DNA of 64,000 nt from Lampris incognitus. Lineage: Eukaryota > Chordata > Actinopteri > Lampriformes > Lampridae. The stretch lies in the NCBI RefSeq assembly GCF_029633865.1, contig NC_079219.1, forward strand, positions 59,040,002-59,104,001, given 5' to 3'. The position numbers and the translations under genes are program-made. The notes under the pieces are model-generated. The model saw nothing but the letters and a program-made list of their open reading frames with translations, did no database searches and was not told where the DNA came from. Each line of letters opens with the position of its first letter. Within the stretch, counting starts at the first letter, position 1. Positions 1 through 64,000 of this stretch are shown in pieces.

Positions 1-2403
1 TCACGACTACTACTACTACTACTAATTTAACTGAATAATTCTGTCACGACTACTACTACTACTGCTTTAACTGAAGAATTCTGTCACTACTACTACTACT
101 TTAACTGAAGAATTCTGTCACGACTACTACTACTACTACTACTACTTTAACTGAAGAATTCTGTCACGACTACTACTACTACTACCACTACTGCTTTAAC
201 TGAAGAATTCTGTCACTACTACTACTACTACTACTACTTTAACTGAAGAATTCTGTCACGACTACTACTACTACCACTACTGCTTTAACTGAAGAATTCT
301 GTCACTACTACTACTACTACTACCACTGCTACTTTAACTGAAGAATTCTGTCACTACTACTACTACTACTAGTACTTTAACTGAAGAATTCTGTCACTAC
401 TACTACTACTACTTTAACTGAAGAATTCTGTCGCTACTACGACTACTACTAGTACTTTAACTGAAGAATTCTGTCACTACTACTACTACTACTACTACTT
501 TAGCTGAAGAATTCTGTCACGACTACTACTACTACCACTGCTACTACTAATTTAACTGAATAACTCTGTTACGACTACTACTACTACTACCACTGCTACT
601 ACTAATTTAACTGAATAACTCTGTCACGACTACTACTACTACTACCACTACTGCTTTAACTGAAGAATTCTGTCACGACTACTACTACTATTACTACTGC
701 TACTACTTTAACTGAAGAATTCTGTCACTACTACTACTACTAATTTAACTGAATAATTCTGTCACGACTACTACTACTACTACTACCACTACTGCTTTAA
801 CTGAAGAATTCTGTCACTACTACTGCTACTACTAGTACTTTAACTGAAGAATTCTGTCACTACTACTACTACTACTACTACTACTTTAACTGAAGAATTC
901 TGTCACGACTACTACTACTACCACTGCTACTACTAATTTAACTGAATAACTCTGTCACGACTACTACTACTACTACCACTACTGCTTTAACTGAAGAATT
1001 CTGTCACGACTACTACTACTATTACTACTGCTACTACTTTAACTGAAGAATTCTGTCACTACTACTACTACTACTTTAACTGAAGAATTCTGTCACTACT
1101 ACTACTACTACTTTAACTGAAGAATTCTGTCGCTACTACGACTACTACTAGTACTTTAACTGAAGAATTCTGTCACTACTACTACTACTACTACTACTTT
1201 AACTGAAGAATTCTGTCACTACTACTACTACTACTACTTTAACTGAAGAATTCTGTCACGACTACTACTACTACTACTACTACTTTAACTGAAGAATTCT
1301 GTCACGACTACTACTACTACTACTACTACTTTAACTGAAGAATTCTGTCACGACTACTACTACTACTACCACTACTGCTTTAACTGAAGAATTCTGTCAC
1401 TACTACTACTACTTTAACTGAAGAATTCTGTCACGACTACTACTACTACCACTACTGCTTTAACTGAAGAATTCTGTCACTACTACTACTACTACTACCA
1501 CTGCTACTTTAACTGAAGAATTCTGTCACTACTACTACTACTACTAGTACTTTAACTGAAGAATTCTGTCACTACTACTACTACTACTTTAACTGAAGAA
1601 TTCTGTCGCTACTACGACTACTACTAGTACTTTAACTGAAGAATTCTGTCACTACTACTACTACTACTACTACTTTAGCTGAAGAATTCTGTCACGACTA
1701 CTACTACTACCACTGCTACTACTAATTTAACTGAATAACTCTGTTACGACTACTACTACTACTACCACTGCTACTACTAATTTAACTGAATAACTCTGTC
1801 ACGACTACTACTACTACTACCACTACTGCTTTAACTGAAGAATTCTGTCACGACTACTACTACTATTACTACTGCTACTGCTACTACTTTAACTGAAGAA
1901 TTCTGTCACTACTACTACTACTAATTTAACTGAATAATTCTGTCACGACTACTACTACTACTACCACTACTGCTTTAACTGAAGAATTCTGTCACTACTA
2001 CTGCTACTACTAGTACTTTAACTGAAGAATTCTGTCACTACTACTACTACTACTACTTTAACTGAAGAATTCTGTCACGACTACTACTACTACCACTGCT
2101 ACTACTAATTTAACTGAATAACTCTGTTACGACTACTACTACTACTACCACTGCTACTACTAATTTAACTGAATAACTCTGTCACGACTACTACTACTAC
2201 TACTACCACTACTGCTTTAACTGAAGAATTCTGTCACGACTACTACTACTATTACTACTGCTACTACTTTAACTGAAGAATTCTGTCACTACTACTACTA
2301 CTACTTTAACTGAAGAATTCTGTCACTACTACTACTACTACTTTAACTGAAGAATTCTGTCGCTACTACGACTACTACTAGTACTTTAACTGAAGAATTC
2401 TGT

Positions 2404-2435
<32 letters not shown>

Positions 2436-2930
2436 TAACTGAAGAATTCTGTCACGACTACTACTACTACTACTAATTTAACTGAATAATTCTGTCACGA
2501 CTACTACTACTATTACTACTGCTACTGCTACTACTTTAACTGAAGAATTCTGTCACTACTACTACTACTACTTTAACTGAAGAATTCTGTCACTACTACT
2601 ACTACTACTACTACTTTAACTGAAGAATTCTGTCGCTACTACGACTACTACTAGTACTTTAACTGAAGAATTCTGTCACTACTACTACTACTACTACTAC
2701 TCCTACTTTAACTGAAGAATTCTGTCACGACTACTACTACTACTACTAATTTAACTGAATAATTCTGTCACGACTACTACTACTTCTACCACTACTGCTT
2801 TAACTGAAGAATTCTGTCACTACTACTACTACTTTAACTGAAGAATTCTGTCACTACTACTACTACTACTTTAACTGAAGAATTCTGTCGCTACTACGAC
2901 TACTACTACTACTACTACTTTCGGCTGTTC
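1..2930. repeat. Higher-order (ACT)n-rich tandem array
   Basis: The stretch alternates a conserved block, TTTAACTGAAGAATTCTGTC, with runs of ACT/ACC/GCT triplets, giving units of roughly 35-60 bp. Most units carry an EcoRI-type GAATTC. Unit variants (GAATAACTCTGT; CGCTACTACGACTACTACTAGTAC; a TTTAGCTG variant) recur in the same order about 1.17 kb apart: the TTTAGCTG unit near 501 and again near 1676, and the CGCTACTACGAC unit near 431 and 1605. This indicates a higher-order repeat and not independent slippage. No ORF or RNA gene is seen. The array runs off the left edge, so its full size is unknown. Confidence 0.95.
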
Positions 2931-3599
2931 CCATTTGGGGTCAAAGAAGTCTGTCACTAAGTTACTTTATTTATTTGTTATTTAGTTATATACTTTTTCT
3001 ATCCTTCCTCTGTTGGCATTATTGTGTTTGTTTTGTGTATATATTTTCGTTTAATGGATGGCTTGACTGACTGCTGTATGTTTACAGTTTCAGCAAAAAA
3101 TAATGTAAACTTTCAGCGGGGGCCGGTGAAACCCCTCTATCCCCGGGTGAGGCTGGCGAGGTTATGCCCCACCCACGTGGACCTCGGGCCGTGGTTGGAA
3201 ACCGAGCGGCTGGGATTCGGACGTCCCAGCCGCATGACGCAAAGATGTGCAGAGCAGCGCTGTAGCCCCCTGTGCCATCGCAGGCCCCCCATTGATTGTC
3301 AGGTCTAAGTATATTTTAATTGTTAGTGTATTATAATTTAGTTGTGCCCTGGTGAGGACTGTAGTTTAAAGGGATGCCGGTTTCAGGGGCCTCTGGGTGC
3401 CTCTAAGGGCACCGGTTTACAGCCAAACAAAACATCCTATTTGATGGAGGTGGCAACCCAACGCTAAACTGGATCTGCCATCACCAAGCTATGTCAAGTT
3501 ATTTTTAATGAAGAACAACGGGTGGCCCACTTGACCAAACACGCCGAACACCGGAACACACTGCCTGCGTAAGAGAGGGGGTCGTGGTATGGTATAGGG
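2931..3599. other. Gene-free flank of the array
   Basis: AT-rich sequence followed by a GC-rich block (about 3115-3300). A short open frame at 3024-3308 has no recognisable motif. I see no gene, tRNA or terminal inverted repeat here. The last 8 bases (3592-3599, GTATAGGG) are the left target duplication of the next element. Confidence 0.5.
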
Positions 3600-3927
3600 C
3601 AGGGGTCCCCAATAGGCGGCCCGCGGGCCACATCCGGCCCGTGACGGGTTGATTTATGGGCCGCGAGAATTTTTGGAGAAATGCCAGAAGGTTGAATTTT
3701 TTTGATTTCCCTACCAAAAAAAAAATAAAAGAATTAATTTCTTAGTAAAAGTAAGACTAGTAATATATCGAAAAATAGATGAAAAATCTCTGTCTAAATT
3801 ATAATACCTGCAACGTATCGACACCAAAACAAACTAACGAACAACATGCTGCTGGAGGTTGAGTGGCCCGTGGTTTTAAAAGTGGCCCTAAAAGTGGCCC
3901 GCTATGAAAAGTAATTGGGGACCCCTG
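3600..3927. mobile_element. hAT-type MITE (328 bp)
   Basis: The termini are perfect inverted repeats, CAGGGGTCCCCAAT at the left and ATTGGGGACCCCTG at the right. They are flanked by an exact 8-bp target duplication, GTATAGGG (3592-3599 and 3928-3935). An 8-bp duplication and CAGGG-type ends are hallmarks of hAT elements. The interior has no transposase, so this is a non-autonomous copy. The intact duplication suggests a fairly recent or well-preserved insertion. Confidence 0.9.
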
Positions 3928-4014
3928 GTATAGGGTGTATAGCTTCTAAACTACTGTGTATTCCAGTTTACTTTCAACATGAAATGTTCATATTGTAGCG
4001 AATTCGGGGGGGGG

Positions 4015-4140
4015 GGGGAAACACCGCTGACCGCTCGACCAAAGGGTCCGGTTGAGCGGTCAGCGGTGTCTCCCGCTGTGCGGGCGATTCGGGTTCGCGT
4101 CCCGGCCGCGGCAGTTCCTGTGGTTGCCCCCCCCCCCCCG
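4015..4140 (+). repeat. tRNA-like SINE head
   Basis: A B-box-like GGGTTCGCGTCCC is followed by a stretch shared with the reverse complement of 10030-10155. An upstream segment resembles an A box (GAGCGGTTAG in the better copies). Here the A-box side has been rearranged into a small palindrome (GACCGCTC...GAGCGGTC), so the copy is degenerate. The flanks are C and G homopolymers. It is read as a tRNA-derived repeat, not as a functional tRNA gene. Confidence 0.5.
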
Positions 4141-5046
4141 GCCTCACCACAATATTGTCCAAAATAACTGATAGAAACATCACGAGTAGGTAAAAAGGTT
4201 TTTTTTTTGTTTTTTTGTTTTTTGGAAGTCTCCTGGGGCATCTGCCAAAAAGTGTCCCACGTTACCTGGATTCCCCCTATATATAAAATGCAACTTGATT
4301 GATTGATTGATTGATAGTAACCACTCTGGTCCATACTCTCCATCCTTTTCCCTTCTAACACGGATCAACCCTCTGTGGCAGCAGGTCTGTGCGTGTTAAC
4401 ACACCAAACCGAGACGTCTCAAGGTGTAGAAAATCAACACCACGTGTTAACGGGTCCATATTTGTTGTGTTAAGGCGTCAAAATATTACGTGTTAACACG
4501 CATCTCGCGCTCTACACTGCGGCCACTGCAGAGTAGTCAAGCGGCCATGTGACTGTGTTGCGAAGCGCACACAGCGCGCAGGGCGCATGCGCAGGGTACA
4601 AGCATGGCCGGAGAGGCTGATGTAAACGAGCCGGAAGCATGAATAAAGTTGTTAACTACACCAGCGAGCCGTATCGTTACGTCAGTAAGAAATGACACGC
4701 GGTACCGGGAGCACTCGAACTCGCCTCCGACTCGGCGGTTGTGAAACGGGAGGCGGCAGAACAACGACTGCTGTTATGCTAATGGAGCTAACGGTAGCTA
4801 CTGAGGGTAGCTACTGAGGGTAGCTACTGACGGTAGCGCGCCTGTGAAGAAATACTGACCGTCTTAAGGTTAAAGTGAAGATAGGGATGTCTAAGATAGG
4901 GGTTTTCTCCAGCTGGTATTAAGCAAATCATAACCTAATATCTAAACGTAACCAAACAGTTAAGATAGGATCTGCAAGTTAGGAATGTCCTGTAATATGG
5001 CCTCTGATCAGTATTGCTGTTCATTAATTTAGCTGTTTTATGTTAA
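4141..5046. other. Gene-free; CpG-rich block and duplicated segment
   Basis: 4285-4315 holds a TGAT tetranucleotide run typical of a LINE tail. 4388-4500 has repeated GTGTTAAC motifs. About 4500-4790 is CpG-rich, and a segment near 4603-4655 is directly repeated with divergence at about 12377-12425. Three copies of a GGTAGCTACTGA-like unit lie near 4790-4840. No coding region is recognised. Confidence 0.5.
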
Positions 5047-5789
5047 GGTACCATAGGAAGAGGAGACGAGATGAAAGGGTTTACACTCCACCCAATCAGC
5101 CTGCTCCTTCTGAAACTCCAGCACAAGTCAGCAGCATGGATCACTGTCCTGGTAAGGAGATATATTTGTTGTGAGCTTGTGCCGGCATATCTTAACTGTT
5201 GGCTTTTCTGTTAAAGCTGAACAGGACATCCCAGTCCCAGGGACAGAATATGAAGACCTGAACCTGAGGTACCCTCAGCTTCAGAAGGACTATGTCAACC
5301 TGCAGCAGGAGTGTGAAAAACTACGGGCTGAAAATGAGAAGCTTAAAGAGGAGCTGCAAAACTCTACGTTTTCCTATGCCACTATTAAGTTCAACATGGG
5401 ACAACTGATTTTTTTCCACAGGACTTACCTCCATTATCTTTGACTGGCTGTGTGCAAAAATACCAGACCGTGTAGGAAGAATTGGCCAAAGCCTCTCTCT
5501 ACAGGATCATCTATTGGTTGTGCTAATGAAATTAAGGCTGGGCCTAACTAATACTGGTTTAGCCTATAGATTTAAGGTATCAAAAACCACCTTATCAAAT
5601 AATTGTCGGAGCTGGATACCTGCTATGGCCATAGTCCTCAAGCCACCCATTAAACGGCCAAGTAAGGGGGCTGTACTAAAGAACCTGCCGAAAATCTTCA
5701 AGCGAAACCTTAAAAGATGCCGGTGCAGAATAGACTGCACAGAGGTTTTCATTGCCAGACCCAGTAATCTGACTGAGTACCGGGTCTAG
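5047..5789 (+). pseudogene. Truncated THAP/DDE_4 (ISL2EU-type) transposase remnant
   Basis: Three exon-like blocks join with splice signals: about 5047-5152 (basic, ends CCTG|GTAAGG), 5215 to about 5390 (after TTAAAG; a charged coiled coil with QKDYVNLQQECEKLRAENEK) and about 5422-5789. The third begins with a helix-turn-helix-like part (LTSIIFDWLCAKI, DHLLVVLMKLRLGLTNTGLAYRF). It ends just after CRIDCTEVFIARP, the first catalytic aspartate region of DDE_4 transposases. A stop follows and the remaining acidic residues are absent, so the gene is 3'-truncated and inactive. The order coiled coil, HTH, DDE_4 start fits ISL2EU/Harbinger-superfamily proteins. A domesticated relative is less likely because the catalytic half is missing. 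Confidence 0.7.
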
Positions 5790-7351
5790 CAATGAAAATG
5801 ATGACGGGGCAACAAGAAGACAATTATTATGCTGAATAATATTTTTTTCAAGATTTTATGAATCTTGATTGCATTTTTACTGAAGTCATGAAGCAGAGCA
5901 TTAAAACAGAAACCGTACACAATAGAAACTAGACAATCTGATTTCCAGAATAAATCATCTGAAGGTAAAGGTCAAACAAATACATTGAAATGACCCCGTG
6001 TCTATACGTCTTTATGATTTTCATCTCTGTATTATAAAAAAAGCTCGGTTTTCAGGGTAGTTTATGGTGTTACAAGATGCAGCAGAACTTTTGAAAATGA
6101 ATGAAATGCACAATGACAAAAGGAAACTTCTCTAGCCTCTGTCAACTATCACATGCCTCCTGGTTTGACTGTTCCTCCTAGAAGTTTTGGGAGCTGCCTA
6201 CCTAGCCTCTTCGGTTTATGGAAGCTGATTCCCCCAAGTGGAGCTGGCTGGACATCTTTCCTGCTTAGGTCTTTCCACACACTACATGCTTCAGCTGTAA
6301 CTGCTGCTTTCTCTGTCCTCCCCATCCTAACACACAGAGCTCCACTTTAAATAACATTGTTGCTGCATGGCTGCAGCATGACCCGAGTCTGACCCAGGTT
6401 TTAATTTGATGACCAGGGCTTGCGATTAACACTTAATCTCAGTCAAAATTAGGCTGTGGCTGAGAAGACTGTGAATTCTACTATATAATTTCACATTTTT
6501 CCACCGCAGATGAATAACATCCACAGCTGGAACTCTGAATCAACCAGACACTGTGTGTAGGTCATGATAATATGAATTTCCTGCCCCGTTTATCATGACT
6601 GAGTTACAGGGAAAGGCACATTTTGATGTGACGAGGGGAGAAAATGACGGTAAAACAGAAGCAGATTTCATGTTTGCACAACAACCAGGCCGACATCATG
6701 AACCCTGAGCCAACTAGAAAAGCAGCAGGACAACAAATACTCACCCTGCCATGCAGCTACACCTGGCTGTGAGGACGTAGTTCTCGGGTTTGTTTATGAT
6801 GAGCCATGCCTACATGGCCGTCTTCTTGTGTCCTTGTCTTTGACTTGGCAAGACTTGGGATTTCAGGACACAGAACTCGGAGTCTGTGTCATGGTGTTTT
6901 ACATTTTGTACGTGACCACAGACAACATAGTTGTAAGCATCCAGTGACTTGTATGCCTGCAACTTCTCTCTTGTGTATACGCTCGGTTTCTCCACCAAAT
7001 ATGTGTGTGTGTGTATATATATACACACACACACACACAGGGAAAGGCACACACATATATATATATATATATATCTGGCCACTGGATATGAGGCCCCTTA
7101 GTAACGTCTTCCACCCACTCGGTAATACCACACGGATCTGCAAGTGGGTTGCCGTTCGCCAAAGTTCATTTATTCAAGTAACTTTCACGATCTTTGGTCG
7201 TTAATCCTCTTGCATAGTTTGACAGACGAGCTAACTCTGCCATACTTCCGTTGCCTAGATGCGCGCGCATCCACACCTACGTCATCACCAGACAGTAAAA
7301 GGTGTTTACAACATGTCTGTGAATGTCTATACAACAAATCCCAAAAGTCTA
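5790..7351. other. Gene-free; microsatellite at 7002-7074
   Basis: Mostly AT-rich unique-looking sequence. 7002-7074 is a compound (TG)n(TA)n(CA)n...(TA)n microsatellite. Open frames at 6806-7204 on both strands are by-products of that microsatellite. No motif, terminal repeat or RNA gene was recognised in 5800-7000. Confidence 0.5.
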
Positions 7352-7353
7352 TA

Positions 7354-7549
7354 ACCCCAATTCCGGTGAAGTTGGGACGTCGTGTAAAACGTGAATAAAA
7401 ACAGAATACAATGATTTGCAAATCCTTTCCCACCTATATTCAGCTGAATACACTACACAGACAAGATATTTAATGTTCAAGCTGATAAACTTTAATATGA
7501 CCTTTTATTCACCTTTTACACAACGTCCCAACTTCATTGGAATTGGGGT
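7354..7549. mobile_element. Mariner/Tc1-type MITE (about 196 bp)
   Basis: The long terminal inverted repeats begin ACCCCAATTCC and end GGAATTGGGGT, with paired inner blocks (GAAGTTGGGACG / CGTCCCAACTTC). The left side is flanked by TA (7352-7353); the right flank reads TT, probably a mutated TA. This type of short, palindromic, TA-targeted element is common in teleosts. It sits exactly at the 5' break of the gypsy fragment that follows, so it either truncated that element or landed at its broken edge. Confidence 0.8.
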
Positions 7550-9534
7550 TTGTCGATGACATGTTGATTTCTGGTTCTACCACTGAAGAACAGGATGCTA
7601 GGCTAGCTAGGCTAGAGCAAGCATCACAAGCTGCGCGATCACATGGGTTGAAACTAAACACAAAAAAAAAGTGAATTCAGAAAAACTAAAATCACTTACT
7701 TAGGTGAGGTGGTAACAGCTGATGGTGTCCAGAGCAGAGTGACGGCCATCAAGAACATGCTGCCACCTACAGACAAAGAGAGTGTACAACGTTTCCTAGG
7801 CATGGTAAACTATGTAGGCAAATTTGGCCCTAATCTAACTGCACACTGCACAAATGAGAAGCTCGTTATGCAACACCACTGATTGGTGTTGGAATAGTAA
7901 TCACAAAAAAGAGTTTGAGGAACTCAAACAACTGATCATGGAAGCCCCAGTCCTGAGGTTTTATGAAGAAAAAGGCAAAACTACAATCTGAGCAGATGCC
8001 TCTAAGTCAGGTTTAGGAGCAGTGTTGCTACAGCAGTACCGCAACCGATGGAGACCTGCAGGATGTGCCTCTAGAGCTCTTACAGCAGCAGGATGTAACT
8101 GTGCGCAGATAGAAAAAGGCATTTCCTCTGCCATATGCATGTGAGAAGTTCCATGTATTTATATATGGTAAAACAGTGGGCAGAGACTGATCATAAACCT
8201 CTAGTCACCATTGCCAAGAAAGGGCTGGTGAACACACCACCCAGGGTCCAAAGACTATTTTTGAGCATGCAAAAACATGACCTAGTGCTAGAGTACAGCC
8301 CAGGCAAAGAACTGCCAGTGGCAGACACCCTTTCCCCGGCGTAGGACGGTACTGAACCAAATGTCAAGTATGAACGAAATGAAACTGCATGTGAATCTAG
8401 TCAGAAAGAGCTGCCCAGTCTCCGACGAAATGTGGAAAAAAAGGTCTCAAGCTACTGCTGCTGATGAGATCCTACCAAAGACAATGAAAGGCATAAAATG
8501 TGGTTGGCCAGTAAATTCATTCCCTGCGCCATATGGCAATCTCATGGATGAGTTGTCAGTCATAGATGGAGTCTTATTCAGAGGTTCTAGAACAGTGGTC
8601 CCAGAAGTGTTACGGAAAGACGTGCTAAAAAGAATACACGAGGGCCATTTGGGGATGGACAAATGCAAAAGGCGGGCAAAAGCAGCTCTATACTGGCCCA
8701 AGATGAGCAGTGCAATAGAGGACACAGTCAGAACATGTGAAACCTGTTTAAAATACAGAAATAAACAGCACAAAACGCTAATGTGGGTTGAGAAAAATGA
8801 AAAGCTGACACTGTGGAGTAAAGTTGGGATAGATCTCTTTACACTGTATGGCAAGGACTATGTGATACTAGCGGACTATTATTCTCACTACCCAGAGATG
8901 GCGATACTGAAGGACACCCCCGCCAGTACTGTGATGACACACATCAAGTCATTCCTCACATGCCATGGACTACCCGATACAGTACAGTAGACAGACAACG
9001 GACCTCGGTTTAGTTGTCAAGCCTTCAGAGACTTTGCTGAGGAATACGGATTTAAGCATGTCACATCTAGTCCGTTATACCTGCAGTCTAACGGGCTGGT
9101 AGAGAATGGAGTTAAAATAGTCAAACTGCTGATCAAGAAAGCAGTGGACTCAGACTCTGGTCCTTATCTTGCTCTGTTAAAGTACGGAGCCACACCACTG
9201 ACCGATGGACAGTCACCCGCAGAACTGTTGTTCAACAGACAACTTAAAACAAGGCTACCGGTGTTTATAGAAACAGAGGCAGACCAGGGTAGCGACAAGG
9301 TGCTTCATGCCAAAATGAAAAAGAAGTGTGATCAAAAAAGGTACTCTGACAGAGGGGCGAGAGCACCTGAGCACTCCCTCTCCAAAAGACAGAGTTAAGA
9401 TGCATGATGGGAAAAGTTGGAACATTGAGGCACGTGTAGTGAAAGGTGTGGCACCAAGGTCATATGATGTCATGACACCTGAAGGGGTCACTTATAGGAG
9501 AAATAGGAGACATTCACTCATGGATGTATTATAG
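7550..9534 (+). mobile_element. Ty3/gypsy retrotransposon pol remnant
   Basis: Read across frames in order are the end of reverse transcriptase (a VDDM catalytic motif at about 7552-7566, then TYLGE and RFLGMVNYVGKF), RNase H (ADASKSGLGAVLLQ near 7994; ETDHKPLVT near 8186) and integrase. Integrase has an HHCC zinc-binding region (HEGHLGMDKCK at about 8634; TCETC at about 8733) and an rve core (VGIDLF, TDNGP, ENGVK). Multiple frameshifts and in-frame stops (for example at about 7990 and 8988) show it is dead. gag, protease, the 5' part of pol and recognisable LTRs are missing. This is an LTR retrotransposon relic, not a host gene. Confidence 0.85.
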
Positions 9535-10029
9535 ACTGGATACACTACGGGGAACGCCCCCCCCCCCCATTCATTCCTATGAAAGTTGCTCAATGGCGCA
9601 TGAAGCCCGTGCTCAGTAGCGCATTTAATAGGGACCAAGCTCGGTACTGCACCTGGGGCCAAAAAGACTTTTTCACGTCCGCCAGCATGGGGAAAGAGAC
9701 AATAATTACGAGAAAGCAAATTGTTTGTGGCTACTAACCAAAGTCGGAATCATCTCCGTATATTGTCAGGTTTTGACATCTGAGTGTTTTTTTTTTCTTT
9801 TTTAATTCGCCATTTAATTCACCACCTACCTCTAGGAACCTATTTAGGAACCTACGTCTGGGCGCCGTCCATGTGCTCGATCTTGCACGAGCCCGCCGGC
9901 CCCAGCCTGCATGCACGCGCTCCCAGAGTCACTGAATAACATCTGATGACATGTGCTGTCTGAGACCACTACAACAATCTTAAAAGCGTTACCTAACTTC
10001 AGATACATTTGTAACGTTATGGTAAAATA
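9535..10029. other. Gene-free spacer
   Basis: A poly-C run at about 9558-9568, a poly-T run at about 9788-9802, and unremarkable sequence. No LTR matching another part of the window was found. Short open frames lack motifs. Confidence 0.5.
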
Positions 10030-10155
10030 CGGTAGCGAAGTCGGGGGACAACGCAACCACAGGAACTGCCGCGGCCGGGACGCGAACCCGTATCGCCCGC
10101 ACCGCGGGAGGCATCGCTAACCGCTCGACTAAGGGGTCAGACCCGCCAGCCGGCG
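10030..10155 (-). repeat. tRNA-like SINE head, minus strand
   Basis: On the minus strand the segment reads A-box-like TAGTCGAGCGGTTAG and B-box-like GGGTTCGCGTCCC, with a GC-rich anticodon-arm-like part between. The downstream part matches 4080-4135 on the plus strand. It is a degenerate tRNA-derived repeat; no intact acceptor stem closes it. Confidence 0.55.
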
Positions 10156-10326
10156 GCCAGCGTGTCTTCTTATCCATGCACGTTACACTACTGTTGGAAC
10201 AGCACATTTCATATTTGCGTAGCCTATGTTCTAAGGTGGATTTTTGTCAGGAAAAGCTTCACAAAAGCAATCACAAAAGCACACAGAATAAACTACTCAC
10301 AATAAATGGTAGCGCTTGATACACCA

Positions 10327-11341
10327 ATGTAAGCGGTTATTTTCTTGCCGGGTGCGGGATTCGATAAGGAGTGTATTGCACCACAAGGCGACGTCACTAA
10401 CCGCTCGGCTAAAGGGTCAGACCCGTTAGCTAGCTTTGGGCTAACGTGTCTTATTAGTAGTTTACACTAATCACAGCATAGTCCAAAAGAAACGTTTACG
10501 TTAATCCAGTAAATGTAATTATAACGTTACTTGTCTGAGGAACCAGCTTTCATATCGACGCATTCAAAAAGCGAGGCACCTGACGTTACCTGGCTAGCAC
10601 CATTAGCCTAGCACTGAGGAACGATTTAATTGATGACGCAATGTTATAACGTTAGTTTCTTCGCGTAAACGTGCATTTTGAAAAGATTAATCAACAATAA
10701 AGCTTTAATTCATTATGTTTGCATTGGATGAGATTCTGTGTAATGTTACAGTGTGAGAATAGTCCTAGTCAAGTCAACAGAGTGTGAGGGTCGTTAGCTA
10801 GCACTAACAAGCTAGCCTACGTTAGCTGGCACTAACAAGCTAGTGTGGAGTTAGAAAACAACGAGAAAGGAGACGTGAGAGTAGACGTAGTCGAGGTAGT
10901 TTACTAGCTCCAACTTAGCATGTCATACGTTCGACAACGACACTGAACTGTCAACCGGAAGCGGAAGTCATTATCTGACCCCTCGCCTCTTCCCTTAAAG
11001 GTACACCGTCCTCTTAGGTGAATGTCTCTCGTTATATGGATGTGGGTCACCACACTAGCCTACGTTAGCTGGCACTAACAAGCTAGCCTACGTTAGCTGG
11101 CACTAACAAGCTAGCCTACGTTAGCTGGCACGAACAAGCTAGCCTACGTTAGCTGGCACGAACAAGCTAGCCTACGTTAGCTGGCACGAACAAGCTAGCC
11201 TACTGTAAACTACTAATAAGACACGTTAGCCCCTAGCTAACGGGTCTGACCCTTTAGCCGAGCGGTTAGTGATGTCGCCTTGTGGTGCAGTACCCCCCGT
11301 ATCGAATCCCGCACCGGGCAAGAAAATAACCGGTTACACTA
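10327..11341. repeat. 1-kb segment bounded by inverted tRNA-like repeats
   Basis: About 140 bp at 10327-10467 (minus) is the inverted copy of 11206-11341 (plus). Both carry A-box-like TAGCCGAGCGGTTAG and B-box-like ATCGAATCC, and both have a GTAAACTACTAATAAGACACG flank. Between the arms are GCTAGC-rich spacers and a 28-bp minisatellite. The whole could be a composite or foldback mobile unit, or two SINEs inserted in opposite orientations. Confidence 0.6.
11052..11205. repeat. 28-bp minisatellite
   Basis: About five and a half tandem units of a 28-bp motif containing CCTACGTTAGCTGGCAC. Related single units lie at 10795-10850 and 11345-11410. Units differ mainly at one site (CACTAACAAG versus CACGAACAAG). 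Confidence 0.85.
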
Positions 11342-11639
11342 CGTGAGCTAGCACTAACAACCTAGGCTACGTTAGCTGGCACTAACAACTTAGCCTACGT
11401 TAGCTAGCATGCCGGGCACGCTTTGAAATGACGACTTTAGCGACATTTTACTTTTTGCCAATAAAATTTCACTTACCGGTACAACGTAATCTTCGTCTCA
11501 GTTCGGGTCGTGCGGTTGGAGGCAGCACAAGTAGGCATTTTCGGCTTTCTTCTCTCTGTATCCTCAAGCGAGTTCAAGTGCACCTGTGTAATTGCCACTG
11601 ACTGGGGGAAAGGGGGCTGTGACGTGGTGTTGCGGCGGG

Positions 11640-11790
11640 GACACCTAGCTAGGAGCGCACAGGCTGGGCTGGGCTGGGCCGGGCAGGGGCCACGGAGCGT
11701 GTGCAGGCTGGGCTGGGCTGGGCTGGAGCCATGGAGCGCGCAGGCTGGGCCGGGCTGGGGCCATGGAGTGCGCAGTCTGGGGCCAGCGCG
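11640..11790. repeat. GGGCTGGGCT-rich imperfect tandem repeat
   Basis: Roughly three units of 40-50 bp built from GGGCTGGGCT runs followed by GCCATGGAGCGCGCAG-like blocks. Open frames on both strands here are compositional. G-run density on the plus strand could allow G-quadruplex structure. Confidence 0.6.
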
Positions 11791-11995
11791 TTCACAAGCA
11801 CATTCCACACATTCTTTCCGGCCCCAAACTGCAGTACTGAGCTTGGCCAGTAATCGCGCACTGACCTCAAAATGGCTGCTGGTTCGTGGGGGCTTGTATT
11901 TAACTACATGTGCCACAGTTGGAGCCAGAGGAGACACAGCAGGGTGAGGCTGCTCCTCAAACACACAATGCTACATTACCCAGTACGGTAGGTGT

Positions 11996-12151
11996 AGAGA
12001 CAACACCGGTACACACTCCAGAACCAGTTGAGCCACGCAGGTCTGGTGGAGACAACACCGGTACACACTCCAGAACTAGTTGAGCCACGCAGGTTTGGTG
12101 GAGACAACACCGGTACACACTCCAGAACCAGTTGAGCCACGCGGGTCTGGT
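11996..12151. repeat. 52-bp minisatellite, three units
   Basis: Three consecutive 52-bp units at 11996-12047, 12048-12099 and 12100-12151. Each contains ACACCGGTACACACTCCAG and GTTGAGCCACGC, with only a few differences between units. Confidence 0.85.
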
Positions 12152-12890
12152 GGAGCAGCAAAGGCTCCACGGAGGTTGACTGAACGCATGTAAAGGGTTC
12201 CCACTGTTGGATATAAAACTGCGTTGTCCCTGGATGTTGTTGTACAACACCTGTACTGGTTATTGGACTGTATATATGTGTTACTCTTTAAAGTAAACCT
12301 GACGAGGGAGACGTCGTGGCATGTTGCAGAGCAGAGTCCCACAGTCATGTGACCACGTGTTACGCTGTGACGCAGCATGGCCAGAGAGGCTGACGTCACG
12401 AACCGGAAGCTCGAATAAAGTTGTTTACGCGTCATCGCGCATTTTACGCGTCGACGCCACCAAACCCTGCGTGTTAAGGCGCAAACGCAACACGCGTGTT
12501 GTGCATTTGAGCAAATAACCTCTTAGAAATGTCTTGTTTGGTATGTTTAACACGTAATATTCCAGCCTGTAGGGGGCGTCATTTGGAGCAGGACTCCCAC
12601 ATCACGTGCCCTAACCTTAACCTCAGCGCGGCGGAGGGAGGGGGGGGTGATCTTGTACTAGGGGGCGTTTCTTGTACTGATGTGGGCGTGTCTTGTACGT
12701 GACGTCCCTGTCATGCAGTGCGCGTACTGTTGGCCAGAAACCCGATGTGAAACAGCGCCCTCGTCTGGACACCATCTTTACTTACAAGGCCCAGCAAACC
12801 GTTCTTTCCGTCAAACTGACAGGAATGGAGTTTATTCTAAGAAAAAAAAAAGATGCAAAAATCTGAATCTTTTGACTGCTGAATGACAGA
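12152..12890. other. Gene-free; CpG-rich, duplicated block
   Basis: Contains the second copy (about 12377-12425) of the segment seen near 4603-4655, then CGCGT/GTGTTAAC-rich sequence. Three CTTGTACT/CTTGTACG-like motifs lie at 12650-12705. No coding region is supported. Confidence 0.45.
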
Positions 12891-13277
12891 AGGGGCGGCG
12901 CGGTGGCGCAGTGTTTAGCGCGATCGCCTCAACGCGGGAGGGTCCTGGGTTCGAACCCCGGGTTGTCCGACCTTGGGGATGGGTCATCCCAGGTCATCCT
13001 GTGGAGTTTGCATGGTCTCCCCGTGTTTGCGTGGGTTTCCTCCGGGGGCTCCGGTTTCCTCCCACAGTCCAAAGACATGTAGGTCAGGTGACTCTGCCGT
13101 ACTACACTGTCTCTAGGTATCAATGTGTGTGTGTGTGTGTGTGTGTGGGGTCCTGTGATGGACTGGCGACCTGTCCAGGGTGTCTCCCCGCCTGCCGCCC
13201 TGTGACTGCTGGGATAGGCTCCAGCATCTCCTGACCCTGATTGGGTGAAGTGGCTTGGACGCTGGATGGGTGGATGG
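12891..13277 (+). mobile_element. tRNA-derived SINE, family S1 (full length)
   Basis: The tRNA-like 5' end has A-box-like GGCGCAGTGTTTAG and B-box GGTTCGAACCCC. A conserved central body follows (TGGAGTTTGCATGGTCTCC; CCTCCCACAGTCCAAAGAC). A (GT)n stretch at about 13124-13146 leads to a 3' end with TGTCCAGGGTGTCTCC and terminal GGATGG repeats, as in LINE-tailed teleost SINEs. Copies or fragments recur at 37892, 51208, 55621 and 60122, and a variant with a different 3' end at 45112 and 47262. Confidence 0.85.
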
Positions 13278-13364
13278 CCTGAATCTGGCTCCCGTGCACC
13301 CCGTCTCCCTCATAAAATGCGTGTGTGCGGGTGAACATGAGGCAAAGAGATATAAGACATCATG

Positions 13365-15451
13365 TAAATCCAGTTTTTAATCAACATTTGAAAACAAAAC
13401 GGACAAATCAAGATTGTTTTGCCATAACTAAACGCTGTATTAACACTTTAAATTCCATTAATTCACTTAGGAAATCACATTGAAAGAGAAAAAAAAAATG
13501 ACAAAACATTTAAAAAGCAAATTTCAGAGAGGAAGGGGTAACATTTTGAAAGTATTTTCATCGACACGGTCAATGTCTCTTCAGCCGTCTCAAGGAACTA
13601 CTGGTGTTAAATGAAAGCGCAGTTCTGATTCTCACACAGTGTGAACAGGCGGTCCTCACAGAAACAAGGGCAGAGGATGAGGGCGATGAGGAGGGGAGGT
13701 TTGGTGGTGGTGCATATGGACAGACTATTACCAACAACTTTTCCCTCCCATAGATCTGAATTCATGATTCATAATTAAAGATCGGTTCAGAAGATATCAG
13801 AGAAACGCAGTTTAAAAAGTTTCAGCTTGTAGTTAGGTCTCCAGCAAAATCACTTTCTAGTAGCAAGGTGCAGGAGGGATGTTCAAGTGTGTTTTATGAT
13901 TTTCTAATTAACCTCTACGGAGCCCCGTTCAATAAGTTGTGATACCTGCCTCTGGTGCCATTATTTTTTTCATGACAACGAACCAACAACTTTCAGCTGG
14001 GCTAGTTTTTCTGGTCACGTCAAGATGAAACGATTAAAAACCCAGATGATTTGGTTGCAGTATACTTACTGCCCTGCAGCAGTCAGCAGTACCACATGAG
14101 TCGTTTGTATTAGTCATGTTTATTTGGTCTTGTGAAAGAGGTGAGATGCTGTACAGAAAAGACACCTGGGTCCAACACATCTGTCTGACGTCCCACATTT
14201 GTTGGTAAATGAAGAAAAGAAATAAAATGGTAAATGCGATGCTAGAGCATGAGACAGTGACATGTATGAGGACAGACATCGACGACTGACACGGGGCCTA
14301 ACCCATTCGCTATACTACTGGACTCGGACGTGAAAAAGTAACATTAAGGCTTTTTGGCCAGGAACAGACAGATCCTCACTAACACCAACCCAAAATATGC
14401 TTACTAATATTCATGGCCACATATGCAGTGTTCTACTCTTTCGTTTTCTTTCGGGGAAATTGTTCAGGACTGAACTGTTGAGACAGAATGATCTCACCTG
14501 CTAAAAGTGATGCACAACAGATGGAAGCAAAACGTTTTACTGAGGAAAACAAACAAACAAACAAACAAAAATTGGCATTACTGAAAAGGTACTGTTCTAG
14601 CGCCTCCTCTGATTCTTGTGCCTAAATACAAGGTGATATTACATCTTAAATCAGTGAAGTTACACACAAGTATTTGGAACAACAACGGCTGACATTCATA
14701 TAAGAGTCCAAATGACAACAGTTTCTCTAACAAACGTCCTGAGGGGGGCAGTAGTTGGATGAAAATGAAGAAACTTGACGAAATGAATGATTCCTGCTAC
14801 GGGGAAAAACCGAATTCACAAAATGAGGCCGTCTTCGCTAACCTTTCTAATAAAAATGGCATAACTGAAGTAGATGATATCGCTATATCTATACTGGAAA
14901 GTCAAACTAAAAATGCCCTTGTTATCCTCTCCATCTCCCACTTGTCCCGCTACAACAGATGAACACTCCTGTAATCCTGCCATCCTTCTGAAGAAGAATC
15001 CAGTCCTAATGATCTTAAAACAAGCTACTTCCAATTAAATACAAACCTTTAAATGTGGCACCCCCCTCCCACCCAGAACGACATCCCTTTCACACAAAGT
15101 ATAAAAATGGTTTAAGCCCCACCCCAACCTGTTACTACACACATTTCGCAAAATCCTTTGACCCCCCCCCCCCCAAATCCAGCCCTCTTGGTTTTGATAG
15201 TATACAAACCCTCCCCATTCTTTTCGTCCTCCAATTCCAAATCTCCATGTTGACATAAACGCTAGACATTTCACGTAGATCTCAAACGATATCACTGAAA
15301 GAACCAAAGCCACTTTCCAAATGGTTAATAACTGAGATCTACCTGAAATGTTGGGCTAACCATATGACTAAGGGGGTCGATTTGGAATTGGGCGGTGCAT
15401 GCCCCCCCACCCCCCACCCCATCCCCCTGCCCTCTTCTCCTGGGACCTCCT
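13365..15451 (-). other. Probable u2af2 3' untranslated region
   Basis: This is the only long stretch near u2af2 without a recognisable repeat, and it directly follows the stop codon on the minus strand. A minus-strand ATTAAA-type poly(A) signal lies at about 13375-13380, just before a SINE begins. The extent is an inference from repeat absence and the signal; poly-C at 15160-15175 and 15403-15425 is unremarkable. Confidence 0.4.
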
Positions 15452-28176
<12,725 letters not shown>

Positions 28177-28179
28177 CTC

Positions 28180-28820
28180 TGTGGCTTGCACACTACCGTG
28201 CTGGCTGCGGACGTGTCGCTGAGGTGACGACGGCTAGCTTGCGGGCTAGCGGCGAAGTGACCCAACACTTTTCCCCGACGAAGTGGCGGCGGCGGCGCTA
28301 GCGCTTAGCGCAGCGCAGCGAAGCAGACGGCCGGCGGAGGCGGACGCGGCGAAACGAGCGCTCGGTGAGAACACGACACGGAACCGGGGCGCCCTCGGCC
28401 AGACGAACACCCGCCCTTTGTTTACAAGGCGACAGACGACAACGCCGAAGAAGAGAACGTGTTCGCGTGGGCTAGCTCGCCAAGCTAAGCTAAGCTAAGC
28501 TAGCTAGCGTGTAGCAAAGTCCAGAGAAGGGGCCTGCGCTCGAGCAGCCGTGTGGAGGAGACCCGTCGGCGCTAGTCCGCCACCGCTCGAGCCCGACGAA
28601 TAAGCGCCGTTATTCCCGCGTGAAACACAAAGCCAGACAGGCCACCGTCCGGTCGCCGGTCCTCGGATGTGCGATAACGAAGCCTTGCAACGACTAAACG
28701 GGAGCAATAACGTCAGCCGGGATCTCGGTGTGCCCGCTTTCTGCTTAGTCTCCCTGGCACCCCCCTTGACACCGGAAGTTGATGAACCAGACTTCCGGGG
28801 ACCGGAAAGGTTCTTTAGAG
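28180..28820 (-). promoter_or_regulatory. CpG-rich u2af2 promoter region
   Basis: CpG density rises sharply immediately upstream of the u2af2 start codon and falls near 28820. ETS-type CCGGAAGT/ACTTCCGG motifs lie at 28772-28779 and 28791-28798. There is no obvious TATA box, typical of a housekeeping CpG-island promoter. The transcription start cannot be fixed from sequence alone. A GCTAA repeat at 28480-28505 is minor. Confidence 0.55.
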
Positions 28821-28884
28821 CCTGAAGGAGACTGCATCCCAGCTCAGCGCAATGCTCCCTCAGCCCTGTGGGTTAGCTAGCGAA

Positions 28885-29235
28885 TAATAATAACTATAAT
28901 AATAATAATAATAATAATGCATTTTATTTGTGGGCGCCTTTCAGAGCACTCAAGGACACCTTACAGTTTAGAAAAACAAAACAAAACAAAACAAGCAGCA
29001 CTATCAGACAGCATAAAGTCAGAATAAGCAGGGTAGACAATAAAAGGTGAACACAACAGATAGTATAAAATCATCCTCTGCACAAAGCTCAGGGAGGCGT
29101 GGATCAGACTGACTATGCAGGTTTGGAAAGGTGCGTTTTGAGGTGGGATGTGAAGGTTGAAAGAGAGTCGGTGTTGTGAAGGTCTTGTGGGAGAGAGGTC
29201 CTTGGGTGGGGGGCAGAATGACTGAAGGCTCTAGT
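28885..29235 (+). repeat. Teleost LINE-type 3' repeat, (AAT)n-associated
   Basis: An (AATA/AAT)n run is followed by GCATTTTATTTGTGGGCGCC, TTTCAGAGCACTCAAGGAC and CACCTTACAG, then (AAAAC)n. This layout is familiar from antisense LINE 3' ends in fish. No coding region is left. Confidence 0.5.
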
Positions 29236-29382
29236 CCCCATGGTTACATTATTGATAGGTTAGCTATCGGTTAAGGTAAGCGTTGGGTTAAGGTTGAGTA
29301 TAAGGTAGGTTAGTTTAAGTTTTGGCAAGGTCAGTGAAATAGAGTTGAGGGAACATAGACACACTCCCCCTTATACGAACTC

Positions 29383-30017
29383 ATGTGGCGTTTCTGTCGA
29401 GTACATGGTTTTCACTTGGAAACACAGTTTTCTAACTTAAATCTGTTTGCTACATCACAAGGAGAAATAAAAGTGGGGATTAAGCATGCACTAAGTATTG
29501 CAAACTGTATGCACAAGCCAGTATGCTGGCACGCAAATATCATGTGTGCAGATGATGTTAAAACTGCTCTTTTTGGGGCCTCCTGTACTCCACTCTATAC
29601 AGCCCAATTGTGGCGCAGTTATAGCAAAGCAAAAAGCTGCAGGTAGCGTATAATGATGCATTCAGCTTCTTGCTCAAGCTTCCAAGATGGACATGTGCAA
29701 GTCGTGTGTTTGTGACTAGTAATGTTCCCACTTTTCATGCTGTGTTGAGCAATTTTATGTACAAATTTATGTGTCGATTAGTTGAATCCAAAAATGTAAT
29801 TATAATGCTCTTAACAGAGCCTACACAAAGTGACACAAGGTACTCCTCTTGTTTCTGGAAACTCTGGAACAAATGTATGTATAGGTTTTAATCATTGTGG
29901 ACTTGTGAACTGCTGTTAGCTATATTTTTGTGTTGTTGTCCTGTGTTGTATTTTTCTTTTTAATATGGACCTACCTATGTGTCTGAATAAAGTAAGATTT
30001 GATTGATTGATTGATTA
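29383..30017 (+). mobile_element. LINE 3' end (C-terminal ORF fragment plus TGAT tail)
   Basis: Two partly overlapping frames read as the end of a LINE polyprotein: MCADDVKTALFGASC with TAQLWRSYSKAKSC at 29545-29640, and MLKLPRWTCASRVFVTSNVP...SCFWKLWNKCMYRF at 29670-29891. A 3' end with AATAAAG and a (TGAT)n tail ends at 30017. A frame change near 29645 shows it is a relic. The 5' body is absent, as usual for truncated LINE insertions. Confidence 0.7.
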
Positions 30018-32519
30018 AGAAAAAAAAATTTTTAAACACAGCATGACATGATTATGACTTATGTGCCATCAGTTTTATAAAAATGTTTTTATCATAATGA
30101 TGGTTTTGTATTGGCCAATGAGAACAATCTGCTATCAAATCTGCAACCAAACTTGAAAATGTTACAAGATTCGAAACAGATCTGTGTAGGCCTACCTTCT
30201 CCTACTTATTAAAGAGTAGTGGGTCAATGATACCTGAAATCATAAGTGAGTTTACTTTTTACCAAATTTATCATTGTAGACAAAGGGGATTCAACCAATT
30301 CATTGCACTGGTACGCCACAATTACCACAAATTACCTAACGCTGAAATCAGTATTCCTGTTGATTTGATTTTTTTTTCTTTTTCGGGAACTCAAGAGACC
30401 TCTAGAAAATGGAGACAACCAAAGCTTATTTTGCAATACTAATGGGACACTGAGAAGAAATGACATTCCCTCCATGTGCACAAATCATTACATTAAGTTT
30501 CTTTTTCTAAAACTGTGGCGCTTACTCAAACATTATTTATGTATTTAATTCGTCTCACACAGAAATTAAGAAAACAATGGTACAGACAGACAGTATAATC
30601 AAGAAGAGTATTGTAAAGGTATTGCAAAGGTGTTGCACAGCACAAAAATTTGTCATCAAAAGTGCAACATCAAAACTGCACCGGTGCATTACAAGTGACA
30701 TCTTGTGGTGAAACTGAAATTATAAATGTTGGTGATACAACAGCTGGTGATAAAACAAATGATTTGCATGGCATCATTACCAAAGCTTATCCTGTTCTCC
30801 TTACAAAGCAAAGACCAGCAGACAACCCATAGCAAACATCTGCAATACCACAGCGCTTCTCCAACTGGCTTCGACATCCAGACAAAACGGCTGGATCCCG
30901 TTGCCAGAAATACACAATTGTCATTAACAGTTTAAGAATGCATCTGAACAAGACATGGGACAGCAGAATACTCTGTTCAGTTTATGGTCACACCATTTTC
31001 CTTCTCTTCAAGTGTTCTCCATACGCTTAAACCTCGAGAAATGAGAAGGAAAAGAAACGGCAGAAAGAACTCCAGATTCAGATTCATTGGATGGACAGTG
31101 TTACAGCGACCATCCAACGTCAACTGTCACAAAAAGTGCCTCAACAGAAATGACATGGAGGCATAACTGAAGTGCAGCCACACTGTCAATTTATTTACCA
31201 TGGAGGATATAAAAAAAATTTGTTTTTTTTTCTCATATAGCCAAGTCTGATTATCATAAGAACAAATAGACAACACAAGCAAAAAGTCACAAAATCAACT
31301 GTTGAGGATGTCAGGAAAGTGCAAGGAACAAAATAACATAAGGAAAACATACTCACAAACCAAAATAAGACCAGGGAACACGGGGCAGTGGGGTAAGATG
31401 TGTGTGTCAGCTGCAGACAGAACCACTCCAACACACCTGCAGGAGTTAGTGATGAAACACAACTGAAGCACTTCTGTCATTAACCTGTGTGTGTGTGTGT
31501 ATGTATGGATGTATATATACATATATATATGTGTATATATACATACACACACATATATAGGTATCTCAAAGGAGGCTGCAGCAGCAGAACTGTGTGAGGC
31601 TACGTGTAAAGAAAAGGACCGTGTTGCGTGAACCGTGTTTAGGTGATAAAGCTGGTGAGTTCTGGGCATTTCTGTGTGTGCCTCTCCATCCTGATGCAAC
31701 GAACCTGGTAAAGAATGTTATTGCAACAGTTTTCTGTAGGATAATGTTGAAGTAATGGCATTGCTCTACAAATACATGGAATGTAGGATAATTTCAACAT
31801 ATACAAATATTGCGATTGAAATTTATTATACTTGTAGATTTATCAAAATTGCACATGTGAATTTTTAGAGGCCTTCTTTATTAGTTATCAGGCAGCCAAT
31901 AATTAAAATGATATAGACAATCAATTATTAAATTGTGAGCCTCGAGCCATAATAGCCATTCAAGAAAAAAAGGAAAGAAATTTCAATGTTTTTTAACCTC
32001 AAAGCTGACACAAAATGGATCCTTGTTATCTAGAAGCAAGGGAGGCAACACCATTCCCTTCATTGATACCATCTTAATAACCAAGACATACTCCTGTGCA
32101 CACATCTCTGACCACAGATGCTGAATCACATAGATATGCTATTTTGCCCTTTTGAGGAAGAGAGAACAATCTACTAGTCCCTTTTCAGCTGCAGCAGGCA
32201 GTCCCACATCCAGACGTTCAACTGCACTCCTTAACGTTAGTCGGTACTGATGAGGACTGCTGGCAGCAACTGTAGTACCTGTACATCATAGAAATAATAA
32301 AAGTGAGGTGACAAAGAAGTGTTCATCTAAAAAGTGTCAGTCTGAATCACAGCTTTTGTGGCCATATCAGAACGCCGTGATATCTGAAGCGTTCCATAAG
32401 TCCTTGGACATCCCTGTTGCTATGAGGTGAGCTGGCCCGCTGCAGCAGAACTTGACTGCCCTCCCTGACGTTCCCATCCATCCCTTAGCTCCTGAAGAGA
32501 GTTTTCATTCCCGTCTTCC
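30018..32519 (-). other. No gene seen; probable ccdc106 3' UTR in the right part
   Basis: The right part (about 31190-32519) directly follows the ccdc106 stop on the minus strand. It has a minus-strand AATAAA-type signal at about 31190-31195, so it may be 3' UTR. 31485-31562 is a compound TG/TA/CA microsatellite. 30018-31190 contains A-rich unique-looking sequence without recognisable genes. Confidence 0.35.
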
Positions 32520-35099
<2,580 letters not shown>

Positions 35100-35109
35100 C
35101 TCGTACCCT

Positions 35110-36345
35110 CCCAATTCACTTTGATGTGAAGAAATCACACACACACATTTGTTGAGTACTCATAATGATGAATCAGCTCAAATTTGTCATCAAATTAGAT
35201 CTGCATATGACTTGATGCTCTACAACCATCTATGAATCCCAGCAGCGCATGGCAAGTTACTTGACACGTCACCATTTAATATTTTAGCAGAAAGGTGTAG
35301 CCTACGCCTAAACTCTGACAGCAGATTGGATTGGTGTGGATTTTAGCATCACCTTGGTCTTAAGTTTTGTCATTTTCCCACTGGAGGCAAGCGTTGCCAT
35401 GTTTGCCATTTATCTTGGCTGTTTTCAGCCTCAGTATAACATGCGAACTGGTGACAAAATAATCATGTTCATGAGAAGCAATGTTGTTTTTGTCATATTT
35501 GCTAAGGGATACTGAAGGTCTAAGGACAGGATGTTGTTGTAAAGCCTCATGAGACAAATTTGTAATTTGTGATATTGGGCTTAAATTCACTCACTCACTC
35601 ACTCACTCACTCACACACACACACACGCACACACACGCATGCATTGCCATGCTGTAATATTTGGACATTAGTCAGAGCTTGGGCATTTGGCGTTAATACG
35701 ATGCTCGTCAAGTGAGTCTGTTAGCCAGACCTAAAGCTTACGCACGGTTCTTACAACGCAGACCCGTCGTCACCCGGCTCTCCATAACGTTATGCAGCAT
35801 TACACGAGAGTAAGCAAGCAGTTAGCAACCCCAAAACCAGTTTCACTCCGACCACCACGCAGAGGCTGGCAAGCTGGTGCAGCAAGAAGGAAAACGGACG
35901 GTCACTTTTAGACGTTTTTCCCTTCCCCAAACACGTTTGCAGGCGGCTGCTATTGGCGTGTTGGAGGCGTCGGGAGATGCGCTGCCCGACTCACGCCGAC
36001 TGGTTACCGTCGACGCTAGCTGCGACGTTAGCCGTCGTTTACACAGCTAGCTACAACCAGATCTATAACCCCATCCTTGCCACACACTTCAACGTTCACT
36101 TGCGTCGCTCGGATATAAACCCCTCTATGCCGGAATCGCGTCGCACGGGATATTTGTACGTACCACTCAACGGTTGTAATAACTTAAATCGTTCACGTGT
36201 AATAAGACGTTATTACTCTGTCGTACCTCCATTACACAATTCTGTCCGCTAGCTAACAAGCTAACAATAACAATTATCGCCGTTTTATTTTTTCATTTTT
36301 TTTCTCCCTCCGACGTCACTTCCGGTTTTAGGATAACGCGCTGAT
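35110..36345 (-). promoter_or_regulatory. Upstream region of ccdc106
   Basis: Upstream of the ccdc106 start. Contains a (CACT)n/(CA)n microsatellite at 35589-35638 and CpG-enriched sequence at about 35680-36270. A paired CRE-like/ETS motif GACGTCACTTCCGG lies at 36312-36325. The promoter and 5' UTR probably lie in 35.7-36.35 kb, but I cannot place the start site. An open frame at 35953-36252 has no homology signal. Confidence 0.35.
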
Positions 36346-36528
36346 GCCCGGCCTCTGATTACGTAAAAGGGGCCCCAACTGGTTAGTGTGCCTCGTTGCA
36401 GATAATTGGCAACCAAGTTAATCACATGGACGCTGTTGTTGGATGTTTAGGGCAGGCTGTATGAAATTAACTCCAGCTGATTCCCGTGCGGTTAGCGCAC
36501 ATCACGAAGAACCAAGTTACTCACGTTT

Positions 36529-36665
36529 ATGAACGAATGAATGAACGAATGCATGAATGCATGAACGAATGCATGAACGAATGCATGCATGAATGAATGC
36601 ATGAACGAATGCATGAATGCCTTTCTTTGTCATTGCACAGCTGTACAACGAAATTAAGTGCAAAG
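36529..36665 (-). repeat. (ATGAATGC/ATGAACGA)n tail with retroposon 3' end
   Basis: Imperfect tetranucleotide tandem repeats (36533-36620) adjoin CTTTCTTTGTCATTGCACAG and TGTACAACGAAATTAAGTGC. The latter is an antisense retroposon 3' end common in fish; the tetranucleotide run is its tail. Confidence 0.5.
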
Positions 36666-36992
36666 TTCTCCCCAGAGGTAAAAATAAAAAATAAAACATA
36701 TACAAACAGACACACACCTGCAGCACAGTCAACATATAGATAACGTATGCATGTAGATAAAGTGCAAAAATAAGTGTAATATCCATTACACTAGATCAAC
36801 AGTCTGTGTATCGCACTAACCCGAGTCAGCGTTTTTTGATCTTCTTCTTTTTTGTTGTTGTTGCACATGCCAAATGTACAGGTGTTATTGCACAGTTACA
36901 GGATTTATATTATTGTTGCGTTATCGGGGTGGGAAAGTCGAGGAAAATCAAAATAATTAAAAAACTTTTTTTCTCTCTCCTTCAGGTGTGAC

Positions 36993-37035
36993 ATGGCCAT
37001 GACTGCCACGGCTGCTGCAGGAGCACCCAGAACAG
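36993..37035 (+). other. Candidate alternative first coding exon of tmem238
   Basis: An ATG follows a good acceptor-like tract (TTTTTTTCTCTCTCCTTCAG). The segment encodes MAMTATAAAGAPRT and ends at ACAG|GTCAGG. Joined to the acceptor at 38278 it stays in frame with the tmem238 start (14 codons plus 1 nt, then CC ATG), giving a 124-aa form. The Ala-rich N terminus resembles that of mammalian TMEM238. Splicing is inferred only from signals and phase. Confidence 0.4.
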
Positions 37036-37891
37036 GTCAGGCAGGTGGGAAGGTGTGTGTGTGTGTGTGTGGGGGGGGTGTCAGGTGTCAGTGGGGGGTG
37101 TCAGGTGTCAGTGTTGACTCACAGCCTACAGGTTCAATCCGGAAACATTCAAATGTCTTCTTGCTGAATGTGAACATTACACATTTTCCAGGGAAGAGAA
37201 GCGCAACGGTAAGCATTCAGAGCCATGTTTCCCCCTGTTCTCTGTGCAGCGTACTGGACAAACCCTTTTAAGAGAAAAAGCCTTCAGTCTGGGATGCAGC
37301 TGTGGCGCCTGTTTTGTCACTGAGCATGGGTTTTAAACCAAACTGCTTTCTGCTGAGCAAGTTTTAAGGGTGTTTCCAAGACTGAGAAAACTATAACCGA
37401 TATATATATACTATATATAACGATACTATTAACTACTACATTTCAGTCTTGGTTTTATTAGAGAATAACACCCAGATGTTTACTGAGGTTGCTAGATACT
37501 TAACATGAATAATGTGATGTTAAGCTGATTTTGACAGACACAAAACAATAAGCCGTTGATGTGAAACCTGGCGGACGATTACACCCAAGTAGCAGATTAA
37601 CGTTAGAGGAATATCGACTGTGTTTAATCTGTCATTGTACATAAAGATTATATCAACAACTCAGCGAAAGAGTGACTTGTGGGTTCTGCTATGCTATGTC
37701 AACACCAGAACGACCGGGATTCACTCCTACCTAAAACGACCATGGGCGGTAGAAATGACGGCCGGGTTTTAAACTCAACATTCTGTCAAGATAAATACCC
37801 AAATGAGATATTAATGCACTGCATATGGTAGTATGTCTGTTAGGGCACGACTGACACCAAAATGAACATTTTAACAACTGTAATACTATTT

Positions 37892-38022
37892 GTGCCCTGT
37901 GATGGCCTGGCAGCCTGTCCAGGGTGTCTCCCCACCTGCCGCCCAGTGACTGCTGGGGTAGGCTCCAGCACCGCCGCGACCCTGAGAGCAGGATAAGCGG
38001 TGCGGATAATGGCTGGATGGAT
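37892..38022 (+). mobile_element. SINE S1, 3' fragment
   Basis: Begins GTGCCCTGTGATGGCCTGG, includes TGTCCAGGGTGTCTCC and GGATAAGCGG, and ends GGCTGGATGGAT. It matches the 3' half of the copy at 12891-13277. Confidence 0.8.
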
Positions 38023-38279
38023 ATAACCGTAGCATCTGTGACATAGACATCGTACTATGTAGGTGCACAAACTCTTAATTCAGACCGCTGGAGAGGAGGA
38101 GAAAAAAAAAAAGAATACAAGCAGTCAACCAAGCCTGGACTGCAGTAGACCATCTTCTGCTTTATATTTATTACCAGTATGACAGGTGAAAAGAAGACCA
38201 TAAAGTGCTGAAGTGTCCATAAAGATAACTACACTCCCTTTTCTTTTCTCTCTTCTCTCTCCCTTAATTCTCCGCAGCC

Positions 38280-38609
38280 ATGTCCATCAAGTATGATGGG
38301 CTGTCCCACTGTAAATTGGCCCTGGTATTTGCTGTGCTGATGGATCTACTTGGCGTGGTGTCTCTCTTGCTAGGGGTCTTCGCCCCACTGGAGATCCAAG
38401 GGCGGGATTTTGGGGACCTGCTGGTGTACTCGGGCGCTCTATTTGTGCTGATGTCCCTGGGAGGCTGGGTCATGTGGTATAGCGGAAACATTGAAGGGCT
38501 GACTTCCAAAAAGGAGCTGGGGGGACCCCTAGGGGGGGCCATGGAACGCCTTGCCTACTCCCTGAGCCGAAGGATACGGATGCCGAGGAGTCACAGCAGC
38601 CCCTCATGA
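38280..38609 (+). CDS. tmem238: TMEM238-family two-pass membrane protein
   Basis: A small membrane protein of unknown biochemical role. The 109-aa frame runs from ATG directly after an acceptor-like TCTCCGCAG|CC to TGA. Two hydrophobic segments are visible: about residues 11-33 (LALVFAVLMDLLGVVSLLLG) and 46-66 (LLVYSGALFVLMSLGGWVMW). A conserved GDLLVYSGAL block and WY-GN motif follow, as in TMEM238. The C-terminal tail is basic and Ser-rich. An upstream in-frame exon (36993-37035) could extend the N terminus. TMEM238 maps to 19q13.42 in human, in the same broader region as U2AF2 and CCDC106, which supports orthology. It converges with the JIP-like gene. Confidence 0.88.
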   Translation: MSIKYDGLSHCKLALVFAVLMDLLGVVSLLLGVFAPLEIQGRDFGDLLVYSGALFVLMSLGGWVMWYSGNIEGLTSKKELGGPLGGAMERLAYSLSRRIRMPRSHSSPS

Positions 38610-38888
38610 AGACTGCAGCCCCAAAACCTGAAGAATCAGTCTGTTTTTAGATGTTGCACCATCATTAATTGCTGTGCCAAACCAAAGCACCGTTGGCAGA
38701 GGAGTGTCGCTGCAGTTACTGCCTCTCTGGTTATCTGGTCTCTCACACACCTCCTTCATACATGGAATATCACCCATCTAATGTCCGCACCACCATTAAA
38801 CTCAGGCACAATTTGTTCCTCTGCAACGGAACACGTCTTTTTTACATTTACTTACAACTTGTACATTATCTCGTGTTACGAAGTATCA

Positions 38889-38894
38889 ATTAAA
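38889..38894 (+). terminator. Poly(A) signal of tmem238
   Basis: ATTAAA about 280 nt after the stop codon, followed by a GT-rich stretch (38931-38942). It is the first plausible signal downstream. Confidence 0.5.
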
Positions 38895-39607
38895 AAACGA
38901 GTGTTATTGAATGAAACACTGAGTTAGTGAGTGTGTGTGTATGTCTGCATCATGCCGTCGCACCAGACTGGGCCGATGCCACCGGGGATGGACAGAAAGA
39001 GGACACATTTCACCATTCAGCACATTCTTATTGAAAATATATATATTTACAAAAGTTTGAGTCCAAGCAGTCGGTCTGAATTGATTGTCTTTTCAAGTGG
39101 GGCACTGGCGCGACATCGAGACACGTGCACAGATTTACACATGTGTAACTGCTGTTAAATCAGCACAGGACGCCTCAACATTCTTTTAAGACGTCTCTCC
39201 CTTATTTTACCATCGAACGATACAGTGATCAACGTAAAGCGGGAAACGAAGACACCGACAAACATGGAAATCAAAAGCAAATTAAGAAAATAAATAATCT
39301 CTCTGGGAAAATACTGCAGTACTGGTGAACGTCCACCCAGAGGACAGAACATCTGGAGACACATTCAGACATGCACCCGTTCATCAAACCGTTACAGTGA
39401 TCGCAATTACGCACAACTGCACAACACACCGAGAGTATGATTCCAGGTAACACTCGAGGTACAAGTTAAATCACACACTGAACAGCCCTGTGTTTAATCT
39501 CAACACAACAGTAAGAGAGCCGGTCAACAGCCGACTGAGATGAGCGATACCTGATCCAGTTCACAGCGGATGCCTTGTGATATGCTTACAAGGCAGCTTC
39601 AACACCA

Positions 39608-39769
39608 AACCCAGCGTTACGACGAACACGCCTGATCGAAACCCAGCGCTACGATGAACACGCCTGGTCGAAACCCAGCGTTACGATGAACACGCCTGGT
39701 CGAAACCCAGCGTTACGACGAACACGCCTGATCGAAACCCAGCGTTACGACGAACACGCCTGGTCGAAA
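39608..39769. repeat. 32-bp minisatellite, five units
   Basis: Five units of a 32-bp motif with CCCAGCGTTACGACGAACAC and GCCTGRTCGAAA. Units differ at two sites (GTTACGACG/GCTACGATG; GATCG/GGTCG). It lies within the possible 3' UTR of the JIP-like gene. Confidence 0.9.
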
Positions 39770-39880
39770 CAACACAACGGAACAACACCTGCTGTCAACG
39801 TGACGGAATGAGAGTATGTTTTGCTTCTGCACATGAGCACATAAGCTTGTGGGCTTAAAGTGTAAAAGAAACAAAAGCCC

Positions 39881-40307
39881 GGCCGTCCGGGTAGTGTAAC
39901 GGTCTATTCCGTTGCCTACCAACACGGGGATCGCCAGTTCGAATCCCCGTGTTGCCTCCAGCTTGGTCGGGCGTCCCTACAGACACAATTGGCCGTGTCT
40001 GCGGGGGGGGGGGGGGTGTGGATATGTGTTGCTGCACTAGCACCTCCTCTGGTGGGTCTGGGTGCCTGTTTGGGGGGGGGGGGGGGGGGGAATAGCGTGA
40101 TCCTCCCACGTGCTACGTCCCCCTGGTGAAACTCCTCACTGTCAGGTGAAAAGAAGCGGCTGGTGACTCCACATGTATGGGAGGAGGCATGTGGTAGTCT
40201 GCAGCCCTCCCCGGATCAGCAGAGGGGGCGGAGCAGCAACCGGGGCAGCTTGGAAGACTGGGGTAACTGGCCAAGTACAACTGGGGAGAAAAAAAAAGGG
40301 GGGGGGG
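39881..40307 (+). mobile_element. SINE S2, copy 2
   Basis: tRNA-like head (B-box CAGTTCGAATCCCCG), full body, and A/G-rich tail. It carries long poly-G expansions (39996-40016; 40071-40090), which may be genuine or assembly-sensitive. Confidence 0.9.
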
Positions 40308-40769
40308 TCCAAAAGAAAGGAGGAACAAAAGGAAAAAAGAAAGAAAAGCCTGGCAGAAAAGAATCACGTTGTGCTGCTGGACGCGCCGCGGTGCTTGTGA
40401 TGGACGTGGAGGCCAAATGGGAAAGAAAATCCCCGGTAAGATTTGCTACCTGCACTTCAGAATAACCGTAACTACGCCGTAAAGGCACACAGTCAGGCGG
40501 GTTCTGTCACTTGGGCGTTTCAATCAAAGGACGGATGCAAATTTCAACAGAATGAGATAAAGACGGATGCGACGGAGTTGTCCGTTCCTACATGACTTAG
40601 AGTATTCGTTCATGGTGACCACGCCCATCAGCAGTTTGAAGTTCAGATTCATGGTGACCACGCCCATCAGCAGCTCGATTAAGTTAAAATGAGAGTGCAT
40701 GCAGGTGTACAGTTTCTGTCTCGTTTCCATCTTTATCTGGCTCCAGAGGAAGCAGGAGACTTGTTGATG

Positions 40770-43700
40770 TCAGAGGGCGGGGCTGGGCAGGGACGGGGTG
40801 GGACTCTGCCAGATGATCATGTGACTTCGCTCGGACCGCTGAGGCGCTGCTTGAGGTAAATCAGCCGATCCACCACTCGCATCATCTCCTGGAAGAGTCG
40901 GGGGATCAGTTGGGAGTTTTGATAAATTTGCGACAGCTGCCACTAATGTAAAACATCACAGAAGTTACGGGAGTCTGGCGGTTCCCACACAGAGTCAGGA
41001 CCCACTCACCTATTCGGAAGTTGATGTAGCCCTCTCCTCCACTGAGAATGAGCTGCGAGGTAGAAACAGTGCTGCTGTCGGAGGAGGTGTTCAAACAGCC
41101 TGCGGGACAGCAGCCATTATGTTGACAGTAAAACAGAGTCAAAATGTCCCCTACCGAAGAGACCTTCTTTCCTAGCCAGTAAGCCTTCAGAACCGGCTTC
41201 ACGTTATTCTAGTCAGGTGCTTACCAGGAGCGACGATGATGAACCTGACAGCTTGTCGGTGCCCATGGTAACACAGCTGTGCTGAGGCCAGAGAGCAATA
41301 CGGGATGGAAACTGACTCGGATGCTGGAGGATGAGGAGGACGAGTGGTCATTAGTACGGCAATGTCTCACACGGTCCATCTCCAAGAACATAAAATCAAA
41401 GTATGCATCAGACTCACTTATGGACAGCGGTAAAGAGAATATGGCACCGCTTCCTGTGCCCATCCACAGACGACCAGAGATGACTGTGAGAGAAGTGATC
41501 TGGAGAGGTGAGAGCGAAAGGAAGGCTGGGCCTGAAAAGCAGGAAACCGAGAAAAATATGTTAAAGCTGATTGGTGTGGGTAAATTCACATGGAAATATG
41601 CTTGTTGAGGGTGGTGAAAATTGGGGGGGGGGAGGGCTATGAAAACTTTCAACATCTGAATTACCCCAGAATAGAAAATGCAACCCCTGTACCAACCCAG
41701 TGTCTTGGTGACCAGCGGTGTCAAATCAACCTCCTGCAGCGGCCGACCGGTGGACCAATCAAAGAGCCTGAGGACTGGGTCAAGGCGACAGGACGTCCAA
41801 ACACCACTTCCGGCCGCACACAAGAAGCGAACCTGCTGCTCGCTACGTTCAGACACTGAGAATGAATGCTGGAAGAGAAGACGCAAAATGATGATGGTGA
41901 ACGTATCGTTACCGTCACAGGTCTGCACAGGTAAATGCAAACTAAAGACCTTTTTGAGAATTTCTAGTTTTGACATTGTGTCTCTCACCTCAACCTTCTG
42001 GCTGTCGATGTCAACCACATGCACCCGGTTCCAGTATCCCACCCATAAGCGGCCACTTTTGACGAGGCAGCAGCGAATAGGCTGTAGCGGGGTCGAGCCG
42101 AGTGGCATTATCTTGTGCGCCTGTAGATCCCAGCCACCTGCCAATAACACAGTTCTGCTTTCAGTCACCGAGGATCAACCACAGTCACCCAGCTACTGGG
42201 GAAGAGGAGTAAAAGCTAATTACCTGTGATGTGAAAAAAAAACGCCAACGTCCCGTCAGCCAAGCCAGCGATGACGTGACCCTTGGAATACCTGTTAGAT
42301 CACGATCGCAAAGTCAAGAGAACGTTTCTTTTTAACCTTGCACTCTTGCTGAACGAAGATGGGGAAAAAAAGCTTTGCATGCATTAACACTGCCAATACT
42401 TTACACCCCCCCCCTTTTTTTCCTCCCTGATTGTACTTGGCCAATAACCCTGCTCTTCCAAGCCGTCTCGGTCTCTGCTCCACCCCCTCCGCCGATCTGG
42501 GGAGGGCTGCAGACTACCACATGCCTCCTCCCAGTCCCCCCCCCCCCAAACAGGCACCCCAACCGACCAGGAGAGGCGCTAGTGCAGTGACCAGGGCACA
42601 TCCCCACATTCGGCTTCCCACCCGCAGACACGGCCAATTGTGTCCGTAGGGACGCTCGACCAAGCTGGGGGTAACACGGGGATTCAAACCGCCGATCCCC
42701 GTGTTGGTAGGCAACGGAATAGACCGCCACGCTACCCGGATGCCCGCCAACACTATGGACACACAACTGTCAAACTCACGTGAGCGAGTGAACGCCCTCT
42801 GAGAGAGAAACAGACTGCAGACAGCGCCTCCTGCTTGTGGAGGCAGAGTGTACCAGCACACTGTAAGGGAGAGAAAAAGAGAAACGGATAGAAAGAGAGA
42901 GTGTGAGACACACTGTTGACACCAAACCTCCTAATCAATAAATATTTTCTCGAGTGAACCGCTTGCTCAACACACTACCTTCCTTCCTGAGTTCCGATCC
43001 ACACTGTTCCCGAGCTGTCACCTGACAAGAGAGAGTCAAACACAACATCCTCCAAGTGAGCACTACTGACTTGCTGTAATTTATGCATAATTAGTTTTGT
43101 TAAAACATTAATTACCGTTTTTTGGGGGGGGGGGGATTTTCCCCCTTTTCTCCCCCAATTGTACTTGGCCAACTACCCCACTCTTTCGAGCCGTCCTGGT
43201 CTCTGCTCCACCCGCCTCTGCTGATCCGGGGAGGGCTGCAGACTACCACATGCCTCCTTCCATACATGTGGAGTCACCAGCCGCTTCTTTTCACCTGGCA
43301 GTGAGCAGTTTCACCAGGGGGAGGTAGCGCGTGGGAGGATCACGCTATTCCCCCCAGTTCCCCCTCCCCCCTCGAACAGGCGCCCCGACCAAACAGAGGA
43401 GGCGCTAGTGTAGCGACCAGCACACATACCCACATCCGGCTTCCCCCCCGCAGACACGGCCAATTCGGTCTGTAGGGACGCCTGACCAAGCCGGCGGTAA
43501 CACGGGGATTCGAACCGGCGATCCCCATATTGCCAGGCAACAATAGACCGCAACTCTACCCGGACACCTAAAAACGTTGTTAGTTGCTATATGGGCCGAA
43601 AATGTTACAGAGCACATGATATTATTTGTCCGTAGGTCAGTGGGTAGCCATGGTGATGAGTGTTTGCAAAACTGACCCATAGGAGGCACAGCACAAATGC

Positions 43701-46168
43701 AGAGAACAGGAGAGGTGGGCGGGAGGCTGAACTGATCCAGTACTGTATTGGACCGTGCCGGGTCGATCACTGTGATGTCACTGCAGGAGGCAGGGCCGGA
43801 AACTACCCACACAGAGCACTGGCAGGGAGGGGGAAAGGATGAGAAGTTTGGAAGGATGACAAGCACACCTGGTTGTTATGGTTGGACGGCACCGTGCATA
43901 GACGATTAGAGGAATATGAAGGGTGCTACTTCACTAGGGTAATAATGGCAGCCTTACCGTGGCCTCTCCTGAGACTTCAGGCGGCACTGCAACAGCACAG
44001 TTAAGCTTAAGAGAAAACAAAACACGTTAGCAATCACATGTGACCGCACCATGGGGCTGATGTAAAGGCTAGTAAAACCTACCGAGTGGGGTTTGCAGTC
44101 CTACCTTAAAAGTGGAGTCTCTCTGATCCAGCAATCTGAGCTGCATTAGAACAGGCACATCTTTGGGCTCGGGGATAGGTTCCAGCGATTCCTGCAATAA
44201 CAATATACAACCACCAACAGATTGTCATTAGAAACGCACAACTATGTATACATTTCACGGGGTAGCAGGGCGGGTTCAAGCCCTGTCAGAGGCACGAGTC
44301 ACTACCAGATTCATTCATTCATGGCAGCAAGCTAAGTAGGACACTCCAGACCTCCCTCTCCCCAGCAACACCCTCCAGCTCCTCCTGGAGGATCCCAAGG
44401 CCTTCCCAGGCCAGATTGGACATGTAGTCCCTCCAGCGAGTTCTGGGTCTACCCCGGGGTCTCCTCCCAGTTGGACGTGCCCGGTAAACCTCCAAAGGAA
44501 GGCGCCCAGGAGGCATCCTGATCAGATGCTCGAACCACCTCCACTGGCTCCTTTCGATGCGAAGGAGCAGCGGCTCTACTCCGAGCTCCTCACCCTATCT
44601 CTAAGGCTGAGCCCAGACACCCTACAGAGGAAACTCATTTCAGCCGCTTGTATCCGCGATCTCACCCTTTCGGTCACTACCCAAGGCTCATGACCATAGG
44701 TGAGGGTTGGAACCAAGACTGACTGGTAAATTGAGAGCTTTGCCTTCCGGCTCAGCTCCCTCTTCACCACAACGGTCTGGTACAACGTCCGCATTACTGC
44801 TGATGCTGCACCCATCCACCTGTCAATCTCCTGCTGCATCCTACCCTCTCTCCTGAACAAGACCCCGAGATACTTGAACTCCCTCACTGGAGGCAACAAC
44901 TCGTCCCCAAACCAGAGGGAGCAATCCACCATTTTCCGGTGGAGAACCATGACCTCAGACTTGGAGGTGCTGACTACCAGATTCAAGGGTGCTAATCTGT
45001 ACCTGACTATGTAGTGCTGACAAACCTGTGCAGGTTTCTCTTTTTGCACCTTTTTCAACCTTCACCAGATAAATGAGGAGTAAGTACAGTGTTTTCTCTT
45101 GTCTGTTGAATACCGAAAGCCTCTTTATTTGACGTTGCATTCTTACAATGAATGTGTTCTCTGCATTTAACCCATGCTATCGTATAGCAGCAGTGGGCAG
45201 CTGCAGCGCCCGGGGACCAACTCCGGTTCTTCTTCCCATTGCCTTGCTCAGGGGCACAGACAGGAGTATTAACCCTAACATGCATGTCTTTTTGATGGTG
45301 GGAGGAAACCGGAGCACCCGGAGGAAACCCACGCAGACACGGGGAGAACATGCAAACTCCACACAGCAAGGACCTGGGACGGCCTGGGGTTCGAACCCAG
45401 GACCTGCTTGCTGTGAGGCAGCAGTGCTGACCACTGGGCTGTTGGTCTGCGGGTGAGAAGCAGCTGTCACACTCCATCTTATAAACAGCAGGTCACAAAC
45501 AGAGCCGTTAATTTGGAAAAATATGCCGTGGTTGTCAGAATCTAAATATTTTGACAGCCATGGAATATTTTTACCAGCACGTCTGATACAGCGCCAGGGT
45601 ACATCCCAAACATCTTTATCCTAAAATGTAAAGTTAATAAATAGGACAGACGTTTTCTTTACTACTACTACTTAAAATGGAATCTCCTACTCCTACAAAC
45701 GAGCCTATTACTGACCTAATTTACATCTATTTCCCATGTGATCTGCATCCGGATAAGGAAGAAAACAAAATGCATCTTCGTGCACGCAGGGGAGTAGAAA
45801 TGTCATCTCTGCAGTCAGTAGTTATGAGTACTGCATCTTATTTTGAGGGTGTACATTTTACTCAGGCTCAACACAAACTTGGCAGAAACCAGTCTGATGC
45901 CTCCAGGTCAAACAGCCCCACATACAAACCTTTGACACATACACATACAAACCTTTGACCAGGGCAGTGACCCGAGCAGACTGGTTGAAACAGATCAAAC
46001 ACAAACCAGCTCAATAACCACAATGTGGGAGGAAGAAAAAAAACACATGGATAATAAATGAATAAATTATATATATATATATATATATATTAGCAGCTGA
46101 TGAGTGCGAGACGCACGAAACAGGCCTGTACTGCAATGTATTAAAATCTTTTTTCCTGTATCCGTGTT

Positions 46169-46208
<40 letters not shown>

Positions 46209-46974
46209 TAGATAGATAGATAGATAGATAGATTAATAAATATGTACTCATTTGTCAGCAAATCAGCTCCACCATGTTTAAGAACGGATGTGAAGGGACT
46301 CCAGATTCCCTGAAAAATCCTGTACCTAGCGCATCCGGGTGGCGTAGCGGTCTATTCCGTTGCCTACCAACATGGGGATCGGTGGTTCGAATCCCCGTGT
46401 TACCTCCGGCTTGGTCAGGCATCCCTACAGACACAACTGGCTGTGTCTGCAGGTGGGAAGTCGGATGTTGGTATGTGTCCTGGTCGCTGCACTAGCGCCG
46501 CCTCTGGTTGGTCGGGTCGCCTGTTCAGGGGGGGGGGGGACTGGGGGGAATAGCGTGATCCTCCCACGCGCTACATCCCCCTGGTGAAACTCCTCACTGT
46601 CAGGTGAAAAGAAGCGGCTGGTGACTCCACATGTATGGGAGGAGACATGTGGTAGTCTGCAGCCCTCCCCGGCTCAGCAGAGAGGGTGGAGCAGAGACCG
46701 GGATGGCTCAGAAGAGTGGGGTGATTGGCCAGGTACAATTTGGAGAAAAAAGGGAGGAGAAATCCAAAAACAAAACAAAACAAAACAAAAAAGCAGTGTT
46801 GCCCCAAATGGGAGTATAACAAGACAAGGAGTTGGGGATATTTAAATATATCTATCACTTCATACCATACATTTATCATATTCAAAACTGTTAAGATTAC
46901 AGAGGATTATTCTCAGGTCTTTGAGTTCTGAGGCACATAGATACAGGCTCTGTGCCACTAAAAGTTGAAATTGA

Positions 46975-47016
<42 letters not shown>

Positions 47017-50000
47017 GGATGTCATGACATTATTGGCTGAAATTGGTTGGTTCAAGCCTGCGTAAGCATGCATCATATTTTGTACTACAGGAAGAAATAT
47101 GACTGGATTTTGATATAAAAATACAAAGAAATTTATTTTTTCTATTTTTTTGTTGTTGCCTGTATTGTTAAATAGGTGACAATGTAACCGAGGATGTGAT
47201 AGAAAAGGTTAAAAAGGCGTTTTTCATTTCATCTCAACTTAAAGACATTAGGAAGAAGAAAGCCACTTTATTTGACATTGTATTCTCACGATGAATGAGT
47301 TCTCTGCACGTAACCGTGCGGTTGTACAGGAGCAGGGGGCAGCTGCAGTGCCCGGGGACCAACGCCACTTCTTCTTCCCATGCCTTTTTTTTTTCCTTTG
47401 GATTTTTTGCCGTTTTTCTCCCCAATTGTACTTGGCCAATCACCCCGCTCTCTGAGCCATCCCAGTTGCTGCTCCACCCCCTCTGCCGATCCTGGGAGGG
47501 CTGCAGACTACCACATGTCTCCTCCCATACATGTGGAGTCACCAGCTGCTTCTTTTCACCTGACAGTGAGGAGTTTCACCAGGGGGACGTAGCACGTGGG
47601 AGGATCACGCTATCCCCGCCCAGTTCCCCCCGCCCCGAACAGGCACCCTGACTGACCAGAGGAGGTGCTAGTGCAGCGACCAGGACACATACCCACATCC
47701 AGCTTGCAACCTGCAGAAATGGCCAATTGTTTCTGTAGGGACGCCCCGACCAAGCCGGAGGTAACATGGGGATTCGAACCGCAGATCCCTGTGGAGGTAG
47801 GCAACAGAATAGACTGCTACACCACCTGGACGCCCACATGTATGTCTTTTTGAAGGTGGGAGGAAACCAGAGCACCCAGAGGAAACCCACGCAGACACAG
47901 GGAGAACGTGCAAACTCCACACAGAAGGGACCTGGGATGACCTGGGGTTCGAACCCAGGACCTTCCTGCTGTGAGACAACAGTGTTAACTCCTGGGCCAC
48001 CATGCCCCCCAAGTAACCCCGGTTCTCTGAAACAGGAGTGAGGTATCTCACCAGACTACCCTCCTTGCCTGGAGTGAGGAAGAGGTGTGCTTACTTAGAT
48101 TTAAGGGAGAACGTTCCGCTGGGCTTTTCTAGCAGGAGGACGTCCCTCCTCTGGGGGGCAGATGTCTCGTCTGTATGCCAGTCAGGACTGGCATAGTGTA
48201 CAATAGCTTCTGGGGGACAGCGCAGGGGAGCGTGTCACATAGTGACACACCTCCCTCATGTTTCAGAGAACCGGGGTTCTTTTCTTAACCTAAAGTTCTG
48301 ATGACGGCAGACACTGCAAACCCCACACCCACTAGTTTTTGTTGCACAGCATTTGTAAAAAATGAAACCCAGTCACAACACAGCGTGCACACAACAAGAA
48401 CACATGCACAGTGAATACCGGGTGTGAAACATAAGGTTGGGACTGGAGGCAACATATCCAGTTGGGTGATAACAGTGGGTGTAAATGGGGTGATTGTGTA
48501 TTTGTGTTTGTAGGTATTTGTGTTTCTACCTGTGTGTGAGACATCGGCATGCTCCAGCCATTTATTTGCCGTTTGCCCAGAGTTTCCCAAACGTGGGAGC
48601 GAATTTCCCTGTAGAGCTCCCTCCTCCTGACACGTGGGGAGACGGCAGCGGGGGACACAGACCTACAGACAAGCCCCTAGTATCAATCTACATATTCACA
48701 ATAACGCAACTTGTTTACAAATATGATGCAAGACACAATACCATTTGCAAGACGGACATGGCCCAAGGGCCTAGCTTACTCAGTCTGTGTCTGAGTGACA
48801 GCCCGTAGTCGTGGCGAGCCGACAGGAGAGTGACTGAGCGCCGGGGACGCTGGAGTAGGATGCAGGACTACGGGCTCCTTATTTAGGCCAAACAAGCGGT
48901 TGAATCTGAAGTAAAAAGCACAGTGAGTTCTACTGAGAGTTCTACATCTGAATGCAACATATTACCTTAAAATGTCGGTTAAGGGGCGCCCGGGTGGCGT
49001 ATCGGTCTATTCCATTGCCTACCAACACGGGATCGCCAGTTCGAATCCCATTGCCTCCGACTTGGTCGGGCGTCCCCACAGACACAATTGGCAGTGTCTG
49101 CAGGTGGGAAGCTGGATGTGGGTGTGTGTCCTGGTGGCTGCACTACCGCCTCCTCAGGTAGGTCGGGGCGCCTGGTCGGGGGGGAGGGGGAACTGGGCAG
49201 AATAGCACGATTCTCCCACGCGCTACGTCCCCCTGGTGAAACTCCTCACTGTCAGGTGAAAAGAAGCGGCTGGCGACTCCACATGTATGGGAGGAGACAT
49301 GTGGTAGTCTGCGGCCCTCCCCGGATCGGCAGAGGGGGTGGAGCAGCGACCGGGACGACTCGGAACAGTGGGGTAACTGGACGGGTACAACTGGGGAGAA
49401 AAATCCTCCCCCCCAAAAAGTCTTTTAAGGCTTTGTTCATGGTACTACCTCCCAACAAATCACAGATCACTTATGAGCGGGGGGTGTTTTTGCATGAATC
49501 AAGACAGAATGGGTGGAAGGGTCGTCAAACTAAAACAAGCTCAGGCGCAGGCCATGTTCTAGCTCCCCTGTATCTTAACTGACAGATGTGCCAGACACCA
49601 TCAGCGGTGTCTTCCTTTCTGCAACATGTTTCTATAAATGAAATATCATTTCTGTCATCAGAGGATGATTATCTGGAGGAGTAACAGAAATTTAATATGT
49701 TAATGAGCATGTGAATAACACAGGACCTCCAAGTTCTTTGGAGACCAGTTTATTTACCATAATATACCTCGCTCCCTCGCTTTATGGCTAACATATGGTC
49801 ATGTGCCTGGACTACATGCCGTAATCTAGTTAAACACTAACCGTCTCCATATGCTTGTCCTCTTCTCCTCCGGCATCCTCTCCTCTTTTGTGACCCTGTC
49901 AAATAAGATAAAGAAAAAAGTCAACGACACTGAAAAACATCTGATGTTGTTTTGTTCATGTTGATGTGTTGAGTCTTTTGCATTTGTTGTCTCATTTAAG

Positions 50001-53000
50001 CCTGATTTTATTATTTATTTTGTCATTTTCTGCCTTTATCTGACAGTGATAGTCAAGAGAAAGACAGTAAAGGCAGGGGACAGAGAGGGGATGACATGCA
50101 GCAAAGGGCCCAGGCCGCATCCGAACCCAGGCCGCTGCAGTAAGGACTCAGCCTTATGTGGTATGCGCTTTACCAGGTGAGCCACCAGGGCGCCCCCTAG
50201 GCCCGTATTTTTTCTTTTTTCTTTTGCATTTTCCCCCCTTTTTCTCCCCAATCATACTTGGCCAATTACCCCACTCTTCCAAGCCGTCCCGGTCTCTGCT
50301 CCACCCCCTCTGCTGATCCGGGGAGGGCTGCAGACTACCACATGCCTCCTCCCATACATGTGGAGTCGCCAGCCACTTCTTTTCACCTGACAGTGAGGAG
50401 TTTCCCCAGGGGGACGTAGCATGTGGGAGGATCACGCTATTCCCCCCAGTTCCCCCCCCCCCCTGAACAGGCACCCCGACCGACCAGAGGTGGTGCTAGT
50501 GCAGCGACCAGGACACATACCCAAATCCGGATTCCCACCTGCAGACACGGCCAATTGTGTCTGCAGGGACGCCCGACCAAGCTGGAGGTAACATGGGTAA
50601 CACCGGCAATCCCCGTGTTGGTAGGCAATGGAATAGACCGCCAACGCCACCCGCATTCCCCCTCTGTTAGAGGAAACTTAAAACAGTCACCTGAGGGTCT
50701 GACTACGCCTGACCGCCTCTTGCAGCTCAAACAGACGCTCCTTATACTGGTTCTTCTCCATCACCACACGGGCCATTTCAGAGCGAGAGAAGCGGCGCAT
50801 GGATGTGGGCAGAGAGTCCTGAAAGAAAAGACGTGGATTAGGAAACGATATGATCTCACATCACTAACAATAACTGACACCCTATAGCTGCAGAATTCTC
50901 ATACAGTAGCTCTAGTATGCTGTGCTTCACAATTGTAATTAGCAACAACAAAAAAGTCCTCTTACATCAGGGTCTTCAGACTTGCATGCTTCTAGTTCTT
51001 TCCGAAGCCTGTGAAACAAAGTACAAGTTGTATTATGCAATAACAAGCACATTTTTTTGTCTAAAATGAAAATTATAGTGCACAATATTAAAAGGAGCTG
51101 TGTGTAAGATTTTCCCTCCTTCCCTAAAGCACAAGCTAGTAAATATCTGTCAGGGTCTGTGAGTGACAGTGATTAAAACAAGACTACGACTAAAAATCCA
51201 CTCATTGGGCGGCAGGTGGGGAGACACCCTGGACAGGCCGCCAGGTCATCACAGGGCCCATCCACACACACACACCCACGGACAATTGTACGGCTGATTC
51301 ACCTGACCTACATGTCTTCGGACTGTGGCAGGAAACTGGAGCACCCGGAGGAAACCCGCACAGACACGGGGAGAACATGCAAACTCCACACAGAGGACGA
51401 CCCGGGACGACCCCCAAAGTTGGACTACCCCGGGACTCGAACCCAGGACCTTCTTGCTGTGAGGCGACCGTGTTAACCACTGCGCCACCGTGCCGCACGA
51501 CTAAAAATAAGGCTGATAATTTAGTTCTAAAGTTTTCAACAGGTACTTTCAGCATGGAGGGTGAATTCTGTAAGAAACCCTGACACCACTATTTTTATGA
51601 TGCTTTGAGCCACAACGTGGAATTACAACTATGCATTGTGGTGTCCTCTGCAACGCCAGCTATGCAACATGACACATACATATTTATTTCATGGACTTTA
51701 GGGGATAATCTGTGTCACCGAGCAAATGAAATCTAGGGGGTTCAAAGTCGCTGTTGCACTTGAGACCTGTCTCACTGAGCACCCTTGGGTAATCTGTGGT
51801 AGACCTGGGCCATCTGGCCACATCGATAGCCACTTTATCAGGTACACCAATCTAGGTGGGGGTTGAATCCCTGTTTACCTTCACAACAGCCTGACTTCTT
51901 CGAAGCATGAGTTCAACTAAATGCAAGAGACGTTTCGTAGGGATTTTGGCCGGTGCCGACTCGATAGCATCAAACCCTGCCTGCAGATTTGTTGTCCTGT
52001 TCTATTGGATTAGGATCTGAGGACTGTGCAGGCCTTTGGAGTCCACTTAAGTCACTGTCAAGTTCGGGAAACCAGCTTTGCAGTGATGCTTGCCTATGAC
52101 ATGGCACATTATCCTGCTGGAAGCAGCCACCGGAAAAAGGGAAGATTGTGGCCATAAAGGGAGGCACACGGTCGGTAACGATGCTCAGGTACGCTGTGGT
52201 ATTCACCTTGTTTTAAACAACCTAATGTGTGCCAAGAAAACATGCCGCGCAACGTCACAACACTTCCATCACCTAGACATTGATACAGGGCAGGATGGAG
52301 TCAGGCTGTTGGCGCCAAACTCTGATCCTACCATCTGCATATCGCAGCAAAAATAGACTTTCGGGGCGTCCGGGTAGCATAGCGGTCTATTCTGTTGCCT
52401 ACCAACATGGGGATTGCTGGTTTTGAATCCCCGTGTTACCTCCGGCTTGGTCGGGCGTCCCTGCAGACACAATTGGCCGTGTCTGTGGGTGGGAAGCCAC
52501 ATGTGGGTATGTGTCCTGGTCACTGTACTAGCGCCTCCTCTGGTCGGTCAGGGCGCCTGTTCAGGGGGGAGGGGGAACTGGGGGGAATAGCGTGATCCTC
52601 CCACCCGCTACGTCCCCCCGGTGAAACTCCTCACTGTCAGGTGAAAATAAGCAGCTGGAGACTCCACGGGTATGGGAGGAGGCATGTGGTAGTCTGCAGC
52701 CCTCCCCGGATCAGCAGAGGGGGTGGAGCAGAGACCGGGGTGGCTCAGAAGAGTGGGGTAATTGGCCAAGTACAATTGGGGAGAAAAAAAAGGGGGGAAA
52801 CCAAAAAAAGAAAAGAAAAAGATTTTTGTCAGATCAGGTGACGTTGCTCCATCTTCAGTTGTCCAGTTCTGGTGATCCCTTGACCCCAGTAGCCTCGTCT
52901 TCCTCAAACACATCTTCATCTCAAACCCATCTAGTAAGAACTTGTAACAGGTTAGCACCGATTGACTGGAGAGACCTTTCCTAGGAAAAGAGTTGTTGAT

Positions 53001-56000
53001 AATATGCTCTCACTGCTAATGGTAGAAACGGGATCAAAGTTGTGTCACACAGAGTTTCAGTTATGACAGTTTCCCACTCAGAGACACTTGATAACTTCAA
53101 GCCCAGATTTCTATATTAAATACAGGAGCCGGACTGGCTGAGGGATTTTGCTATTGTTTGACGCCTCATCACCCAAAGACCTAGCAGACACTTGCAGTCC
53201 TCGGTGATGAGTTGGGTATCTAAAGAAGTAAAGAAGTCCGGCGGCGCGAATTCATGTTCGCAGCGGCCTCACCCAGTCCCGTCGATGCAGTGTCTTTGTC
53301 CACGTCTAAGTTTTTGTCTTCGTTTGTTGGCTGGGAGAGCTGGCGCTGGATTGGCTGCGAGAGCTTGGGCTGCTGTGCTGTGGGCCCAGGGACTGCGGCC
53401 TTGCCCGGTAACACCGAGGGCGGTCTGACAGGACGCAGAAGCGGGGCAGGCTAAGCTAACTGCTAGCCCATGCAGACCAGCAGTTCCGATAACACCGCGG
53501 GCGGTCTGGCGATGGCCTCGCCTGGGGTTGACCGTGGTGTTTTTGATGTCGTTGTGAGGAGTGGGGGGAGGTGTGTCGAGGGTGTTTGACTGGGAGAGCT
53601 GCTGCTGGATCGGCTGGGAGGGCCTGGTCTACTCTGCTGTGGGCCCGGGGACCACGGCCCCTGCCTGGAGCTGCACCCAAGAAGGAAACGCCGAGGGCGG
53701 TCTGACAGAGTAGGCTAACTGCTAGCCCATGCAGACCGGCGGTTCCAACAGTCATCCTGGCTGGCTTTCGTTCCCTTGGACAGTGATTTTTTTTTTGTGT
53801 TGTTGTTTAGTTTGGATGTATGTGTTCGTTTGAATATGTGTGTTCTTGTAGTTCTTGGATGTGTTTTTGTCTCGGTGTTGCACTGCTGTGGGCTGGGGGA
53901 AACGACAAATAAAGTGCTCCTGATTCCTGACCTGCTACCTTTTTAATTAGAATTTCCTTGTCATTCACATTGCTGAATGACAGAGGTCAGCATAGCCTTC
54001 TTTTAAGACGGAGTAAAACTCTCAGCCCAGCGTCTGTACCTCTTGGCTTCTTCCTCCATCTCTTTCGTCCTGCACTCCAGTCGGGTGAGAGTTTGCTGCA
54101 GAGAGGTCACTTCTAGCTGAAGAGCTGAACGGTCATTGGTCAACTCTTCAACCCTACAAATCAGTGCCTTTCGAGCCGCATCTATTAATTCACTAGGAGG
54201 GATAAAGAGAAAGAGAAACCATGTCAGGTTGCGACCAGAGGGACGTGTCAGAGTGAATAAATTGAACAAGTGAGTATGTATGGTTTCCCTCCTCTGAGCT
54301 GCTGCCTGCTGAGGTGTTAAACCAGCATGCAGAAGATCCCTCATATGCTCAGATAGTCATATTTAGCATGTTAAAACAAGGTCGGAAAGACTAAATGTGT
54401 GACTCACTGGGTGTGTTTCAGTTCCTCATACTGAGAAAGAATCTCATCAAACTGGTCGGTGCTGCCTGTACAGAGATATTAAAAAGCCGTGGATGCAAAA
54501 CTTTACAACAAACGCACATGCACAAGGTCTAAGAGCAATGTCAACACAACCAACATGAAACTGCTCCACACCCAAAACTTTGAATAACTTGTCTCTTATT
54601 CAAAGTTATGGAATCGTGTTTGTACACAGGTCTATAATTCAGTAATACCAGTAGTTCAACTTTTGGACTCGTGGCCCCAAAACGCACACTGAAACCTTCG
54701 ATGTGCTCTCTGTCCTGGCCATTTTACTTTATTTCTGCTGAAGAAACAATGCTTATGGCTGCAGATTATCTATATAATTTGTCTGACAGGACGCGTAATC
54801 AGGGCAGGCTAGGCTAACTGCTAGCCCATACAGACTGGCGGTCCCGACAGTTATCCTGGCTGGCGTTCCTTCCCTAGTGCAGTTTTTTTTTTTTTGGTTT
54901 GGATATATGTGTTAGTTTGAATATGTGTGTTCTTGTAGTTTCTGAGTGTGTTTTTGTCTGTTTGTTGCACCGCTGTGGGCTGGGGGAAAACGACATTTCG
55001 TTTCACTTCATGTACGCAAGTACGTGACGTGAAACAACGAATGAAGTGTTCCTGATTCCTGATAATTTCATAAGAAAAATGCACCATTGCAAAAAATTAA
55101 CCCTCAATATATCCACAAAGTACTGCATTTTTTCCATTTGATATATGCAACCCCGCACCTCCACAAAACCCTCTTGTAGATCCCTTGGGGCCCCGTCAGA
55201 GAAACAGGCTGCGGAGCTGCAGGGAAAGCGAGGTAAGAAATGTGTTTGCACTCTATTCATGTACCTCTGACACTGGCCCCTTGGTCCACGCTCTCCACAT
55301 AATCCCGGCTCAGCTCCGATAGTTCTGAGAACAAGGAGTCAGTGTTGCGCAGCTCCCACTCCATACCATCATCTTCCTCTTCCTCCTCTTCATCTTTCTG
55401 CTGCATCTCTCCTCCTCGCTCCTCTTCTTCCTTCACTCCTTCCTTCTCCACCATCTCGCTCATTTCCTCCTTCAAACTGGTGTTGGGCTCATCTTTTGAC
55501 GGTTTTTTGGGGCTGGTTCTAACTGGTGTGCTGGTGATGGTGGCAATGCATAAAATATATATGTCAATTAAGTTTTCATGAAAATGAAAGTATTAAAAGT
55601 GAATGGACAAAAAAAAAGCTGCCTTCCATCCATCCATTATCCAAGCCGCTTATCGCAATTAGGGTCGCGGAATGCTGGATCCTATCCCAGCAGTCACTGG
55701 GCAGCTGGCGGGGAGACCCTGGACAGGCCGCCAGGCGGTCACAGGGCCAACACACCCACACCTCGGGACAATTTAGTACGGCCAATTCACCTGACCTACA
55801 TGTCTTTGGACTGTGCGAGGAAACCGGAGCACCCGGAGGAAACCCACGCAGACACAGGGAGACCATGCAAACTCCACACAGAGGACGACCCGGGACGACC
55901 CCCAAGGTTGGACGACCCCGGGGTTCGAAACCAGGACCTTCTTGCTGCGAGGCGACCGTGTTAACCACTGTGCCACCGTGCTGCTCCTTTATGCTCCTTT

Positions 56001-58943
56001 ATTAATCCCCTTGGGTTGCAAAAAAGGCAGCCTTAAATTTTCAAAAGTAATTTTAAAATCAAAGGCAGCTTGGACAAAATTTATCAAGTGTCAGACTAAA
56101 AAAAAGGGAATAGTTTGCCATGTTTACAGATTGCTACCTGTTATCCAGAAGGCCATGAAATTGTGCCAGCTCAGGGGTGGAGTTTATGATGTCGGTAATA
56201 AAGGACGGATCTTCGGCACACTTTACTAAAATGTCTATTCTCCCTTCCTCCTTGGCTACTGGATCATCCAAAATGGAGGGATCAGAGAGGGAATCTGGTC
56301 TTGGAACAATCTGATGAGAGTCCGGACAAAAAAAATAAAATTAACCAAATATTAATCCAGCATGATGTGAATATTATAAACCAGCTTACCTTGTCATTAT
56401 CACTGGGTTCCGCCAAGACTTGGATGGGTGGAAATTCTGAACTCTTGGGACGCGTCTGGTTCCTAAACACCACAGGAAGTGCAACATGATAAAGAGGGAC
56501 CAACCAAATCCTTGTGCTGAATAAACAGAATTTATGTCTAACCTTCCATTTCTTCTGCTCATAATATTCTTAACATTATGGCATAATAGTCTGGTGCTCC
56601 TGGGACATAAAAATACTTTTGTAAAACATTTACCAAATCGTAAACTGCAGAAAAACAAAATCTCCATAGCCAAAAAGTAGAGTTGTCTATTTGAGATATA
56701 GAGGTCTTTTCAAGGGGCTAGCTCACTAGCAGGCATGCTTGAGAAGCTAATCCTCTTCATACATCTGGAAGATACCTCTGGAACCAGCTTTTAAGTGTTC
56801 TGCATGCAGACTAATGTTCTGCATGCAGACAAGTGTTCTGCATGTATGCAGACGATCTGTTTCGGTGTTGTGCATGAAAAAAAAAAAATCATCATTTGAA
56901 AAAGGACAGGAGGTGATATATAACCTTAATGGCGACTCTCTTTCAGGATCTTTTTTCTTTTCCAACAGTTCCCGTGTCAACTAAAAAGAGAAGATGGGAG
57001 TAATTTATAAGAAGTAGACCGTGAAGGAGAACAAATACATATTTCATAAAACAGGGTGAAGTTTGAAAGCAAGGGCAGTAAACTGATACAACAATATACA
57101 AAATTTTGAACAAATTTTCTAAAACTTTTAGAATGAACGGTGCCTTCAGACCTTGTTGTGGGTGTGCCTGAGTGCGCTCAGTTCTCTGCCCAGACTTGTC
57201 CTCTGCTCCTCCAAGGCCACCACTGCAGTTAAGACATCAAATGAAGAAATATTAGTTCACACCTTCTTTAGAGAGAAGAGCGTCAACAACCTTAGCTGGT
57301 GATAAATGTGATGTTAATTAGCACGCTATGTTACGCTAAAGGAGACTTTCCGCTTCTGGTGTTGGAAGATGTCGGCGCGAAGTCACATCTTTGTCCACGT
57401 CTAAGTTTTGTCTTCGTTTGATGGCTGGGAGAGCTGGTGCTGGATTGGCTGGGAGAGTGGGGCCAGCTAAGCTAACTGCTAGCCCATGCAGACCGGCAGT
57501 TCCGATAACACCGAGGGCGGTCTGGCGGCGGCCTCACCTGGCGTTGACTGTGGTGTTTTTGGTGTCGTCGTGAGGAGTGCGGGGAGGTGTGTCGAGGGTG
57601 TCTGGGATTGGCTGGGAGAGCCTGGTCTGCTTCGTCCGGTGGGCCCGGGGACCACAGCCCCTACCTGGAGCTGCGCCCGAGGAGGAAACGCTGAGGGCGG
57701 TCTGACAGGATGCGGAAGCGGGGCGGGCTAAGCTAACTGCTAGCCCATGCAGACCAGCGGTTCCAACAGTCATCCTGGCTGGTGTTCGTTCCCTTGGACA
57801 GTGATTTCTTTTGTTTGGATATATGTGTTAGTTTGGATATGTGTGTTAGTTTGGATATGTGTTCTTGTAGTTTTTGGATGTGTTTTTGTCTTTGTGTAGT
57901 ACTGCTGTGGGCTGGGGGAAACGCATTTTGTTTCGTTTCATTTCATGCACTTGCGTACATGAAATGAAACAACAAAGTGTTACTTCCTGATGTTGACTCT
58001 TTAGATCCAACACCTTTAGCAGACTAGCCAAGACGGTTCCTCACAACAGCAAAGCACAACATGCAGGAGAAAGATGATCCAAACATGAACAGAAGGAGAT
58101 AAAATGGTGAAAGAAAAGACAAGTGCAACAGGAAGTATATAATATATAATCTGTGCCATTCCAGTTCAAATACTCACACTGATCCGCTTGCTCTCTAGCC
58201 TTCTTCTCCAGCTCTTTTTCACGTCGCTCTCTCTCTTTCTCTCTTGCCTTCATGGTCCTCCTTTCCTGTTCAATTTGGTCATCAAGTTCTAGATACCTCT
58301 GAAGAAAATTATTTGAGTGTTAAATTCAACTTAACCACCTATCGTCAAGCGTGCAGATTGGGGGGGGGGGGGAACTAAGCTTGACTCACACTACTTCACA
58401 TCCCATAAACATGCTGAACATTTTTTCCCACCTCTTGATTTTCTCTCCTCAGCACTTTCTCTGCTTGGTATCTCTCCAGCAGCTCCTGATTCTCTCCTCT
58501 CTCCTTCTCCGCCTCCTCCTCCCTCTCCCTGAGCTGGGCTCTACAGCTGGCCAGTCCCTCCAGCACCCACACAAGTATGGGGACCAGGGATTCTACCACA
58601 CCTGCACCATGGGTCTCAACCACCGTCTGGAAGAGGGCAAAGCGGAGGGTTGGTTATGACCCACGTAGTACGAGTCAAAGGCAACAGCAGCACAGATCCA
58701 CATGTCCTAAGAATCGCTATAGGAAAGAATGAAATGGCATTGCAGCAGCACCTGACTAAATCGTTATGCCTGAGATGAATTTGAATAGAAGATAGAGAGG
58801 GGAAAATAAATGAGGGTTGGTTTTTTTCCATTTAGTTTAGTTACCTGCAACTCCGAATACAGCTTTCCAGCCTCCTCACTCACAATGTCGGGGTCCAACT
58901 CCAGTTCACCTGCCCCACACAGGATGCTTTCCCCACAGTCCAT
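40770..58943 (-). CDS. JIP3/JIP4-family scaffold protein (mapk8ip3/spag9-like), compact form
   Basis: Family members join kinesin-1 and dynein to cargo and bind MAP-kinase components in the cytoplasm. Coding exons (high to low): 58943-58845, 58626-58432, 58298-58178, 57222-57152, 56980-56925, 56599-56543, 56462-56390, 56310-56138, 55530-55265, 54465-54408, 54192-54040, 51008-50966, 50818-50691, 49895-49842, 48905-48780, 48662-48530, 44191-44105, 44005-43958, 43818-43677, 43021-42979, 42860-42780, 42291-42224, 42137-41989, 41868-41697, 41531-41418, 41311-41225, 41099-41010, 40888-40770. Total 3006 nt, 1001 aa, all phases consistent. Domains: RH1 with coiled coil (about 18-140; [16 protein letters not shown]); acidic stretch near 335-350; [19 protein letters not shown]2 (about 458-497; [20 protein letters not shown]); C-terminal propeller-like region ([71 protein letters not shown]). 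JIP3/4 proteins are usually about 1300 aa; the linker before the propeller is strongly shortened. Which paralogue it is remains open. Confidence 0.85.
42407..42748 (-). mobile_element. SINE S2, copy 3, internally deleted
   Basis: Antisense copy with the 3' end at 42407 and tRNA-like head ending at 42748. About 100 bp of the body (the CACATGTATGGGAG to CACGCTATTCC part) is missing, the deletion point being replaced by poly-C. Lies in a JIP-like gene intron. Confidence 0.85.
43121..43568 (-). mobile_element. SINE S2, copy 4
   Basis: Full-length antisense copy between JIP-like exons 19 and 20, filling most of that short intron. Head: GGGGATTCGAACC on the plus strand; poly-G/T start at 43121. 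Confidence 0.88.
44316..45000 (-). mobile_element. LINE fragment, reverse-transcriptase C-terminal part
   Basis: Minus-strand frames read as the end of a non-LTR retrotransposon [57 protein letters not shown] and [18 protein letters not shown]. After a frameshift near 44576 come [20 protein letters not shown] and [16 protein letters not shown]. This is a common fish LINE type (RTE/Rex3-like or L2-like; clade not certain). It is antisense-neutral in the 4.3-kb intron of the JIP-like gene. Confidence 0.8.
45112..45462 (-). mobile_element. SINE S1 variant with a second 3' end (S1b)
   Basis: Shares the S1 tRNA-like head (minus strand GGTTCGAACCCAGGACC region) and central body (GGAAACCGGAGCACCCGGAG on plus). 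It ends instead in a different 3' module with TTTATTTGACGTTGCATTC and GGGCAGCTGCAGCGCCCGG. Two 3' modules on one head and body is the pattern of SINEs that swapped LINE partners. Confidence 0.75.
46067..46230. repeat. (AT)n / (GATA)n microsatellites flanking the ribozyme motif
   Basis: (AT)n at about 46067-46090, then the hammerhead motif and CTTTTTTCCTGTATCCGTG, then (AT)n and (GATA)n to about 46230. The symmetrical AT runs suggest a small mobile module ending in AT repeats. Confidence 0.85.
46093..46134 (+). ncRNA. Hammerhead ribozyme motif (type I)
   Basis: All core elements are present and correctly ordered. Stem I 5' strand GCAG (46093-46096); CTGATGA (46097-46103); stem II GTGCG/CGCAC with loop AGA (46104-46116); GAAA (46117-46120); stem III ACA/TGT with a GGCC loop (46120-46129); cleavage-site A at 46130 in a GTA triplet; stem I 3' strand CTGC (46131-46134). 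The catalytic residues match the CUGAUGA...GAAA...NUH consensus exactly. Such motifs occur in Penelope-like elements and other animal retroelements. Host: the 4.3-kb intron of the JIP-like gene, on the opposite strand. Predicted, not shown, to cleave. Confidence 0.75.
46329..46795 (+). mobile_element. SINE S2, copy 5
   Basis: Full-length sense copy with B-box GGTTCGAATCCCCG and an (AAAAC)n tail at 46768-46792. Confidence 0.9.
46975..47014. repeat. (TTGA)n tetranucleotide run
   Basis: About ten TTGA/GATT units, probably the tail of a decayed LINE insertion. Confidence 0.8.
47262..48010 (-). mobile_element. SINE S1b copy split by an S2 insertion
   Basis: The 3' module (CCACTTTATTTGACATTGT; GGGGCAGCTGCAGTGCCCGG) lies at 47262-47381. 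The body and tRNA-like head (ATGTATGTCTTTTTGAAGG to GGTTCGAACCCAGG) resume at about 47836-48010. Between them is the complete S2 copy 6. Removing it restores the continuous order seen in the copy at 45112. Confidence 0.85.
47382..47834 (-). mobile_element. SINE S2, copy 6, nested in S1b
   Basis: Full antisense S2 from a T-rich tail (47388-47430) to head GGATTCGAACC...GCCC at 47834. Its insertion into an S1b copy shows S2 was active after S1b. Confidence 0.9.
48015..48278. mobile_element. MITE-like element with about 35-bp TIRs
   Basis: The left end AACCCCGGTTCTCTGAAACA and right end TGTTTCAGAGAACCGGGGTT are near-identical inverted repeats, extended by GAGGTATCTCAC / GTGACACACCTC. 264 bp, no ORF. 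No clear target duplication. In the large intron of the JIP-like gene. Confidence 0.65.
48984..49411 (+). mobile_element. SINE S2, copy 7
   Basis: Sense copy; the tRNA-like head has a small deletion after the B box (TTCGAATCCCATTGCC). The tail is interrupted by CCTCCCCCCC. Confidence 0.88.
50043..50197 (-). mobile_element. Third tRNA-derived SINE family (S3)
   Basis: On the minus strand: GGGGCGCCCTGGTGGCTCAC (A box GTGGCTCACCTGG) and B-box GGGTTCGGATGCGG. The 3' body follows (CCCTTTGCTGCATGTCATCC, CCTGCCTTTACTGTC). It abuts S2 copy 8. Confidence 0.75.
50215..50659 (-). mobile_element. SINE S2, copy 8
   Basis: Full antisense copy. The B-box region is degraded (GGTAACACCGGCAATCC in place of the intact box), so this copy's internal promoter is probably weak. 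In a JIP-like gene intron close to exon 13. Confidence 0.85.
51208..51501 (-). mobile_element. SINE S1 copy
   Basis: Antisense S1 lacking only the terminal GGATGG repeats. Contains GACACCCTGGACAGGC, ACATGTCTTCGGACTGTGG and head GGACTCGAACCCAGG...GCGCCACCGTGCCGC. Confidence 0.85.
51845..52215 (-). mobile_element. Tc1-like transposase fragment
   Basis: On the minus strand a frame at 52206-51970 reads [29 protein letters not shown] and SSDPNPIEQ. These are the second catalytic Asp and the Glu regions of a Tc1 transposase, but with a damaged third motif. No terminal repeats remain. Distinct from the copy at 23812. Confidence 0.8.
52364..52822 (+). mobile_element. SINE S2, copy 9
   Basis: Full sense copy; the B box reads TGGTTTTGAATCCCCG, one base longer than in other copies. 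A/G-rich tail to 52822. Confidence 0.88.
53240..53935 (+). repeat. Dispersed repeat R1, long copy
   Basis: 5' part with TTTGTCCACGTCTAAG and GGCTGGGAGAGCTGG. The middle has repeated GAGGGCGGTCTGAC and GCTAACTGCTAGCCCATGCAGACC blocks. The 3' part has GTGTGTTCTTGTAGTTCTTGG, GGCTGGGGGAAACGACAAATAAAGTG. The stem-loop found in other copies is deleted here. Open frames across it are GC-driven. Confidence 0.7.
54782..55063 (+). repeat. Dispersed repeat R1, 3' copy
   Basis: From CTGACAGGACGCG through CTAACTGCTAGCCCATACAGAC to an intact 3' hairpin (GTTTCACTTCATGTACGCAAGTACGTGACGTGAAAC) and a short end GAATGAAGTGTTCCTGAT, where the AATAAA is altered. Confidence 0.7.
55621..55984 (-). mobile_element. 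SINE S1, full copy
   Basis: From CCATCCATCCATTATCC (the inverted GGATGG tail) and CGCTTATCGC, through TGGACAGGCCGCCAGG and ACATGTCTTTGGACTGTG, to head GGTTCGAAACCAGG and GTGCCACCGTGCTGC. Confidence 0.88.
57364..57993 (+). repeat. Dispersed repeat R1, most complete copy
   Basis: About 630 bp, starting near AAGATGTCGGCGCGAAG and ending AACAAAGTGTTACTTCCTGAT. Contains two GAGGGCGGTCTG blocks, two CTAAGCTAACTGCTAGCCCATGCAGACC blocks, and a 3' inverted repeat (TTTCATTTCATGCAC...GTACATGAAATGAAA). Retroposon-like; no reverse transcriptase. Confidence 0.7.
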
Positions 58944-59003
58944 GCCCAGGTTATATCTGCCTGCTGTAATAGCCGTAAAACCTCTTTCCCGACTCGGCCC
59001 CAA

Positions 59004-61000
59004 GCTAAATGACCTTATGATATTAGCTGTCTGCCAGCAAAAAAGTTTTAACTCCTCATCTATAAATAACTAGCCAATCAATTCAACCAGTTTACCTGGC
59101 TTCATAGCAACTATGGCCAAATTCCATATCGCCCATTCTTCCTTAACAATGTGTCCCATTTGTGCTTTACGGGTAGTCTGCCCTATGACGACACTTATCA
59201 AACCATTTCTTTACTGCAGGGTTTGGCAGATGGTAGGGGCATTTTGGTGTCCATTCTGCAAAAGGAATTAAGAAAGAAACTATTGATATTGTGAGTTAAC
59301 AATGGCTTTCCATATGTGGGAATGATCTGTTTCATGCAGTTTAATAAGCTTAAAGCTTACATTAGACTTTTCTTCGGCATATTTTAGATAATAGTTGCAA
59401 TTCTATTGACTGGAGGCTCAAAATAAGCTTAAGAGCTGGTGAAACATGGTCACATGGGATTACAGCATTGTAAAACAATTCTGCCTGATGCAAAAATTAT
59501 ATTGAATTTTAATCAAAACAACACAATCCATCTATTTGGTAAGGGAAATACTGAGTTTCTGATGGTTTTAATGCAACATTTGTGCAAAAGGTAATCTGTT
59601 TGCGAGATCAGATTATGCAGTGCTCAACAAATGGACGCATACACAGCAAGTAATAACTTTATGCTTGCTTGCACTACTTGTTCACATTTCTACTTCTCTG
59701 ATGGCATGTCCCCGCTGGCCAAACAGTAAAAATTATGTGAGCCATACTCACTTCAAGTGAACTGAATTCAAGAGTTTGAGCAGTTGACTTTTACATTTTA
59801 GGAACTGGCCTTGTGAAAGTGTATCACCTCAAACTGCATTATCTGGTTGTTACAATACATGTCTTGGTTGTTGATTTACAAACCTTACTACTGTGCTGCC
59901 AAGACCCATTAGCCTTTAACCTGCATACCAAGGAGACATGCAATCACTCAGGTGAATACCACTGAAGCACTCATTATCATGCAGTCCCTTACAAAAAGTA
60001 GTTTATTCAAGTGTACTATTGGTATACACATTTTAAACTAAAAATCAGCGAGTATACTTTCGGTTTACTTTTTAAGTACTTATCAGAGATATGCCAAATA
60101 AAATTATACTCAAGTATACTTGGTGTCTCCCTGCCTGCCACCCAATAACTGCCGGGATAGGCTCCAGCATCCCCGCGACCCTGACAGCAGGATAAGCGGC
60201 TTGTATAATGGATGGATACTTACAAGTATACTACTAGTACCAGTAGCGAACTGTGGGGTCTGGCAGTGGGCCTTCAACAGCGCAATGACATTGTAATCAG
60301 CCAGATTTTGGGGGTGTTTTTTAATATATCACCAACGTGAAAGAGTCAGTCAATCACAAGTAATGACTCCTCAGCAACCACACATCATTCTTTTATATGA
60401 GTGAGCCCGCATCTGGATAGGTCTGGACTTCCAGAAGTCCTAGGGCGATATTTTTATGTCCCACCCCACTACAACAGCAAAATATGATTGGCTGATTCAC
60501 CTGTCACTTTCTAAATAAACAGACAAGAACAGACTTCTAGCAGTCCTAACCAATGAGGGAGCCAGCCAGCTAACCCTTTCTCCGCCAAGAGACAACAACA
60601 ACGACAAGATCTGATTGGATAACTCGATTTTCACGGTTTCAGGACAGTAACCTTTCATTACTGAAGCAAACTTGATAAGAAACTAGGGCTAAAGTTAGAA
60701 TTAGAAGAGAGGAATTATCATTAAACGAAAGACTTTAAATATAGCATTTAAAAATGCTGACATGTTGGGCCTTCTCTGAAGTCCTAGAAGTCCCTAAGGG
60801 TTCCCCTCCGACAGTCCACATACTTGAACTTGAACTTTACTTGAACTTTAGTTTACTTCATGAACTTTAGTTTACTTCATAAACTAAAGTTCAAGTATAC
60901 TTTTTTTTTAAGGGAGGACCCCATTGGCCTCTAACCTGCATACCAAGGAGACGTGCAGTCATTCTGGTTGAGACCACTGAGGCACTTGGTTGTCATGCAA
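59004..61000. other. Gene-free; duplicated tRNA-like block and S1 fragment
   Basis: Upstream of the JIP-like start codon. Segments at about 59905-59990 and 60917-61000 are direct repeats (TAACCTGCATACCAAGGAGAC). Read on the minus strand they show A-box-like TGCCTCAGTGGTC and B-box-like GGTTAGAGGCC, so they may be SINE heads. 60122-60217 is an S1 SINE 3' end. 60815-60905 has GAACTTTAGTTTACTTCAT repeats with a palindrome. A 5' UTR exon of the JIP-like gene may be hidden here. Confidence 0.45.
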
Positions 61001-61019
61001 TGAGGGGAGACAACAACCG

Positions 61020-61570
61020 GGACCAACGCAGCAAAACGCTGCATACAGTCCACAACAAAGAGCACGTCGGAACCCCAGACCCAAACGGACCGAATGACAG
61101 CAGCAGACCACACACTGCACTAAAAGCCCCTGCAGAAACAAATGGTGAAAGATTCACAACGAAACCGCCTCAGCCGCAGCTGAGCTGAGGAGCTCGCCGG
61201 CATGACTGACAGCAGACACTCTCGCGCTCCACAAAGTTCACCGAGCCCAGCGAGGAAGGGCCGCTGGCCGCGTCCAGGTCCTATGCTACAAACCAACCTC
61301 CTCCTGCAGCCCCGCTCGGTCCGTCGGTCGGTCCGTCGCTCCTTCACGCCGACGCGAGCCAGCGAATTCCTGCCGTCCGCTTTGGGACAGCGATCAATTA
61401 CAACGCGGACGAGGAAAACCAAAAAAAAGAAGACGGTCCGCCGGCCAATCAGAGCTGTGCGTTTGTCGACTTCGCCAATAGCGCGAGGTAAAGGCGGGGC
61501 ATGGCGTGAGTAGAGGCGGGCATGGCTAGGTAGAGGCGGGGCATAGCGGTATAGGGGCGGGGCATAGCTG
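61020..61570. promoter_or_regulatory. CpG-rich promoter-like region with GC and CCAAT boxes
   Basis: CpG-dense sequence ends in four GGCGGGGC/GGCGGGC boxes spaced about 20 bp (61493-61562) and two GCCAAT boxes (61443-61448 and 61473-61478). It is the nearest promoter-like region upstream of the JIP-like gene (coding start 58943), so a 5' non-coding exon here is plausible; the direction is not provable from sequence. Confidence 0.4.
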
Positions 61571-62529
61571 GGTATTTTTTTCCCCAAGGAGAAAAAAAAA
61601 GGTTTCCTGAAACTTGACTAAAGACACGTGATTAGTGAGGCCGAGGCCTGTCCAGGTGACCCGAGCCTCTGTCCCCGCGCCTAGCGGCCTACGCGTTACA
61701 CCGGGGGGGGGGACAGGGGTCAAACCCGACCCGGACCCACCGCATGACGCCGCAAGACTGAGCCCTCCTCCGCGCCATGTAGGTGTCTGATTTCATATGA
61801 TTTGCGGAGCTCTACGTGTAAAAGGCGTGTGGATCCGGACTCCAAACTGCTTTTGAATTGTCGTAATGAAACGATGACTTTAAAAAGAACAAGGGGGGGC
61901 GGTGGCGGCGGTGTGAACGTGGTCTTGAAATCACAGGGGGCACAATCAGAAGAGTACGCAGGGGCAGGAGCCCCGACCCTCTTCCAGCAGGAGTACGAGG
62001 GCGGAACAAGGACAGTTCGCCACACCTCCAGCAGATGGCAGCACAGACACAAAACCTCTCCTGTCGCTGACCGGCTGTATTCGCGCGGTAGACCCGGACC
62101 CGGACCCGGACGGGTCCACATGTTATCCGGTGGACGCGTATGGGCGAACAGCCAGCTGCCTGGTGCAGAGTCCGAGCACTAGATGTGGGAAGTATTCACG
62201 AGAACCCGCACCGGCCGTATGTTGTTGTTGTTTTTGTTGTTTTTTGGGGGGGGGGTTGTTTTGTTTTTGTTTTTTGTTTTTTTGCTTTCCACGCTGTCGT
62301 TGATATCGCAGATGCGTCCAACTATATTGTGGTATTGATATCAACGCAAAAACAGTCATTATGGATGAGTCGGTAGCCTCGTCCGTCATCTCGTCATTTC
62401 CGGCATGTCCTGCCCCCCCCCCCCCGCGCGCGCAGAACGCGCCTGACACGGACTTTCCCCATGTTGGGTTAATTAGCATGAATTGGCATTAGACATTTGT
62501 GAAAGAGCAACTCCTGACACTGTCCGAAG
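61571..62529. other. Gene-free spacer
   Basis: CpG-rich parts near 61650-62160 (CCCGGACCCGGACCCGGAC at 62092-62110) and a T/G homopolymer stretch at 62220-62285. Poly-C at 62412-62424. No gene recognised. Confidence 0.4.
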
Positions 62530-62595
62530 TTCATAAACAGTCTCTCCCTCTCCCCCCCTCTCTCTCCCTCTCTCTTGCTCTCCCTCTCTCCCTCT

Positions 62596-62676
<81 letters not shown>

Positions 62677-62724
62677 CTCTCTCTCTCTCTCCCTCTCCTC
62701 TCCTCTCCCTCTCTCTCTCTCCCT

Positions 62725-62763
<39 letters not shown>

Positions 62764-63390
62764 GCTCTCTCTCTCTCTCTCTTGCTCTCTCTCTCCCTCT
62801 CTCTCTCTCTCCTTTCTCTCTCTCTCTCAATTCAGTTCAGTGATGCTTTATTGGCATGACTGCATTAATTACAATGTTGCCAAAGCAGGTGACAGCGAAA
62901 CAGGTCAACAGAATAAAATAAAAAACAGAATAAAAGGAAAACGGAATAAGTAGAACTGGCAGAAACACAGAACAGCACTTGAACAGCAACTGACAGTATT
63001 GGAACAGTAATTGACAGTGTTTTGGTCACTTACTGACTCTTAGGCTATGGCATTCTGACATATTGTGCCGCAAGGTGTGACCTTTGACCCCTCCCCTAAA
63101 ATATGTGGCCCATTGTTCTTTCTCATCCAGCAGTAGAACATTTGTAATCTGGTTTTCAAATGTCTCCTGGTATTTTTCTCTTATGTTCTGGAATTTCTCA
63201 CAATTTAGCAGGAAGGGCATCTCAGTCTCCACCTCACCTGTGGTACAGTGACCACACATTCTTTGCTGTTTTGGTAGCCAAGTGTGTTGTGTGTCTGCCC
63301 TTTTCCCTGCTAGTCTGTGGTCAGTGTGAGCCTGTACTGGGTAAGGGTGATGTCTGTGCTGACTGTCTCTGACAGTGGACAGATAGTCAG
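62530..63390 (-). mobile_element. LINE 3' end with long (GA)n tail
   Basis: The minus-strand frame at 63390-63026 reads as a LINE C terminus (MCGHCTTGEVETEMPFLLNC, FQNIREKYQETFE; a CxxC...C zinc-knuckle-like pattern). Downstream on the minus strand are CCAATAAAGCATC and then a (GA)n tract, seen on the plus strand as (CT)n at about 62540-62828. The microsatellite is therefore the expanded LINE tail. Confidence 0.75.
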
Positions 63391-63566
<176 letters not shown>

Positions 63567-63767
63567 ACATACACATGTATACACACAAACATACATGCAT
63601 ACATACCCATAACCATGGTCGCTCAGAGGAAATGTGTTTTGTTTTCCTTTTCGTGTTATATTTTCCTAATTGATGGATAACAGAGGGACCAAAGGAGAAC
63701 AGATCAATTCTATAGCAAGAGAAGCACAAAGGGCCCTGACTCACCAAATCTTAAATTCTATCAAACC

Positions 63768-63773
63768 TTTATT
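63768..63773 (-). terminator. Poly(A) signal (AATAAA), minus strand
   Basis: TTTATT on the plus strand, 17-22 nt beyond the stop of the acidic frame at 63791, consistent with the 3' end of a minus-strand transcript. Confidence 0.5.
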
Positions 63774-63790
63774 CAGTCATTAAAATGGTC

Positions 63791-63993
63791 TTACACGGTG
63801 ATCGTTTTTATTACTTTTCCACTCTCCTCCACAAGAACCCACTTGCCCTCCTGCTTCTCCTCTCGTTTCTCCGCCTCCTGTTCCTCGTCAGGAGGTGGAA
63901 CCCTGCCACACTACCCGCGATCCCAAAGCTGACTGATAAAACCACTAAGCCCAGCACCAGTAGATGTGAGGAGCTTCCCGCGGAGCGCTTCAT
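63791..63993 (-). CDS. Small membrane-protein-like gene, unresolved frame
   Basis: From an ATG at 63993 the frame gives a signal-anchor-like N terminus (HLLVLGLVVLSVSFGIAGSV) followed by an Arg-rich run, ending at 63811. In another frame, from 63901 to a TAA at 63791, the same DNA gives an acidic tail (VPPPDEEQEAEKREEKQEGK) ending KVIKTITV. The latter is followed closely by AATAAA and looks more like a true C terminus. Either a one-base indel or an acceptor near 63902-63907 (GTAG or GCAG) would reconcile the two. I do not recognise the protein. The gene may extend past the window edge. Confidence 0.35.
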
Positions 63994-64000
63994 TTGGTCG

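Follow-up and report, generated by a model that had tools for sequence, protein, structure and literature searches.

An intronic hammerhead ribozyme motif as a probable solo pseudo-LTR copy of a Penelope-like element family

The hammerhead motif at positions 46093–46134 of the window (the whole stretch of 64,000 nucleotides that was analysed) was assigned, with a probability of about 0.9, to the ribozyme of a Penelope-like element (PLE), and the window copy to a solo, 5'-truncated pseudo-LTR inserted in an intronic (AT)n run. The interesting object is the population of copies and not the window copy, which itself is probably an ordinary, inert relic. PLE hammerheads are already known as a kind, having been described in the relevant passages of PMC7761336, PMC6155905 and PMC6431247. 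In the literature search, whose reach did not extend to the two main PLE hammerhead papers, no paper treating this hammerhead family by title or opening abstract was found.

The original prediction had described a complete type I hammerhead at this place. Its sequence and coordinates proved to be exact, and the motif stands far above the chance level. Stems of 4 (I), 5 (II) and 3 bp (III) surround the core, with the open end at stem I, and the parts are as follows.

46093–46134, + strand: type I hammerhead ribozyme (by sequence, descriptor match and 113 exact genomic copies)
46093–46096, + strand: stem I, 5' strand GCAG
46097–46103, + strand: catalytic core CTGATGA
46104–46116, + strand: stem-loop II, GTGCG-AGA-CGCAC (stem strands 46104–46108 and 46112–46116, loop AGA)
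46117–46120, + strand: catalytic core GAAA
46120–46122 and 46127–46129, + strand: stem III, ACA and TGT, with the loop GGCC at 46123–46126
46120–46129, + strand: stem III with its loop, a perfect 10-nt palindrome ACAGGCCTGT for which a 10-bp intermolecular stem III is possible (predicted fold)
46130–46131, + strand: expected cleavage site between A46130 and C46131 at the GUA triplet (from hammerhead rules)
46131–46134, + strand: stem I, 3' strand CTGC

An extension of stem I is possible past the bulged A46092, as 46085–46091 pairs with 46135–46141. The invariant-core features of type I hammerheads, taken from the corresponding part of PMC3088659, were all found in the window motif: CUGAUGA ... 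GAA(A), the A15.1-U16.1 pair and a NUH cleavage triplet. A strict descriptor combined the core with a stem I of at least 4 bp, a stem II of at least 5 bp, a stem III consisting of the A-U pair and 2 bp, and a NUH site. With both strands of the window scanned, 46093–46134 was the only match. When loops of up to about 80 nt were allowed, a scan of both strands of Markov-2 sequence totalling 96 Mb gave 2 descriptor matches by chance. With compact loops, the chance expectation in Markov-2 random sequence was 8.6e-6 per window and 0.13 per Gb when G-U pairs were allowed, as estimated from 90 million conditioned samples that resulted in 75 matches with G-U pairs and 0 with Watson-Crick pairs only.

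The search with Rfam covariance models, which the original prediction had named as one that could refute it, gave a divided answer. No match at gathering score was obtained in the whole window; under permissive filters applied to 2.2 kb, RF02275 Hammerhead_HH9 was detected below its threshold, with 24.2 bits compared to 52 and an E value of 0.0046. The window motif has GCAGCUGAUGAG...CGAAAC...GU-CUGCA in common with this model. Recognition by a covariance model is diagnostic of a type I hammerhead and does not define it. Gathering-level matches were also absent from 20 loci with family copies, and as every copy in these scanned loci was missed, hammerhead families of such kind are easily overlooked by Rfam. 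Pattern searches of the viral contigs and genome contigs collections resulted in 0 matches each.

Copies were counted in the genome to which the window belongs (537 contigs, 1.48 Gb). For the exact 42-mer the count was 113 (50 + 63), the window copy included. The core followed by 13 nt and GAAACAGGCCTGTA, in which stem III and its loop are kept exact, was found 1,076 times (508 + 568), and the reversed pattern 0 times. With any six bases replacing AGGCCT, 5,082 places (2,483 + 2,599) were obtained compared to 6 (1 + 5) with the reversed-pattern control, whereas the tail word CCTGTATCYGTGTTGA, located downstream of the ribozyme, gave 2,036 (1,017 + 1,019) and its control 0. The shortness of the motif and its being missed by the Rfam gathering scores could suggest a chance resemblance with no descent from a ribozyme. 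However, about 9e-6 matches are expected per window, and thousands of family copies stand against the 6 controls; the copy number refutes a chance origin, which keeps practically no probability. The original prediction of a genuine type I hammerhead of retroelement origin was borne out. The motif is not a module by itself, being one of thousands of dispersed copies. A second hammerhead subfamily, TGACAG-CTGATGA-TTGCTTATGGCAT-GAAACAGGCTTGTA-CTGTCT, was observed at L003:1501-1534, L126:265 (-) and L132:606 (+), and by script it accounted for 45 of the 100 listed places of the six-base-free pattern.

The copies sampled for stem II, ends, junctions and the loop-III pair were those that head the lists, and all of them are located on contig C1. 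Among 100 listed copies, stem-loop II was the same as that of the window copy in 16. The stem II cells were paired in 444 of 500 cases compared to 440.2 ± 2.7 after shuffling (224 of 2,000 shuffles reached 444), and the complete set of five pairs was present in 53 of the 100 copies compared to 54.8 in the shuffles. Covariation of stem II as a proof of selection was rejected, pairing in these 100 copies not going beyond what the shuffles reach, and therefore individual genomic copies give no sign of selection. The genomic copies appear to decay, largely via CpG loss.

The insertion and the host-gene frames around it are given below.

46068–46089, unstranded: (TA)n at the 5' junction, the presumed target (sequence)
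46090–46170, + strand: whole insertion, a short solo pseudo-LTR copy running from TTAGCAG (46090) to GTGTTGA (46170), defined by identity to L125 and L048 and by the end classes
46171–46205, unstranded: 3' junction, an (AT)n run that gives way to (GATA)n as far as about 46232 (sequence)
41221–42174, − strand: open frame holding host-gene WD40_2 sequence (Pfam PF19056, E 2.5e-12)
50687–50860, − strand: open frame holding a JIP3/JIP4-like host-gene exon (phmmer to JIP3, E 2.8e-10)

The insertion comprises 81 bp within an (AT)n run, with its 5' end at the 5' edge of the ribozyme and a short 3' end; the exact ends were inferred from the comparison copies and from the end classes of 99 tail-anchored copies. 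Positions 46090–46167 were identical to L125 and L048 at 77 of 78 positions, and the median identity between the window copy and the family was 92% (66 of 88 distinct copies, aligning over at least 74 columns). AT microsatellites, predicted to bracket the motif, were seen at 46068–46089 and from 46171 onwards. Since the minus-strand JIP3 and WD40_2 frames flank the insertion, it very likely sits in an intron, antisense to a JIP3-like gene; the matches of these two frames support what had been proposed for the location and the strand. The vertebrate host of the original prediction agrees with a genome of 1.48 Gb and with the presence of a TMEM238-family gene in the window.

Lying antisense, the motif is unlikely to act in the RNA of the gene itself. 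Control of the JIP3-like gene by a domesticated hammerhead in its intron, in the manner of HH9 in RECK of amniotes, would be consistent with the complete core, the intronic location and the weak similarity to HH9 (24.2 bits). However, motif and gene occupy different strands and the pre-mRNA of the gene thus does not contain the motif, 112 identical copies are present elsewhere in the genome, the copy was inserted between the halves of an AT run as other family copies are, and the HH9 score is far under the threshold. Domestication is therefore very improbable, and an intronic hammerhead of the amniote HH9/HH10 type was rejected as the motif is an antisense repeat copy.

The carrier element was searched for with 121 aa from L018, as the minus-strand frames upstream of this copy hold motifs that resemble those of Penelope-like proteins. 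The comparison with the genome resulted in 1,833 candidates, of which 150 were scored and 20 loci examined. In 8 of these 20 GIY-YIG-like fragment loci, a hammerhead was located on the same strand 644–812 nt downstream of the fragment; of the remaining ones, 1 had it upstream on the same strand (L138), 4 had it on the other strand and 7 were without the strict motif. In L125, whose copy is one of the two near-identical ones mentioned above, a PLE-like ORF fragment precedes the hammerhead by about 690 nt on the same strand. L136 and L127 contain open frames with lengths of 484 and 547 aa, respectively. The carrier ORFs presumably encode a reverse transcriptase (RT) and a GIY-YIG endonuclease, judged by eye on YRDD, CxCR...CPLxGxC and VIY...YVGLTE. 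All 8 aligned fragments have CxCR...CPLxGxC and 7 of them VIY or LIY...VGLTE, the exception at the second motif being L018.

Two carrier ORFs gave 0 matches in Pfam and 0 in NCBIfam, 8 endonuclease-region fragments gave 0 matches in Pfam, and the search of the carrier ORF against PDB resulted in chance-level ribosomal matches only. As no library recognises the carrier ORF, the PLE assignment leans on anatomy. The collection of copies over the genome, by which the original prediction meant to define the carrier, delivered the repeat family and its linkage to PLE-like ORFs but no support from profile libraries. The carrier is known here from fragments, with neither a complete copy nor direct repeats flanking a single ORF among the loci examined. 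On the basis of anatomy and of the motifs read by eye, a PLE is the best-supported carrier; the Penelope-like element, named beforehand as a known carrier of hammerheads, agrees with the 8 of 20 ORF loci and appears to fit the anatomy.

The ends were analysed in 99 distinct tail-anchored copies from 90 loci (L031–L120). The 3' end was long in 42 copies and short in 57. At the short ends, at least (TA)3 followed within 14 nt in 47 of 57 cases, compared to 0.8% of the 14-mers of the window, and the long ends were followed within 40 nt by TA or CA repeats in 33 of the 39 recognised. The extra tail of the long end, read by eye from L050, is about 60 bp. By script, 47 of the 99 anchored copies were found head-to-head with an inverted partner. 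Inverted pseudo-LTRs in a head-to-head arrangement are described for the PLEs of A. vaga (Adineta) in the relevant part of PMC3846280. The family thus displays the PLE traits of an inverted pseudo-LTR arrangement, 5' truncation, an optional tail and an AT-rich target, and the AT runs around the window motif are regarded as its target because copy ends and targets match the published PLE reports.

The arrangement of neighbours also bears on a small non-autonomous retrozyme family, which would consist of tandem repeats with circular RNA and would owe nothing to a PLE pseudo-LTR. Short ribozyme-bearing copies are indeed numerous (2,036 tail anchors), and according to the vertebrate sections of PMC7229834 vertebrate retrozymes have type I hammerheads, a short stem III and dimeric action as well. 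However, a hand count of the neighbours at up to 500 bp among 100 listed tail-anchor places gave 12 head-to-head pairs, 1 tail-to-tail pair and only 1 same-strand pair of the 14 (24233865 and 24234145, 280 bp apart), and the longer copies run upstream into the PLE-like ORF. A retrozyme origin is therefore improbable. In the same sections of PMC7229834, the satellite or retrozyme hammerheads of newt, salamander and axolotl share with the window family the vertebrate type I form, a weak stem III, a palindromic loop and dimeric cleavage; they form tandem repeats of about 330–350 bp, in contrast to the dispersed, often head-to-head and PLE-linked copies described here.

Compared with the PLE hammerheads as reviewed in the relevant parts of PMC7761336 and PMC6155905 (Lunse 2017 among their sources), the window family has in common the type I core, a retroelement carrier, a short stem III, thousands of dispersed copies and the expected dimeric action. 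The PLE motifs in these parts are usually without helix III, whereas the window family has a 3-bp stem III, a GGCC loop and a 10-nt palindrome. For the Anolis element Poseidon, the accessible text of PMC11167929 reports AT-rich cleavage, an internal start of reverse transcription and a hammerhead at the junction of pLTR and ORF. With PAc of Anolis carolinensis the window family shares a hammerhead located close to the RT start region, a "tail" that arises from two internal RT starts, and AT-rich targets. The differences are that the RT ORF of PAc begins at stem II, whereas the AUG within CUGAUGA of the window family opens a frame of only 14 codons in 40 of 53 copies (e.g. L002, L028, L140), and that the extra tail of PAc is 30–40 bp, compared to about 60 bp. 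The repeat hammerheads of Aedes and Nematostella with a palindromic stem III (PMC3088659) also have a possible 10-bp dimeric stem III; their hosts are different, and no carrier element is named in the relevant text.

The 5' ends of the 99 copies, expressed relative to the expected cut, fell beyond -50 in 16 copies, at -50 to -30 in 33, at -29 to -7 in 4, at -6 to +3 in 18 and at +4 to +24 in 28. The class -50 to -30, to which the window copy belongs, corresponds to the 5' edge of the ribozyme and -29 to -7 to its interior. The interior thus holds 4 of the 83 ends between -50 and +24 whereas a uniform distribution would place about 25 there (binomial p 7e-9, with bins set after the data were seen, inverted partners that are not independent, and end positions uncertain by a few bases). 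Several of the ends at +4 to +24 lie in poly-T and are weak, L051 is unaligned and L052 is misplaced at 0. A possible cause of the interior gap is the stalling of RT before folded RNA, or a transcript 5' end near -42. A sharp footprint of the cut site was not found among these ends: 15 of the 18 at -6 to +3 belonged to head-to-head pairs, whose junctions, 14 of them printed, were varied, and therefore no cleavage footprint is claimed.

The predicted folds of the window motif depended on the number of strands. The minimum-energy fold of the monomer, -11.8 kcal/mol, was not a hammerhead, the hammerhead fold having -7.9 kcal/mol. With two strands the minimum-energy fold was a double hammerhead with a shared 10-bp stem III at -36.1 kcal/mol. 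Among 51 distinct copies with an intact core, a long intermolecular stem was predicted in 43 and the hammerhead was the monomer minimum in 0. The loop GGCC ranked 5th of 256 loops for the dimer energy. As the pair folds as a double hammerhead and the single copy folds otherwise, any cleavage would probably be dimeric. The monomer result is suggestive only, because energy models ignore the catalytic core, and it makes the presumed self-cleaving ability of the window copy doubtful for the monomer. Dimeric hammerheads are described for newts and axolotl and for repeat hammerheads in the relevant parts of PMC7229834 and PMC3088659, respectively.

The dimer can be followed further in a loop-III pair that is unpaired in the monomer and paired only in the dimer. 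Three genome-wide counts resulted in 1,008 G-C, 314 G-T and 26 A-C forms, the G-T pattern also catching the second subfamily in at least 8 of 100 listed places (by eye), which trims the excess slightly. A sample of 55 from 100 listed places contained 30 G-C, 12 A-T, 10 G-T, 2 A-G and 1 A-C (Fisher p 2e-5 for the four main cells). In the second subfamily, with its TTGCTTATGGCAT stem II, the G-T form was present in 42 of 45 places. Decay alone predicts equal numbers of G-T and A-C because the contexts AGG and CCT are reverse complements without CpG. The excess is a hint that the dimer pair was maintained in the elements that propagated, and it could also stem from a few expanded lineages.

The same palindrome could act at the DNA level only: together with the stems it would aid the element's cDNA or DNA, through fold-back priming and head-to-head junctions, with RNA cleavage irrelevant to mobility. 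The many head-to-head pairs, 47 of the 99 anchored copies, would agree with such a role, and so would the Anolis results in the available text of PMC11167929, where insertion in vitro still took place with mutated hammerheads and no RNA was found to end at the cut. On the other side, thousands of copies retain an intact catalytic core, and 5' ends are seldom at the AGGCCT palindrome (3 of 99 between -12 and -6). A purely DNA-level role is unlikely, although it keeps some weight.

The assignment to a PLE ribozyme draws on the repeat family, its copy number, the linkage to PLE-like ORFs, the end classes, the target bias and the predicted dimer fold, and from these we infer a course of cleavage, dimer use in cells and transposition. 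The PLE RNA would bear the hammerhead in its pseudo-LTRs. The element protein would cleave AT-rich DNA and begin reverse transcription within the RNA 3' of the ribozyme, and two RT start sites would lead to the short or the long 3' end. Many cDNAs would stop just past the 5' edge of the ribozyme, giving 81-bp copies, the window copy among them. Through the palindromic stem III, neighbouring hammerheads may pair and cut as a dimer during processing of the PLE transcript. The role of hammerheads in PLEs is called unknown in the part of PMC7761336 that deals with them. It is tentatively proposed, as a possibility rather short of even odds, that this lineage of PLEs maintains the hammerhead for dimer use and that the folded ribozyme acts as a boundary for reverse transcription; the signals for it are the counts of the loop-III pair and the scarcity of 5' ends in the ribozyme interior. 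If true, the copies of this genome preserve a record of how the ribozyme folded and paired as a dimer while the element transposed. With their readable ends, these thousands of copies could show whether reverse transcription is affected by cleavage, by the pairing of dimers or by folding as such.

In the surroundings of the insertion, a copy of a SINE, tRNA-like by eye, was located at 46331–46751, 160 bp from it. The SINE is about 420 bp long and has 8 long copies in the window, the other 7 being 86–90% identical to the first:

46331–46751: first copy
22175–22591: SINE copy
39886–40294: SINE copy
43143–43564: SINE copy
47410–47833: SINE copy
48990–49403: SINE copy
50235–50656: SINE copy
52366–52789: SINE copy

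A near-palindromic hairpin at 45519–45570 resulted in 30.4 of 93 bits with mir-549 (below threshold, E 0.0013). Elsewhere in the window, a 2.9-kb tandem array at 6–2913 has a unit of about 43 bp composed of (ACT)n and CTTTAACTGAAGAATTCTGTC. Pfam matches were obtained for a retroelement integrase zinc-binding domain at 8292–8990 on the + strand (PF17921, E 2.4e-16), for an RRM domain at 17619–18134 on the − strand (PF00076, E 3.1e-7), whose frame looks U2AF2-like, and for a TMEM238 family protein at 38268–38609 on the + strand (PF15125, E 7.6e-26).
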